Shown here piece by piece: positions 1 to 64,000 of a DNA stretch of 64,000 nucleotides. A model generated the notes under the pieces. That model saw nothing but the letters and a program-made list of their open reading frames with translations, was not told the origin of the DNA and ran no database searches. Origin of the DNA: Streptosporangium saharense (GTDB taxonomy: Bacteria; Actinomycetota; Actinomycetes; Streptosporangiales; Streptosporangiaceae). A program made the position numbers and the translations under genes. The first letter of the stretch is position 1. Each line of letters opens with the position of its first letter. The DNA lies in contig NZ_JACHJP010000002.1 of assembly GCF_014203715.1 (NCBI RefSeq), positions 1,116,001 through 1,180,000 of the forward strand, read 5' to 3'.

Positions 1-242
1 ACCATCAGCAGAATCACTCCGGCCAGCGCGATGCCGGTCAGCGGAGAACTGATGCCGAACACGAACGGGACGAACATCGCACCGAAGGTTCCGATCATGA
101 ACACTTCGGAGTGCGCGAAGTTGATCAGACGCAGCACGCCGTACACCATGGTGTAGCCGAGCGCTATGAGGGCGTAGATCGAACCGAAGGCCAGGCCGTC
201 GATTGTGGCCGGCCAGAACTGATTGATGAAGTCATTGAGCAC
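1..242 (-). CDS. livH: Branched-chain amino acid ABC transporter permease (LivH family), 5' part only
   Basis: Only the first 80 codons are in the window; the gene runs off the left edge. The protein begins MLNDFINQFWPATIDGLAFG and continues with GSIYALIALGYTMVYGVLRL and INFAHSEVFMIG, the signature of LivH/LivM-type permeases of the HAAT importer family. It would form the inner-membrane channel together with a second permease. The start is GTG at 242. It lies 160 nt downstream of the substrate-binding protein gene on the same strand, so the two are probably co-transcribed. Family identity is firm; the substrate (branched-chain amino acids, or urea or short amides in relatives) is inferred. 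Confidence 0.9.
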   Translation of the reverse strand, partial: MLNDFINQFWPATIDGLAFGSIYALIALGYTMVYGVLRLINFAHSEVFMIGTFGAMFVPFVFGISSPLTGIALAGVILLM

Positions 243-335
243 TAGGGTTTACCACTTCTAGCGGGGGTCGCCTGCACTGCCGGTAGCACACCGCTTCCAG
301 CAGAACCTCGTGGACTCTGGTGGAAGTACACGGAA

Positions 336-363
336 AGCGGGACCGCGCTTCGGCGATCCCGCT
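336..363 (-). terminator. Intercistronic hairpin between binding-protein gene and livH
   Basis: AGCGGGA (336-342) pairs with TCCCGCT (357-363), with an inner CCG/CGG pair. On the minus strand the stem is followed by TTTCC, not a full U-run. It probably acts as a partial terminator or mRNA-stabilising stem that raises binding protein over permease, which is common in ABC operons (inference). Confidence 0.4.
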
Positions 364-402
364 CCCCGTGCGCCAACTACCTTCTCTTCTCGCGGTCCGT
401 CC

Positions 403-1608
403 CTAGCCCAGCTTGGCCTCGGTGGCCTTGCCCAGCAGCGTGATGGCGCCGCCCTTCACCTGGTAGATGTAGATGTCCTTGGCGACGACCTCACCGTTGT
501 CGCCGAACTTCACCTGCTTGGAGACACCGGCCAGGTCAACGGTCTTGATGAACTCGTTGATCTTGTCGGTGGTGGTGTTGCCCGCCTTGACCGCCTCGAC
601 GAAGACCGTCGCCGCGTCGTAACCCTCGGAGGCGTAGATCGCCGGGTCGGCGTTGAACTTCGCCTTGTAGGAGTCGGCGAAGTTCTTCACCTTCGGGTCG
701 GTGACGTCGGGGGTGGCGATGTAGCAGGGGCAGCCGACGAGGGCACCCTCGGCGTTCTGCGCGCCGGCGCCGTCGATGAGGCCCTTGTCCAGCGAGCCGT
801 CACCGGAGAAGAACTTCGCGTCCTTCACACCCTTGTCACGCAGCTGCTTGAGCAGGTTGCCGCCCGCGGCGTAGTAACCGCCGAAGAAGATCGCGTCGGG
901 CTTGGCCGCCACGACCTTGTTCACCACCGAGGAGAAGTCACTCTCGGCCGGGTCGAGCGAGTCGTTGGTCAGCTTCACACCCTTGGTGCCCAGCTGCCCG
1001 CGGACCGCGTCGGCCAGTGGCTTGCCGTACTCCGACTTGTCATCGATGACGAAGACGTTCTTCGCGCCCGCCGCACCCGCGATGAAGTCCGCGATACCGG
1101 GGCCCTGGACGCTGTCGTTCGGCAGCACGCGGTGCCAGAACTTCCAGCCGTTCTCGGCGAGCTTGGTGTTCGTCGCCGAGGCCGTGATGCTGGGAATACC
1201 CGCCTCTTCGAGCACCGGGGCGACCTGCGCCGACTCACCGGAGAAGGCCGGGCCGATCAGGCCGACGACCTTGTCGTTCTTGATGGCCTGCTGGGCCAGC
1301 GCGACGGCCTTGGAGGCGTCACCCTGGCTGTCGTACTTGACCAGCTCGATCTTCGTGGCCGGGTTGGTCTTGTTGTACTCGTCAACGACGAGGTTCGCGC
1401 CGTTCCACGGCGGAATGACGATACCCGCGTTGGCGCCGGTCAGGTCACCCATGAAACCGATTTTGACGGTGCTGGCAGCGGGGGTGTCGCTGGCGCCGCC
1501 GTCCGACGACTGGGCCTCAGTGCCACCGTTACCACAGGCAGCGAGACCGAGGGTGAGTGCCATACCGGCAGCGAGCACTCCACCGAGGCGAGCAGTCTTG
1601 GGCCGCAA
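403..1608 (-). CDS. Branched-chain amino acid ABC transporter substrate-binding lipoprotein
   Basis: A 401-aa periplasmic-binding-fold protein of the Leu/Ile/Val-binding family (type 1 fold). The N-terminus is a lipoprotein signal: basic MRPKTAR, a hydrophobic stretch, then the lipobox LAAC with Cys25. The body contains IGFMGDLTGANAGIV, a type-1 family start, and the LIGPAFSGESAQVAPVLEEA region. Start: TTG at 1608, preceded at good spacing by the strong Shine-Dalgarno AAAGGAAGG. It is the first gene of a minus-strand importer operon continuing into livH. It captures amino acids outside the membrane and hands them to the LivH-type channel. Ligand specificity cannot be read from sequence alone. 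Confidence 0.93.
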   Translation of the reverse strand: MRPKTARLGGVLAAGMALTLGLAACGNGGTEAQSSDGGASDTPAASTVKIGFMGDLTGANAGIVIPPWNGANLVVDEYNKTNPATKIELVKYDSQGDASKAVALAQQAIKNDKVVGLIGPAFSGESAQVAPVLEEAGIPSITASATNTKLAENGWKFWHRVLPNDSVQGPGIADFIAGAAGAKNVFVIDDKSEYGKPLADAVRGQLGTKGVKLTNDSLDPAESDFSSVVNKVVAAKPDAIFFGGYYAAGGNLLKQLRDKGVKDAKFFSGDGSLDKGLIDGAGAQNAEGALVGCPCYIATPDVTDPKVKNFADSYKAKFNADPAIYASEGYDAATVFVEAVKAGNTTTDKINEFIKTVDLAGVSKQVKFGDNGEVVAKDIYIYQVKGGAITLLGKATEAKLG

Positions 1609-1938
1609 GGTTGCCTTCCTTTCGCCCGACCCCTCATAGGGAGCGGGTTCACAGATGCCCTCCCTGGCGGAGTGGCCAGGGGGTTGTGTCGGTTAGTACA
1701 GCCAGCGGATGTCACGGGTCGATACAGGACAGGCCACCGTAACTGTTTCGTTATTACACCGATCCTTTTCAGCTATAACCGACAAAAGTCATGGTCACCG
1801 CCTGCATCACCACCCTCACATAGATCACTTCAAACACGCAAAAGCCCGCGTCAGACCCGGAACACCGGAGCCGACGCGGGCTCAACAAACAGGAAACCTT
1901 CCTAAAGGAAAGAGGGACCCGGCGACCGGGCCCACCCC
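1609..1938. other. Intergenic region with promoter of the binding-protein gene and a terminator
   Basis: The 330-nt gap holds the upstream region of the minus-strand binding-protein gene and the downstream terminator of the ANTAR regulator (1843-1882). The region about 1740-1830 is AT-richer than its surroundings and is the likely promoter. I see no convincing gene in it. Confidence 0.6.
1843..1882 (-). terminator. Rho-independent terminator of the ANTAR response regulator gene
   Basis: A perfect 10-bp stem AGCCCGCGTC/GACGCGGGCT encloses a 20-nt loop that itself contains CCGG-N4-CCGG. Read on the minus strand the stem is followed by TTTT (1843-1840). It sits 56 nt after the regulator's stop codon. 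Confidence 0.8.
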
Positions 1939-2538
1939 TCAGCCCTCCTGCGCACCCCCCGCCCCCGACACCCCGTCAACCACGACCTGCGCCACCTGAC
2001 GCATACTCAACCGGCGATCCATCGACGCCTTCTGAATCCACCGGAACGCCTGCGGCTCACTCCACCCGTGCTCCGCCATCAACAACCCCTTCGCCCGCTC
2101 AACCAGCTTGCGCGTCTCCAGCCGATCCGAGAGCGACCCCACCTCCCGCTCAAGCGCCACGATCTCCTCGTGCCTGCTCACCGCCATCTCGATCGCGGGC
2201 ACCAGATCCGACTTCGTGAACGGCTTCACCAAATACGCCATCGCCCCGGCGTCCCGCGCCCGCTCAACAAGATCACGCTGCGAGAACGCGGTGAGGATCA
2301 GACACGGGGCGATCCGCCGCGACACGATCTGCTCGGCGGCGGAGATGCCGTCCAGGATGGGCATCTTCACATCCAGGATCACCAGATCGGGCCGGTGCTC
2401 GGCCGCCAGCGCGACAGCGGACTCCCCATCCCCCGCCTCCGCGACGACGGCGTACCCGTCCTCCTCCAGCATCTCCTTGAGGTCGAGGCGGATCAGAGCC
2501 TCGTCTTCCGCGATCACCACTCGCCGCTGCGTACTCAC
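1939..2538 (-). CDS. ANTAR-domain two-component response regulator (PdtaR type)
   Basis: A 199-aa protein with an N-terminal receiver domain and a C-terminal ANTAR RNA-binding domain. The receiver shows the acidic pocket E11-D12, phosphoacceptor D56 in VILDVKMP, a Thr in ILTAFSQ and the Lys in LVKPFT. The ANTAR part contains LVERAKGLLMAEHGWSEPQA and ends FRWIQKASMDRRLSMRQVAQ. ANTAR proteins bind paired RNA hairpins and prevent termination, so this one probably acts post-transcriptionally after phosphorylation by an unlinked histidine kinase. GTG at 2538 was chosen because receiver homology starts there; upstream extension would run into the tRNA region. Conserved location next to pyk in actinobacteria. 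Confidence 0.93.
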   Translation of the reverse strand: MSTQRRVVIAEDEALIRLDLKEMLEEDGYAVVAEAGDGESAVALAAEHRPDLVILDVKMPILDGISAAEQIVSRRIAPCLILTAFSQRDLVERARDAGAMAYLVKPFTKSDLVPAIEMAVSRHEEIVALEREVGSLSDRLETRKLVERAKGLLMAEHGWSEPQAFRWIQKASMDRRLSMRQVAQVVVDGVSGAGGAQEG

Positions 2539-2649
2539 GAGCAAGAGAGTACCGATGTCCGCTAGATTAGGACCACGCCGGTGTCCACAGCTGATCCAGT
2601 TCTGGGTAAGCTCACCACCGACACGCAATCCGGACAAGTCCGGAAATAT

Positions 2650-2725
2650 GCCCTGATATCCCAACGGCAGAGGAAATGGTCTCAAACACCATCTAGTGTG
2701 GGTTCGAATCCCACTCAGGGCACCA
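2650..2725 (+). tRNA. tRNA with anticodon CAA (nominally tRNA-Leu), short variable arm, encoded CCA
   Basis: Acceptor GCCCTGA (2650-2656) pairs perfectly with TCAGGGC (2715-2721). The anticodon arm is ATGGT-CTCAAAC-ACCAT (2676-2692), anticodon CAA, which reads Leu TTG. The T arm is GTGGG-TTCGAAT-CCCAC (2698-2714). The D arm has a 3-bp stem TCC/GGA. Discriminator A2722 is followed by an encoded CCA (2723-2725). The variable region is only CTAGT (5 nt), so this is a class I molecule, whereas bacterial tRNA-Leu normally carries a long class II variable arm. A73 agrees with leucine identity. Charging in vivo is therefore uncertain. Confidence 0.88.
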
Positions 2726-2785
2726 AAGGCAGTTCCCGCCGAAGCACCACGCGTTTCTGTCGTACCCTCCTGCGACACTCTCCGC

Positions 2786-3556
2786 ATGTACGACCTCACC
2801 GTCCGTCAAAGGGTGCTCCGGCTTCTCGGCTCCGGCCAGACCGTCAGCGCGGTCAGCCGCCAGACAGGCGTCTCGCGGGCGACGGTCAGGCAGTGGCGGG
2901 ACAATCCCGACCACCTCTCCTCACGGGTGGCCTCCTGCCCCCGGTGCCAGGAGATCCCGCAGCCACCCGCCCCCGGCGACGTCTACGCCTACCTTCTGGG
3001 CCTCTATCTCGGGGACGGCTGCATCAGCACCGTCGGAGACCCCGCGAAGCAGGTCTGGTCCCTGCGGATCATGTGCGCGGACGCCTGGCCCGGTCTCCAG
3101 GAGGAGTGCGCCCAGGCGCTGGCCGCCCTCAGACCGGGCAACAAGGTCCGCAGGCTCCCCCGCCAGGGGTGCACGGAGATCAACTGCTTCTCCAAACACT
3201 GGCCCCACCTCCTCCCCCAGCACGGGCCGGGAAAGAAACACGAACGCCCGATAAAGCTGGAGAACTGGCAACGGAAGATCGTCGAGGCCAATCCCGGCAG
3301 CCTCGCCCGCGGCCTGTTCCACTCCGACGGGTGCAGGCTGACCAACCGGGTCCGGCGAGAGTTCGACGGCCGGTCGCAGTTGTACGAATATCCGCGTTAT
3401 CTCTTCGTGAACGAGTCCCGCGACATTCTCGCCCTCTGCGGGGAAACCCTCGACATGCTCGGTGTCGCCTGGCGACTGCCCAAGCCGAACACCATCTCCG
3501 TCGCGCGCCGCGAGGCCGTCGAGCGGCTGGACGAGTTCGTCGGCCCGAAGTACTGA
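2786..3556 (+). CDS. HTH and LAGLIDADG-endonuclease-like protein
   Basis: A 256-aa protein. Residues about 5-38 form a resolvase/transposase-type helix-turn-helix (RQTGVSRATVRQW). A CPRC zinc-knuckle-like motif follows at 51-54. Two LAGLIDADG-like helices come next: YLLGLYLGDGCI (69-80) and LARGLFHSDGCRL (173-185), each ending in an acidic residue where homing endonucleases bind metal. No intein or intron surrounds it, so it is a free-standing member. ATG at 2786 has no clear Shine-Dalgarno; the frame is open further upstream only through tRNA sequence. It starts 60 nt after the tRNA CCA. It may be a domesticated DNA-binding protein or a selfish endonuclease that used the tRNA as target (inference). 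Confidence 0.75.
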   Translation: MYDLTVRQRVLRLLGSGQTVSAVSRQTGVSRATVRQWRDNPDHLSSRVASCPRCQEIPQPPAPGDVYAYLLGLYLGDGCISTVGDPAKQVWSLRIMCADAWPGLQEECAQALAALRPGNKVRRLPRQGCTEINCFSKHWPHLLPQHGPGKKHERPIKLENWQRKIVEANPGSLARGLFHSDGCRLTNRVRREFDGRSQLYEYPRYLFVNESRDILALCGETLDMLGVAWRLPKPNTISVARREAVERLDEFVGPKY

Positions 3557-3595
3557 CGGCGGGTGGGGCGATTTGCCGCTGGAGGGAAGGATCGG

Positions 3596-3620
3596 GAAGA
3601 GTCGGCGCATCCGGCTCTTC
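3596..3620. repeat. Inverted repeat ahead of the GNAT gene
   Basis: GAAGAGTCGG (3596-3605) and CCGGCTCTTC (3611-3620) form an imperfect 10-bp repeat just upstream of the Shine-Dalgarno GAGAGG. It could be the terminator of the LAGLIDADG-like gene or an operator; no U-run is present. Confidence 0.3.
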
Positions 3621-3636
3621 GATCTGAGAGGCAGTC

Positions 3637-4182
3637 ATGACTGGTGGCGTCGTCCCTGGGGAGCTCCGTCTGAGCGGGCACGGCCTGGTGTTGCGTGAGT
3701 GGGAGGACGACGACCTGGAGACGATGGTCGGTCTGTTCGACGATCCTCAGGTGGCCTACTGGACGCCGCTGGTCTCCCCGTTCGACCTGGAGGCGGCCCG
3801 GCTCTATCTGAAGCGTGCGCGGGAGAGGCGTTCGGCGGGGCAGGCGGTCCAGTTGGCCATCACCGAGGGCGCGGGGGCGGCGCTGGGTGAGGTGCTGCTG
3901 ATGTGGAGTGAGCCCGGTTCGGAGGTCGCGGAGATCGGTTACAGCGTGGGGGCTGCTCACCGGGGGCGGGGGCTGGCGGTGCGGGCGGTGCGGGTGATGA
4001 CGGAGTTCGCACGCGGCACGCTGGGGATCGACCGGTTGTTGCTGGAGATCGAGGCGGAGAACGTCGCGAGTGCGGCGGTGGCGGGTGCCGCGGGTTACTC
4101 CCTGACGGAGGCGCCGCCGATCCCCGGTGAGGAGAAGGGCAGGAGGCTGCTCCTGCGGACGTGGGAGTTCGACGGGCGTTGA
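3637..4182 (+). CDS. GNAT family N-acetyltransferase (RimJ/RimL-like)
   Basis: A 181-aa single-domain GNAT protein. It begins with the RimJ/RimL-style beta strand GELRLSGHGLVLREWEDDD. The acetyl-CoA pyrophosphate loop is visible as GYSVGAAHRGRGLAVRAVRV (Q/RxxGxG/A type), followed by LLLEIEAENVASAAVAGAAG, the N-terminal side of motif B. It transfers an acetyl group from acetyl-CoA to an amine; the acceptor is unknown. ATG at 3637 follows GAGAGG. Convergent with pyk across a strong hairpin. Third codon positions are richer in G than in most plus-strand genes further right. Confidence 0.88.
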   Translation: MTGGVVPGELRLSGHGLVLREWEDDDLETMVGLFDDPQVAYWTPLVSPFDLEAARLYLKRARERRSAGQAVQLAITEGAGAALGEVLLMWSEPGSEVAEIGYSVGAAHRGRGLAVRAVRVMTEFARGTLGIDRLLLEIEAENVASAAVAGAAGYSLTEAPPIPGEEKGRRLLLRTWEFDGR

Positions 4183-4191
4183 CTTTCGGTG

Positions 4192-4227
4192 CCGGTACGG
4201 CGGGCGTCGTGGGCGCCGCCGTACCGG
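4192..4227. terminator. Bidirectional terminator between the GNAT gene and pyk
   Basis: A perfect 12-bp stem CCGGTACGGCGG/CCGCCGTACCGG with a 12-nt loop lies between two converging stop codons. It has no U-run, as is common in actinobacterial terminators. Confidence 0.6.
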
Positions 4228-4246
4228 ATGGGGTGGGTGGGCCGCG

Positions 4247-5677
4247 TCAGGCGGGGTGGGAGACGGCGGCGCCGATGGTGTGGACGCGCAGGGCGTTGGT
4301 CGAGCCCGCGGTGCCGGGAGGGGATCCGGCGACGATGACGACCTTGTCGCCCTTCTCCAGGCGGGCGTTGGCCAGCAGGGAGGCCTCGACCTGGCGGACC
4401 ATGTCGTCGGTGTGGTGGACGAAGGGGACCTCGAAGGTCTCCACGCCCCAGGTGAGGGCGAGCTGGTTGCGGACGTGGGGTGCGGAGGTGAAGGCGAGCA
4501 GCGGGATGGGTGAGCGGTAGCGGGCCAGGCGGCGGGCGGTCTCGCCGGACATGGTGAAGGCGACGAGGGCCTTGGCGCCGACGATGGCGCCGACCTCGGC
4601 CGCGGCGCGGGCGATGGCGCCACCGGTGGTCTCGGGCAGCCGGTCGAGGCTGTGGGTGGCCTGCAGCCAGGTCTTCTCCGCGGTGCCCGCGATGCGGCTC
4701 ATGGTCTGGACGGTCTCGATGGGGTAGTTGCCGACGGAGGTCTCGCCGGAGAGCATGACGGCGTCGGCGCCTTCCATGACGGCGTAGGCGACGTCGGAGG
4801 CCTCGGCGCGGGTGGGCCGGGGGGCGGAGATCATGGAGTCGAGCATCTGGGTGGCGACGATGACCGGTCTGGCCTTCTCGCGGCAGAGTTCGATGGCGCG
4901 TTTCTGGACGATCGGCACCTCTTCGAGGGGGAGCTCGACGCCGAGGTCGCCGCGGGCGACCATGATGCCGTCGAAGGCCTCGATGATCTCGGGGAGCCGT
5001 TCGACGGCCTGGGGCTTCTCGATCTTGGCGAGCAGCGGGAGGCGGACGGCCTCCTGCTCCATGATGTTGCGGACGACGTCGGCGTCGGAGGGGCGCCGGA
5101 CGAAGGACAGGGCGATGAGGTCGAAGCCGGTGCGCAGGGCCCAGCGGAGGTCGGCCTCGTCCTTGTCGGTGAGGGCGGGGGCGCTGACGTTGACGCCGGG
5201 CAGGTTGAGGCCCTTGTTGTCGGAGATCATGCCGCCGATGATCACGCGTGTGGTCACGCGGGGGCCGTCGATGCGGGTGACCTCCAGGTGGACGCGTCCG
5301 TCGTCGACGAGGATGCTGTCGCCGGGGCGGACGTCCTTGTGGAGGCCGAGGTAGGTGGTCGAGACCTGTTCGCGGTCGCCGGGGACGTCTTCCGTGGTGA
5401 TGGTGAAGACGTCTCCGAAGCCGAGGCGGACCGGGCCCTCCTCGAACTTTCCGACGCGGATCTTGGGGCCCTGCAGGTCGGCGAGCACGCCCACACCGCG
5501 GCCGAGTTCGGCGGCGGCCTCCCTCACCCTGTCGTAGACCTCCTTGTGCAGTTCCTGGCTGCCGTGGCTGAGGTTGAAACGAGCCACGTCCATGCCTGCG
5601 GCGATGAGTTCGCGGAGGCGTTCAGGGGAGGAGGTGGCGGGGCCGAGGGTACAGACGATTTTTGCGCGACGAGTCAC
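4247..5677 (-). CDS. pyk: Pyruvate kinase
   Basis: A 476-aa glycolytic enzyme converting phosphoenolpyruvate and ADP to pyruvate and ATP in the cytoplasm. The TIM-barrel start TRRAKIVCTLGPATSS is followed by RFNLSHGS and the B domain (LADLQGPKIRVGKF). The catalytic region has LLAKIEKPQAVE, IMVARGDLGVELPLEEVP and ATQMLDSMI. The C-terminal regulatory domain ends at TNALRVHTIGAA. GTG at 5677 is chosen: GGTGGGA precedes it at suitable spacing, whereas the GTG three codons earlier overlaps that site. Length is normal for the family. Adjacent to the ANTAR regulator, as in Streptomyces. Confidence 0.97.
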   Translation of the reverse strand: MTRRAKIVCTLGPATSSPERLRELIAAGMDVARFNLSHGSQELHKEVYDRVREAAAELGRGVGVLADLQGPKIRVGKFEEGPVRLGFGDVFTITTEDVPGDREQVSTTYLGLHKDVRPGDSILVDDGRVHLEVTRIDGPRVTTRVIIGGMISDNKGLNLPGVNVSAPALTDKDEADLRWALRTGFDLIALSFVRRPSDADVVRNIMEQEAVRLPLLAKIEKPQAVERLPEIIEAFDGIMVARGDLGVELPLEEVPIVQKRAIELCREKARPVIVATQMLDSMISAPRPTRAEASDVAYAVMEGADAVMLSGETSVGNYPIETVQTMSRIAGTAEKTWLQATHSLDRLPETTGGAIARAAAEVGAIVGAKALVAFTMSGETARRLARYRSPIPLLAFTSAPHVRNQLALTWGVETFEVPFVHHTDDMVRQVEASLLANARLEKGDKVVIVAGSPPGTAGSTNALRVHTIGAAVSHPA

Positions 5678-5839
5678 GGGTCCCACCCTAATTGGTACAG
5701 ACCACTTGGTCGTTACGTTGGCCGGAGCAGGGGTGAAAAACTCGATGACATCGTGTCACCGGCGTGGATCCGGGGGTTCTCATTGGATCCTCATGGGGTG
5801 TCAAGGGGTTGTTGAGCCGGCGGCCCGAGGTTGTGGCGC

Positions 5840-7744
5840 ATGGATGTGCGCGGGGAACCACGGTGGTCGAGGTGGTCGCTGGTCGCGGTGTGCGCGGTGG
5901 CGGCGGTTCTGTACGGCTGGGCGCCGGGGTCGCTCGGGTACGGCAACTCCTACTACGCGGCGGCCGTCCGGTCGATGGGGGTGAGCTGGTCGAACTTCTT
6001 CTTCGGGGCGTTCGATCCGCTGGGGGTCGCCACGGTGGACAAGCCGCCGGGGGCGTTGTGGGTGCAGGCGTTGTCGGCGCGGGTCTTCGGTTATCACGGG
6101 TGGGCGTTGATCCTGCCGCAGGTGGTCGAGGGGGTGCTCGCGGTTGTCGTGCTGCATCGGGCGGTGCTGCGCTGGGCGGGTCCGGTGGCGGCGTCGGTCG
6201 CGGCGGTCGTGCTGGCGTTGACGCCGATCACGGTGGCGGTGAACCGTAATGACAATCCGGACACGTTGCTGGTTCTGACGTTGGTGTGCGCGGCGTACGC
6301 GGTGACGCGGGCGGTGCGGGAGGATCGGGCGCGTTGGCTGGTGGCCGGGGGTGTGTTCGTCGGGCTGGCGTTCACGGTGAAGATGCTGCAGGCGTGGGTG
6401 GTCGCTCCGGCGCTGCTGGGGTCGTGGCTGGTGGCGGGGGTCTCGTGGCGGCGGGTGCGGGCGTTGGCGGTCGCGGGCGCGGCGATGGTGGTGACGTCGC
6501 TGGCGTGGGTGGTCGCGGTCGAGGTGTGGCCGGGGGCCAGGCCGTACGTGGGGGGCAGCAGGGACGGCGGCGCGTGGGATCTGGTGGTCGGTTACAACGG
6601 GTTTGGCCGGTTGCTGGGGACGCGTGACGGGGCGGGGACGGGGCTGGGGAACGCGGGGCCGAGCATGGGCGGTGATCCGGGGTTCGGCCGGTTGTTCAAC
6701 GACCAGGTGGCGGGGCAGATCAGCTGGTTGTTGCCGTTCTGCGTGGTGGGGGCGGTCGCGGCGGCCGTGACGCTGGCGGCGCGGCGCGGGGAGGCCGCCC
6801 GGTCCGGGGAGGTCGCCGGTTGGGTGGTGTGGGGTGGCTGGCTGGTGTCGTGCTGGGCGGTCTTCGGTTTCGCCGAGGGGATCTTCCATCCGTACTACAC
6901 GACGCAGCTGGCTCCCGCGGTGGCGGCGGTCGCGGGTGCGGGGGCGGTGGCGATGTGGCGGCTGTACCGGCGTCCCGGGGGTTGGGCGTGGGCGCTGCTT
7001 CCCGTCGCGGTCTGCGGGTCGGCGCTGTGGGCGCTCGTCGTGGTACGGCGGACGCCCGACTGGTTGCCGTGGCTGGCGCCGTCGGTGGGGGTGGCGGGGG
7101 TGCTGGGGGTCGTGGGTCTGCTGGTGGGGCGGTTGTGGGGCAGACCGGGGAGGGTTCTCGCGGTGGTGTTCTCGGTGGTCGCGGTGCTGCTCGCGCCCGC
7201 CGCGTGGTCGGTGGCGGAGCCGTTGGAGGGGCCGGGCGGGACGGGCGGGGTGAACCCTGCCGCGGGCCCGGAAACAGGGTCCGGCGGCGGCGCCCGGAGC
7301 CGTGGTCCCCGAGGCGGCGGTCCCGGCGGTGGCCCCAACCGGGGGCGGATGAACGGGGGTGGGTTGTCGACGTGGGGGGTGGCGACGGGGACGTTGACGG
7401 ACGGGCAGCGCCGGGTGCTGGAGTACGTCACCGCCCGGCGGGACGGTGCCAGGATCCTGCTGGCGACGCTGTCGGCCAGCGGGGCGGCGCCGTACATCAT
7501 CGCGACGGGTGGGGATGTGGTGGCGATGGGCGGCTACAACGCCACGGACCAGGCGGTGGGGCTCGACGAGCTCAAGCGTCTGGTCGCGGCGGGTGACCTG
7601 CGGTTCGTCCAGTTGTCGGGGTTCACGGGGCAGGGGGCGGACGCCGATCCGCGGCTGGCGTGGATCGAGGCGAACTGCTCCCCCGTCGCCCTTGAGGGCG
7701 TCACCGACCTGCGCCGGTGTGACGCCCTGGACGTCAGGGGGTGA
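5840..7744 (+). CDS. GT39/ArnT-like polytopic membrane glycosyltransferase
   Basis: A 634-aa membrane protein of the ArnT/PMT superfamily (GT-C fold), probably moving a sugar from a polyprenyl-phosphate donor to an extracytoplasmic acceptor. The first outside loop has GNSYYAAAVRSMGVSWSNFF and VDKPPGALWVQ, a family signature. It is followed by RNDNPDTLLVLTLVCAAYAV and about ten further hydrophobic helices. A flexible Gly/Pro/Arg/Asn linker at about residues 475-515 leads to a soluble C-terminal domain (about 520-634), as in YkcB-like proteins. ATG at 5840 is preferred because CGAGG lies 9 nt upstream; a TTG exists at 5831. Its stop overlaps the convergent protease stop by 11 nt. Codons end in G unusually often. 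Confidence 0.85.
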   Translation: MDVRGEPRWSRWSLVAVCAVAAVLYGWAPGSLGYGNSYYAAAVRSMGVSWSNFFFGAFDPLGVATVDKPPGALWVQALSARVFGYHGWALILPQVVEGVLAVVVLHRAVLRWAGPVAASVAAVVLALTPITVAVNRNDNPDTLLVLTLVCAAYAVTRAVREDRARWLVAGGVFVGLAFTVKMLQAWVVAPALLGSWLVAGVSWRRVRALAVAGAAMVVTSLAWVVAVEVWPGARPYVGGSRDGGAWDLVVGYNGFGRLLGTRDGAGTGLGNAGPSMGGDPGFGRLFNDQVAGQISWLLPFCVVGAVAAAVTLAARRGEAARSGEVAGWVVWGGWLVSCWAVFGFAEGIFHPYYTTQLAPAVAAVAGAGAVAMWRLYRRPGGWAWALLPVAVCGSALWALVVVRRTPDWLPWLAPSVGVAGVLGVVGLLVGRLWGRPGRVLAVVFSVVAVLLAPAAWSVAEPLEGPGGTGGVNPAAGPETGSGGGARSRGPRGGGPGGGPNRGRMNGGGLSTWGVATGTLTDGQRRVLEYVTARRDGARILLATLSASGAAPYIIATGGDVVAMGGYNATDQAVGLDELKRLVAAGDLRFVQLSGFTGQGADADPRLAWIEANCSPVALEGVTDLRRCDALDVRG

Positions 7745-9371
7745 TGGTCGCGGCCCTGGCCGCGTCGACGATGCCGTGGCCGTAGAAGCCGTTGTGGGCC
7801 TTGGAACCCTGGCAGGTGTGGGCGTTGTCCCCGGTGAAGCCCTGGTAGACGTAGCGCCGGGGGCTCGGGCAGGAGGTCTGGGAGGCGCTGGCGTAGAGCA
7901 GTCGTTCGACGTCGGCGGGCCGCATGGTGACGCCGTCCTTGGCGGGCTTGCCGAAGCGGCTGATGATGATGGCGGCGACGCCGGTCACGTGCGGGGCGGC
8001 CATGGAGCTGCCCGCGAGGTACTGGTAGTAGGCGCAGGTTCCGCCCTGGCAGTCGCGGACGACGGAGTCGGTGCGCGGTTTGCCGTCGGCGTCGATGAGG
8101 CGCCCGGCGCGGAGCACGTTCTCGGGGACCGCGGCGAGGACGGTCCTGGTGATGTCCTGGCCGCCCTTGCCGTCGGGTGAGTCGGCGGCGTCGCCGCCGG
8201 GGGCCGCCAGGTCGGTCTGCTCGACGCCGTAGTCGGAGTAGGAGGCCTTGCGCTTGCTGGGGCCGACTGCGGAGACCGAGATGACACCGTTGGACTCGGC
8301 GGGGACGCTGAGGCAGGAGTTGTCGATCTCGCGGTTGCGCTGGGTGTCGAGGGGATAGTCGGGGCTGATGGGGTCGATCTTCGGGCTGCCGAGGTCGGTG
8401 GCCTCGTTGCCGATGGCGCTGATCAGGGTGACGCCGTGGTCGCGGGCGTAGTCGAGGGCGCGCTGCATGCCGGTGATGACGCCGCGCTGTTCGAGCTGTT
8501 CGGCCTTGGAGTCGCTGGGGTTGGCGGTGCAGTTGAACAGCCACGGGTCGATGTAGTAGCTCATGTTGACCACGTCGATGCCGTGGTCGGCGGCGTAGGT
8601 GAGGGCGTCGAGGCTGGGTTTGAGGAAGAACACCCCGGAGTCCTGGCCGGCGCGGAGGTTGATGAGGGAGACGCCGGGGGCGACGCCCGCGACGCCCAGC
8701 CCGTTGACCGGGGAGGCGATGGTACTGGCCACGTGGGTTCCGTGGCCGTCGTCGTCCCAGTCGGCGGGGTCCTTGCAGCCTTCGAACTCGCAGGGGCCGT
8801 CGAGGTCCTTGCCGTTGGGGTCCTTGGGGATGTCGGTGACGAAGTTGCGGCTGAGGTCGCGGTTGAAGTTCGGGGCGATGTCGGGGTGTTTGCCGTCGAT
8901 GCCGGTGTCGATGACGCCGACCAGCACCTTTTTGTCGCCGGGGGCGGTGAGGTGGGATCCGCCCGCGGTCGCGCCGATCATCTTCATGTCCCACTGCCGG
9001 TCGGCGAGGGGCTCGCCTCCGGCGACGGTGAGGCTGCGGATGTCGGAGGCGCTGACGCCGGTCACGGGGACCGAGGCGGCGCGGCCGATCCTGTGGTCGC
9101 TGGAGATCCCGGCGACGGAGGGGTCCGTGGCGAGGCTCTCCACGAAGCGGGTCGCGGGGCCCCTGGCGATGACGTATCCGAGCTTGGGCTCGGTGGAGAC
9201 CGGGGTTCCCCCGGCCGCCTCGATGGCGTCGACGGCTCCGGTGCGCGCGCCGTCGGCGTAGAAGACGAGGTAGTCGCGCGTCGCGGCGGCCTGGTTCACC
9301 GGGGTCACGGCGGTGAGGCTCGCGACCACGGCGGCGGTCGCCCCTGCCAGGCGTGTGCGCCAGCGGTTCAT
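7734..9371 (-). CDS. Secreted S8 (subtilisin-like) serine protease
   Basis: A 545-aa preproprotein. The signal peptide is MNRWRTRLAGATAAVVASLT with an Ala-rich exit near residue 30. An I9-type prodomain spans about residues 32-95 (DYLVFYADGARTGAVDAIEA). The catalytic domain carries the full triad: D155 in VGVIDTGIDG, H210 in DGHGTHVAS, and Ser in LAGSSMAAPHV. An acid-Cys-rich insertion (CEFEGCKD) precedes the His. ATG at 9371 follows GGAGG; an extension to 9428 is open but lacks signal-peptide logic. It is exported and probably autoactivated outside the cell. The gene converges with the glycosyltransferase, and the two coding ends overlap by 11 nt. Confidence 0.94.
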   Translation of the reverse strand: MNRWRTRLAGATAAVVASLTAVTPVNQAAATRDYLVFYADGARTGAVDAIEAAGGTPVSTEPKLGYVIARGPATRFVESLATDPSVAGISSDHRIGRAASVPVTGVSASDIRSLTVAGGEPLADRQWDMKMIGATAGGSHLTAPGDKKVLVGVIDTGIDGKHPDIAPNFNRDLSRNFVTDIPKDPNGKDLDGPCEFEGCKDPADWDDDGHGTHVASTIASPVNGLGVAGVAPGVSLINLRAGQDSGVFFLKPSLDALTYAADHGIDVVNMSYYIDPWLFNCTANPSDSKAEQLEQRGVITGMQRALDYARDHGVTLISAIGNEATDLGSPKIDPISPDYPLDTQRNREIDNSCLSVPAESNGVISVSAVGPSKRKASYSDYGVEQTDLAAPGGDAADSPDGKGGQDITRTVLAAVPENVLRAGRLIDADGKPRTDSVVRDCQGGTCAYYQYLAGSSMAAPHVTGVAAIIISRFGKPAKDGVTMRPADVERLLYASASQTSCPSPRRYVYQGFTGDNAHTCQGSKAHNGFYGHGIVDAARAATITP

Positions 9372-9434
9372 CGATCCTCCACATCCGTCAGGGCCAGGAG
9401 AATCATCCTCAAGCCATCCAACCCGCAAAGCAAA

Positions 9435-9481
9435 CCGGTGTTCCCGGTACGGCTGGCGGGCAGCCGTACCGGGAACACCGG
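9435..9481 (-). terminator. 21-bp perfect hairpin terminator of gltBD
   Basis: Arms 9435-9455 and 9461-9481 are perfectly complementary over 21 bp with a GCGGG loop. On the minus strand the stem is followed by TTTGCTTTGCG. It begins right after the gltD stop and separates gltBD from the protease gene transcribed the same way. Confidence 0.8.
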
Positions 9482-9489
9482 GTTCGTGG

Positions 9490-10968
<1,479 letters not shown>

Positions 10969-10983
10969 CGGTGTGTACCCCCC

Positions 10984-13900
10984 TTATCCCTGCACCGCGG
11001 CCGTCATGACCGCCTCGTCGATGTCCCTGCCCTCGCGTCTGGCGGCCTCGGCCGCGCGGAGCACGCGCTTGTAGTCGGTCGGCATGATCTTGCGGAAGCG
11101 GGACGGGTCCCAGTCGGCGAGGAGTTCCCTGGCGACGGCCGAACCGGTCTCCGCCAGGTGGGTCTCGACGATCTCCCGCAGCGCGTCGGCGTCGGTCTCG
11201 TCCAGGTCCTCGATCTCGACCATCTCGCGGTTGATCCGCGCGGTGTCGGGGTCGAGGAGGTAGGCGACGCCGCCGGACATGCCCGCGGCGAAGTTGCGGC
11301 CCGTGGGGCCGAGGACGACGGCCCTGCCGCCGGTCATGTACTCGCAGCCGTGGTCGCCGACGCCCTCGACGACGGCGGTGGCCCCGGAGTTGCGGACGCA
11401 GAAGCGTTCGCCGACGACACCGCGGATGTAGGCCTCGCCGGAGGTGGCGCCGTACAGGCCGACGTTTCCGGCGATGATGTGGCCGTCGAGGGGGGCCTCC
11501 TCGTAGGGCCTGACGGTGATCCGGCCGCCGGACAGGCCCTTGCCGAGGTAGTCGTTGGCGTCGCCGGTCAGGCGCAGGGTGACGCCCCTGGGCACGAAGG
11601 CGCCGAAGGAGTTGCCCGCGGAGCCGGTGAAGCGGACGTCGATGGTGTTGTCGGGCAGGCCCGCGCCGCCGTACCGCTTGGTCACCTCGTGGCCGAGCAT
11701 GGTGCCGACCGTACGGTTGACGTTGCGGATGGGCAGGTCGAGCGTGACCCTGGTGCCGTTGGCCAGGGCGCCCTCGGCGAGCTGGATCAGGGTGTGGTCC
11801 AGGGCCCGCTCCAGGCCGTGGTCCTGCTCGGTGACGCGGCGCAGCGCGGTTCCCTCGGGCAGTTCTGGGCGGTGCAGGATCGGCGTGAGGTCGAGGCCGG
11901 ACGCCTTCCAGTGCTGCTCGGCGGAGACGGTGTCGAGCAGTTCGGCGTGGCCGATGGCCTCCTCGATGCTGCGGAAGCCGAGGGCGGCGAGATACTCGCG
12001 GATCTCCTCGGCGATGAACTCGAAGAAGTTGACGACGAACTCGGGCTTGCCGCTGAAGCGCCTGCGCAGCTCAGGGTTCTGGGTGGCGACGCCGACCGGG
12101 CAGGTGTCCAGGTGGCACACGCGCATCATCACGCAGCCGGAGACGACCAGCGGGGCGGTGGCGAAGCCGTACTCCTCGGCGCCGAGCAGGGCGGCGATGA
12201 CCACGTCGCGGCCGGTCTTGAGCTGGCCGTCCACCTGCACGACGATGCGGTCGCGCAGGCCGTTGAGCAGCAGCGTCTGCTGGGTCTCGGCCAGGCCGAG
12301 CTCCCAGGGGGCGCCGGCGTGCTTGAGGGAGGTCAGCGGGGAGGCGCCGGTGCCGCCATCGTGGCCGGAGATGAGCACGACGTCGGCGTGGGCCTTGGAC
12401 ACGCCCGCCGCGACCGTGCCGACGCCGACCTCGGCCACGAGCTTGACGTGCACGCGGGCGGCCGGGTTGGCGTTCTTCAGGTCATGGATGAGCTGGGCGA
12501 GGTCCTCGATGGAGTAGATGTCGTGGTGCGGCGGCGGCGAGATGAGGCCGACGCCGGGGGTCGAGTGCCTGGTCTTGGCGATCCAGGGGTAGACCTTGTG
12601 GCCGGGAAGCTGGCCGCCCTCGCCGGGCTTGGCGCCCTGGGCCATCTTGATCTGCAGGTCGTCGGCGTTGACGAGGTACTCGGAGGTGACGCCGAAGCGG
12701 CCCGAGGCGACCTGCTTGATGGCCGAGCGGCGGGCGGGGTCGTGCAGCCGCTCCGGGTCCTCACCGCCCTCGCCGGTGTTGGACTTGCCGCCGAGGCGGT
12801 TCATCGCGATGGCGAGGGTCTCGTGCGCCTCCATCGAGATGGAGCCGTAGGACATGGCGCCGGTCGAGAAGCGCTTGACGATCTCGCTGACCGGCTCGAC
12901 CTCGTCGATCGGGACGGGCTCGCGCACTCCCTCGCGGAGGGTGAACAGGCCGCGCAGGGTCATGAGCCGCTCGGCCTGGGAGTCGACGAGGGAGGTGTAC
13001 TCCTTGAAGATCTCGTAGCGGCGGGAACGGGTGGCGTGCTGGAGCTTGAAGACGGTCTCGGGGTTGAACAGGTGCGGTTCGCCCTCGCGGCGCCACTGGT
13101 ACTCGCCGCCGACCTCAAGGCGGCGGTGGGCGTTCTCGGCCCTGGGGTAGGCGCGGGCGTGGCGCAGCGCGGTCTCCCTGGCCAGGACGTCGAAGCCGAC
13201 GCCGCCGAGGCGGGAGGTGGTGCCGGTGAAGCAGGTGGCGATGACGTCCTCGCCGAGGCCGAGCGCCTCGAAGATCTGGGCGCCGGTGTAGGAGGCGACT
13301 GTGGACACGCCCATCTTGGACATGACCTTCAGGACGCCCTTGCCATACGCCTTGATGAGGTTGCGCACGGCCTTGTCGCGCTCGACCTTCAGGACGCCGG
13401 AGGCGATCATGTCCTCGACGGTCTCGATGGCGAGGTAGGGGTTGACCGCTCCGGCGCCGTAGCCGATGAGCAGCGCCATGTGGTGGGCCTCACGCGCCTC
13501 GCCGGTCTCGATGACCAGGCCGACCCGGGTGCGGGTCTTCTCGGCGATGAGGTGGTGGTGGACCGCGCCGGTGAGCATCAGCGACGGGATGGGCGCCAGG
13601 ACGTCGGAGGAGCCCCGGTCGGACAGCACGATGATCCGCGCCCCGCCCTCGATCGCGGCCGAGACCTCGGCGCGGATCTCCTCGATGCGGTGGAGCAGGG
13701 CCTCGCCGCCGCCGCGGACCTCGTAGAGGCCGGAGACGACGTGCGGCCGGAAGCCGGGCAGCGCGCCCTCGTCGTTGATGTGGATGATCTTGGCGAGCTC
13801 GTCGTTGTCGATCACCGGGTAGGGCAGCACGAGCTGGCGGCAGGAGGAGGGCTCAGGGACGAGCAGGTTGCCCTCCGGGCCGAGCGTGCTGGCCAGGGAG

Positions 13901-15489
13901 GTGACGAGCTCCTCGCGGATGGCGTCCAGCGGCGGGTTGGTGACCTGCGCGAACAGCTGGCTGAAGTAGTCGAACAGCAGCCTGGGCCGGTCGCTGAGGA
14001 CGGCGACGGGCGTGTCGGTGCCCATGGAGCCGATGGGCTCGGCGCCCGCGCGGGCCATGGGCGCCAGGATGATCCGCAGTTCTTCCTCGGTGTAGCCGAA
14101 GGTCTGCTGCCGCCGGATCAGGGCCTCGTGGGTGGGGATCTCCCGCGAACGGGCGGGCAGTTCCTCGAAGCGGACCAGGCCGGCGTGCAGCCAGTCGCCG
14201 TAGGGCAGTTCTGCGGCGAGCTGGGCCTTGATCTCGTCGTCCTCGATGATCTTGCCGCGGGCGGTGTCGACCAGGAACATCCTGCCGGGCTGCAGGCGGC
14301 CCTTGCGGACCACGTCCTGCGCGGGGATGTCCAGGACGCCCGCCTCGGAGGCGAGCACGACGAGGCCGTCGGTGGTGACCCAGAACCGGCCGGGACGCAG
14401 GCCGTTGCGGTCGAGGACGGCGCCGACGAGGGTGCCGTCGGAGAAGGTGATCGAGGCGGGGCCGTCCCAGGCCTCCATGAGAGTGGAGTGGAACTCGTAG
14501 AAGGCCCGCCGCGCGGGGTCCATCTCGGTGTTGTTCTCCCACGCCTCGGGGATCATCATCAGCACGGCGTGGGGCAGTTCGCGTCCGGCGAGGTGGAGCA
14601 GTTCGAGCGTCTCGTCGAAGGAGGCGGTGTCGGAGCCCTCGGGGTCGCAGATGGGGAACAGCCGCGACAGGTCGCCGGGCAGGGCGGCGGTGTCCAGCAT
14701 GGCCTCGCGGGCGCGCATCCAGTTGCGGTTGCCCTTGACCGTGTTGATCTCGCCGTTGTGGGCGACGTAGCGGTAGGGGTGCGCCAGCGGCCAGGAGGGG
14801 AAGGTGTTGGTCGAGAAGCGCGAGTGGACCAGCGAGATCGCGCTCTCGTAGCGCTCGTCGCTCAGGTCGGGGAAGAACGGCTCGACCTGGCCGGGGGTGA
14901 GCATGCCCTTGTAGACGATCGTCCGCGAGCTGAGCGAGGGGAAGTAGACCTTCGCCTCGTGCTCGGCCCGCTTGCGCAGGCAGAAGGCGAGCCTGTCCAG
15001 TTCGAGGCCGCTCTCGCCGCCGGGGGAGCTGACGAACAGTTGCGCGAAGTGCGGCATCGTCGCGCGGGCGCTCGGGCCGGGCAGCGTCGGGTCGGTCGGG
15101 ACCTCGCGCCAGCCGAGAACCGTCAGGCCCTCCTCGTCCGCGATCCGCTCGATCAGCCGTACCGCGTCGCCGCGGGCCTCGGCGTCGGCGGGCAGGAAGG
15201 CCGTACCGGCGGCGTAGGAGCCCGCGTCGGGGAGCGGGAAGCCCGCTTCTGCGCGGAGGAAGGTGTCGGGGATCTGCGTGAGGATTCCGGCACCGTCACC
15301 GGTGTCCGGCTCGCTTCCCTGGGCCCCCCGGTGGTCGAGGTTGCACAGGGCCGTCAGCGCCTTCGTGACGATGTCGTGGCTGCGGCGTCCCGCGACGTCG
15401 GCGACCATGGCGACGCCACAGGCGTCGTGCTCGTTCGAAGGGTGGTACAGGCCCTGAGGCTCGGGAAAACCGAGGTGGGCAGCAGGCAT
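10984..15489 (-). CDS. gltB: Glutamate synthase large subunit
   Basis: A 1501-aa multidomain enzyme. The N-terminal Ntn amidotransferase starts at Cys24 ([12 protein letters not shown]) after a short propeptide that must be removed. It hydrolyses glutamine, and ammonia is tunnelled to the FMN synthase barrel. The synthase domain includes [23 protein letters not shown] and the 3Fe-4S cysteines C-x5-C-x4-C in [12 protein letters not shown]. The C-terminal glutamate-synthase alpha-subunit beta-helix domain (GXXGXXXG repeats) covers about the last 250 residues. Works with GltD in ammonium assimilation. Length is typical. ATG at 15489 places the propeptide at a normal size. Confidence 0.97.
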
Positions 15490-15773
15490 CGAATCCCTCC
15501 CGTCGTCTCACTGCTCTGGATCAAGCCAGGGACGACGTTGGCCCTGCTGCGTGGTGGGTAGACATTACCGTACCCTGCCGGAAACCTACCTACCCGGTCC
15601 GCATAGCGACCATTTAGCATAGGTTTGCCCATCTCAACCAACATTCCTGTACGGCCCGGCATTCCCCCTGCCAGTCCCGCCGTCCCCGCCGCGAGAACGC
15701 CCGCGTCCACCACGCGGCCCCGGCGCTTCCCAGCACGGCGAAGGTCCCGGCGAACACGCCCTAAGGTTGGCGC

Positions 15774-17309
15774 ATGGACGCGATCGCGGATCTCCTCACC
15801 CGGGCGGGAGTCGACGGCAGGAGGCCGAGGGCGGTGCTGGCCGCGCTGGGCGAGGGCCGCTGGTGGACCCTCGCGGACCTGGTCAGGCAGACCGCGACCT
15901 CGCGGCGGACGGTGGAGTCCCTGCTGCGCGAGCTGGACCTCGAACGTTCCGGCGAGCGTTTCCGGCTCAGGGCCCCGCTGCCGGAGGTGTCCCCGACCCG
16001 CGCGCCCGCCGACCCGGTGGCGCACCTGCTGCCCGCCCACGCCGACCTGGTCGCCACGATGGAGCGCCTGATCGCCGGGGCTCCCCGGGGGCGTCACACG
16101 CTCGACCACGTGTCGGCGACCGCGGAGACCGTGGTCAGGCGGGCCCTGCTGCTCGACGCCAGGTTCTGGCTCGACGGCGCCCGGCTGCTGTGCGTCGGCG
16201 ACCACGACCTGACCTCGCTGGCCGCCGCGGCGCTGCACCCCGGCCTTGAGGTGACCGTCGCCGACATCGACGAGCGCATCCTCGGCTACATCGCCGAGCA
16301 GGCCGACCGCCTGAACCTGCCGGTGCGCACCCGCTGGGCCGACCTGCGCCTCGGCCTGCCCGCCTCCACGCGTGGCTGGGCCGACCTGGCGATCACCGAC
16401 CCGCCCTACACGCCCGAGGGCGTCGGGCTGTTCGTCGCCCGCGCCGCGGAGGGCCTGCGCGACCGCGACCAGGGCCGTCTCCTGCTGGCGTACGGCGCCA
16501 GCGAGCGGACTCCCGCGCTGGCGCTGAAGGTGCAGAACGCCCTGGCGGCCCTCAACCTGGTCAGTGAGGCGATCTACCCCGACTTCAACCGCTATCTCGG
16601 CGCGGAGGCCATCGGCTCGGCCGCCGACCTGTACGTCCTGCGGCCGACCACGAAGACCTGGCCCGCCGTCGCCGCCCGCGTCGAGGGCCTCAGCGCCGCC
16701 ATCTACACCCAGGGCCCCCAGGCTGTCGAGTCGGCCGCCTCCCCCGCTCCCCCGGCCCTGCTCGACGGGACGCCGGAGGTGCTGGTCGGCGACTGGCCCG
16801 CCCAGTTGCTGCCCCGCGTCCCCAGGGCCCGCCTGACGACCTGGCTGGCCAAGCCGTACGCCACCGATCCCGCCGAGGTCGCCATCGCGGTGCCCGCGGG
16901 GCTTGAGGCCGCGCTGTCCCGGCTGCTGCTGGCCACCCGCGCCCGCCGCGTCCAGGTCACGCTCGCCGAGCCACCCGCGAGCCCGCCCGCCGAACTGTCC
17001 GCCGTCTACGAACTGACCGTCCACGGCAACACCATCCACGCCGTACGGCTGCCGCCCCCGTCAACCGACGAGGGGCGCGTCCTGCGGCGCGTCCTGGACA
17101 ACGCCCACGGCAAGGTCGCCAACACCTGGCGGGAGGCTCTCATCTCGGTCAGGGGTGAGCTGACCAAGAGGCAGGCCAGGGCACTCGTCGCGGAGAGCGC
17201 GCCGTGGGCGCGGGACGTCACCGTGCTGGAGCTGCCCGCGCACCGGCTGCGGGAGCTCGGGGACGCGGTCGCGCGCTCCCTGACCGCGCCCGTCCCGGCC
17301 TCGGACTAG
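15774..17309 (+). CDS. N4-bis(aminopropyl)spermidine synthase-like (BpsA family) protein
   Basis: A 511-aa protein. An N-terminal winged-helix-like segment (about 1-65, WTLADLVRQTATSRRTVESL) precedes a Rossmann aminopropyltransferase core. The core has the BpsA landmarks GDHDLTS (142-148), ADIDERILGYI and ITDPPYTPEG (207-216). In thermophiles BpsA makes branched polyamines from spermidine and decarboxylated SAM. Here the Asp of the usual GDDD is His (GDHD). Residues beyond about 330 form a second domain not known from the archaeal enzyme, with TLAEPPASPPAEL. Substrate is therefore unproven. The gene diverges from gltB and converges with the next gene at a 3-nt gap. Confidence 0.75.
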   Translation: MDAIADLLTRAGVDGRRPRAVLAALGEGRWWTLADLVRQTATSRRTVESLLRELDLERSGERFRLRAPLPEVSPTRAPADPVAHLLPAHADLVATMERLIAGAPRGRHTLDHVSATAETVVRRALLLDARFWLDGARLLCVGDHDLTSLAAAALHPGLEVTVADIDERILGYIAEQADRLNLPVRTRWADLRLGLPASTRGWADLAITDPPYTPEGVGLFVARAAEGLRDRDQGRLLLAYGASERTPALALKVQNALAALNLVSEAIYPDFNRYLGAEAIGSAADLYVLRPTTKTWPAVAARVEGLSAAIYTQGPQAVESAASPAPPALLDGTPEVLVGDWPAQLLPRVPRARLTTWLAKPYATDPAEVAIAVPAGLEAALSRLLLATRARRVQVTLAEPPASPPAELSAVYELTVHGNTIHAVRLPPPSTDEGRVLRRVLDNAHGKVANTWREALISVRGELTKRQARALVAESAPWARDVTVLELPAHRLRELGDAVARSLTAPVPASD

Positions 17310-17312
17310 GTC

Positions 17313-17927
17313 TCAGCGCACCAGGCGGTGCTGGATCAGCAGGCTGGGGCTGTCCACGGCCACCTGCGGGAAGGTCAGGTCCACCTTGCCCGCGTCCGGC
17401 GCGGGGGCGACCCAGCTGACGGTGACGTAGTGGCCCAGGGCGCGGGCCTGCGCCCAGCCCGTGCTCCCCTGGAAACCGTCGGCGGCGGGCCGTACGAAAC
17501 CGCCGTGGCCCAGCGCGTCGACGAGCCGGTCGGCGGCGGCGGAGTCGGCCAGGTTGAAGATGACGAACTGCCCGAGGACCAGGCCGTCGCCGGTGGCGTA
17601 GCGGGCGCGCAACGCCTGGGTGCACCCCGCGACGGCCTCCCGCGCCGTGCCCCACACCGCCGAGGCGCAGTCGGTGAGCTCCTCGGTGCCCTGGCTCGCG
17701 AGCGTCGTGCCGCCCGCGCTCACCGAGCCGGTGGGGAAGATCTCCGCGACGGTCAGCGGGTCGGGGTCGGCGGCCCGGGTGGCGATGGGCTCGTAGTGCG
17801 CCGTGGTCCGCTCGGCCCTGAACGTGGCCGGGCGCTGGGTGTCCTCCTCCGCCCGCGACCACAGGAACGCCGCCGCTCCCCCGGCGGCGAGGAGCACGAC
17901 GACGGCGGCGACGATCCACTTGCGCAT
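17313..17927 (-). CDS. Single-pass membrane-anchored protein, paralogue of the preceding gene product
   Basis: A 204-aa protein of no family I recognise. One N-terminal membrane helix (RKWIVAAVVVLLAAGGAAAF) is followed by an extracytoplasmic domain. It matches its upstream neighbour along the domain: YEPIATRAADPDPLTVAEIF, CASAVWGTAREAVAGCTQAL and ALGHYVTVSWV correspond to FAPIERNTADPAPLTLKEIF, CSAAVWG...GCTQAL and AMGHYAALVWI. Two conserved Cys could form a disulfide. ATG at 17927 starts at the membrane anchor. It ends a minus-strand operon containing lgt and a VIT-family transporter, 26 nt after its paralogue. Confidence 0.7.
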   Translation of the reverse strand: MRKWIVAAVVVLLAAGGAAAFLWSRAEEDTQRPATFRAERTTAHYEPIATRAADPDPLTVAEIFPTGSVSAGGTTLASQGTEELTDCASAVWGTAREAVAGCTQALRARYATGDGLVLGQFVIFNLADSAAADRLVDALGHGGFVRPAADGFQGSTGWAQARALGHYVTVSWVAPAPDAGKVDLTFPQVAVDSPSLLIQHRLVR

Positions 17928-17953
17928 GGGCGATGAGCTTACTGTCCGTGAGG

Positions 17954-18838
17954 TCACGAGGGGGGCGGAGTGGGACTCACCGCGACGACACGGCGGAACA
18001 CGGCCTTCTCGGCGTCCCTGACCGCCAGCGACAGGGAGACGAAGTCGTCCTTGGGGCCGGGTTCGGCGCCGTCGGTGCGGCCGATCCAGACCAGGGCCGC
18101 GTAGTGCCCCATGGCGTGACCGCTGGCCTCGCTGTGACCGGTCGAGGAGAAGACCGTCCTGCCGCCCTGCGTGAGCGGCTGCGCCCAGCCTCCCCGGTAG
18201 CCCGCGGTCAGGGACTGGACCAGCGCGTTGGCCGCGGCGGTGTCACGCAGGTTGAACAGGGTGTACTGCGCGGCGTAACGGCCGTCGGCGCTGGTGTAGG
18301 CGCCGCGCAGCGCCTGGGTGCAGCCCGCCCCGGTGAGCTGACCGGCCAGCTCCTGGCCCCAGACCGCCGCCGAGCAGGTCGTGTCGAGCTTGGTCGCGCC
18401 CAGCCGCAGCGTGATCGCGCCCTCCTTGAGGGTCCTGACGGCGAAGATCTCCTTGAGGGTGAGCGGCGCCGGGTCGGCGGTGTTGCGCTCGATGGGCGCG
18501 AACAGCTTCGGCGAGTTCCATCCCTTGTAGGCGTCGGGCCTCGGCTGGGTCACGATGGCCGCGGCGGTGGCCCGCTCGGGCACGAAGTCGTTGCCGAGCG
18601 CGGAGATCACGAAGGCGAGGACGACCGCGGCGACGACCACTCCCACGACGGAGCCGCCGATCACCAGCAGCCGCTGCTGCAGGGGGCTCAGGCCGAGCTC
18701 CTGCAGCCTGGTGCCGTCGGTTGGCTGCGTGGCCTTGGACGCCCGGGACGGCTTGGTGGTCCTGGCGGGGCTGCGGCGGCGCCTGCGAGGCGGCGGGGCC
18801 TGCGGGCCCGGTGAACTCTGTGGGGTCTGCGCGTTCAC
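17954..18838 (-). CDS. Single-pass membrane protein with basic cytoplasmic tail, paralogue of the next gene product
   Basis: A 294-aa protein. Residues 1-55 are Pro/Arg-rich and basic (PPPRRRRRSPARTTKP). One membrane helix follows (about 60-82, LLVIGGSVVGVVVAAVVLAF), then a 210-residue outside domain. The domain shares CSAAVWG, GCTQALRGAY, YTLFNLRDTAAANALV and AMGHYAALVWIG with the 204-aa protein encoded 26 nt downstream, so the pair arose by duplication. Start GTG at 18838 overlaps the VIT gene stop as GTGA, implying translational coupling. Function is unknown; the extracellular Cys pair and operon with lgt suggest an envelope role (inference). Confidence 0.75.
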   Translation of the reverse strand: MNAQTPQSSPGPQAPPPRRRRRSPARTTKPSRASKATQPTDGTRLQELGLSPLQQRLLVIGGSVVGVVVAAVVLAFVISALGNDFVPERATAAAIVTQPRPDAYKGWNSPKLFAPIERNTADPAPLTLKEIFAVRTLKEGAITLRLGATKLDTTCSAAVWGQELAGQLTGAGCTQALRGAYTSADGRYAAQYTLFNLRDTAAANALVQSLTAGYRGGWAQPLTQGGRTVFSSTGHSEASGHAMGHYAALVWIGRTDGAEPGPKDDFVSLSLAVRDAEKAVFRRVVAVSPTPPPS

Positions 18839-19554
18839 AGGCCGTTCCCTCCCAGCAGGTGGCCGAGGCCGAAGGTCAGCAGCGCGGCGAGCGCGCCGAC
18901 GCCGAGCTGGCGCAGCCCGCTGTACCACCAGCTGCGCGCGGTGACCCTGGAGACCAGGGCGCCCGCCCCGAACAGCGCCAGGCACGAGACGATCGCGGAG
19001 CCGACCAGGCTGGTCACCCCGAGGAGGTACGGCAGCAGCGGCAGGACGGCGCCGACGCTGAAGGACAGGAACGAGGAGACCGCGGCGATCTTGGGTGAGG
19101 GCAGGTCCTTGGGGGTGACGCCGAGTTCGGCGCTGGTGTGCACCTCAAGCGCCTTGTCCAGGTCGAGGGAGATCTGCCTGGCCACCTCCGCCGCCAGCTC
19201 GGGTTCGACGCCGCGCGACTCGTAGAGCTGGGCCAGCTCGTACCGCTCGGCCTCGGGGTTGCGCTCCAGCTCACGCCGCTCGACGCCGATCTCGGCGACG
19301 GCGAGCTCCCGCTGGCTGGCGACCGAGACGTACTCGCCGCCCGCCATGGAGAACGCGCCCGCCGCCAGGCCCGCGATACCGGCCAGCACGACGACCCGGG
19401 TGCTCGTCGTGCCGCCCGCGACACCGGCGATCAGCGCGAAGTTCGACACGAGCCCGTCCATCGCCCCGAAGACGGAGGGCCGCAGCCAGCCGCCGGTGAC
19501 GTCCCGGTGGGCGTGGTGGATCTCGGCGCGCTCCTGGGCGCCGCCCTGACTCAT
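18835..19554 (-). CDS. VIT1/CCC1-family iron/manganese transporter
   Basis: A 239-aa membrane protein. It starts with the family signature HRDVTGGWLRPSVFGAMDGL and continues VSNFALIAGVAGG. The central cytoplasmic helix-rich metal-binding part is Glu-rich (VGVERRELERNPEAERYEL region), flanked by five membrane helices. Plant and yeast relatives move Fe2+ or Mn2+ out of the cytosol into vacuoles; bacterial members probably export or detoxify the metal. ATG at 19554 has a good GAGG 5 nt away. An alternative GTG at 19602 overlaps the lgt stop as GTGA. The downstream paralogous pair is coupled to it. Confidence 0.88.
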   Translation of the reverse strand: MSQGGAQERAEIHHAHRDVTGGWLRPSVFGAMDGLVSNFALIAGVAGGTTSTRVVVLAGIAGLAAGAFSMAGGEYVSVASQRELAVAEIGVERRELERNPEAERYELAQLYESRGVEPELAAEVARQISLDLDKALEVHTSAELGVTPKDLPSPKIAAVSSFLSFSVGAVLPLLPYLLGVTSLVGSAIVSCLALFGAGALVSRVTARSWWYSGLRQLGVGALAALLTFGLGHLLGGNGL

Positions 19555-19598
19555 CGTTCCTCTTTCTTCGCCTGGTTCCTCCGCAGGGGGGACACGGC

Positions 19599-20681
19599 TC
19601 ACGCCGTGCCGCCCTCCCCGGTGGTGCCGCGCTCGCTCTTGACCGCGCTCCTGCCCGCTGCCGTCTCGGCCTCGTCGGCCTGGTCGGCGGCGTGGGCGGG
19701 ATCGGCCTCTCCGCCCGTCTGGGCGAAGGTGGACACGAGCGCTGTCTCCCCATCCTGCCCCTCGGCCTCGCCGGCGTCCGCCTGTGACCCCTGTGACACG
19801 GTCTCGTGGTCGTCGGCCTGGTCGGCCTCGTGGGCGGGGTCAGCCGGGTGGCCGTCCTGCGGCTCCGTGACGACCCGCTCCTCGCCGGTCTTGTTCCTGG
19901 AGAGCCAGAACCACACCAGCGCCGCGACGAACAGCACGACGGAGGTCCACTGGTTGAGCCGCAGCCCGAGGATGTGGTGGGCGCTGTCGATGCGCAGCCC
20001 CTCGATCCAGAACCGGCCCAGGGTGTAGCCCGCGACGTAGAGCATGAACACCCGGCCGTGCCTGAGGGCGAACTTGCGGCCCGCCCAGACCAGCACGAGG
20101 GCCAGGCCCAGGTCCCACAGCAGCTCGTACAGGAACGCGGGGTGGTAGGTGGAGATCCCCGGCAGCGTGCCCGGCTTGTCGGGGTCGATCTCCAGGGCCC
20201 ACGGCAGGTTCGTCGGGCTACCGAACAGCTCCTGGTTGAAGTAGTTGCCCAGGCGGCCGATGGCCTGGCCGACCGCGATGGCGGGGGCCGCGACGTCGGC
20301 GACCGCGGAGATCGAGATGCCCCGGCTCCGGCAGCCGAACCAGACGCCGAGCGCGCCGAGCGCGACGGCCCCCCAGATGCCCAGCCCACCGTTCCAGACG
20401 TAGAGCGCCTCGATCGGCGTGTGGATGGCGTCGGGCCCGAAGTAGAGCTGCCAGTCGGTGATGACGTGGTAGAGACGCCCGCCGACCAGGCCGAACGGCA
20501 CGGCCCAGACGGCGAGGTCGACGATGGTGCCCGGCGTTCCCCCACGGGCGCGCCAGCGGCGCTCGCCGATGGCGACGGCGACGATGACGCCGAGCACGAT
20601 GCACAGCGCGTAGGCCCTGATGGGGATTACACCGAGGTACCAGACCCCCTGCGAGGGGCTGGGAATCGAGGCGAGGGGCAT
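19599..20681 (-). CDS. lgt: Prolipoprotein diacylglyceryl transferase with acidic C-terminal tail
   Basis: A 360-aa polytopic membrane enzyme that attaches diacylglycerol from phosphatidylglycerol to the lipobox Cys of lipoproteins. Family motifs: GGRLYHVITDW, NGGLGIWGAVALGALGVW, and the Lgt signature AIGRLGNYFNQELFG with the essential Arg. The catalytic core ends near residue 280. A further 80 residues form an acidic Ala/Asp/Glu/Gln tail with two related blocks, AHEADQADDHE and AHAADQADEAE. The core length is normal and the tail is an actinobacterial addition of unknown role. It clusters with thiol-redox genes upstream. Confidence 0.96.
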   Translation of the reverse strand: MPLASIPSPSQGVWYLGVIPIRAYALCIVLGVIVAVAIGERRWRARGGTPGTIVDLAVWAVPFGLVGGRLYHVITDWQLYFGPDAIHTPIEALYVWNGGLGIWGAVALGALGVWFGCRSRGISISAVADVAAPAIAVGQAIGRLGNYFNQELFGSPTNLPWALEIDPDKPGTLPGISTYHPAFLYELLWDLGLALVLVWAGRKFALRHGRVFMLYVAGYTLGRFWIEGLRIDSAHHILGLRLNQWTSVVLFVAALVWFWLSRNKTGEERVVTEPQDGHPADPAHEADQADDHETVSQGSQADAGEAEGQDGETALVSTFAQTGGEADPAHAADQADEAETAAGRSAVKSERGTTGEGGTA

Positions 20682-20707
20682 GTCAAGTGACGTTACCGTG
20701 TCGCGGG

Positions 20708-21472
20708 CTACTTGGCGGCATCGAGAACGGCTTTACGGAGATCCGCGGGCTTGAACGCGACGTCGTTGCCGATCTCGGTGCCGTTGATCTTCAGCGTCGG
20801 AGTGCCGCTGAGCTTGGCCGACTGCACGATCCTGGTGCTGTAGTCGAGCTGCTCCTGCGCCTTCTGCTGGCTCGTCACGCAGGTGGCGAACGCCGAGCCG
20901 GTGACCCCGGCCTCCCTGCCCCACTCGACCAGGTCGTCGATCTTGAAGCCCTCGACGGTCTCCGGCGGCTGCTCCTTGAAGAGCCTGTCGTGGAACTTCG
21001 ACCACGGCGTCCCGCCGGGGATGCACCGGGAGGCGGCCCCCGCTCGCAGGGAGTTGCCCCTGGTGATGCCCTGGTTCATGTCCTGCGAGAAGATCGTGAT
21101 GGGGTGGTAGACCACCTTGACCTTGCCCTCGGCGGCCAGGTTCTTGATCGTGGGCCCGCTGGTCTGCTCCATCGCCCGGCAGGCCGGGCACTGGAAGTCC
21201 TCGTAGACGTCGAGCACCGGCTTCTCCACGCCCGCGACGGACATCACGACGGAGCCGTCCGGGGAGGCGGTGATCGGCGCGAGCGCCTGGGTGACCTCCT
21301 CCGGCTTGCTGCCGTTGGCGGCGTACCACCATCCGGCGCCGATGGCGCCGAGCGCGACGATCACCACGGTCGTCACCGTGGCGACGCGCTTGAGCCGGTC
21401 CTTCTGCCGCTGCTCCTCCCGCTGTGCCTTGATCCGCTCACGCACCGACTGCTCTCGCGCGGACTTGCCCAT
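20708..21472 (-). CDS. Membrane-anchored DsbA-family thiol-disulfide oxidoreductase
   Basis: A 254-aa protein. A basic cytoplasmic coiled segment (residues 1-30, REQSVRERIKAQREEQRQKD) precedes one membrane helix (about 31-50). The thioredoxin-fold domain outside has the redox motif C95-PA-C98 (EDFQCPACRA) and a cis-proline loop (LSGTPTLKING). It probably oxidises or isomerises disulfides in exported proteins. Start ATG at 21472 overlaps the upstream stop as TGATG. The upstream MauE/DoxX-like membrane protein may supply electrons or accept them, as this pair recurs in actinobacteria. Family placement is firm; direction of redox flow is not. Confidence 0.93.
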   Translation of the reverse strand: MGKSAREQSVRERIKAQREEQRQKDRLKRVATVTTVVIVALGAIGAGWWYAANGSKPEEVTQALAPITASPDGSVVMSVAGVEKPVLDVYEDFQCPACRAMEQTSGPTIKNLAAEGKVKVVYHPITIFSQDMNQGITRGNSLRAGAASRCIPGGTPWSKFHDRLFKEQPPETVEGFKIDDLVEWGREAGVTGSAFATCVTSQQKAQEQLDYSTRIVQSAKLSGTPTLKINGTEIGNDVAFKPADLRKAVLDAAK

Positions 21473-22047
21473 CAGTTGTCCTCCTCTTCCCGTGGCTCCT
21501 CCTCGCCGTCCATCTCGTCGTACGGCTCCCGCTCCGGGGCCAGCCCGAGCGCGGAGTCAAGCGCGAGTCGTCCCGGACCGAACCGGGCGACGAGCACACC
21601 GAGGACGAAGAGACCGGAGTCCCGCAGGATGTCGACGAGGTAGTCGGGCTCGATCCCCGGTTTGAGCTGGCCGCCGCCGCCGAAGCAGCCGCAGTCGATC
21701 CGCAGGCCGCGCGCCCACACGGAGGCGATGCCGATGACGAACGCCAGCATGAGCAGCGCGGAGATGCCGCCCACGACACGGGTGAGCAGTCCGACAACCA
21801 GCAACACCCCTATGACGATCTCCAGGATGGGCAGCCCGTAGCCGACCACCGTGGCAAGCGAGTCTGGAAGCAGTTCGTACGCCTTGACCGACTGGACGGA
21901 AAGCACAGGCGTGCCGATCTTGCCCCAACCTGCGACAATGAGCACCCCCGCCAGCACCAACCGCGAGACGGTCGTTACCCAGGGTAGCGTTGAACTCGCT
22001 GTGCGCGACCTCGGGGGGGCCTGCTTTTCAGAAGTCACGAGCATCAT
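21472..22047 (-). CDS. MauE/DoxX-like integral membrane protein
   Basis: A 191-aa protein with four hydrophobic helices, for example TTVSRLVLAGVLIVAGWGK and LPILEIVIGVLLVVGLLTRV. It has the CGCFGGGGQ motif (CxC) typical of MauE-like proteins that service thiol redox outside the membrane. The C-terminus is very acidic (YDEMDGEEEPREEEDN). The upstream sequence GGGAGA precedes two ATGs at 22047 and 22044. The next gene, a DsbA-like oxidoreductase, overlaps its stop by 1 nt. The likely role is a membrane redox partner of that protein, by analogy with MauE/MauD (inference). Confidence 0.85.
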   Translation of the reverse strand: MMLVTSEKQAPPRSRTASSTLPWVTTVSRLVLAGVLIVAGWGKIGTPVLSVQSVKAYELLPDSLATVVGYGLPILEIVIGVLLVVGLLTRVVGGISALLMLAFVIGIASVWARGLRIDCGCFGGGGQLKPGIEPDYLVDILRDSGLFVLGVLVARFGPGRLALDSALGLAPEREPYDEMDGEEEPREEEDN

Positions 22048-22665
22048 CGTCTCCCATTCCGGACCTGCGTCGCGGCCGACGTCGGCGGCTACACGCGTTC
22101 CTGAGGAACCCCATCACGTGCTGGATAAGCGTCGGGTAAGTCAATCGGCGGGCCGTAACCCGCTCCACGACGGTCCCAAATCGCCGGTGTCCCGGTTTCC
22201 GGGTGTCCGGCCGGGCGTGGCGCGACGCGGAGGCGGCAGTGAAGGCGACAGTGGAGGCGGCGACCGCGTGAGCGCCGTCCCGCCTCGTCCGCCACCGGCA
22301 CACGCCCTCCAGGTCCGATGACCGTCCCGGTCTCTCCCATGTCCCCCCGCCTGTGTGATCGGCGGGCAGAGCCTGTCTGAACTGGGAAATCGTAGCCGAG
22401 GTACGGCCCGCGCGGCGTTTTCAGATCAATGAGGGGAGCGTTCGGACTGAACCGGGAGCGAAGTGACACGCCCCCGGGGCCGATGCGCCGCTTTCTGCGG
22501 ACGCATCTCCAGGGTACGCCGTGGCCTTTCCCGCAGGTCGCCGGGCATGGCGGGGCTCGCCGTACGGGAACGGGAGCGTGAGAAAACGCGGCCGTCCCGG
22601 GTGGGGCGGCCGCGTCGTGTGAGATCTCAGGCGTGTCCCGGGCAAGCCGGGTCTTCAGGGGTGAA
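22048..22665. other. 618-nt region between the mauE-like gene and trpA
   Basis: It holds the promoter area of the minus-strand mauE-dsbA-lgt operon and, at 22586-22615, the terminator of the trp operon. Short palindromes such as CCCGG-TTT-CCGGG are present. I find no ORF with a ribosome site and normal codon use, and no riboswitch I recognise. Confidence 0.5.
22586..22615 (-). terminator. Rho-independent terminator after trpA
   Basis: A 9-bp stem ACGCGGCCG/CGGCCGCGT with a 12-nt loop is followed on the minus strand by TTTTCTC. It lies 50 nt past the trpA stop. Confidence 0.8.
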
Positions 22666-23460
22666 TCAGGCGCGCACGCCGGCCGCCATCTCGGCCCCGA
22701 GCTTCCTGACCGCGGCCAGGCCCGAGGCCTCGTCCTGGGCGTCGAGCAGGCGCCGGATGAACGCCGAGCCGACGATGACGCCGTCGGCGTAGCGGGCGAC
22801 CTGGGCCGCCTGCGCGCCGGTGCCAACCCCGAGGCCGACGCAGACCGGCAGCGAGGTCTGCTTGCGGGTGCGCTCGACCAGGCCCTCGGCGGCCTCGCTG
22901 ACCGTCTCGCGCGCCCCGGTGACACCCATCAGGGAGGCGGCGTAGACGAAGCCCGTGCAGCACTCGGCGACGGCCTTGATGCGCGTCTCGGGAGAGCTGG
23001 GCGCGACGAGGAATACGGTGTCGATACCGGCCTGCGCGCTGGCCTCCCGCCACGGCCCCGACTCCTCGGGGGTCAGGTCGGGGGTGATGGTCCCCGTCCC
23101 GCCCGCGTTGGCCAGGTCACGGGCGAACCGGTCGGCACCGTAGCGGTCGATCGGGTTCCAGTAGGTCATGACCAGCGTGGCGGCGCCCGTCTTGGCCACC
23201 CCCTCGACCGTGCGCAGCACGTCGGCGATGCGGGTGCCGTTGACCAGCGACCGGTGCACGGCGTCCTGGATGGTCGGGCCGTCCATGAGCGGATCGGAGT
23301 ACGGCAGGCCGATCTCGATCACGTCGCAGCCGGACTCGACCATGGCGGTCGCGGCCGCGATCGCTCCGTCCTTCGTGGGGAATCCCGCGGGGAGATATCC
23401 GATGAGGGCGGCGCGATCGTCCGCCTTCGCCTTGGCGAACACCGTCTGAAGAGTCGTCAT
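22666..23460 (-). CDS. trpA: Tryptophan synthase alpha subunit
   Basis: A 264-aa TIM-barrel enzyme cleaving indole-3-glycerol phosphate to indole, which is channelled to TrpB. The catalytic Glu and Asp are visible in GCDVIEIGLPYSDPLMDGP. Further family blocks are VMTYWNPIDRYGADRFARDL, GVTGARETVSEAAEGLVER and VCVGLGVGTGAQAAQVARYA with ADGVIVGSAFIR. Length is normal. It is the last gene of the minus-strand trp cluster, 66 nt downstream of trpB across an intercistronic hairpin. Confidence 0.97.
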   Translation of the reverse strand: MTTLQTVFAKAKADDRAALIGYLPAGFPTKDGAIAAATAMVESGCDVIEIGLPYSDPLMDGPTIQDAVHRSLVNGTRIADVLRTVEGVAKTGAATLVMTYWNPIDRYGADRFARDLANAGGTGTITPDLTPEESGPWREASAQAGIDTVFLVAPSSPETRIKAVAECCTGFVYAASLMGVTGARETVSEAAEGLVERTRKQTSLPVCVGLGVGTGAQAAQVARYADGVIVGSAFIRRLLDAQDEASGLAAVRKLGAEMAAGVRA

Positions 23461-23490
23461 CGTTGGTTCCGTTGTCGGTCGTGGCCTCCG

Positions 23491-23513
23491 TCCCCTCCGC
23501 GGGGCGGAGGGGA
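23491..23513. repeat. Intercistronic stem-loop between trpB and trpA
   Basis: TCCCCTCCGC (23491-23500) and GCGGAGGGGA (23504-23513) form a perfect 10-bp stem with a GGG loop. It lacks a U-run, so mRNA processing or control of trpA translation is more likely than termination. Confidence 0.55.
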
Positions 23514-23526
23514 AGCAAGTCGGTCG

Positions 23527-24768
23527 TCAGAGGTTGAAGTACTTCATGGCGGTGCCCATGTCCTTGTCACCCCGGCCGGAGAGGTTGACCAGGAGGAGCG
23601 CCTCGGGGCCGAGCTCACGGCCGAGCTTGAGGGCTCCGGCGAGCGCGTGCGAGGACTCGATGGCCGGGATGATGCCCTCGGTCCTGGCGAGCAGGGCGAA
23701 GGCGTCCATGGCCTCGGCGTCGGTGATGCCGTGGTAGGTGGCGCGCCCGGTGTCCTTGAGCCAGGCGTGCTCGGGGCCGACACCGGGGTAGTCGAGGCCC
23801 GCGGAGATCGAGTGGGACTCGATCGTCTGGCCCTCGTCGTCCTGCAGGACGTAGGTGCGCGACCCGTGCAGGACCCCGATGGAGCCCTCGGTGAGGGTCA
23901 GGGCGTGCTCGCCGTTCTCCTTGCCGCGTCCGCCCGCCTCGTAGCCGTGCAGTTGGACGCCCTGGTCCTCGATGAAGGCGTGGAAGATGCCGATGGCGTT
24001 GGAACCGCCGCCGACGGCCGCGGCGACCGCGTCGGGCAGGCGGCCCGCGAGTTCGAGGATCTGGCGGCGGGCCTCGACGCCGATGATGCGGGCGAAGTCG
24101 CGGACGATCTCGGGGAAGGGGTGCGGTCCCGCGATGGTGCCGAACAGGTAGTGCGTGTGGTCGACGTTGGCGACCCAGTCGCGGAAGGCCTCGTTGATGG
24201 CGTCCTTGAGGGTCTGGCTGCCGTTGGTGACCGGGACGACACTGGCGCCGAGCAGCTTCATGCGGGCGACGTTGAGCGCCTGGCGCTCGCAGTCGACGGC
24301 CCCCATGTAGATGACGCACTCCAGGCCCATCAGGGCGGCGGCGGTCGCCGTCGCGACGCCGTGCTGGCCCGCGCCCGTCTCGGCGATCAGGCGGTTCTTG
24401 CCGAGCCGCTTGGTGAGCAGGGCCTGGCCGAGCACGTTGTTGATCTTGTGGGCGCCGGTGTGGGTCAGGTCCTCACGCTTGAGGACGATCCGGGCGCCGC
24501 CCGCGTGCTCGGAGAAGCGGGGCACGTCGGTGAGGGTGGTCGGCCGGCCCGCGTAGGTGCGCAGCAGGTGGTCGAACTCCCCGATGAAGGCGGGGTCGTT
24601 CCTCGCCTTGTCGTACTCGGCCGCCACCTCGTCCAGCGCGGGGATCAGCGCCTCGGGGACGTAACGCCCACCGAAGACGCCGAACTTGCCGTCGGTGTCC
24701 GGGTCGTCGCCGTGGACGCCGTGGCCCGCGAGGTCCGCGGAGGTGAGGATGCCGTCTGTCACTGTCAC
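23527..24768 (-). CDS. trpB: Tryptophan synthase beta subunit
   Basis: A 413-aa PLP enzyme that joins indole and serine to give tryptophan. The PLP lysine lies in [19 protein letters not shown], the phosphate loop is [12 protein letters not shown], and the C-terminal Ser site is [13 protein letters not shown]. The family start [20 protein letters not shown] is intact. Start GTG at 24768 lies 4 nt after the trpC stop, so translation is probably coupled. Length is typical of TrpB1 partnered with TrpA. Confidence 0.97.
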
Positions 24769-24772
24769 GTGC

Positions 24773-25582
24773 TCACTGTCCCTCTGGTCGGGATGCGGGG
24801 TGGGCTCCGGCGGTGACCAGGTCGACCACGGCGGCCCTGGGGTCCTTGCCGGTCACCAGGCTCTCGCCGACGAGGACGGCGTCGGCCCCCGCCCTGGCGT
24901 AGGCGAGCAGGTCGTGCGGGCCGCGCACACCCGACTCGGCGATCTTGATGACGCCGTCCGGGATCTTCGGGGCGAGCTTGGCGAACACCTCGCGGTCGAC
25001 CTCAAGGGTCTTGAGGTTGCGCGCGTTGACACCGATGATCTTCGCTCCGGCGGCGAGCGCCCGGTCGAGCTCCTCCTCGGTGTGCACCTCGACCAGCGGG
25101 GCCAGCCCGATCGACTCGGCCCGCTCGATGAGCGAGACCAGCGCGTTCTGCTCAAGCGCGGCCACGATCAGCAGCACCAGGTCGGCGCCGTAGGCGCGGG
25201 CCTCCCACAGCTGGTAGGCGGTGACGACGAAGTCCTTGCGCAGCACCGGGATGTCGACGACGGCGCGGACGGCGGCCAGGTCCTCCAGGCTGCCGCCGAA
25301 GCGGCGGCGCTCGGTCAGGACGCTGATGACGTGGGCGCCACCCGACTCGTAGTCACCGGCGAGCGCGGCGGGGTCGGCGATGGCGGCCAGCGCGCCCTTC
25401 GACGGGCTTGAGCGCTTCACCTCCGCGATGACCGCCACCTGGTCGCCGCCGAGGGCGGCGTAGGCGTCGCGGGGGGCGGGTGCCCGCTCCGCGCGTTCCT
25501 TGAGCTGCGCCAGCGACACCGTCTGCTGCCGGTCGGCCAGGTCCGCGCGGACCCCTTCGAGGATCTCCTCCAGCACGCTCAC
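24773..25582 (-). CDS. trpC: Indole-3-glycerol phosphate synthase
   Basis: A 269-aa TIM-barrel enzyme that closes the indole ring from CdRP. Motifs: [16 protein letters not shown] with the catalytic Lys, [35 protein letters not shown] and [12 protein letters not shown]. Start GTG at 25582 follows GAGGAGG and overlaps the stop of a 26-codon ORF as GTGA. It heads trpC-trpB-trpA. Monofunctional; no TrpF domain, in keeping with PriA-type HisA supplying that activity in actinobacteria. Confidence 0.97.
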
Positions 25583-25659
25583 CTGTCCTCCTCGCGAAAC
25601 TCGGAGGTCATGTCGGCGAACGCTGCCGTGCGCATGGTCCGCTCACTCCACTCGCTCAC
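25579..25659 (-). CDS. 26-aa ORF translationally coupled to trpC
   Basis: GTG at 25659 is preceded by GGGAGGGG at 8 nt. The product starts [17 protein letters not shown], is charged, and ends ...FREEDR. Its TGA overlaps the trpC GTG as GTGA, and the trpC Shine-Dalgarno lies inside its last codons. This geometry suggests that its translation delivers ribosomes to trpC. It contains one Trp codon only, too few for classical attenuation. Small ORFs in trp clusters (TrpX, TrpM) are known in Streptomyces; relation to those is not shown here. Confidence 0.6.
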
Positions 25660-25750
25660 GAGTAAGGCCCCTCCCGATCGATTGCCTTGTCCCGCCGATG
25701 CTATCGGCCTTGCCGTGGTCGCCCCGCCACCGGGTGACGCCTATAGGTGA

Positions 25751-26191
25751 CTATGGAGCCAAGAATTCCCCAAAGGGAACATTCCGCACTATCCAAAAAA
25801 CGATCATTAAACCAAGAAATGCCCATATATAGGCAGGGTTTATAGCTTTTCCGACATCTCGTCTCCCCTGCCAGGAGAACAGCGTCCAACGCCCCCACAG
25901 CAGGACCACCACGGGAATCATGACCACGACCAGCGGATTGAACCCCAGCGCGGTGATCGGGTCACCGTGGGTGAGCGCGTGCACCGCCCGCAGTCCCCCG
26001 CAGCCCGGGCAGTACAGACCGGTGAGCGCCAGGAAGGGGCAGGTGGGATAGTGTCCCGGCTCTCCGGGGTCGACCAGCGCCACCAGGAGGGTCCCGGCGC
26101 CCGCCGCCACGGCCACGGCCAGCGGTGCCAGTACGGCCCGCGCCCGCCGTACCCTCGGCTCTCTCGCCCTCGCGGCCCCGCCGGTCACCAT
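25751..26191 (-). CDS. DUF2752 family membrane protein
   Basis: About 146 aa with three hydrophobic helices. The DUF2752 hallmark CPFLALTGLYCPGCGGLRAV (CPF...CPGCGxxRA) is intact, followed by HALTHGDPITALGFNPLVVV. Biochemical function is unknown; the CxxC motif sits at the membrane edge. Start ATG at 26191 is chosen; a TTG at 26236 in frame is possible. Lies upstream of trpC on the same strand, as in other actinobacterial trp clusters. Confidence 0.85.
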   Translation of the reverse strand: MVTGGAARAREPRVRRARAVLAPLAVAVAAGAGTLLVALVDPGEPGHYPTCPFLALTGLYCPGCGGLRAVHALTHGDPITALGFNPLVVVMIPVVVLLWGRWTLFSWQGRRDVGKAINPAYIWAFLGLMIVFWIVRNVPFGEFLAP

Positions 26192-26285
26192 CGGCCCGTC
26201 CGCACCCCTTCTTCCTGCGACGACTGTCACCGGCAACGATACTCAAGGTGGCACGAAATGACCGGCGACGCCCCGGACGGGGCTC

Positions 26286-26672
26286 TCAGTAGCCGTAGGT
26301 GGCCGAACCCGCCAGAACGCCTATCGCGACCAGCCAGATCACCAGCACGACCAGCCAGCAGGCGACGCCGAAGTAGGACATGACCAGGCCCGCGATGGCC
26401 ATGCCCCGTCCCTCCTCGCCGGTGCGCTTGATCTGGCCCAGCGAGATGTGGCCGAGCACGATGCCCACGATGGAGGTCACGCCGCAGATGAAGAGCCCGG
26501 CGATGCCCATGATGAGGGTGGCGATGGCCATGCCGTTGTTGCCGCGGGGCGGCGGGGCGCCGTAGCCATAGGGATCGTAACCGCCCCCGGGCGGCGTGCC
26601 GTAACCGCCCGGCGGCCCGTAGCCACCCGGCGGTGGCCCGCCGTACCCACCGGGCTGATTCCCATAGCTCAT
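26286..26672 (-). CDS. DUF4190-type membrane protein with Gly/Pro/Tyr-rich head
   Basis: A 128-aa protein. Residues 1-44 are low-complexity repeats of GGYGPP type. Two membrane helices follow (ATLIMGIAGLFICGVTSIVG and VACWLVVLVIWLVAIGVLAG), separated by GHISLGQIKRTGEEGRGMAI, the DUF4190 signature. Function is unknown. ATG at 26672. Located inside the trp cluster between the trp-associated membrane protein and DUF2752 genes. Confidence 0.85.
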   Translation of the reverse strand: MSYGNQPGGYGGPPPGGYGPPGGYGTPPGGGYDPYGYGAPPPRGNNGMAIATLIMGIAGLFICGVTSIVGIVLGHISLGQIKRTGEEGRGMAIAGLVMSYFGVACWLVVLVIWLVAIGVLAGSATYGY

Positions 26673-26777
26673 GAATTACTCCCTCTGCACACGTTGCGGG
26701 CGAAATCCTAGCGAAATCAGATCACCGCGGCGGGGCGCCGCCGGGTCCGTGGGCAAGTTGTGACCGTGTGCCCCGCT

Positions 26778-27374
26778 TCAGTGCCCGTCCTGCCGGGGAT
26801 CGGTGTGATCGACTGTGGGATCGGCACCCAGGTCGATGGCGTCCCACATGGCCCGCTCGCTGCCCGCGACCCCCGCGCGCACGGGGGTCTCGCGGCCCCT
26901 GCGCTCGTAGCGCTCCGACATGCCGGGCCAGTGCCCGCCCCACAGCGCGGCGGCGACTCCCCCGGCGAGCAGCGTCAGCCCGCCAACCCCGGCGAGCACC
27001 GGCCACAGGAGCGGGGCCGCGACCCGCACGGCGTCGGCGGCGGCGACCAGAGGCGCGTGCTCGGCCGCGGCGGCGAGCCCCGCGTCGGGACGGCCGCCGG
27101 TCACCGCGGCGGCGATCACCCCGGCGCCGCACAGCGCCATCACGACGCCGACGACCCTGCGCCACACACCCCCGGTGGCGAGCACCGCGACCACCGCGGC
27201 CAGCCCCGCCCACGCGGCGGGCGCCAGGGCGGGGGCCAGTTCCGTCGCGGAGACGGGTACGGCGCGCGTGCCGTACGTCACCGTGACCCAGTCGCGGCCG
27301 GCGGCCAGCAGCACCAGGCCCGCGCCCGCCGCGCAGGCGGCGACCCAGGTCCACAGGGCGCGGCCCGCCCTCAC
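26778..27374 (-). CDS. Trp-biosynthesis-associated membrane protein (Trp_oprn_chp family)
   Basis: A 198-aa protein with four hydrophobic helices and a soluble end [14 protein letters not shown]...[12 protein letters not shown], typical of the family found in actinobacterial trp operons. Function is unknown. GTG at 27374 overlaps the hisI stop as GTGA. In many relatives trpE sits between hisI and this gene; here the two are directly fused by overlap and no trpE is present. Confidence 0.85.
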
Positions 27375-27718
27375 GCCGGGGTCACCGCCAGCCGGTCGGC
27401 GTCGAAGCAGGTCCGGTCGCCGGTGTGGCAGGCGGCGCCCACCTGGTCGACCCTCAGCAGGATCGTGTCGCCGTCGCAGTCGAGGGCGACGGACCTGACG
27501 TGCTGGACGTTGCCCGAGGTCTCGCCCTTGACCCAGTAGGAGCCGCGGCTGCGCGACCAGTAGGTGGCGCGGCCCGTGGTGAGCGTGCGGTGCAGCGCCT
27601 CGTCGTCCATCCAGGCGAGCATGAGCACCTCGCCGGTGTCGTGCTGCTGGACCACGGCGGGCACCAGCCCGTCGGCGGTGCGCTTCAGTCGGGCCGCGAT
27701 GGCGGGGTCAAGGGGCAT
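27371..27718 (-). CDS. hisI: Phosphoribosyl-AMP cyclohydrolase
   Basis: A 115-aa zinc enzyme for the third step of histidine synthesis. Motifs: [40 protein letters not shown] and the metal cysteines in [13 protein letters not shown]. It is the stand-alone form without the HisE pyrophosphatase. ATG at 27718 matches the family start; six codons upstream are open but lack support. It is separated from the main his operon by 18 kb and sits instead at the head of the trp cluster. Confidence 0.95.
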
Positions 27719-27762
27719 GGGGCAATTGTGCCGCACCCCGGTGGAGGTCCCGTGTCCGGTGG

Positions 27763-28728
27763 TCAGCGGGTGCGGTCGTCGTCGAACAGGTCGGCCGCGT
27801 GCACGACGATCCTGGGGTCGGGCTCACCGACGATCTCGTGGTCCTTGTTGGTGTAGTCGAACCGGCTCAGGAGGTGGCGCATGGCCTCGACCCTGGCGCG
27901 CTTCTTGTCGTTGCTCTTGATCACCGTCCACGGGGCCTCCTCCGTGTCGGTGTGCAGGAACATGTCCTCCTTGGCCTGGGTGTAGTCGTCCCACTTGTCC
28001 AGCGACTCCAGGTCCATCGGCGACAGCTTCCACTGCCGCACCGGATCGACCTGGCGGATGATGAAGCGGGTGCGCTGCTCGGAGCGGGACACCGAGAACC
28101 AGAACTTCACCAGGTGGATGCCGTCGCGGACGAGCATGCGCTCGAAGGCGGGCGCCTGCTCCATGAACTCCATGTACTCCCCCGGCGTGGCGAAGCCCAT
28201 CACGCGCTCGACCCCGGCGCGGTTGTACCAGGAGCGGTCGAAGAAGACCATCTCCCCCGCGGCGGGCAGGTGGGAGATGTAGCGCTGGAAGTACCACTGG
28301 GTGCTCTCGCGCTCGCTGGGCTTCTCCAGCGCGACCACGCTCGCCCCGCGCGGGTTGAGGTGCTCCATGAAGCGCTTGATCGTGCCGCCCTTGCCCGCGG
28401 CGTCGCGGCCCTCGAACAGGATCACCAGCCGCCCGCCGGTGTCCTTGATCCAGTACTGCAGCTTGAGGAGCTCGATCTGGAGCAGCCGCTTGGTCCTGTC
28501 GTAGTCCGCGCGGTCCATCCGCTCCGGGTAGGGGTACTTCTCCCGCCAGGTGTCCACCGGGGTGCCGTCCAGCCGTACGAGAACCGGGTCGTCATCGTCG
28601 TCGTCGAGGACCCGCAGGTTCGGCAGCTCGTCGAGCAGGTCACTGCGGGCCGCCGCGGAACGCGTGTCGAGCACGGGGTAGCTCCTACCCTGTACGGGTT
28701 CCTCACCCACAAGACCTGTCATGGACAT
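27763..28728 (-). CDS. ppk2: Polyphosphate kinase 2 family protein
   Basis: A 321-aa P-loop kinase using polyphosphate and nucleotides. Walker A is [20 protein letters not shown] (G107-T116). The lid and Walker B region is [20 protein letters not shown]. The conserved [15 protein letters not shown] and [19 protein letters not shown] blocks are intact. A six-Asp run (42-47) and [16 protein letters not shown] mark the class with an N-terminal extension. The direction (GDP or ADP phosphorylation) cannot be set from sequence. It lies 44 nt upstream of hisI and may be co-transcribed. Confidence 0.95.
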
Positions 28729-28911
28729 CCTTCCCCCGGAGAGAACCCTGGGAGGCGCCCCTGAGCGGCGGCCCCCGGCTCTCCCTCTACCTCCATGTCA
28801 GCACGTTAATCCCCGACATAAGCCCACCAACAGCCCATTTGGCGTCTTGTAGGCCACTGTTCACCCCTCCCCACTTCCGACATGACAAAAAACCCACTAA
28901 ACAAGTAGGTC

Positions 28912-28940
28912 TTGACGGGATTGGGTTCCTGTGTTGAAGT
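28912..28940 (+). promoter_or_regulatory. Probable promoter of the sulfur operon
   Basis: TTGACG (28912-28917), a 17-nt spacer, and TGAAGT (28935-28940) fit a sigma-70-like promoter. The expected start point, 7 nt after the -10, falls on the A of the ATG at 28947, giving a leaderless transcript. Confidence 0.6.
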
Positions 28941-28946
28941 GAGGCC

Positions 28947-29024
28947 ATGCAGGCCGAGCTCCCATCGGCGATCCGCGGCCACCTCGCGCCGTGCCGCGCG
29001 CTGTCCTGTCCCTGTCGCCCCTGA
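28947..29024 (+). CDS. Leaderless cysteine-rich leader peptide (cysteine attenuator candidate)
   Basis: A 25-codon ORF, ATG at the predicted transcription start. It has three Cys codons close to the end, in PCRALSCPCRP just before TGA (Cys16, 21, 23). Poly-Cys leaderless ORFs that sense cysteine by ribosome stalling are established in mycobacteria upstream of sulfur genes. It precedes an LLM monooxygenase and amino-acid importer, a fitting target. The following 130 nt are C-rich and G-poor, suited to Rho loading. Not experimentally shown here. Confidence 0.6.
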   Translation: MQAELPSAIRGHLAPCRALSCPCRP

Positions 29025-29154
29025 CCCCGCGCCCTCAGTCCCGCGCGCCCGCCCCCCGGGCACCGCAGCACATACGCCGCACATCCGCCGCGCACCCGCC
29101 GTGGCGCCGCAACGCCCCCCGCCGCCCAGACGACCTGCCAGAAAGGCCTCAGTC

Positions 29155-30282
29155 ATGCCCGTCGAGTTCCTAGGCATAGGTGCCACGAACGACGGATCGG
29201 AGACGACGTCCCGCTCCGGGCCCGCGTTCGACAGACAGTTCACGCTACGGCTGGCGCGGGCCCACCACGAGCACGGCTGGGACCGGGTCCTGTTCGCCTA
29301 CGGCTCGGGCTCGCCGGACCCCGCGCAGGTCGCGGCCTACGTCGCCGGGCGGGTCGAGGGGCTCCAGATCCTGCTCGCCCACCGGCCCAACGTCTCCTAC
29401 CCGACGTTCGCCCTGAAGACCTTCGCCACGCTCGACCAGATCAGCGACGGCAGGCTGACGGTGCACTTCATCACCGGGGGCAACGGCCACGAGCAGGCCC
29501 GCGAGGGCGACTTCCTGTCCAAGGACCAGCGCTACGCGCGCACCCGGGAATACATCCAGATCGTCAAGAAGGGCTGGACGTCCAGGACCCCCTTCTCCCA
29601 CGAGGGCGAGCACTACCGCTTCGAGGACTTCCTGTCCGACGTCTTCCCCGTGCAGCAGCCCCGGCCCCGGGTCTCCTTCGGCGGCTCCTCCCCCGCGGCC
29701 TACGCGGCGGGCGGCGCCGAGGCCGACATCTACTGCCTGTGGGGCGAGCCGCTGGCCCAGACCGCAGAGCAGATCGCCGCGGTCAGGAGCGCGGCGCTCG
29801 CCTCGGGACGCAGGGACCTGCCCAGGTTCCAGGTGGCCTTCCGGCCCATCATCGCGCCGACCGAGGAGCGGGCCTGGGAGAAGGCGGCCCGCACGCTTGA
29901 GGCGATCAGGGCGCGCGGCACCTCCTCCCGGCGTCTTCCTCCCGGCCGCGCCCCGGAGAACGCGGGCTCGCAGCGGCTCGTCGCGATCGCGGCCGGAGGC
30001 GACAGGTACGACCGGGCGCTGTGGACCCCGACCGCGGCGGCCACCGGCGGGGCGGGCAACTCCACAGCCCTGGTCGGCACCCCGGAGACCGTGGCCCAGG
30101 CGCTGCTCGACTACTACGACCTCGGCGTCGAGATCCTCTCCGCCCGCGGCTACGACCTGCTTGAGGACGCCGTCGACTTCGGCCGTCACGTCATCCCCAT
30201 CGTCCGCGAGGAGGTGGCCAAGCGGGACCGTGAGCGCGAGGCCGCCGAGGCCGGACAGCAGACCAGTCTGGTCGGCCGGTGA
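29155..30282 (+). CDS. LLM-class FMNH2-dependent monooxygenase (SsuD-like)
   Basis: A 375-aa bacterial-luciferase-fold enzyme. SsuD-like features include EFLGIGATNDGS, FDRQFTLRLARAHHEHGWDR, QILLAHRPNVSYPTFALKTF and VHFITGGNGHEQAREGDFLS. It would use reduced FMN and O2 to split a C-S bond, releasing sulfite or a thiol. Relative to SsuD it has an Arg/Pro-rich insertion (TSSRRLPPGRAPENAG) near residue 260. ATG at 29155 follows AGAAAGG. It is the first structural gene of a five-gene operon; its TGA overlaps the permease GTG. A flavin reductase must come from elsewhere. Confidence 0.92.
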   Translation: MPVEFLGIGATNDGSETTSRSGPAFDRQFTLRLARAHHEHGWDRVLFAYGSGSPDPAQVAAYVAGRVEGLQILLAHRPNVSYPTFALKTFATLDQISDGRLTVHFITGGNGHEQAREGDFLSKDQRYARTREYIQIVKKGWTSRTPFSHEGEHYRFEDFLSDVFPVQQPRPRVSFGGSSPAAYAAGGAEADIYCLWGEPLAQTAEQIAAVRSAALASGRRDLPRFQVAFRPIIAPTEERAWEKAARTLEAIRARGTSSRRLPPGRAPENAGSQRLVAIAAGGDRYDRALWTPTAAATGGAGNSTALVGTPETVAQALLDYYDLGVEILSARGYDLLEDAVDFGRHVIPIVREEVAKRDREREAAEAGQQTSLVGR

Positions 30283-31166
30283 CCCGCCCCGCGGTCGAGA
30301 CGAGGCCGCAGGACAGCGAGGCCGTCGAAACGGCGGAGGCCCCGCCCACACTGAAGGTCGTCACCACCAAGCATCCGGGCCGGTGGGTGGCCGCGGCCGG
30401 GGTCGGCGTGCTGCTGGCCATGGCCGCCAGCGCGCTGATCACCAACCCCGCCTGGGACTGGAACGTCGTCGGGGAGTATCTCTTCGCGCCCTCGGTGCTG
30501 CACGCGGTGCTGTTCACCCTGCAGCTGACCGTGCTCGGCATCGGCATCGGCTTCCTGCTCGGCACCGTGATCGCGATCATGCGGCTGTCCAGGAACCCGC
30601 TGCTGTCGTCGGTCGCCTGGGGCTACGTCGCGCTGTTCCGGTCGATCCCGCTCATCCTGCAGCTACTGTTCTGGTACAACCTGGCGCTGCTGTACCAGCG
30701 GATCTCCTTCGGCGTCCCGTTCGGCCCCGCCTTCTTCGACATCGGGACCATGGACCTGATCAGCCCGGTCACCGCCGCCGTGCTGGGGCTCGGGCTGCAC
30801 CAGGCCGCCTACTGCTCCGAGATCGTCAGGGCGGGCCTGCTCTCCGTCGACCCGGGCCAGCGTGAGGCCGCCGCGGCGCTGGGCATCCCCTGGAGAAGGC
30901 AGCTTTTCAGGATCATCCTTCCGCAGGCGATGCGCTCGATCGTGCCCACCGCGGGCAACGAGATCATCGGCCTGGTCAAGGGCACCTCGGTGGTCTACAT
31001 CATGGCGCTGCCCGAGCTCTTCTACCAGATCCAGGTGATCTACAGCCGCAACGGCAGGGTCATCGCGCTGCTGCTGGTCGCGACCGTCTGGTACCTGATC
31101 ATCACCTCCGTGCTGTCCGTGGCGCAGCACTACGTCGAACGTCACTACGCCAGGGGTCGCAGATGA
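30279..31166 (+). CDS. Polar amino-acid ABC transporter permease
   Basis: A 295-aa protein of the His/Glu/Gln/Arg/cystine permease family. After a 40-residue cytoplasmic head come about five membrane helices. The EAA loop EAAAALGIPWRRQLFRIILP docks the ATPase, followed by QAMRSIVPTAGNEIIGLVKG. Start GTG 30279 overlaps the monooxygenase stop (GTGA). Probably forms a homodimer, since only one permease gene is present. Substrate inferred as a sulfur-containing amino acid or derivative from the operon. Confidence 0.93.
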   Translation: MTRPAVETRPQDSEAVETAEAPPTLKVVTTKHPGRWVAAAGVGVLLAMAASALITNPAWDWNVVGEYLFAPSVLHAVLFTLQLTVLGIGIGFLLGTVIAIMRLSRNPLLSSVAWGYVALFRSIPLILQLLFWYNLALLYQRISFGVPFGPAFFDIGTMDLISPVTAAVLGLGLHQAAYCSEIVRAGLLSVDPGQREAAAALGIPWRRQLFRIILPQAMRSIVPTAGNEIIGLVKGTSVVYIMALPELFYQIQVIYSRNGRVIALLLVATVWYLIITSVLSVAQHYVERHYARGRR

Positions 31167-31927
31167 GCGCCGCGATGGTCGATCTGCGGGACGTACACAA
31201 GAGCTTCGGCTCCCTGAAAGTCCTGCGCGGCGTCGATCTGCGGGTCGCCAGGGGCGAGGTCACCGTGATCCTCGGCCCCTCGGGCTCGGGCAAGTCGACC
31301 CTGCTGCGCACCGTCAACCACCTGGAGAAGGTGGACAGCGGATCGGTGCGCGTGGACGGCGAGCTGGTCGGCTACCGGCAGTCCGGCGACAGGCTCTACG
31401 AGCTGCGCGAGCGCGAGATCCTGCGGCAGCGGACCCGGATCGGGTTCGTCTTCCAGCACTTCAACCTCTTCCCGCACCTGACGGCGCTGGAGAACGTCGT
31501 CGAGGCGCCGCTGTCGGCGCAGCGCAGGCCAAAGGCCGAGGTGCACCGGCTGGCCGTACGGCTGCTCGACCGGGTGGGCCTGGCCGACAAGAAGGACGTC
31601 TACCCCGGCCAGCTGTCCGGCGGGCAGCAGCAGCGGGTCGCCATCGCCCGCGCGCTCGCCCTGGAACCGAAGGTCATCCTCTTCGACGAGCCGACCTCCG
31701 CGCTCGACCCCGAACTGGTCGGCGAGGTGCTCGACGTGGTGAAGGACCTCGCCAGGAGCGGCACCACCATGATCGTCGTCACCCACGAGGTCGGGTTCGC
31801 CCGTGAGGTGGCCGACACCGTCGTCTTCATGGACGACGGGCGCGTCGTCGAGCAGGGGCCACCCGCCCAGGTTCTCGACGCCCCCAGGCACGAGCGGACC
31901 CGTGTCTTCCTCAGCAAGGTCCTCTGA
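31163..31927 (+). CDS. Polar amino-acid ABC transporter ATP-binding protein
   Basis: A 254-aa ABC ATPase. Walker A is GPSGSGKSTLLRTVNHLE, the Q-loop is FVFQHFNLFPHLTALENV, the signature is LSGGQQQRVAIARALA, Walker B is VILFDEPTSALDPEL and the H-loop is VVTHEVGFAREVAD. It closely follows the GlnQ/TcyN pattern. ATG at 31163 overlaps the permease stop as ATGA. It energises the importer together with the permease and binding protein. Confidence 0.96.
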   Translation: MSAAMVDLRDVHKSFGSLKVLRGVDLRVARGEVTVILGPSGSGKSTLLRTVNHLEKVDSGSVRVDGELVGYRQSGDRLYELREREILRQRTRIGFVFQHFNLFPHLTALENVVEAPLSAQRRPKAEVHRLAVRLLDRVGLADKKDVYPGQLSGGQQQRVAIARALALEPKVILFDEPTSALDPELVGEVLDVVKDLARSGTTMIVVTHEVGFAREVADTVVFMDDGRVVEQGPPAQVLDAPRHERTRVFLSKVL

Positions 31928-31986
31928 AAACCGACAAATCCGAGCAGAACACCCCTCCACTGAAATCCCAGAAAAACAGGACTGAA

Positions 31987-32997
31987 ATGTCGTTCCTCTC
32001 CAGGTTCACGCCCGCCCTTCTCGCCGCGCCGCTTCTGCTCGCCGCCGCCTGCAGCTCGACCACGACCACCTCGGCGGCGCCGCAGGACAGCGCCAAGCCC
32101 GCGGACCAGGCGTCCGCCCCCGCGGAGGCCGGTGGCTCGAAGATCAACACCTCTCCGCAGCAGAACCGGATCCAGGCGGAGAAGGTCGACGCGATCGCCG
32201 CCCTGGTGCCCGAGGCGATCCGCTCGAAGGGCGAGCTGGTCGTCGGTTTCAGCGGTGACGGCGCGCCGCCGCTGACCTTCCTTGCCGACGACGACCGCAC
32301 CATCATCGGCGTGGAGACCGACCTCGCCCACATCGTGGCCGACGTCCTCGGCCTGAAGGCCAAGGACGAGGTCACCTCCTGGGAGAACCTGTTCCTCTCG
32401 GTGAAGTCCGGCAAGTACGACGTGGCCTTCAACAACGTCACCGTGACCGAGGAGCGCAAGGACATCTACGACTTCGCCACCTACCGGGTCGACCAGCTCG
32501 CCTGGCAGACGGCGAAGAACAACCCGATCACCTCGATCAAGCAGCCCTCCGACATCGCGGGCCGCAGGGTCGCGGTCGGCTCCGGCACCAACCAGGAGAA
32601 GATCCTGGTCGACTGGGACGCGCAGAACCAGAAGGCGGGTCTGAAGCCCGCGCAGATCCAGAACTACCAGAAGTACGTCGACGCCCTGCTCTCCCTGAAG
32701 TCGGGCCGCATCGAGGCCTACTTCGGCCCCAACCCCTCCCTCGCCTACCAGGACGCCGTCGGCGGTGACACCAAGATCGTCGGTACGGTCTCCGGCGCCG
32801 GTCCCGACCTGCAGGGCCTGATCGCGGCCATGACCAAGAAGGACAACGGCCTCGTCAAGCCGCTCAGCGCCGCGATCAACGAGCTGATCAAGAACGGCAA
32901 GTACGGCGAGGTGCTCAAGCGCTGGAACCTCACCAACGAGGCCATCCCCGAGTCGCTGGTCAACCCGCCCGGCCTGCCCAGGCAGACGGCGAAGTGA
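31987..32997 (+). CDS. Polar amino-acid ABC transporter substrate-binding lipoprotein
   Basis: A 336-aa family-3 solute-binding protein. The lipoprotein signal ends LLLAAACSSTTTT with the lipid-modified Cys at about residue 22. A Ser/Thr/Ala/Pro-rich linker follows, then two lobes (GELVVGFSGDGAPPLTFLAD; GVETDLAHIVADVLGL; DVAFNNVTVTEERKDIYDFA). The last is the usual ligand-binding segment. It is encoded 59 nt after the ATPase, and its TGA overlaps the GNAT start. Captures the imported compound outside the cell. Confidence 0.94.
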   Translation: MSFLSRFTPALLAAPLLLAAACSSTTTTSAAPQDSAKPADQASAPAEAGGSKINTSPQQNRIQAEKVDAIAALVPEAIRSKGELVVGFSGDGAPPLTFLADDDRTIIGVETDLAHIVADVLGLKAKDEVTSWENLFLSVKSGKYDVAFNNVTVTEERKDIYDFATYRVDQLAWQTAKNNPITSIKQPSDIAGRRVAVGSGTNQEKILVDWDAQNQKAGLKPAQIQNYQKYVDALLSLKSGRIEAYFGPNPSLAYQDAVGGDTKIVGTVSGAGPDLQGLIAAMTKKDNGLVKPLSAAINELIKNGKYGEVLKRWNLTNEAIPESLVNPPGLPRQTAK

Positions 32998-33491
32998 CGA
33001 CGGAGGCCGTCCAGGTCCGCCACGTCACGGTCCGCGACCCGCGGGTCAGGCCGCTGCTCGACGACCTGCACCTGGAGTACACCAGCCGCTACGGCCCGAA
33101 CGACGAGCTCAACAGCTATCCCGACGACGAGTTCACCGCTCCCCGGGGCGGGGCGTTCCTGATCCTCGTCGAGGACGGTCTGACGGTCGCCGGGGGCGCG
33201 CTGCGCCACCACGACGAGCGGACCGCCGAGTTCAAGCGGATCTGGACGCACCCCGGTCACCGGCGGCGCGGTCTCGGAGCCGCCGTCGTGCGCGAGCTGG
33301 AGCACACGGCCGTACGGCGGGGCTACCGGAGGGTCTACCTGACCACGGGACCCCGGCAGCCGGAGGCCACGGCTCTCTACCTGGCCGCCGGATACACCCC
33401 GCTCTACGACCTGGGCGCCGATCCCGAGGCCGTCGGGCCGCATCCCTTCGAGAAGGATCTCGGGCCGCTGGCCCAGGAGATCCACGGATAG
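32994..33491 (+). CDS. GNAT family N-acetyltransferase of the sulfur operon
   Basis: A 165-aa GNAT protein. The acetyl-CoA loop is RIWTHPGHRRRGLGAAVVRE, followed by TGPRQPEATALYLAAGYTPL. Start GTG at 32994 overlaps the binding-protein stop (GTGA), so it is translated as part of the import operon. In the Bacillus ytm system a GNAT acetylates S-modified cysteines before an LLM monooxygenase cleaves them. The same pairing here suggests that role (inference). Confidence 0.9.
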   Translation: MTTEAVQVRHVTVRDPRVRPLLDDLHLEYTSRYGPNDELNSYPDDEFTAPRGGAFLILVEDGLTVAGGALRHHDERTAEFKRIWTHPGHRRRGLGAAVVRELEHTAVRRGYRRVYLTTGPRQPEATALYLAAGYTPLYDLGADPEAVGPHPFEKDLGPLAQEIHG

Positions 33492-33493
33492 CT

Positions 33494-33533
33494 CCCGGGC
33501 GGCGCGCCATCCTCGTGCCGCGCGCCGCCCGGG
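33494..33533. terminator. Bidirectional terminator between the sulfur operon and ABC exporter
   Basis: CCCGGGCGGCGCG (33494-33506) pairs perfectly with 33521-33533, plus one more pair, over a 12-14-nt loop. It starts 2 nt after the GNAT stop and faces the convergent exporter gene. Confidence 0.75.
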
Positions 33534-33552
33534 TCCCCTCTGTACCGGGGTG

Positions 33553-35321
33553 TCAGGACCTCGCGGCCGAGACCCAGGAGGCGTGCAGGCCCGCGTAGAC
33601 GCCCGGCTCGCCGACCAGCTCCGCGTGCGGGCCGCGCTGGACGACGCGGCCCGCGTCGAAGACCAGCACCTCGTCCGCGGCCTCCGCGGTGGACAGGCGG
33701 TGGGCGATGGAGACGGCGGTACGGCCCCGCGTCACCCCGTCCAGCGCGCGGGCCAGCCGTACCTCGGTGGCCGGGTCGACCGCGGAGGTGGCCTCGTCGA
33801 GCAGCAGGAGGTCCGGGTCGGCCAGGTAGGCGCGGACCAGGGCGACGAGCTGGCGCTCCCCCGCCGACAGGGACTCACCCCGCTGGCCGACCGGGGTGTC
33901 CAGGCCCTCCGGCAGCCCTTCGAGCCAGTCGGCCAGCCCCAGCTCGGTCAGGGCCAGCAGGATCTCCTCGCGCGTCGCGGAGGGACGGCCGAAGCGGATG
34001 TTCTCCTCCAGGGTGCCGTCGAACAGGAAGCCGTCCTGCGGCACCATGACGATGCGCTCGCGCAGCGAGGAGAAACGGACCCCCCGCAGGTCGTGCCCGT
34101 CCACGGTGACCCGTCCCGAGACCGGGTCCATCAGGCGGGTCAGCAGCTTGGCGAAGGTCGTCTTGCCGGAGCCGGTCTCCCCGACGACCGCGATCCGCGA
34201 GCGCGGCGGGATGTCGAGCGTGACGTCGGTCAGCACCGGAGCGCCGCCCGGGTAGGCGAAGCCGACCTCCTCGAAGGAGACGGAGATGGGGCCGCGCGGC
34301 AGCTCGACGCCGTCCTCGCCGGGGTCGGCGACGTCCGGCGGCGTGTCGAGCACGCCGAGGATGCGGCGCCAGCCCGCGATGGCGTTCTGCGCCTCGTTGA
34401 GCATCTCGGTCGCGGTCTGCATCGGCGAGACGAACAGCGTGATCAGGAACAGGAAGGCGATCAGGCGTCCCGCGGTGATGTCCCCGGCGACGCCGAGCCG
34501 GACCCCGATCAGCACGACCGCGGTCGTGGCCAGCGCCGCGACGATCTCGGTCACCGGGAAGACCGTGGCCACGATGCGCTGGGTGCGGGCCTGGGCCGCC
34601 TTGTTCGCCTCGATGGCCACGTCCAGCCGCTCGGCGGTACGGGCCTCCGAGCCGTGGGCCCTGATCACCGCGGCCCCGACGACCGACTCGCCGACCGCGG
34701 CGAGCAGGTCGCCCGCGCGCTCGCGCACCTGCGTGTAGGCGCTGGACAGCCAGCGCTGGAAGCGCGGCAGCACGACCAGCAGCGGCAGGAAGCACACCCA
34801 GACCGTCAGGGCGAGCTGCCAGGAGTAGACGAACATCAGCACGGTCGCGACGAGGAGCTGGCCCATGGCGATGATGATCATCAGCCCGCCCCACTGCATG
34901 AAGACGCTGATCTGGTCCACGTCCCCGGTGACCCTGGAGACCAGGGCGCCGCGCCGCTCGGAGTTCTGGGTGAGCACGGACAGGTCGTGCACGTGCCGGA
35001 AGCCGCGTGTCCTGAGCGTGGCGAGGGAGGCCTCGGTCGCCCGGTACAGGCGCACGTTCATCAAATAGGCGCACAGCGCGGTGAGCACGACGGCCGCCGC
35101 GCACAGCAGCACGGCGGTGCGGATGTAGGGCAGGTCGGGGATCGAGCCCTTCAGTCCCCTGTCGATGGTCTGCTGGACGGCGATCGGGACGATGACCTTG
35201 CCGACCGTCGCCAGCACGGCGAGGGCAAGCGTCCCGACCATCCCCTTGCGAAACTCCGGTGTCAGCGACAGGCCGTGCCGTACGGTGGCCAGCGCCGACC
35301 TTTCGACTCCGTGGAGCGAGC

Positions 35322-35325
<4 letters not shown>
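33553..35325 (-). CDS. ABC exporter half-transporter with intact NBD (heterodimer partner B)
   Basis: A 590-aa fused membrane/ATPase protein with six membrane helices (about 25-320). The NBD has Walker A VVGETGSGKTTFAKLLTRLM, Q-loop MVPQDGFLFDGTL, signature LSAGERQLVALVRAYL, Walker B LLLLDEATSAVDP with catalytic Glu, and H-loop SIAHRLSTAEAADE. Start GTG at 35325 overlaps the partner's stop (GTGA). It pairs with the preceding half-transporter, which lacks two catalytic residues. Substrate unknown; lipids, peptides or drugs are typical. Confidence 0.93.
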
Positions 35326-37130
<1,805 letters not shown>

Positions 37131-37153
37131 TCGGGGGGTGTCCTTTCGATGAG

Positions 37154-37180
37154 ACTGTCACTACTTATGTGACTATCACT
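37154..37180. promoter_or_regulatory. Possible operator upstream of the ABC exporter
   Basis: GTCAC-N7-GTGAC (37157-37173) is an inverted repeat. GTGA-CTA-TCAC (37169-37179) overlaps it, and ACTGTCACT / ACTATCACT recur 18 nt apart. A repressor site controlling the exporter is likely; no regulator gene is adjacent. Confidence 0.4.
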
Positions 37181-37347
37181 CTCAATCAAGCGCTTATTCC
37201 CCCATGCCCCTGAATCCGGTGTTTTCGTGGCGCGGAGCCACGTCCTGGGCGCGAAGGTTGTCCGGTTCGACCACCCCCTAGGGCGATTTCACATAGTGCC
37301 GGATATATCACTCTACGTCATGCGAGGGGCGTTGTTAGGATCGTCGG

Positions 37348-37980
37348 ATGACCCATGCCAGCGCCGAGCGCGCCGCGCTCGCCGACCTGCTCGACCGGCT
37401 CGGCCAGGGCGCCCCGACCCTCTGCGAGGGCTGGACCACCTTCGACCTCGCCGCCCACCTCGTGCTGCGGGAGAGGCGCCTGGACGCCGCGGGCGGCATC
37501 GCGTTCGCCCCGCTGGCCGGGCGCACCGCCGCGGTTCAGGAGTCCCTGAAGGTGAGGTACGGCCACGCGGGCCTGACCGAGCTGGTCCGCACCGGCCCCG
37601 CGGGCGTCTACGGCCTGGTCCCCGGGCTGGACGAACTGGTCAACACCCTGGAGTTCTTCGTCCACCACGAGGACGTCCGGCGCGCCCAGCCTGACTGGGA
37701 GCCGCGCGAGCTTCCTCCCGGCCTCGACGAGATCCTCTGGAAACGGCTGCGGATCCTGGGACGTGTGCAACTGCGCAGATCCCCGGTCGGCGTCGTGCTG
37801 CACCGCACCGGCGGCGGCGTCGTGCTCGGCGGCCCCAGGGACGGCGGCAGGGTCGAGGTGCGGGGCACCGCGGGCGAGCTGACGCTGTTCTGCCTCGGCC
37901 GCCAGCGGCACGCCAGGGTCGAGACGGTCGGCTCCGGCGAGGCCGTCTCCCGGCTGCTGGGCACGTCCCTGGGCCTGTGA
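37348..37980 (+). CDS. TIGR03085-type DinB-like metal-binding protein
   Basis: A 210-aa four-helix DinB/mycothiol-dependent-fold protein of an actinobacterial family. Features: LCEGWTTFDLAAHLVLRERR with a metal His, LEFFVHHEDVRRAQPDWEPR with HHEDVRR (second metal site), and the C-terminal SCP2-like half ending LLGTSLGL. Probably a mycothiol-dependent or metal-binding transferase; no substrate is known. ATG at 37348. Convergent with the oxygenase-fold gene. Confidence 0.85.
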   Translation: MTHASAERAALADLLDRLGQGAPTLCEGWTTFDLAAHLVLRERRLDAAGGIAFAPLAGRTAAVQESLKVRYGHAGLTELVRTGPAGVYGLVPGLDELVNTLEFFVHHEDVRRAQPDWEPRELPPGLDEILWKRLRILGRVQLRRSPVGVVLHRTGGGVVLGGPRDGGRVEVRGTAGELTLFCLGRQRHARVETVGSGEAVSRLLGTSLGL

Positions 37981-38006
37981 CCGAGCGGCCCTGAGACGGG
38001 CCCCGG

Positions 38007-39014
38007 TCAGCCGCACAGGCGCAGCAGCGGGCGGTGCGGGTCGGAGTAGTGGTCCAGGACGCCGTCGCAGAAGCCCGCGTACGTCTCCATGAACAGGTGC
38101 GCCTTGGCCTGCCAGCTCCGCTCGGTCTCCTCGTCGATCCCGGGCATCCTGGCGAACAGCGCGCGGCTGAGCGCCCCGTGGCGGCGGGCCGCCCCGGCCC
38201 TGGCGTGCGCGCGCATCGGCTCGACGAAGCCGGGGGTCAGCCCGACCGTCTCGCAGGCGGCCAGGAAGGGGCAGCGGGCGACGGGCTCCTCGTTGTCCGC
38301 CTCAAGGCGCTCCTCGATGACGCCGAGCGTGGCGACGAAGAACAGCGGGTCGGTCCGCGCCCACCAGGACAGCATCTTGATCAGGGCCGCGGTCGTCGGC
38401 AGCGGGCGGGCACGCAGCAGGTCGCCGCGGGTGGCGCCGAGGGACCTGAAGGCGCGCACCGCGACGTCGTCGTGACGGCTCCCCCTGCGGTCGAAGTCGT
38501 CGAGCGCCTGCCTGAGGTCGGCGTTCTCCGCCAGGGTCTGTACGGCCGAGCCGAGCCCGCTCTCCCTGGAGAGCAGGAACCAGTTCTCAAGGCCGAAGCC
38601 GAAGAAGACGTTGGGGTGCAGCCGCTGCGGGCGCTCCAGGATGCGCCGCCAGAACGGGCCGGTGAGGACCAGGTCCTCAAGGAGGTCGTTGAGCAGGCCC
38701 TCAAGACGGGCCAGGGCGGCCGTTCCCGGGGAGACGACGGGCACGGCGCCCTCGTCGATCAGCCCCCACCCCACGGCGGGCTCGACGACCTCGCGCACCA
38801 CCTCGCCGTCGAGGCCGGTCTCGCGCTCCAGGTCCTCAATGGTCCTGCTGCCGTCGAGGCGCCCAAGCAGGTCGAGGAAACCGTCCCTGCTCACGCCATC
38901 GGGGACGTCGACCTCCACAATCCCTGAGGGGGTATGCAATTCCGCCTCGCCCTTCTCGCCGATGCGAAGGGAGGCTCGCAGACAAGGCTTCACCGGGAGG
39001 GAGTTCACAGCCAA
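38007..39014 (-). CDS. Winged-helix (RRE-like) plus heme-oxygenase-fold protein
   Basis: A 335-aa protein. Residues about 5-85 (KPCLRASLRIGEKGEAELHT, then LDLLGRLDGSRTIEDLERET) resemble the winged-helix heads of RiPP-modifying proteins. Residues about 100-335 are all-helical and match heme-oxygenase-like TenA/PqqC/di-iron oxygenases. Candidate metal ligands include the Glu of FFGFGLENWFLLSRE, a Glu in TLGVIEERLE, and His in MRAHARAGAARRH. TTG at 39014 is selected: AAGGAA lies 7 nt upstream; GTG at 39008 is the alternative. No precursor peptide is evident, so a RiPP role is only a guess. Confidence 0.7.
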   Translation of the reverse strand: MAVNSLPVKPCLRASLRIGEKGEAELHTPSGIVEVDVPDGVSRDGFLDLLGRLDGSRTIEDLERETGLDGEVVREVVEPAVGWGLIDEGAVPVVSPGTAALARLEGLLNDLLEDLVLTGPFWRRILERPQRLHPNVFFGFGLENWFLLSRESGLGSAVQTLAENADLRQALDDFDRRGSRHDDVAVRAFRSLGATRGDLLRARPLPTTAALIKMLSWWARTDPLFFVATLGVIEERLEADNEEPVARCPFLAACETVGLTPGFVEPMRAHARAGAARRHGALSRALFARMPGIDEETERSWQAKAHLFMETYAGFCDGVLDHYSDPHRPLLRLCG

Positions 39015-39261
39015 TGTCAATTTCCTTTGATGTCGGAGAACGCGCGAAGCGAGATGACACACGGGAGGAAGGCCCGTAGCCAGGACACCGACCCCCCTGG
39101 TCGGTCACGGCCGGTCACATCATCGGTGAGCGGCAGAAACGGCGGTCACCCCGGCACAACGCTTGATCCGCACGGCACACCCCCTCGTCTCCCCGTAGAT
39201 CGCAGAAACTGCCCCGCCGTACATACTGGCAGATTTACCAGCATGCTCCGATCAATGTCAG

Positions 39262-39290
39262 ACATTAAAGCTGTTACATACGCCCGTCAA
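39262..39290 (-). promoter_or_regulatory. Promoter of the oxygenase-fold gene with operator on the -10
   Basis: On the minus strand TTGACG (39290-39285), a 17-nt spacer and TAATGT (39267-39262). The perfect palindrome AATGTC-A-GACATT (39254-39266) covers the -10 and start point, a position suited to repression. Confidence 0.6.
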
Positions 39291-39293
39291 CCC

Positions 39294-39337
39294 TGACATA
39301 CTCAGTTGACATGAATCCCAATTTTCAGTTGATGTCA
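39294..39337. repeat. TGACAT/ATGTCA and CAGTTGA repeat cluster
   Basis: TGACAT at 39294-39299 and 39307-39312, ATGTCA at 39332-39337, and CAGTTGA at 39303-39309 and 39326-39332 lie just upstream of the -35. The half-site matches those in the palindrome downstream, pointing to one regulator binding several sites. Confidence 0.5.
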
Positions 39338-39418
39338 CTATGAGGCGTTACTTGAAGTGATTTTTCGTACTAAGGCACTACACGGCGGAGTACGTCCGGG
39401 TTCATCGCGCCGGGGCAC

Positions 39419-40144
39419 CTACCCCTCCCCGGTAGCCGCCCCCTCGGGCCCCGCCGGGGCCGCGCCTTGGCGCCGCACGTCCTCCCAGTCCACGTTCTCC
39501 CACTGGGCGCTCTTCCAGTCGTCGCCGAACAGGCGGGCGGAGACGTTGGCCTGGGCGATCCGGCGCAGCGCCGCGACCAGCGCGTCCCCCAGCGAGGTCC
39601 CGACGACGACGATCTCGATCATGCGCTCCAGGTTCGGCTCCTCGGCCATGCCCGCGACGTCGGCCCCGGCGATCACACCCGCCGCCTCGGCGTAGTCGTC
39701 GAGCCGGGCGAGGATGCCGTCGTAGCCGAGCCCGCGCAGGGTGAGCAGCACCCCGGCCACACTCCGCATCGGCGGGCTGTCGGGATGGTGCCGCCAGCCG
39801 TGCCTGGCGATCAGGTCCTCGGCCTCGCGCATCGCCGCGGCCCACTCCTCGCCCTCCCCCGGCTCACGCCGGGTCGTGATGCTCGTCTGGGCGTGGCCGA
39901 GACGGTCGTGCAGGCCGTGCGAGGGATCGTCGAGGTGGCCGAGCACCTCGCGGATCGCGGCGATCGACAGGCCCGCGTAGTCGGCCATCGCCCGCACCAG
40001 CCGGATCCGCCGTACATGCTCCTGGCCGTATTTCGCCTGGTTGGGGCTGGTCCGCTCCCCGCTGGGAAGCAGCCCCTCCCGCAGGTAGAACTTGATCATC
40101 GGGACCGAGACACCCGTCGCCCGACTCAGGTCCGCCATCCGCAC
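39419..40144 (-). CDS. MerR family transcriptional regulator
   Basis: A 241-aa regulator. The winged HTH starts at residue 3 ([20 protein letters not shown], then REGLLPSGERTSPNQAKYG), followed by the dimer helix. The 150-residue C-terminal part is unrelated to metal-binding MerR proteins and has no Cys, so an organic ligand is likelier. GTG at 40144 is chosen because GAGGAGG lies 8 nt upstream. Divergent from a membrane protein gene across a 30-bp palindrome, which is probably its operator. Confidence 0.9.
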   Translation of the reverse strand: MRMADLSRATGVSVPMIKFYLREGLLPSGERTSPNQAKYGQEHVRRIRLVRAMADYAGLSIAAIREVLGHLDDPSHGLHDRLGHAQTSITTRREPGEGEEWAAAMREAEDLIARHGWRHHPDSPPMRSVAGVLLTLRGLGYDGILARLDDYAEAAGVIAGADVAGMAEEPNLERMIEIVVVGTSLGDALVAALRRIAQANVSARLFGDDWKSAQWENVDWEDVRRQGAAPAGPEGAATGEG

Positions 40145-40182
40145 CGCAGCCACCTCCTCTTGTGATCACGCCTAAGTTTAGC

Positions 40183-40212
40183 TATAGATAACGGATAAAT
40201 CCGTTATCTATA
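40183..40212. promoter_or_regulatory. 30-bp perfect palindrome, probable MerR operator
   Basis: TATAGATAACGGAT (40183-40196) and its exact complement (40199-40212) are separated by AA. It lies in the 81-bp gap between the divergent MerR and membrane-protein genes, ending 13 nt before the latter's ATG. Position and symmetry fit a MerR dimer site. Confidence 0.75.
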
Positions 40213-40225
40213 TGAAGGACCTTGG

Positions 40226-41173
40226 ATGACCCGCTGGCACCGCCCGCTCCTCCTGATGTCCGCGATCATGGCCGTCCTGGCCGTCATCTCCCTGTTCGGC
40301 GTCTTCCTCGACCATCGCGTCCTTGACGGCCTGCCCATCTGGCTCAAGCCCCTGAAATTCACCCTCTCCTTCGTCGCCTACGGCCTGACCTGGGCCTGGC
40401 TACTGTCCCTGCGGCGTACGGCACAGCGCCTGAGCTGGCTGCTCGGCAGCGTGATGGCGATCGCGTGCGTCGTCGAGATCACGGTGATCATCAGCCAGGT
40501 CATCCGGGGACGGCACAGCCACTTCAACTTCTCCACGGCGCTGGACTCGTCCCTGTACGCCCTGATGGGCACGACCGTCATGGTCCTCATGCTGACCAAC
40601 CTGGCCGCGGCCTTCCTGGTGCTGTTCGAGCGTCAGGCGACCCCGGCCGACACCTGGGCGATCCGCATCGGCCTCGTCGTCTCGGCGGCCGGTCTCGCCG
40701 TGGCCATCCTGATGCTCCCGCCGACCTCCGCCCAGCTCGCCGACACCACCGCCGCCGTCCTCGGCGCGCACAGCGTCGGCGTCCCCGACGGCGGCCCCGG
40801 CCTGTCCCTGCTCGGCTGGAGCACGACCGGCGGCGACCTGCGCGTGCCGCACTTCTTCGGCATGCACGCCCTGCAGGTGCTGCCGCTGCTGGCCCTGCTC
40901 ACCCGGGGCATCCGCGACCAGGTTGTACGGCTGCGCCTCATCCTGATCGCCGGAGCCGGTTACACCGGCCTGGTGGCGCTGGTGACCTGGCAGGCGCTGC
41001 GCGGCCAGCCCCTGGTGCGGCCCGACGCCCTCACCCTGGGCGTGGCGGGTCTGCTCGTGGCCGGGATGGCCGTCGCCGTACCGCTGTGCCTGCTGCCGCG
41101 GCGCGGGCGTGTGAGCCCCGTCACCGTGGAGCCCGTCGCAGACGTGCGGGAGAGCGCGACGGTCGAGGCGTAG
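40226..41173 (+). CDS. Polytopic membrane protein controlled by the divergent MerR regulator
   Basis: A 315-aa protein of no family I can name with confidence. About eight hydrophobic helices. Conserved-looking polar segments: IWLKPLKFTLSFVAYGLTWA, GRHSHFNFSTALDSSLYALM and LRVPHFFGMHALQVLPLLAL, with His near the membrane that could bind heme or metal. ATG at 40226 has AAGGA 8 nt upstream. The short soluble tail is acidic. Regulation by the adjacent MerR protein is likely. Confidence 0.75.
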   Translation: MTRWHRPLLLMSAIMAVLAVISLFGVFLDHRVLDGLPIWLKPLKFTLSFVAYGLTWAWLLSLRRTAQRLSWLLGSVMAIACVVEITVIISQVIRGRHSHFNFSTALDSSLYALMGTTVMVLMLTNLAAAFLVLFERQATPADTWAIRIGLVVSAAGLAVAILMLPPTSAQLADTTAAVLGAHSVGVPDGGPGLSLLGWSTTGGDLRVPHFFGMHALQVLPLLALLTRGIRDQVVRLRLILIAGAGYTGLVALVTWQALRGQPLVRPDALTLGVAGLLVAGMAVAVPLCLLPRRGRVSPVTVEPVADVRESATVEA

Positions 41174-41492
41174 GGCGGTCACGGCAGAAAACCGGAAAAC
41201 CAACCGTGACCGGCGCGAGGGGCCGGTCCGCTGGTCACAGCCCGTGCCCCGGTCCCAACGATCTTCGGACCGCCCTAACGCCAGCGGTATACCTGGCATT
41301 CGGGATTGGACAGAACCGCTTCGCCACCGCACCATTGCGGAGGTGACTCATGCCAATCTAACGATCTGGCCATGGATTCCCACCGCTCAACAGGTATGAT
41401 CATCAAAATCCGGGAGCCACCCGGGCCGAAGATGCCAAAGATCATTAAAATCCGGGTATAACGGCTGGGACTGGAGCAGCAGGAGGCCCCCC
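41174..41492. other. 319-nt gap with a hairpin and 42-bp-spaced repeats
   Basis: GTGACCGGCG (41206-41215) and CGCTGGTCAC (41229-41238) form an imperfect 10-bp hairpin that may end the membrane-protein transcript. The right part holds the direct repeats described separately and a TATAAC box near 41457. No gene is seen. Confidence 0.5.
41398..41456 (+). repeat. Pair of 17-bp direct repeats ahead of the small membrane peptide gene
   Basis: GATCATCAAAATCCGGG (41398-41414) and GATCATTAAAATCCGGG (41440-41456) differ at one base and are exactly 42 bp apart, four helical turns. The second abuts TATAAC. Tandem activator sites are the simplest reading. Confidence 0.65.
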
Positions 41493-41654
41493 ATGCAGGT
41501 CAAGAAGGTCGCCACCTATGTCGCGGTGGCGTTCGTGGCCTTTTATCTGTTCACCAGGCCCGCCGACGCGGCGAACGCGGTGAACGGAGTCTTCGACGGG
41601 ATCGTGAGGGCGGCGGACCAACTGTCGCTGTTCTTCACACGTGTGTTGAGCTGA
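41493..41654 (+). CDS. 53-aa single-helix membrane peptide
   Basis: ATG at 41493 follows AGGAGG at 6 nt. The product starts MQVKKVATYVAVAFVAFYLF, a basic end then one hydrophobic helix. It continues TRPADAANAVNGVFDGIVRA, an amphipathic stretch, and ends FFTRVLS. High-GC codon use and a clear ribosome site support it as real. Function unknown. Its regulated-looking promoter suggests inducible expression. Confidence 0.75.
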   Translation: MQVKKVATYVAVAFVAFYLFTRPADAANAVNGVFDGIVRAADQLSLFFTRVLS

Positions 41655-41793
41655 CCGACGGTGGGGGTTCTCCCCACCCCTGACCTGTTTCTCAGGCGCT
41701 TCCGCACGCCCCACGCGGAAGCGCGTACCCCGTGACGCCGCGTCGCCACGCGATGTGCTTCCACTGCCCTTCGGGACGTGTTACCCAGGGAGC

Positions 41794-43188
41794 ATGGCAG
41801 AGCGCTACAGCGTCACCGGGGTCCATCCACCCGATCCCGCGGAGCGGCGCGTCCTCGAACGCGTCGAAACGGAGGGCATCGAGCTGGTCCGTTTCCTGTA
41901 CGCCGACCACGGCGGGGTGATCCGCGGCAAGGCCGCCTCCCGCTCCCGGCTCGCGGAACGGCTCGGCTCGGGCATCGGGCACACCGTGGCGATGATGGCG
42001 ATGAACATGCTCGACCAGCTCCAGGAGGTCGAGGGGCTCGGCCCGGTCGGTGAGGTCCGTCTGGTGCCTGATCCGTCCACCTTCGTCGCCCTCCCCTACG
42101 CCCCCGGCGCCGCGGCCATGCTGGCGGACCTGCGTCAGATCGACGGCTCCCCGTGGGCGGCGTGCCCGCGCACCTTCCTCCGCGAGGCCGTCGCCACCCT
42201 GGCGAAGGAGGGGCTCGTCGCGGTCGCCGCCTTCGAGCCCGAGTTCACCCTGGGCCGCCGCGTCCCCGGCGCCGACGGCGAGCCGGACAGGCTCGTCCCG
42301 CTGGACGACAGCCTCTGCTACGCCACCTCCGGTTTCGACCTGGCCCACGACTACGCCATGCGCCTGGTGCGCGCCCTGCAGGCGCAGGGGCTGCGGGTCG
42401 AGCACTACCACCCCGAGCTCGGCCACGGTCAGCAGGAGCTGTCCGTCCGGCACGCCCAGGCCATGCGCGCCGCCGACAACCAGGTCATCTACCGGGAGAC
42501 CGCCAGGGGCGTAGCCTTCGGCATGTCGCTGTGGGCCTCCCTCGCCCCGAAGCCGATCGCCGACCAGGCGGGTAACGGGGCGCACCTGCACCTGTCCCTG
42601 TGGGATCCCGAGCTGCGCGCCAACGCCTTCGGCGACCCCGCCGACCGGTACGGCGCCTCGGCGATCGCCTACCGGTTCATCGGCGGCCTCCTCGCGCACC
42701 TTCCCGCGCTCACCGCCCTGACCTGCGGCTCGGTGAACAGCTTCCGGCGTCTGGGGCCGAGGATGTGGTCGAGCGCCTACGCCTGCTACGGCATGGACAA
42801 CAGGGAGGCCGCGGTGCGGATCTGCTCCCCCATGCGCGGGGCGGCCGAGGCGTCGGCCAATCTGGAGATCAAGCCCTCCGACTCCTCGGCCAACCCCTAC
42901 CTGTCGCTCGGCGCCGTCATCCACGCGGGCCTGGACGGCATCCGCAGGGGGCTCGACCCCGGCGAGGCCGTCGACGTCGATCCCGCCACGCTCCCCGAGG
43001 GCAGCCTCCCCCGGCTGCCGCGCTCGCTGGAGGAGGCCCTGGACGCCCTTGAGGCCGACGAACTGCTGATGAACGCCCTCGGTCCGCTCCGGGCCTCCGC
43101 CTATCTGGCCGTCAAGCGCTCCGAGGCCCGTGCCTTCGCGGCCGAGGACGTCCCCTACGAACTGTTCAACCACTTCCGCGCCTTCTGA
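41794..43188 (+). CDS. Glutamine synthetase family protein (gamma-glutamyl-amine ligase-like)
   Basis: A 464-aa GS-fold enzyme. Metal and ATP motifs: AFEPEFTLGRR, HPELGHGQQELS, GNGAHLHLSLWDPELRANAF, RLGPRMWSSAYACYGMDNRE and NLEIKPSDSSANPYLSLGAV. It lacks the adenylylation-loop context of GlnA and has the NGAHLH variation common in GlnA3/GlnA4-type ligases acting on polyamines or ethanolamine. Substrate is not decided by sequence. ATG at 41794 follows GGGAG. Convergent with the MFS gene at a 4-nt gap. Confidence 0.88.
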   Translation: MAERYSVTGVHPPDPAERRVLERVETEGIELVRFLYADHGGVIRGKAASRSRLAERLGSGIGHTVAMMAMNMLDQLQEVEGLGPVGEVRLVPDPSTFVALPYAPGAAAMLADLRQIDGSPWAACPRTFLREAVATLAKEGLVAVAAFEPEFTLGRRVPGADGEPDRLVPLDDSLCYATSGFDLAHDYAMRLVRALQAQGLRVEHYHPELGHGQQELSVRHAQAMRAADNQVIYRETARGVAFGMSLWASLAPKPIADQAGNGAHLHLSLWDPELRANAFGDPADRYGASAIAYRFIGGLLAHLPALTALTCGSVNSFRRLGPRMWSSAYACYGMDNREAAVRICSPMRGAAEASANLEIKPSDSSANPYLSLGAVIHAGLDGIRRGLDPGEAVDVDPATLPEGSLPRLPRSLEEALDALEADELLMNALGPLRASAYLAVKRSEARAFAAEDVPYELFNHFRAF

Positions 43189-43192
43189 GAAC

Positions 43193-44611
43193 TCACCTCC
43201 GGCGCGGCTCGCGCAGCACGAGGAGGGCGACGGCGAGGGCGGCGAGGAGAAGTCCCGTGCCGACGGTGAAGGCCAGACGGTAGCCACCGGTCAGCGCCAC
43301 GGCCTGGCTCGCGCCGCCGGTGAGCAGGTCCCCGGTGCGGGAGGCCGCCAGGGTCGAGAGCACCGCGACACCCAGGGCCATGCCGATCTGCTGCGTGGTG
43401 TTGAACAGCCCGGAGGCGAGCCCGGCGTCGCCCTCCCCCGCGCCGGACATGCCGAGCGTGGTCAGCGCCGGGAGGGCGAGGCCGAAGCCCGCCGCGAGCA
43501 GCATCACCGGGAGCAGGTCGGTGACGTAGTCGGCACGCACCGGAAGGCGGACGAGCAGCCCGAGGAGCACGACCAGGAGCACCAGCCCCGCCAGCAGCAC
43601 CCTGCGCTCCCCGAAGCGGACGTTGAGCCTGGCGGAGACTCCCAGGGAGACCACGCCGATGACCACGGCGGCGGGGAGCATCGCGAAGCCGGTCCGTGCC
43701 GCGCCGTACCCGAGGACCCGCTGCAGGTAGAGGGCCAGGAGGATCTGGAAGGAGAACAGCGCCGCCACCATCAGGACCTGGACCAGGTTGGCCCCGGAGA
43801 CACCGCGTGACCTGAGGATCCGCAGCGGCATGAGGGGGGTCCGCGCGGTGGCCTGGCGGAGGAGGAACCCGGCGAGCAGGGCGAGGGACAGGGCGCCGAG
43901 GCCGAGGGTGCGCGCCGAGAGCCAGCCGTGCTCCCCGGTGCCGACGACGGTGTAGATGCCGAGCATCAGACCGGCGGTGACCAGGAGGGCGCCGAGCGCG
44001 TCGGCCCCCGCGGCGAGGCCGAGCCCACGGTCGGTGGGCAGCGCGGGTACGGCCACCGCCAGCGCCGCGAGCCCGATCGGCAGGTTGATGAAGAAGATCC
44101 AGTGCCAGGAGAGGGCGTCGGTGAGGAGGCCGCCGAGCACCTGGCCGATCGAGGCGCCCGCGGCTCCGGTGAAGCTGAAGACGGCGATCGCCCTGGCGCG
44201 CTCCCGGGGGTCGGTGAACAGCGTCACCAGGATGCCCAGGCCGACCGCGGAGGCCGCGGCGCTGCCGACCCCCTGCAGGAAGCGGGCGACGATCAGCGTC
44301 TCGGCGGTGGTGGACACCCCGGCCAGCACGGAGGCCGCGACGAAGACCACGGTCCCCGCCAGGAAGACGCGTTTGCGGCCGACCAGGTCGCCGAGCCGTC
44401 CGGCCAGCAGCAGGAGGCTGCCGAACGCGATCAGGTAGGCGTTGACCACCCAGCTCAGTCCGGCCGGGGAGAATCCCAGGTCGTTCTGGATGGCCGGCAT
44501 CGCCACGGTCACGATGCTGCCGTCGAGGATGGTCATCAGCAGGCTCGTGGCGATGGCCCCGAGGGCGGTCCAGCGGGACCGTGACATGGGAGGGGCGGAG
44601 ACGAGGGACAT
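43193..44611 (-). CDS. DHA2/EmrB-type MFS drug:H+ antiporter
   Basis: A 472-aa membrane protein with about 14 helices. DHA2 signature: LLMTILDGSIVTVAMPAIQN at helix 1, then GRLGDLVGRKRVFLAG (loop 2-3 motif A) and the antiporter motif C region GAAGASIGQVLGGLLTDALS. It probably expels a toxic organic compound. ATG at 44611; ATG at 44587 is also possible. Its ribosome site lies in a hairpin. Directly downstream of a MarR-family gene on the same strand. Confidence 0.93.
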   Translation of the reverse strand: MSLVSAPPMSRSRWTALGAIATSLLMTILDGSIVTVAMPAIQNDLGFSPAGLSWVVNAYLIAFGSLLLLAGRLGDLVGRKRVFLAGTVVFVAASVLAGVSTTAETLIVARFLQGVGSAAASAVGLGILVTLFTDPRERARAIAVFSFTGAAGASIGQVLGGLLTDALSWHWIFFINLPIGLAALAVAVPALPTDRGLGLAAGADALGALLVTAGLMLGIYTVVGTGEHGWLSARTLGLGALSLALLAGFLLRQATARTPLMPLRILRSRGVSGANLVQVLMVAALFSFQILLALYLQRVLGYGAARTGFAMLPAAVVIGVVSLGVSARLNVRFGERRVLLAGLVLLVVLLGLLVRLPVRADYVTDLLPVMLLAAGFGLALPALTTLGMSGAGEGDAGLASGLFNTTQQIGMALGVAVLSTLAASRTGDLLTGGASQAVALTGGYRLAFTVGTGLLLAALAVALLVLREPRRR

Positions 44612-44615
44612 GGAT

Positions 44616-44647
44616 TCTCTCCTGTCGGACGAGGACGACAGGAGAGA
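44616..44647 (-). promoter_or_regulatory. Hairpin enclosing the MFS gene ribosome site
   Basis: TCTCTCCTGTCG (44616-44627) and CGACAGGAGAGA (44636-44647) pair perfectly over 12 bp with an 8-nt loop. In the mRNA the arm next to the start holds AGGAGAG, the Shine-Dalgarno, 4 nt before ATG. Either an operator or a translation-blocking stem. Confidence 0.6.
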
Positions 44648-44687
44648 CCGTAGCAGATAGTTTTGTAGTAGACGATTTCTTTCGGGA

Positions 44688-45176
44688 CTAGCTTGTCCGC
44701 TGGCGGGCGCGCCGTACCGGCTGGGGGTTCTCCGCGGGGGTGGCCAGGTGGCCGGTCGCCAGGCGCCCGAGCGCCCGCAGGAGGATCTCCCGCTCCTCCT
44801 CGGGGAGCGCCGCGAGCGCCTCCCGGTGCACGCGGTCGACGATCTCCTGGCTCCGCTCGGCGATCCGCGCGCCGTCCTCGGTGACCGCGATGATCCTGGC
44901 CCGCCGGTCCGTGCTGGACGGGCGGCGCTCGGCGAGACCGGCCTGCTCCAGGGCGTCCACCGTCACCACCATCGTGGTCTTGTCCATGTCACCGATCTCG
45001 GCGAGCTGGATCTGGGTGCGCTCCTCCTCAAGGGCGTGCACCAGCACACAGTGCATGCGGGCCGTGAGCCCCAGCTCGGCGAGCGCGGCGGCCATCCGGG
45101 TCCGCAGGACATGGCCGGTGTGGTCCAGCAGGAACGACAGGTCGGGCGCTGTGCTGGTCGGTGCCATGGCGGTCAT
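44688..45176 (-). CDS. MarR family transcriptional regulator
   Basis: A 162-aa winged-helix repressor-type protein. Recognition region: IQLAEIGDMDKTTMVVTVDA, with LEQAGLAERRPSSTDRRARI and IAVTEDGARIAE, the beta-wing and following helix of MarR proteins. ATG at 45176 is selected among 45194, 45176 and 45167. Lies 76 nt upstream of the MFS pump gene and probably represses it and itself until a substrate binds. Confidence 0.92.
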   Translation of the reverse strand: MTAMAPTSTAPDLSFLLDHTGHVLRTRMAAALAELGLTARMHCVLVHALEEERTQIQLAEIGDMDKTTMVVTVDALEQAGLAERRPSSTDRRARIIAVTEDGARIAERSQEIVDRVHREALAALPEEEREILLRALGRLATGHLATPAENPQPVRRARQRTS

Positions 45177-45272
45177 GCCCACCAGCATAGTCACCGGTTC
45201 CGTAGCGGATCATCCGGCGAGAATCCACCCCGACCGGCAGCGCGGCGAGCCGCCCCCGGCGGGGGACTTCGC

Positions 45273-45502
45273 CTGGAGACGGTGTTGGGCGCGCTGCGCA
45301 TCCGGATCGTGCGCGAACTGCTGGTCGAGCGGGAACGGTTCGGCCTCGACCGCCCCAAGTCGTCGCTTTCACCACTTCAGAGGCCGGGCTCATCAGGCGG
45401 CGTCAGTACGGCCTGGAGCGTCGCGGTCACGTGCGCGTGACCGATCTGGAGGCCCGCTTCCCCGGCCTGCTGGACCTGATCGTCGCCCGGACCCCCGGCT
45501 GA
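45273..45502 (+). pseudogene. Remnant of an ArsR-type winged-helix regulator
   Basis: One frame reads LETVLGALRIRIVRELLVER then ERFGLDRPKSSLS, close to the ArsR HTH (ALxxxxRLxIVRxL...DRPKSSLSHHF). Near 45369-45375 it breaks, and a different frame continues EAGLIRRRQYGLERRGHVRV then DLEARFPGLLDLIVARTPG to a stop at 45500-45502. Deletions have removed the recognition-helix end and the usual ADPTR segment. No start with a ribosome site. A decayed gene. Confidence 0.7.
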
Positions 45503-45528
45503 GCCGCGCGGAGGCCCGGCGAGTCACC

Positions 45529-46299
45529 TCAGCGGACGGGATGCCCCGCCGCGCGCAGGGCGTCCTTCACCTCGCCGATCCTGAGCTGGCCGAAGTGGAA
45601 AACCGAGGCCGCCAGGACCGCGTCCGCCCCCGCCTCGACGGCCGGGGGGAAGTCCTCAAGCGCCCCGGCCCCGCCGCTGGCGATCACCGGCACCGAGACC
45701 ACCGCCCGCACCGCGCGGATCATCTCCAGGTCGTAGCCCTGCTTGGTGCCGTCCCCGTCCATGGAGTTGAGCAGGATCTCCCCCGCGCCGAGCTCCTCGG
45801 CCCTGCGGGCCCACTCGACCGCGTCGAGCCCGGTGCCCCGGCGCCCTCCGTGGGTGGTGACCTCGAACCCCGAGGGGGTCGGCGGGCCGTCCACGACGCG
45901 GCGGGCGTCGACGGACAGCACGATGCACTGCGCGCCGTACCGCTGGGACGCCTCCGTCAGCAGTTCGGGCCTGGCGATGGCGGCCGTGTTCAGCCCGACC
46001 TTGTCGGCGCCCGCCCGCAGCAGCCTGTCCACGTCCTCGACGGAGCGCACTCCCCCGCCGACGGTCAGCGGGATGAAGACCTGCTCGGCCGTCCTGCGCA
46101 CCACGTCGTAGGTCGTGGAACGGTCGGAGCTCGACGCCGTGATGTCCAGGAACGTCAGCTCGTCGGCCCCCTCCGCGTCGTAACGGCGGGCCAGCTCGAC
46201 CGGGTCCCCCGCGTCGCGGAGGTTCTCGAAGTTGACTCCCTTGACCACCCGCCCGGCGTCCACGTCCAGGCAGGGGATCACACGTACCGCGACGGTCAT
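45529..46299 (-). CDS. hisF: Imidazole glycerol phosphate synthase, cyclase subunit
   Basis: A 256-aa TIM barrel forming imidazole glycerol phosphate and AICAR with ammonia from HisH. Catalytic Asp residues are in [20 protein letters not shown] and VLSVDARRV; phosphate sites are [10 protein letters not shown] and [16 protein letters not shown] at 46299 overlaps the hisA stop (ATGA). It ends the main his operon. Confidence 0.97.
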
Positions 46300-47015
46300 C
46301 CGACAGCCGCCAGGGCGTCCTCCAGGGTGAACGCCTGGGCGTAGAGCGCCTTGCCGACGATCGCGCCCTCGACGCCGAGCGGGACCAGCTCGGCCAGGGC
46401 CCGCAGGTCGTCCAGGGAGGAGACGCCGCCGCTGGCGACCACGGGCCTTTCCGTGCGGGAGCAGACCTCGCGGAGCAGGTCCAGGTTGGGGCCGCGCAGC
46501 GTGCCGTCCTTGGTGACGTCGGTGACGACGTAGCGGGGGCAGCCGTCGCGCTCAAGGCGTTCGAGCACCTCCCACAGGTCGCCGCCCTCCTCGGTCCAGC
46601 CCCGGGCGGCCAGGGTGGTGCCGCGCACGTCCAGGCCGATCGCGATGCGGTCGCCGTACTCAGCGATGATCTTGGAGCACCAGACGGGGTTCTCCAGGGC
46701 GGCGGTGCCGATGTTGACGCGGCGGCAGCCGGTGGCCAGCGCCGCCTCAAGGGAGGCGTCGTCGCGGATGCCGCCGGACATCTCGACCTTCACGTCGAGC
46801 GCGCCGACCACGGAGGCGAGCAGCTCACGGTTGGAGCCCCGGCCGAAGGCCGCGTCGAGGTCGACCAGATGGATCCACTCGGCGCCCGCCTCCTGCCAGG
46901 CGAGTGCGGCGGACAGCGGGTCGCCGTACGAGGTCTCGGTGCCCGCCGCCCCCTGGACCAGGCGGACCGCCTGGCCGTCTGCGACGTCCACGGCGGGCAG
47001 CAACTCTAGCGACAT
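46296..47015 (-). CDS. priA: HisA/PriA phosphoribosyl isomerase
   Basis: A 239-aa TIM-barrel isomerase. Motifs: [52 protein letters not shown] and [15 protein letters not shown]. In actinobacteria without trpF this enzyme (PriA) isomerises both ProFAR and PRA, linking His and Trp synthesis. No trpF is seen near the trp genes here, which fits. ATG at 47015 follows GGAGG. Bifunctionality is inferred, not shown. Confidence 0.93.
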
Positions 47016-47019
47016 CTGA

Positions 47020-47361
47020 TCAGGACCTCCGGTCGAAGACGAGAGTGATAAAAACCGGTACAAGCAGAATAGAAAGGACAAACACCCCGAACCGTGCGGC
47101 CCACGAGGACCACAGCAGCCAGGCGATGACCTGCGCGATGAGGAACAGCACCGCCACGAGGCCGTTCTGCGCCCTGCGGCGGCGGGCCTTGATGCCGCGC
47201 TGGGCGGCGATCCTGACGGGCCTGCGGGGCAGCAGGGCGGTGACCCGGCCCGCCAGCTCACGCCGCCGCGCGAGCCTGGCCTCCCGTACGGCGCGCAGGG
47301 CGGCCTGCTTCGCCTGCTCGGCCTCGCGTTCCGCCCTGCGCCTGGCCCGCTCCCTGCTCAC
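47020..47361 (-). CDS. Small basic membrane protein of the his operon
   Basis: A 113-aa protein. Residues 1-65 are strongly basic and helical ([20 protein letters not shown]), followed by two hydrophobic helices ([16 protein letters not shown] and [19 protein letters not shown]). It lies between hisH and hisA and is probably co-transcribed. Function unknown; a similarly placed membrane protein is common in actinobacterial his operons. Confidence 0.8.
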
Positions 47362-47383
47362 GGGAGCCTCGACGGCGAGGACA

Positions 47384-48013
47384 TCACCCGAGGCTGTCGA
47401 GCCAGTTGGTGAGCAGTTGCGCCCCCGCGTCGCCCGACTTCTCCGGATGGAACTGGGTAGCCGTCAGCGGGCCGTTCTCCACCGCCGCGACGAACGGCAC
47501 CCCGTGCTCCGACCAGGTGACCAGGGGGTCGGTGAACCCCGGCCCCGCCTTGAGCTCCCAGTCGCGCACGCCGTAGGAGTGCACGAAGTAGAAGCGCGTC
47601 TGCGGGTCGAGCCCGGCGAACAGCACGCTGCCCTCGGGAGCGTTGACGGTGTTCCACCCCATGTGGGGCAGGACCGGGGCCTCCAGCCGCTCGACGGTGC
47701 CCGGCCACTCGCCGCAGCCCTCGGTCGTGACACCGTGCTCGATGCCCGTCTCGAAGAGGATCTGCATGCCGACGCAGATGCCCAGCACCGGCCTGCCCGC
47801 GGACAGGCGGCGGTCGATGATGCGCTCCCCCCGCACGGCCCGCAGCCCCGCCATGCAGGCCGCGAAGGCACCGACGCCGGGAACGACCAGCCCGTCGGCC
47901 TCCATCGCCTGGTCGTAGTCGGAGCTGACCGTGACGGTCGCGCCGACCCTGGCCAGCGCCCGCTCGGCCGAGCGGAGGTTGCCCGAGCCGTAGTCCAGAA
48001 CCGTGATCCTCAT
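47384..48013 (-). CDS. hisH: Imidazole glycerol phosphate synthase, glutaminase subunit
   Basis: A 209-aa class I amidotransferase supplying ammonia to HisF. The nucleophile Cys is in [15 protein letters not shown]; the His-Glu pair is in [13 protein letters not shown]; the start [20 protein letters not shown] is typical. ATG at 48013 overlaps the stop of a 51-codon gene (ATGA). Confidence 0.96.
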
Positions 48014-48161
48014 CGCCACAGCACCGCCGCGGTGACCGCCATGGCCGCGAGCGCGCCCAGCAGCAGCGCGCCCTTCTTCAGGCCCTGCTTGAGGAAGGAC
48101 ACGACCCCGCCCACCAGGAACAGGGCGAGGAAGGCAAAGGCGACGGTCGTCCAGTTGTCGA

Positions 48162-48165
<4 letters not shown>
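48010..48165 (-). CDS. 51-aa membrane protein between hisB and hisH
   Basis: GTG at 48165 overlaps the hisB TGA (GTGA), and its own TGA overlaps the hisH ATG (ATGA). The product starts [20 protein letters not shown] and has two hydrophobic helices joined by LKQGLKKG. The double overlap leaves little doubt that it is translated. Function unknown. Confidence 0.8.
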
Positions 48166-51152
<2,987 letters not shown>

Positions 51153-51252
51153 CCGTCTAGTCTACGGAGGTCCGGCACCCGGTCTTGTTCCGTACCATCA
51201 TCCGGACACGCCCTTTACATTGTAGATTTTTCTGGGTGGTTAGACTCCCTCC

Positions 51253-51753
51253 GTGAGCAAGAGCAGGAGCAAGGGCGGTCAGGGCACCCCGGCGACGGTC
51301 GCGCTGACCCAGGCCAAGGTCGGCTTCACCCTCCACCCCTACGAGCACGACGCGAACTCCCAGGCCTACGGCGAGGAGGCGGCCGACGCGCTCGGCGTGC
51401 CGTACGAGCGGATCTTCAAGACGCTGGTCGCCGAGGTCGAGGGCGGGCTTGCCGTCGCGGTGGTGCCCGTGGCGGGCAAACTCGACCTCAAGGCGTTCGC
51501 CGCGGCGCTCGGCGGCAAGAAGGCCGCCATGGCGGAGGCCGCCAAGGTCGAGCGGGTCACCGGCTACGTGGTCGGCGGCATCAGCCCGCTCGGCCAGCGC
51601 AGGGCGTTGCCGACCGTGGTCGACGCCTCCGCCCTGGAGTTCGACACGATCTACTTCTCCGCCGGGCGCAGGGGCCTGCAGATCGAGACGGCCCCCGCCG
51701 AGCTGGTACGGCTGACGCGGGCGACCACCGCCCCCATCGGCAAGACGGACTGA
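51253..51753 (+). CDS. ybaK: YbaK/EbsC-type aminoacyl-tRNA deacylase
   Basis: A 166-aa protein that hydrolyses mischarged Cys-tRNA(Pro). The catalytic Lys is in RIFKTLVAEVEGG; the GXXXP loop region is VGGISPLGQRRALPTVVDA. Start GTG at 51253. Its TGA overlaps the amidase ATG (TGATG), so the two are coupled, though no functional link is known. Divergent from hisD. Confidence 0.93.
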   Translation: MSKSRSKGGQGTPATVALTQAKVGFTLHPYEHDANSQAYGEEAADALGVPYERIFKTLVAEVEGGLAVAVVPVAGKLDLKAFAAALGGKKAAMAEAAKVERVTGYVVGGISPLGQRRALPTVVDASALEFDTIYFSAGRRGLQIETAPAELVRLTRATTAPIGKTD

Positions 51754-53144
51754 TGTTCTACCTGACCGCCCTGGAGATGCTGGAGCTGCTGCGGACCCGG
51801 CAGGTGGGGGCCGTGGAGCTGCTGCGGGCGCACCTGCGCAGGATCGAGGAGGTCAACCCGCGCGTCAACGCGATCGTCACGCTGACGGCCGAGCGCGCCC
51901 TCGCCGAGGCCGAGCAGGCCGACCGCGACCTGGCGCGCGGCGAGTGGCGCGGCCCGCTGCACGGCCTGCCGGTCGCGCACAAGGACCTGACCGAGACGGC
52001 GGGCATCCGCACCACGTACGGCTCGCCGCTGTTCGCCGACCACGTCCCGCCGCGCGACTCCCTCCTCGTACGGCGGATGCGCGAGGCCGGGGCGATCACC
52101 CTCGGCAAGACCAACACCCCCGAGTTCGGCACCGGCTCCCACACGGTCAACGAGCTGTTCGGCGTGACCCGCAACCCCTACGACCTGTCACGCTCGGCGG
52201 GCGGCAGCAGCGGCGGGGCGGCGGCGGCGCTCGCGGCCGGGATGGTCCCGCTGGCCGACGGCTCCGACATGGGCGGCTCGCTGCGCAACCCGGCCTCCTT
52301 CTGCAACGTGGTCGGGCTGCGGCCGACGCCGGGACGGGTGCCCGCCCCCTCCCCCACGGCGGCGTGGTTCACCCTCGGCGTGCCGGGGCCGATGGCCCGC
52401 ACCGTGACGGACCTGGCGCTGCTGATGAGCGTGATCTCCGGTTTCGACGCCTCCTCCCCGCTTTCGGTCACCGAGAGCGGCGCGGCGTTCGCCGGGTCGC
52501 TGGAGACCGACCCCGCGCGGCTGCGGATCGCCTGGAGCCCCGACCTCGGGGGCCTGCCGGTCGATCCGGAGACCGCCAGGGTCACCGCGCTCGCCCCCCG
52601 GGTCCTCGAAGGTCTCGGCGCCAGGGTCGAGCAGGTCAGGCTCGACCTGTCCGACGCCGAGGAGGCCTTCCGCGTCTATCGGGCGTGGTACTACGCGCTG
52701 TCCTACGGCGGCATGCCCGCCGAGCGGCTCGGGGCCAACGTGCGCTGGAACGTCGAGCAGGGCCTGAAGGTCACCGGGGCCGACCTGGCCAGGGCCGAAC
52801 GGCTGCGCAGCGGCCTGTACCGGCGGATGAGCCGTTTCTTCGGCGACCACGACTTCCTGGTCGCGCCGGTCAGTCAGGTGCCGCCGTTCCCGGTCGGCGA
52901 GCCGTACGTCTCGGAGATCGCCGGGGAGCCGATGCCCGACTATCTGGCGTGGATGCGCTCGGCCTACTGGGTCAGCGTGCTGCACGCCCCGGCGATCTCG
53001 GTGCCCTGCGGCTTCACCGGGGACGGGCTGCCGGTCGGCGTGCAGATCGTCGGGCGGCCCTTCGACGACCTGGGCGTGCTGCGCCTGGCCCACGTCTTCG
53101 AGCGGGCGACCGGCCACGGCGCACGCAGACCCGCCCTGCGCTGA
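51753..53144 (+). CDS. Amidase signature family enzyme
   Basis: A 463-aa amidase with the Ser-cisSer-Lys triad: Lys in LPVAHKDLTETAG, cis-Ser in SAGGSSGGAAAALAAG, nucleophile Ser in GSDMGGSLRNPASFCNVVGL. Hydrolyses an amide; substrate unknown. It is not GatA, because gatC and gatB are absent nearby and the GatA-specific region is missing. ATG at 51753 overlaps the upstream stop. Confidence 0.93.
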   Translation: MFYLTALEMLELLRTRQVGAVELLRAHLRRIEEVNPRVNAIVTLTAERALAEAEQADRDLARGEWRGPLHGLPVAHKDLTETAGIRTTYGSPLFADHVPPRDSLLVRRMREAGAITLGKTNTPEFGTGSHTVNELFGVTRNPYDLSRSAGGSSGGAAAALAAGMVPLADGSDMGGSLRNPASFCNVVGLRPTPGRVPAPSPTAAWFTLGVPGPMARTVTDLALLMSVISGFDASSPLSVTESGAAFAGSLETDPARLRIAWSPDLGGLPVDPETARVTALAPRVLEGLGARVEQVRLDLSDAEEAFRVYRAWYYALSYGGMPAERLGANVRWNVEQGLKVTGADLARAERLRSGLYRRMSRFFGDHDFLVAPVSQVPPFPVGEPYVSEIAGEPMPDYLAWMRSAYWVSVLHAPAISVPCGFTGDGLPVGVQIVGRPFDDLGVLRLAHVFERATGHGARRPALR

Positions 53145-53153
53145 GCGGCCCCC

Positions 53154-53519
53154 TCAGACCCGCTGCCGCCTCGATCCGCGTACGGCGGGCAGGAGCAGGA
53201 TCAGGCACCCGGCCAGGCTGGCGGAGGCCCCGGCGCCCAGGAGCACGGCGGCCGTGTGGCGGGAGCCGTACTCCTCCTCGTCCGCGGCGGCGAAGCCGCT
53301 GTAGCGGGCCGCCTCCCCCGCCAGCTCGTCGTGGCGGACCTGGTCGGTCTCCTTGACGCCGTCCGCCTCGGCGAGCAGCTCCGCCACCTTCCGCCGCTGC
53401 CCGTCGAGCCTCTCCCGCGTCTCCTCGGCCCGCAGGAACGTCAGGGTGCTCAGTCCAGCCAGGACCAGGGCCAGGGCCACCAGGGCCACCCCGATCCATC
53501 TGCGTCTCGCCGTCGTCAT
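53154..53519 (-). CDS. Two-helix membrane protein with coiled-coil loop
   Basis: A 121-aa protein. Membrane helices at about 9-28 and 88-110 flank a charged helical loop (EETRERLDGQRRKVAELLAE), likely a coiled coil outside the cell. Family not recognised. Convergent with the amidase gene at a 9-nt gap. Confidence 0.65.
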   Translation of the reverse strand: MTTARRRWIGVALVALALVLAGLSTLTFLRAEETRERLDGQRRKVAELLAEADGVKETDQVRHDELAGEAARYSGFAAADEEEYGSRHTAAVLLGAGASASLAGCLILLLPAVRGSRRQRV

Positions 53520-53603
53520 GGCAGGCGACGGTAGCCGGGCGCCGTGGACACCCGAACCCGCCGCCAGGGGGACCCCGCCTCCCCCTGCCGGATGACCGGG
53601 AGG

Positions 53604-54152
53604 CTAACGCCCGCTGATGTCGTAGCCGGACAGCGGGCCGTAGGGGTCCTGGCCGCCGAAGGGCGTGCGCAGCGGCGAGTCCCGGTAGCCCGCGATGCCC
53701 TCAAGCGCGAAGAACAGGCCGACCGCCAGCGTGGGCCAGGCGAACATGAACCCCTTGGCGGTCAGCGCGAGCGGCCCGGGGAACAGCGAGACGGAGTTGC
53801 CCGAGGCCATGACCGGGGCCGGGGCGAGGTTGATCGTCCCGCCGATGAGGGTCGCCAGGTAGGCCCCGAGCAGGCCCCCCGTGGCCAGGCCGACCACGAT
53901 CGCCAGCGGCCTGCCCCGGCGCGAGAGGGTGTAGCCGACGGCGCCGCAGGCCAGCCCGATCACCCCGGTGACCAGGGCGTACAGCCCGTCTCCCGCGATC
54001 AGCGCCTGCGTCGAGGGATCGGCCAGCAGCGGCCCCTGCCCGGTCATCACGTACGGCGGGCGTGGCGCGAGCATCGACCACAGGACACCGGCCACCACCC
54101 CGAGGACCCCCAGGACCAGCACGGTGACGGCGAAGTCGCGCGCATGCCGCAA
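53604..54152 (-). CDS. DUF2567-like four-helix membrane protein
   Basis: A 182-aa protein with four hydrophobic helices (for example VTVLVLGVLGVVAGVLWSML and LALTAKGFMFAWPTLAVGLF) and a Gly/Pro-rich soluble tail (TPFGGQDPYGPLSGYD). The periplasmic loop PYVMTGQGPLLADPSTQALI resembles DUF2567 proteins of actinobacteria. Function unknown. Divergent from murA. Confidence 0.7.
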   Translation of the reverse strand: MRHARDFAVTVLVLGVLGVVAGVLWSMLAPRPPYVMTGQGPLLADPSTQALIAGDGLYALVTGVIGLACGAVGYTLSRRGRPLAIVVGLATGGLLGAYLATLIGGTINLAPAPVMASGNSVSLFPGPLALTAKGFMFAWPTLAVGLFFALEGIAGYRDSPLRTPFGGQDPYGPLSGYDISGR

Positions 54153-54258
54153 AGTCTCCCCCTACCCGCTGTACTGATGTCTGTACTGATGTGCCCGATG
54201 TTACCGATCCCGGGTCGTGTTCCCGGAGAGTCAGGGCGAATCCCGTTACGCTGTCCGG

Positions 54259-55575
54259 GTGAACGAAGAGGTGTGGCTGATCGAGCCTTCCGGACCGCTC
54301 CGCGGCGACGTCGAGGTCCGCGGCTCGAAGAACGGCGTGTCCAAGCACATGGTCGCCGCGATGCTGGGCGCGGGGGAGAGCACGATTCACAACGCCCCCG
54401 ACGTGGGCGAGGTCGGCATCACCGCGCAGATGCTGCGGGCGCTCGGCATCGACGTCGAGATCACCCCCAGGGAGATCAGGGTCGCCAGGAGCGAGCGGAT
54501 CAACCCGCACGTCCCCGCGGCGTTCACCGGTCTCAACCGCATCCCCATCCTGATGCTCGGCCCGCTGCTGCACCTGGCCGGTGAGGCGTTCGTGCCGCTG
54601 GTCGGCGGCGACCCGATCGGGCGCAGGCCCGTGGACTTCCACGTCGAGGCGCTGCGCGCGATGGGCGCCGAGGTCGAGGTGAGCGACACCGGGGTCTACG
54701 CCAAGGCCAGGCGGCTGCGCGGCACCCGGATCGAGCTGCCCTACCCCAGTGTGGGCGCGACCGAGACGATCCTGATGTCGGCGGTGCTCGCCGAGGGCAA
54801 GACGGTCCTCAAGGGCGCCGCCATGGAGCCTGAGGTGGTGGAGCTCGCCCTGTTCCTGCAGCGCATGGGCGCGCGCATCGAGCTGAGCCCGGACCGGCGC
54901 ATCGTGATCGAGGGCGTCAGGAGGCTGCGTGGCGCCTCGACCTGGCTGAACGGCGACCGCATCGAGGCCTTCTCCTACCTCGCGGCGGGCCTGATCACCG
55001 GGGGCGAGGTCAGGGTGCACGGCTGCCCGCAGGACCGCCTGGTGACCGCCATCACCACCCTCGCCAGGATGGGCGCGGAGATGGACATCACCGACGACTA
55101 CGTCTCGGCCTCGGCACCCGAGGGACTGCGGGCCGCCGCGGTGCAGACCGACACGCACCCGGGGTTCATGACCGACTGGCAGACACCGCTGATGGTGCTG
55201 TTCACCCAGGCCCAGGGCATGTCGGTGCTGCACGAGACGGTCTTCGAGAACCGGCTGGTCTACGTGCCCGCGCTGCAGAAGATGGGCTGCGAGATCGAGG
55301 TCTTCGACGTGTGCCTCGGCGGCCCCGCCTGCCGCTACCACGACACCAACGCCAAGCACTCCGCGGTCGTGCGGGGCGTGTCGAAGCTGCGCGGCGCCGA
55401 CGTGACGCTGCCCGACATCCGGGCCGGGTTCTCCGCCGTCCTGGCCGCCGCCGCGGCCGAGGGCACCTCGACGCTGCGGGGCGTGCACCACATCGAGCGG
55501 GGCTACCACCGCCCGTTCGAGCAGTTCGCCTCCCTGGGCCTGCGGGTCAGCAGGGAAGCGGTCGTGGAAGAGTAA
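54259..55575 (+). CDS. murA: UDP-N-acetylglucosamine 1-carboxyvinyltransferase with Asp in place of catalytic Cys
   Basis: A 438-aa enolpyruvyl transferase for the first committed step of peptidoglycan synthesis. Lys24 in RGSKNGVSKH corresponds to E. coli Lys22. The loop that holds Cys115 in E. coli reads PLVGGDPIGRRPVDFHVEAL, so the residue is Asp118. This change occurs naturally in mycobacteria and gives fosfomycin resistance. The product-binding DIRAGFSAVLAA and HHIERGYHRPFEQF blocks are intact. GTG at 54259 fits homology. It may be one of two MurA paralogues in the genome. Confidence 0.93.
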   Translation: MNEEVWLIEPSGPLRGDVEVRGSKNGVSKHMVAAMLGAGESTIHNAPDVGEVGITAQMLRALGIDVEITPREIRVARSERINPHVPAAFTGLNRIPILMLGPLLHLAGEAFVPLVGGDPIGRRPVDFHVEALRAMGAEVEVSDTGVYAKARRLRGTRIELPYPSVGATETILMSAVLAEGKTVLKGAAMEPEVVELALFLQRMGARIELSPDRRIVIEGVRRLRGASTWLNGDRIEAFSYLAAGLITGGEVRVHGCPQDRLVTAITTLARMGAEMDITDDYVSASAPEGLRAAAVQTDTHPGFMTDWQTPLMVLFTQAQGMSVLHETVFENRLVYVPALQKMGCEIEVFDVCLGGPACRYHDTNAKHSAVVRGVSKLRGADVTLPDIRAGFSAVLAAAAAEGTSTLRGVHHIERGYHRPFEQFASLGLRVSREAVVEE

Positions 55576-55627
55576 AGATTCACGGTCGGGCGTTTGCCCC
55601 CGCCCCCATGGCCGCACGTTACTGTCT

Positions 55628-57931
55628 GTGACATTGCGATCATCCGAGGTGAGGCGCGGGCTCGCCGCGTGCCTGTGGGGCCTGACGGCCTGCGGCGTGC
55701 TCGGCGGGCTCCTGGTCGCGGCCATCGCCCTGCCGACGGTCGGCGGCGCGGGCATCACCACCAACACGGTCACACGCCTGTTCACCGACCTGCCCCCCAG
55801 CCCGAGGGAGGACCCGCTTCCCGAGCGGACGGTGCTCCTGGACAGGAACGGCAAGCAGTTCGCCCAGTTCTACACGGAGAACCGGAAGATCGTGAAGCTC
55901 GACCAGATCGCCCCGGCCATGCGCCAGGCGATCGTGGCGATCGAGGACTCCCGCTTCTACGAGCACGCGGGCCTGGACATCAAGGGAACGCTGCGGGCCC
56001 TGGTCACCAACACCCAGGCCGGTGGCGTACGGCAGGGCGGCTCCTCCCTCACCCAGCAGCTCGTCAAGAACATCCTGGTCGAGGGCGCCGAGACCGAGGC
56101 CGAACGCGACAGGGCCCGCGAGCCGAGCCTCAGACGCAAGATCACCGAGCTGCGCTACGCGCTGGCCATGGAGAACAAGTACTCCAAGCCCGAGATCCTG
56201 GAGCGCTATCTCAACATCGCCTACTTCGGCGCCGGGGCGTTCGGGGTCGAGGCGGCCGCCCAGCGGTTCTTCTCCGTCTCGGCCGCCGACCTGACCCTGA
56301 AGCAGGCGGCGACCCTGGCCGGGGCGGTGCGCACGCCGTACGCGACGGATCCCTCGCTCGGGCCGCAGCGCAGGCACCGGCTGCGGGAGCGCAGGGACAT
56401 CGTGCTCGACCGGATGGCCCAGCTCGGCAACGTCCCGGCGGCGCAGGCCAAGGCGGTCAAACGCACCCCGCTGGACATCCACATGCGGCCCGAGCCCGGT
56501 GGGTGCGCGGGAAGCGCCTATCCCTACTTCTGCCTCTACGTGCACAAGGAGCTGGTGAACAACCCCGCCTTCGGCCACACCAGGGCGGCTCGGGAGCGGC
56601 TGCTGGCCAGGGGCGGCATCGTGCTGCGCACCACCCTCGACCCGAAGGCCCAGCGGGCCGCGCAGCGCGCCATCACCTCGCGCGTCTCGGCGAAGGACAC
56701 CGAGGTCGCCGCGGAGGCGATGATCGAGCCGGGGACCGGCAGGATCAGGGCGATGGCGGCCAGCAAGAAGTACGGCGTCAACTCGGGCAACGCGAAGAAC
56801 GGCCCGAGCACCACCTACAACCTGCCCGCGGACATGGCGCACGGCGGCGGGCAGGGCTTCCAGGCCGGGTCCACGTTCAAGGCGTTCACCCTGGCGACCG
56901 CGCTCGGCAGGGGCTGGCGTTTCGACGACGGCTTCATGACGCCGGGCAGTTTCGTGCCCTCCGGGGGCTACTTCGACTGCCACGGTCACCGGGTGAACGA
57001 CCCGAACACCCAGATCTTCAACGCCAGCGGCGAGGGCAGCGGCGGGCCGCACAGCATCTCGACCGGCACCTGGAAGTCGGTGAACATCTTCTACATGATG
57101 CTGGAGCGCCGGGTCGGCCTGTGCCAGGTGGTCAAGACCGCCAAGGCGCTCGGCGTGGTCCGCGCCGACGGCACCCCGCTGCGCGAGGTGCCGACCTTCA
57201 CCCTCGGCGTCAACGAGATGGACCCGGTGACGGTCGCCGCGGCCTTCGCCGCGTTCGCCGCCCGGGGCCGCTACTGCAGGCCGATGGCCATCGTGGACAT
57301 CGTGGAGCGGGACGGCACACACGTGCCGGTGCCGCCGAGCTGCGTTCAGGCGATCGAGCGGGACGTGGCCGACGCGGTCAACCACGTGCTGTCCGGGGTG
57401 TTCACCAAGGGGACCATGACGGGGCAGGGCATCGGGCGTGACGCGGCGGGCAAGACCGGCACGAACAACGGCTACACCTCCGCCTGGTTCGCCGGTTACA
57501 CCCCCGACCTGGCCGCCGCGGTCAGCGTCGGCGACATCAGGGGCGCCTACCGCTACCCGCTGCGTGACGTGACGATCGGCGGCGAGTACTACGGGCAGGT
57601 GCAGGGCGCCTCCCTGCCGGGTCCCATCTGGGTCTCCTCCATGGAGGGCGCCCTGGGTGACGTCGAGGAGTCCTCCTTCCACCATCCGGACATGTCACGC
57701 TTCGGCGGCGGCTACACCCCGGGCCTGGAGAAGGAGGACAAAAAGCGCGACGGCAACGGGGACGACCGCGCGGACGGGCAGGACGCCGACGCTCCCGACG
57801 AGCGGCGCAGCCTCGGCGCGGACCGTGGCTACCGGGGTGGCAGGACCCGCTGGAAGAAGCACAAGCACCAGCAACAGCAGCGCCAGCAGCAACGGCACCG
57901 CCAGCCCCGCCTGCGGCCCCCGGCCCGCTGA
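55628..57931 (+). CDS. Class A penicillin-binding protein (transglycosylase/transpeptidase)
   Basis: A 767-aa bifunctional murein synthase. One membrane anchor (about 11-38). GT51 domain: catalytic Glu106 in AIEDSRFYEHAG, RQGGSSLTQQLVKN. Transpeptidase: S415-TFK (GSTFKAFT), S484-VN and K609-TG (AGKTGT). Extra Cys residues occur in the transpeptidase (CHGH, GLCQ, RYCRP). The C-terminus is Lys/Asp-rich, then His/Gln/Arg-rich (KKHKHQQQQRQQQRHRQ). GTG start at 55628, 52 nt after murA; probably the same transcript. Confidence 0.95.
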   Translation: MTLRSSEVRRGLAACLWGLTACGVLGGLLVAAIALPTVGGAGITTNTVTRLFTDLPPSPREDPLPERTVLLDRNGKQFAQFYTENRKIVKLDQIAPAMRQAIVAIEDSRFYEHAGLDIKGTLRALVTNTQAGGVRQGGSSLTQQLVKNILVEGAETEAERDRAREPSLRRKITELRYALAMENKYSKPEILERYLNIAYFGAGAFGVEAAAQRFFSVSAADLTLKQAATLAGAVRTPYATDPSLGPQRRHRLRERRDIVLDRMAQLGNVPAAQAKAVKRTPLDIHMRPEPGGCAGSAYPYFCLYVHKELVNNPAFGHTRAARERLLARGGIVLRTTLDPKAQRAAQRAITSRVSAKDTEVAAEAMIEPGTGRIRAMAASKKYGVNSGNAKNGPSTTYNLPADMAHGGGQGFQAGSTFKAFTLATALGRGWRFDDGFMTPGSFVPSGGYFDCHGHRVNDPNTQIFNASGEGSGGPHSISTGTWKSVNIFYMMLERRVGLCQVVKTAKALGVVRADGTPLREVPTFTLGVNEMDPVTVAAAFAAFAARGRYCRPMAIVDIVERDGTHVPVPPSCVQAIERDVADAVNHVLSGVFTKGTMTGQGIGRDAAGKTGTNNGYTSAWFAGYTPDLAAAVSVGDIRGAYRYPLRDVTIGGEYYGQVQGASLPGPIWVSSMEGALGDVEESSFHHPDMSRFGGGYTPGLEKEDKKRDGNGDDRADGQDADAPDERRSLGADRGYRGGRTRWKKHKHQQQQRQQQRHRQPRLRPPAR

Positions 57932-57934
57932 CGC

Positions 57935-59191
57935 CTACCGCTTGACCAGGACCTGCTGGGTCGGGAAGGGCGTCAGGGTCGTCCCCCTGGCCAGGGCCGT
58001 ACCGGGACCGCACAGTGCCCGCAGCAGGTGGTCGCCGAGCGCGTAGTCGATCGGGTGCGGCTGCAGGACGCCGTTGTCGTCGAAACGCTGGTACTTCATC
58101 AGGTTGATCCCCAGGGAGATCTGACGGCGGCCGTCCTGGCTGGACAGGGAGAAGGTGCCCATGCCGAAGACCCCTCCGTCGTGGCCCCAGAACCGGCCGC
58201 AGGGCAGGTCCTGGGCGTAGATGCCCAGGCCGTAGTTCATCAGGACGTTGCCCTGGGCGTCGGTGACCGGCACCGTGGTCCGCATCTGGGCCAGTTGTGC
58301 CCTGGGCAGCAGCCCGCCGCCGAGCAGCACCCGGTAGAACCGGTCGAGGTCGTCGGTCGTCGAGACGATGGCGCCCGCGGTGTGGGCCCACGACATGTCG
58401 TAGACGCTGTAGTCACGCGGTGGGTCGATGAGCCCGTAGAGCGACTCGTAGGCCTTGGAGTGCGGCCCGGGGATGACCGGCGTGCGCGGGAAGGAGGTCT
58501 CGCGCAGCCCGGCCCGCTGGATGACCTCCCGGGTGATGTACCGCTGCGCCGACTCGCCCGTCACCTTCTCCAGCAGCAGCCCGGCGATGACGTAGTTGGT
58601 GTTCGAGTAGGACCAGTTCTGCCCCGGCTCCCCCGTCCTGGGCGCCGCGACGCCGAGCCGCACCAGTTCCTCCGGGCGGATCGTACGGAAACGTCCCTCG
58701 TCCAGGCTCGCGGCCGAGCCCTGGGCCAGCGAGGGGAAGGCGCCGACGACGTAGTCGCCGATCCCGCTGGTGTGGTTGAGCAGCGTCCGCACGGTGACCT
58801 TCCGCCCGAGGTCGGCGGGCAGCAGCCTCGGCAGGTAGCGCGCGACGGGCGCGTCCAGGTCGACGCGGCCCTTCCCGGCCTGCTGGAGGATCGCGACCGC
58901 GGTGAAGGTCTTGGTGATGCTGCCGACCCGGTGGCGCATGCCGGGCCGTACCGGTCTGCCCGTCTCCACGTCGGCGACCCCCGCCGCGCCGTCCCACTCC
59001 TGCCGGCCGTCCCGGACGCTGGAGTAGACGCCGTACATGCCCGCGTCGCGGATCGCGGCGAGGGTCTCCTCAAGTCCTGCGCGGTCGAGCGTCCCCTCCT
59101 GCGGTTCCGCCGCCTGCGCGGGCAGGGTGGCGCCCGCCACGAGCGCGGCGCTCAGTCCAAGTCCGACGATCACAACCCCACGACGCCCCAC
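57935..59191 (-). CDS. Exported serine hydrolase, class C beta-lactamase / DD-carboxypeptidase fold
   Basis: A 418-aa protein. Signal peptide at 1-27 (VVIVGLGLSAALVAGATLPAQAA). Catalytic S91-ITK, Y195-SN, and the third motif as WGHDGGVFGMG (HDGG instead of KTG), typical of the Pfam beta-lactamase/EstB group. Probably a DD-peptidase or esterase acting outside. GTG at 59191 is chosen because GAGGAG lies 8 nt upstream; ATGs at 59230/59227 are alternatives. Converges with the PBP gene. Confidence 0.9.
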   Translation of the reverse strand: MGRRGVVIVGLGLSAALVAGATLPAQAAEPQEGTLDRAGLEETLAAIRDAGMYGVYSSVRDGRQEWDGAAGVADVETGRPVRPGMRHRVGSITKTFTAVAILQQAGKGRVDLDAPVARYLPRLLPADLGRKVTVRTLLNHTSGIGDYVVGAFPSLAQGSAASLDEGRFRTIRPEELVRLGVAAPRTGEPGQNWSYSNTNYVIAGLLLEKVTGESAQRYITREVIQRAGLRETSFPRTPVIPGPHSKAYESLYGLIDPPRDYSVYDMSWAHTAGAIVSTTDDLDRFYRVLLGGGLLPRAQLAQMRTTVPVTDAQGNVLMNYGLGIYAQDLPCGRFWGHDGGVFGMGTFSLSSQDGRRQISLGINLMKYQRFDDNGVLQPHPIDYALGDHLLRALCGPGTALARGTTLTPFPTQQVLVKR

Positions 59192-59350
59192 GAAGGTCAC
59201 TCCTCGAAGCCGGGAACACGACCTCATCATGATCGCGAATCCGCCGCCCCCGAACCTCCCCTTTCCGGACGATCCGGCATTCGTCCCCAGGGGGGACAGC
59301 ACGGTTGAATGATCACGAGGAAGGATGACCGACACCGGAAGAAGGAGAGT

Positions 59351-59920
59351 ATGGAGCACGAGTACGAGGCCACGTTCCTGTCCGTCGACGTCACCGCCCT
59401 GCGGGCCGGGCTGACCTCCCTGGGGGCCGTCCAGGTGTTCCCCCGGACCCTCATGACCAGGAGGATCTTCGAGAGCGACGCCTTCGACGACGGCCAGTGG
59501 CTCCGGCTGCGTGACGAGGCGGGCCGTACGACCCTCACGCTCAAGCAGGTCACCGACGCCACAGTCATCGACGGCACCACCGAGATCGAGACCGAGGTCG
59601 GCGACTCGCGCGCCATGGCCGAGATCCTGCGGCGGCTCGGCCTGCGAGAGGCCCGCTACCAGGAGAACTACCGGGAGGAGTGGCGGCTCGGCGAGGTCGT
59701 CTTCGACATCGACACCTGGCCGGACCTGCCGACCTTCGTCGAGATCGAGGGACCCGACGAGGCCTCGGTCCGCGAAGCCTCGGCCCTGCTCGGGTTCGAC
59801 TACGCCACGGCCCGCTTCGGCAGCGTGGACAAGATCTACCGCGGCGAGACGGGCCGCGACATCCTCGCCGAGCCCACGCTCCTGTTCTCCCGGCCTTCCC
59901 AGGCTTCCCGGACGGAGTGA
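59351..59920 (+). CDS. CYTH-domain protein (class IV adenylate cyclase-like)
   Basis: A 189-aa triphosphate-tunnel enzyme. It begins EHEYEATFLSVDV, the ExE motif but with Thr where Lys of ExExK is usual. Tunnel residues recur in LRLRDEAGRTTLTLKQVTD, TEIETEVGD and FVEIEGPDEASV. It could be an adenylate cyclase, thiamine-triphosphatase or polyphosphatase-like protein; which one is not settled. ATG at 59351 follows GAAGGAGAG. Convergent with dnaE at a 3-nt gap. Confidence 0.88.
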   Translation: MEHEYEATFLSVDVTALRAGLTSLGAVQVFPRTLMTRRIFESDAFDDGQWLRLRDEAGRTTLTLKQVTDATVIDGTTEIETEVGDSRAMAEILRRLGLREARYQENYREEWRLGEVVFDIDTWPDLPTFVEIEGPDEASVREASALLGFDYATARFGSVDKIYRGETGRDILAEPTLLFSRPSQASRTE

Positions 59921-59923
59921 GCG

Positions 59924-62900
59924 TCAGGCGCCCAGGCAGGCCGGGCCGAGGAGCTGTTTCAGGTCGCCCATCAGGGCCGGGGAGAGCGCGACGCGCAGGC
60001 GGTCGTCGAGGCGCACGACCGTGGTCTTCGGCCCGTTGTGCACCTGGAGGTGGACCTCGGTCTTGCCTGGGTGGGCGATCAGCACCTCCTTGAGGCGGCC
60101 GATCAGCGGCGGGGTGCAGCGGGCCAGCGGGAGGCTGACCGGCAGCGGGCCGCCTCCCTCCCCGGTGAGGTCGGGGGCGGTGACCTCCATGGCGATGATC
60201 TTGCCGACGTCCTCGCGCTTGTCCAGGCGGCCCTTGACGAAGACGATGGCGTCCTCGGCCAGGACTGTCGAGCAGAGCTGGTAGGCCGAGGGGAAGATCA
60301 TCACCTCGATGGCGCCCTCCAGGTCCTCCAGCATGGTCAGGACCCAGGTGTCGCCCTTCTTGGTGACCTTGCGCTGCACGCCGGACAGGATGCCGCCGAC
60401 GGTGACGATCTGGCCGTCGGGACGGGTCTCGTCCTGCAGGGCGGCGACCGAGCAGTCGGCGCCCGCGGACAGGATGTGCTCGACGCCGAAGAGCGGGTGG
60501 TCGGAGACGTACAGGCCGAGCATCTCGCGCTCGAACTGCAGCACGGTGTTCTTGTCCCACTCCCCCGCCGGGATCCGCACGTCGAACGTCTGGTCCTCGG
60601 CTCCCTCGACGGCGCCGAACAGCGAGTCCTGCCCCTGCGCCTCGTTCTTCTTGATGCCGATGACGCTGTCCACGGCCTGCTCGTGGATCAGGACCAGGCC
60701 CTTGCGCTCGTGCGCGAAGGAGTCGAAGGCACCCGCCTTGATCAGCGACTCGATGACCCGCTTGTTGCAGACGATCATGGGGACCTTGCGCAGGAAGTCC
60801 TTGAAGTCGGCGAAGCGGCCCTTCTCCCTGCGCGCCGAGATGATGCCGTCGACCACGTTGCCGCCGACGTTGCGGATGGCCGAGAGGCCGAACCTGACGT
60901 CGCTGCCGCGCGGGGTGAAGTCGAAGTCGGAGTCGTTGACGTCCGGCGGGAGCACCTTGATGCCCATGCGGCGGCACTCGTTGAGGTAGAGCGCGGACTT
61001 GTCCTTGTCGTCCTTGACCGAGGTCAGCAGGGCGGCCATGTACTCGGCCGGGTAGTTGGCCTTGAGGTAGGCGGTCCAGTAGGAGACCAGTCCGTAGGCG
61101 GCGCTGTGCGCCTTGTTGAAGGCGTAGTCGGAGAAGGGGAGCAGGATGTCCCAGAGGGTCTTGATCGCCGCGGCCGAGTAGCCGTTGGCCTTCATGCCCT
61201 GCTCGAAGGACTCGAACTGCCTGTCCAGCTCGGCCTTCTTCTTCTTGCCCATCGCGCGGCGCAGCAGGTCCGCCTTGCCGAGCGAGAACCCGGCGACCTT
61301 CTGCGCGATGGCCATGACCTGCTCCTGATAGACGATCAGGCCGTAGGTCGTGCCGAGGATGTCGGCCAGGGGCTCCCTGAACTCCTCGTGGATCGGGACG
61401 ATCTCCTGCTGGCCGTTCTTGCGCAGCGCGTAGTTGGTGTGCGAGTTGGCGCCCATCGGTCCCGGGCGGTACAGCGCGCCGACGGCGGAGATGTCCTCGA
61501 AGTTGTCGGGGCGCATCAGCCGCAGCAGCGAGCGCATGCCGCCGCCGTCCAGCTGGAACACGCCCAGGGTGTCGCCCCTGCCGAGCAGCTCGTAGGTCCT
61601 GCGGTCGTCCAGCGGCAGCTTGAGCAGGTCGATCGCGGTGCCGGTGTTGGCCTCGATCATCTTCAGGCAGTCGTCGATGATCGTGAGGTTGCGCAGGCCA
61701 AGGAAGTCCATCTTCAGCAGGCCGAGCGTCTCGCAGGTCGGGTAGTCGAACTGCGTGATGATCGCGCCGTCGGAGTCGCGGCGCATGATCGGGATGTAGT
61801 CGGTCAGCACCTCCGACGACATGATGACGCCCGCGGCGTGCACACCGGTCTGCCGGATCAGGCCCTCAAGACCCCTGCCGAGGTCGATGGCCGACTTGAC
61901 GTCGACGTCCTCCTCGTACAGCCTGCGCAGCTCACCGGCCTCGTTGTAGCGGGGGTGGTCCCTGTCGAAGATGCCCGAGAGCGGGATGTCCTTGCCCATC
62001 ACCGCGGGCGGGAAGGCCTTGGACACCCTGTCGCCGAGCGCGTACGGATATCCAAGGACGCGAGCCGCGTCCTTGATGGCCGCCTTCGCCTTGATGGTGC
62101 CGAAGGTGGCGATCATGGCGACCTTGTCGGCGCCGTACTTCTCCGTCACGTAACGGATCACGTCACCGCGCCGACGCTCGTCGAAGTCGATGTCGACGTC
62201 GGGCATGGAGACGCGGTCGGGGTTGAGGAACCGCTCGAAGATCAGGCCGTGCGGCAGCGGGTCGAGGTCGGTGATGCCCAGCGCGTAGGCCGCCAGCGAG
62301 CCCGCGGCCGAACCACGCCCAGGGCCGACACGGATGCCGTTGTTCTTGGCCCACATGATGAAGTCGGCGACCACGAGGAAGTACGAGGGGAACCCCATCT
62401 GGAGGATGATGTCCATCTCGTAGTCGATCTGCCTGCGGTGGACCTCGTCCACGCCCTCGGGGTAGCGCCGCCGCATGCCCCGCTCGATCTCCTTGCGGAA
62501 CCAGCTCTCCTCGGTCTCCCCCTCGGGCACGGGGAAGGTCGGCATCAGGTTCCTGAAGCCGAACATGCCGGTGGGATCGACCCGCTCGGCGACCAGCAGC
62601 GTGTTCCTGCACCCCTCGGCCCACAGGTCCGAGGTGTCGACAGCCCGCATCTCGTCGGCGGTCTTGATGTAGTAGCCGCTGCCGTCGAAGCGGAACCGGT
62701 CGGGGTCGGCCAGTTGCTTGCCGGTCTGGATGCACAGCAGCGCGTCGTGGGAGGTCGCGTCCGACTCGTAGGTGTAGTGGGAGTCGTTGGTGACCAGCGG
62801 CGGGATGTTCAGCTTCCTGGAGATCTCGGTCAGGCCCTCGCGGACCCGGCGCTCGATGTCGAGCCCGTGGTCCATGATCTCCAGGAAGTAGTTGTCCCTG

Positions 62901-63445
62901 CCGAACAGCTCCTGGTACTTGGCCGCCGCGGCGAGCGCCTCGTCGAACTGCCCCAGCCGCAGCCGGGTCTGGACCTCGCCCGACGGGCAGCCGGTCGTGG
63001 CCATCAGGCCTTCCGAGTGCTCGGCCAGGATCTCGGCGTCCATCCTCGCCCACTTGCGGACGAAGCCCTCGGTGTAGGCGCGCGAGGAGAGCTTCATCAG
63101 GTTCTTCAGGCCGCGCTCGTCGCGCGCCCAGATCGTCATGTGGGTGTAGTAGCCACCCGCGGAGACGTCGTCGCGCCGCTGGTGCGGCTCACCCCACAGC
63201 ACCGGCTTCTTCCGGTGCCGGGAGCCGGGCGCGACGTAGGCCTCGATGCCGATGATCGGCTTGATGCCGGCGCCGGTCGCCTGCCGGTAGAAGTCGTAGG
63301 CGCCGTGCATGTTGCCGTGGTCGGTCATCGCGATCGCCGGCATGCCCAGGTCACCGACCTGTTTGAACATCTGCTTCAGACGGGCGGCTCCATCGAGCAT
63401 GGAGTACTCCGTGTGAACGTGAAGATGCACAAACGAGTCGGACAT
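59924..63445 (-). CDS. dnaE: DNA polymerase III alpha subunit
   Basis: A 1173-aa family C replicative polymerase. PHP domain: [29 protein letters not shown]. Palm: [20 protein letters not shown] and catalytic [20 protein letters not shown]. Fingers, (HhH)2 and OB domain ([20 protein letters not shown]) follow. Length and order fit the main DnaE1 enzyme. ATG at 63445. It is transcribed alone on this strand. Confidence 0.97.
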
Positions 63446-63593
63446 AAGGCCTCTTTCCTCCCCTGGTCGCGTGTCCGCGTGGGAAGCCTACGCCGTTCTC
63501 CGCTCTTCGGGGGCACCCGACGCCGCACACTCAGAGCGACGATTGGATACTGTCCGTAACGTTGTTTCCGGGGTGGTGCTGACGGGGGGACCC

Positions 63594-64000
63594 ATGAAGA
63601 CGGACGAGGGCGGCGAGGGCTACGTCCACGCGCTCGGCAACCGCCAGGTGCAGATGATCGCGATCGGTGGCGCGATCGGCGTCGGCCTGTTCCTCGGGGC
63701 GGGCGGGCGGCTGCACGCGGCCGGTCCCGCCCTCGTGCTGTCGTACGCCGCCGCCGGGCTCGCCGCCTTCTTCGTCATGCGGGCCCTGGGCGAGCTGGTC
63801 CTCTACAAACCGACCTCGGGGTCGTTCGTCGAGTACGCCGGTGACTTCCTCGGCCCGTGGGCCGCCTTCGCCAGCGGCTGGATGTACTGGGTCAACTGGG
63901 CCTTCACCGGCATCGCCGAACTGACCGCCATCTCCACCTATGTAGGGATGTGGGCGCCGCACTTCCCCCGCTGGGTGACCGCGCTCATCGCGCTGGCGTC
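63594..64000 (+). CDS. Amino-acid permease (APC superfamily), 5' part
   Basis: The first 135 codons are in the window; the gene runs off the right edge. It begins MKTDEGGEGYVHALGNRQVQ and continues MIAIGGAIGVGLFLGAGGRL, the APC consensus helix 1, then MRALGELVLYKPTSGSFVEY. This pattern is that of the AnsP/GabP/aromatic amino-acid permeases. GGGGGGA precedes ATG by 3-4 nt; in-frame GTGs a few codons upstream are possible starts. Substrate not determinable from this part. Confidence 0.9.
   Translation, partial: MKTDEGGEGYVHALGNRQVQMIAIGGAIGVGLFLGAGGRLHAAGPALVLSYAAAGLAAFFVMRALGELVLYKPTSGSFVEYAGDFLGPWAAFASGWMYWVNWAFTGIAELTAISTYVGMWAPHFPRWVTALIALA

Follow-up and report, generated by a model that had tools for sequence, protein, structure and literature searches.

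An important question raised by the monooxygenase/importer operon of Streptosporangium saharense is whether the short open reading frame (ORF) at its 5' end is an accident of a GC-rich sequence or a leader through which cysteine supply could act on the operon. The window, i.e. the whole stretch of DNA that was analysed, comprises 64,000 nucleotides (RefSeq assembly GCF_014203715.1, contig NZ_JACHJP010000002.1, positions 1,116,001 to 1,180,000 of the forward strand), and all coordinates given here refer to it (table 1). The initial annotation had described a promoter, TTGACG-N17-TGAAGT, that places the transcription start on the ATG of an ORF of 25 codons, three of them for Cys. Both elements stand up in the sequence: six nucleotides after TGAAGT comes the A of the ATG at 28947, and this layout is shared by 69 of 80 monooxygenase loci. 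A generic sigma-70 scan of 28700-29300 did not find a promoter; it requires A as the second base of a -10 box, and TGAAGT has G there. The promoter is supported by conservation and not by a consensus score (at the other two of the 69 leader loci, the closest TTGAC lies at 8 nt), and its spacing, which fits and is conserved, would put the transcription start on the A of the leader ATG.

The genes downstream probably form a sulfur-scavenging operon, judging by what they encode, and the cystine-type matches of the transporter components all fall below curated cut-offs, so that cystine is only a candidate substrate. Within the best 80 orthologous loci, permease and ATPase genes were each matched in 53, and binding protein and GNAT genes each in 52 (E 1e-10, counting a match anywhere in the fetched DNA of a locus); since some partner genes at the loci inspected are on the other strand, the operon is only partly conserved. 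On its other side the leader adjoins a divergent polyphosphate kinase 2 gene (27763-28728, minus strand, TIGR03707 above cut-off).

Table 1. Leader, control elements and genes of the putative sulfur-scavenging operon, with positions in the window.
Feature	Position	Strand	Basis or remark
Operator-like dyad CCCACT-AAACA-AGTAGG	28893-28909	+	consensus CCTACT-N5-AGTAGG; 2 nt 5' of -35 box
-35 box TTGACG	28912-28917	+	TTGAC 35-37 nt 5' of leader start in 67/69 leader loci
-10 box TGAAGT	28935-28940	+	segment -60..-1: 88.5% identity with S. carneum
Predicted leaderless 25-codon leader ORF MQAELPSAIRGHLAPCRALSCPCRP	28947-29024	+	ORF translation; DNA identity to ortholog leaders
Possible in-ORF hairpin CGCGGC-CAC..GUG-CCGCG	28974-28999	+	predicted; counterpart of the orthologs' UUCG hairpin
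Cys16 codon TGC, lineage-specific	28992-28994	+	68 ortholog leaders: 63 with Gly, 5 with Cys
Cys21 codon TGT, not conserved	29007-29009	+	S. carneum has Pro, g31 has Ser
Cys23 codon TGT, family-register Cys	29013-29015	+	TGT in S. carneum, both g31 and 68/68 ortholog leaders
Weakly structured spacer, rich in C and poor in G; candidate region for Rho loading	29025-29139	+	composition, folding, terminator scan
Shine-Dalgarno AGAAAGG of monooxygenase	29140-29146	+	many orthologs have a GAAAGG-type site before the gene
LLM-class monooxygenase, SsuD-like	29155-30282	+	NF001939 E 6.8e-60, 203 bits vs cut-off 510; PF00296
ABC permease, polar/sulfur amino acid type	30279-31166	+	best match cystine permease, below cut-off; PF00528
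ABC ATPase, EhuA/TcyN-like	31163-31927	+	below cut-offs
Family 3 solute-binding protein	31987-32997	+	best match cystine type, below cut-off
GNAT acetyltransferase	32994-33491	+	PF00583

That the leader ORF is real follows from comparison with relatives, where leaders of the same layout precede the same monooxygenase. A scan of relatives' contigs with the monooxygenase as query gave the best 80 loci of 205 relatives, and 69 of these have a leader of the pattern M-x10-H-[I/L]-x-x-[G/C]-R-x5-C, with its stop codon 49-453 nt before the gene; they include the locus of S. carneum, close kin of the window, and a few have a start codon displaced by at least one codon. The leaders of the window (MQAELPSAIRGHLAPCRALSCPCRP), of G202 (MRADIRLVIRGHIDLCRVWSSSCQR) and of the Streptomyces locus L033 (MNAQQRLVSRDHIDFGRVWSAACCA) align without gaps, 25 codons to 25. 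At the DNA level the leader ORF is 85.9% identical to that of S. carneum over its 78 nt, compared with 52.2% in the spacer and 91.7% in the first 300 nt of the gene; ungapped identity to the G202 leader is 73.1% (2,000 random stretches of the window: mean 27.4%, maximum 42.3%), and that to the L033 leader 55.1% over 78 nt.

These orthologs also connect the window ORF to known leader peptide models. NF042936, the 'Ms4527A family Cys-rich leader peptide', refers by its name to the Mycobacterium smegmatis leader before MSMEG_4527, which is nirA in PMC4633059. The G202 leader matches this model (E 4.9e-5, 22.8 bits, cut-off 45) as well as NF042934, 'putative leader peptide' (cis_reg_atten; E 8.2e-4, 19 bits, cut-off 27), and the two Streptomyces ortholog leaders tested match NF042936 with E 2.3e-5 and 3.3e-5, all of them below the curated cut-offs. 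The leader peptides of the window and of S. carneum gave no NCBIfam match (for the window at E up to 10), in a search whose HMMER filters can drop weak ones, and core residues of the window leader are eroded, with IDL replaced by LAP and VW by AL. What the window leader has in common with NF042936 is its place, as a short ORF, where a sulfur operon begins (5' end), and a UGU codon at the register Cys, and its Streptomyces and g31 orthologs match that model at E 2e-5 to 5e-5, if with about 23 bits against the cut-off of 45; it differs in lacking a match of its own, in having neither IDL nor VW nor contiguous Cys, and in preceding a monooxygenase/importer operon. With NF042934 it shares the register R-x-H-x-x-x-x-R-x-x-S-x-x-C, and here, too, the window ORF itself has no match. 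Since the G202 leader, which has the promoter layout, gene, length and register of the window leader, matches both models whereas the window peptide matches neither, it is orthology that places the window ORF, as a diverged member, among the actinobacterial Cys leader peptides (NF042934/NF042936). Elsewhere in the S. saharense genome there are eight NF042934 matches (L001-L008), six of them above cut-off and none of them the window ORF, and such matches occur in 58 of the 61 genomes searched of the window's family and in 144 of the 197 genomes searched of the class. The leader set is old and widespread and probably lets ribosomes sense cysteine supply; that a leader of this sort occurs outside mycobacteria, as had been claimed, is true but not new in kind.

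Which part of the leader would do the sensing is a separate matter. The earlier description had taken three clustered Cys codons for the conserved working part, and this view could not be upheld: the window leader has Cys at 16, 21 and 23 only, never in adjacent codons, and because C16 and C21 vary among the orthologs, a clustering of Cys codons is ruled out as the conserved part. Conservation in relatives, which the initial annotation had proposed as a check, extends fully to C23, not to C21 and largely not to C16, which is Cys in S. carneum and in both g31 leaders and mostly Gly outside the window's family.

At the register Cys it is not only the residue but the codon that is kept. With S. 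carneum left aside, Cys23 is TGT in each of the 68 ortholog leaders, which comprise 24 distinct hairpin cores, and TGT likewise encodes the register Cys of 96 out of 96 NF042934-type family leaders (97 loci from a longer list, L117 being dropped because its motif was not at the expected place). In a class-wide set of 60 loci, one of which lacked the motif by the pattern used, TGT is found in 58 of 59, or 56 of 57 after removal of two repeats; the sole exception, L255, lies near a contig end, and the motifs of L209 and L246 are more than 1 kb from the expected place. Ordinary genes, as called by a rough ORF caller, use TGT for only 10-16% of their Cys codons, i.e. 16/141 in the window, 149/1,014 at the ortholog loci, 20/200 in relatives and 53/379 at the class loci, and where Cys follows six residues after Arg in long ORFs the share is 31/193. 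These counts are given without a p-value because the leaders compared are related. Other Cys codons of the leaders behave differently. Seven residues before the register Cys, the family leaders have TGC in 54 of 58 cases, and in the 57 class-wide leaders TGC makes up 21/23, 16/22, 15/31 and 8/15 of the Cys codons seven, four, two and one residues before the register and 4/8, 3/8 and 7/10 of those one, two and three residues after it. With non-register codons thus mixed or mostly TGC, the constraint falls on one register, Cys-rich leaders included.

Folding predictions bear on why UGU should be kept. A consistent A partner for the register U is predicted only in the RRAVD subtype (37/39), which rules out one universal pairing as the cause. 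The register U is, however, somewhat more paired than average (0.303 vs 0.387 unpaired), and changing it to C costs 0.84 kcal/mol on average, as opposed to -0.07 for other T-to-C changes, so that in these models a structural reason is possible. UGU is a codon read by wobble, and slower wobble decoding would be the simpler idea. It is quite possible, if still short of probable, that Cys leaders throughout the class sense cysteine at this one fixed UGU codon under synonymous selection, the codon being kept because, read by wobble, it would be the first to stall as charged tRNA-Cys declines, or because its U would be part of a switch structure; poly-Cys tracts would not be the main element, and other Cys codons, Cys16 (UGC) for example, would be optional, with free codon choice. 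Our literature searches found nothing on UGU at the register Cys, on which Canestrari 2020 may have something to say; as far as these searches reach, the rule is new.

Codon choice is also constrained further upstream in the ortholog leaders. Codons 11-20 of the 68 leaders mostly read GACCACAUCGACUUCGGUCGnGUGUGGUC or GAUCAC... and are predicted to form a hairpin with a UUCG loop that is more stable than synonymous recodings would make it (mean z -2.28; 67/68 below -1). Val18 is GTG in 68 of 68 and Gly16 is GGT in 60 of 63, with shares of 0.40 and 0.09, respectively, in the monooxygenase genes; the codon choice of the hairpin (GGT16, GTG18) is thus far from the usage of the neighbouring gene. 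For the window counterpart, 38% of synonymous recodings fold as well, compared with 5% for S. carneum and 9-11% for g31. Across the subtypes of the 96 family leaders, mean z is +0.09 (n = 26), +0.20 (11), -0.93 (38), -1.43 (6), -0.84 (7) and -0.45 (8), by which the hairpin is ruled out as a general family feature. Directly after the leader stop, L033 (3074-3239) and 36 other loci, mostly of Streptomyces, carry an element GGCAGC...GGGCCGUCUGACCGGCCC...CUCGG...CCGAG...GCUGCC, identified by a loose pattern, GGCAGCGGGCC...GCUGCC, that matched in 37 of 68 loci (identical copies counted once); by eye, GCAGC might alternatively pair with the Cys codons UGUUGC. Alignment of 31 of the 37 elements gave, with RNAalifold, a double change in 1 of 42 pairs, so that the predicted fold rests on energy and not on covariation, the sequences of both the in-ORF hairpin and the post-stop element being too alike. 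In L033 the element had no Rfam match at gathering score, and by eye it is absent from the window.

Upstream of the promoter lies a dyad that was absent from the earlier description of the locus and is probably an operator. Its core, CTA-N6-TAG, occurs upstream of 13 of 16 same-family orthologs, with a one-base variant in a 14th (L016). By pattern alone the case is weak, with one match in the window at up to two mismatches where 0.51 are expected, and nine matches to ACTAAAYNNGTAGG in the whole genome at up to one mismatch against five for the reversed control. By our reading, four of these nine precede sulfur-type genes, and the other five do not or precede genes that were not identified. Three copies are exact: the window locus, L108, which precedes an NtaA/DmoA-type monooxygenase (263.9 bits, cut-off 279.7), and L107, the gene behind which was not identified as sulfur-related. 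Copies with one mismatch precede two SsuA-like genes (by eye), one of which stands behind an NF042934 leader (L112/L007). Sulfonate-type genes follow near copies at L108, L109 and L112. Among the 96 family leaders, five have such a dyad within 140 nt upstream of the core, compared with 64 of 20,000 random windows. In titles and abstract starts, a literature search on this operator or on a Streptomyces Cys leader returned nothing on this locus.

Dyad and promoter are more widely kept in the window's family than the leader is. Monooxygenase matches at E 1e-60 or better were found in 4 of 16 same-genus genomes (that of G013 being only 46% identical), and matches at 1e-120 in 15 of 250 family genomes. 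When 16 distinct same-family orthologs are sorted by upstream sequence (the more distant L103-L105, at 57-60% identity and with no dyad match, lie outside this set), the leader is present in four, namely the window, S. carneum, G202 and G180; nine keep dyad and promoter without a leader, L028 has the dyad alone, and L020 and L102 have neither. Presence of the leader differs within two genera: in g1 the leader is found in the window and G006 and not in G014, in g31 in G202 and G180 and not in G171. Of the 11 loci among the best 80 for which no leader was found, nine are in the window's family (Sphaerisporangium, Planotetraspora, Microtetraspora, Nonomuraea and Streptosporangium subroseum), one is in Saccharothrix luteola (L047), where TTGACG is kept, and one has only 112 nt of upstream sequence.

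This distribution bears on whether the window leader still works. It could be a relic, decayed in the window lineage, with operator and promoter alone running the operon as in the leader-less relatives, nine of the 16 same-family orthologs being of that kind; the eroded core residues without a model match, a hairpin no better than many synonymous recodings and the codon changes relative to S. carneum (by hand count six with and two without an amino-acid change) would all suit such decay. Yet ORF length, stop codon, C16 and C23 with its UGU have been retained, the ORF is far more similar to that of S. carneum than the spacer is, Cys21 has been added and the spacer is strongly C-rich, all of which makes a relic unlikely. 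Still harder to maintain is the notion that a real promoter happens to be followed by an accidental ORF. Short Cys-bearing frames are indeed common in GC-rich DNA, and on a purpose-built profile the window peptide scores weakly, being equalled by 230 of 29,708 C-ending 18-mers (a background that includes real leaders) and by 154 of 20,000 shuffles; orthology, however, with same-register leaders in 69 of the best 80 loci and the 73.1% DNA identity to the model-matching G202 leader, is so strongly contrary that we regard chance as highly improbable. The window leader is likely to be a functional Cys attenuator.

As to how such an attenuator might be read out, the C-rich and G-poor stretch reported before the monooxygenase is clearly there: the leader stop is 130 nt from the monooxygenase start, and the 116 nt at 29025-29140 contain 66 C, 29 G, 15 A and 6 T, a C-minus-G excess equalled in 0.2% of 25,554 stretches of that length on both strands. 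In predicted folding stability the leader region (28947-29170) ranks below 183 of 200 shuffles (z +1.32), and a C-rich, G-poor, weakly structured stretch 3' of the leader is what a Rho-dependent attenuator would be expected to have. An intrinsic-terminator attenuator is rejected at the window locus, since no terminator-like site was found in 28700-29300; a custom scan saw a terminator hairpin with a U run between leader and gene in 6 of 72 leaders. The post-stop excess comes to 0.151 for 50 ortholog leaders, those of the window and g31 included, and to 0.146 for the 96 family leaders. Both sets of controls are lower: 80 post-stop gaps give 0.054 (Mann-Whitney p 1e-7 and 2e-7), and 81 upstream stretches give 0.057, a less significant difference (p 9e-6 and 5e-6). 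The tests ignore relatedness, and the controls may include a few leader gaps. This excess suits Rho, and equally any need for an unstructured spacer. With a usual ribosome footprint, a stall at C23 would shield only the first nucleotides of the spacer, and because so little of it is shielded, the switching in a Rho readout is left without explanation. Rho as the readout, plausible in view of the weakly structured C-rich spacer, the lack of a terminator-like site and a Shine-Dalgarno sequence predicted to be open, is a tentative proposal. Alternatively, the leader RNA could fold over the Shine-Dalgarno sequence of the monooxygenase, which a ribosome stalled at a Cys codon would open. Such translational attenuation is how the mycobacterial readout, not a Rho-dependent one, is described in PMC13236596 and PMC9031893, and in models of the two g31 loci the sequence becomes more open when the whole ORF is blocked (0.65-0.68, up from 0.30-0.31). 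In the window, however, the Shine-Dalgarno sequence is predicted to be 0.69-0.71 unpaired in every modelled state, so that no hiding is predicted; a modelled stall leaves the mean over 72 leaders at 0.385 -> 0.387 (changes above 0.1: five up, seven down), and the weak folding of the window leader speaks against it as well. Folding models of GC-rich RNA are rough. We consider translational attenuation rather unlikely here. In Rfam searches, the window stretch gave one sub-threshold minus-strand match (RF02040 HOTTIP_1, E 0.033, 21.2 bits, cut-off 50), taken as chance, and eight loci gave no match at gathering score.

Overall, comparison of sequences shows that promoter, ORF length, stop codon and Cys23 (UGU) are conserved and that the ORF shares descent with leaders that match the Ms4527A model. 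On this basis it is fairly likely that 28947-29024 encodes a leaderless cysteine leader, a diverged ortholog of the 'putative leader peptide' family, through which the monooxygenase/importer operon is controlled in cis. When charged tRNA-Cys is scarce, ribosomes would stall at UGU23, with Cys16 and Cys21 adding to stalling in the window leader, and the operon would be on; when cysteine is plentiful, ribosomes would finish and leave, and Rho could act on the naked C-rich spacer to end transcription before the monooxygenase. In addition, the dyad operator by the -35 box probably brings initiation under sulfur control.

This scheme can be set beside known systems. TnaC senses free Trp via its nascent peptide and shields a Rho site at its own stop codon. 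Control of the tna operon by TnaC and Rho resembles the present scheme in combining a leader peptide with a downstream Rho site; Trp sensing by the nascent peptide and shielding at the stop codon are features of TnaC. The precedent for leaderless Cys leaders is mycobacterial, as described in Shell 2015 (PMC4633059) and, for the polycysteine leaderless small ORFs of Canestrari 2020, through papers that cite it (PMC9094748, PMC9031893, PMC13236596). As described in these sources, the mycobacterial ORFs resemble the window leader in a leaderless layout, which for the window is predicted, in their Cys codons and in their sulfur genes, and differ from it in that the window leader lacks contiguous Cys codons and is known here from sequence alone. 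The core of the original idea, that a sulfur-type operon is preceded by a Cys leader, predicted to be leaderless, like those of mycobacteria, survives through the orthologs, the link to NF042934/NF042936 and the excess of C over G in the spacer; the poly-Cys part does not. Another Cys-codon attenuator, uORFC-8-2 before cysS in Rhodobacterales, differs, according to PMC8632094, in its 3' U run, tandem Cys codons, dominance of UGC and bacterial class. PMC8079986 describes eight Streptomyces leaders and assigns none to Cys; the 'metL' of S. lividans in its Table 4 (MSTTSDRTPATEATTTPGARCMCRRMCAF, metNIQ) has three Cys codons near its end and, going by this peptide, might belong with the Cys leaders and not with those for Met.

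A leader that NCBIfam models miss is thereby placed in a family whose mycobacterial members include some that have been studied by experiment, and the leader set is old, yet missing from some close relatives of the window. The part likely to do the sensing has been narrowed from three Cys codons to a single one, UGU, whose register is fixed. Were experiments to bear out the UGU rule, one synonymous codon choice would be a direct handle on the reading of cysteine supply, and the window ORF, in which the peptide motif is eroded and UGU23 is kept, would provide a natural test of which part matters.
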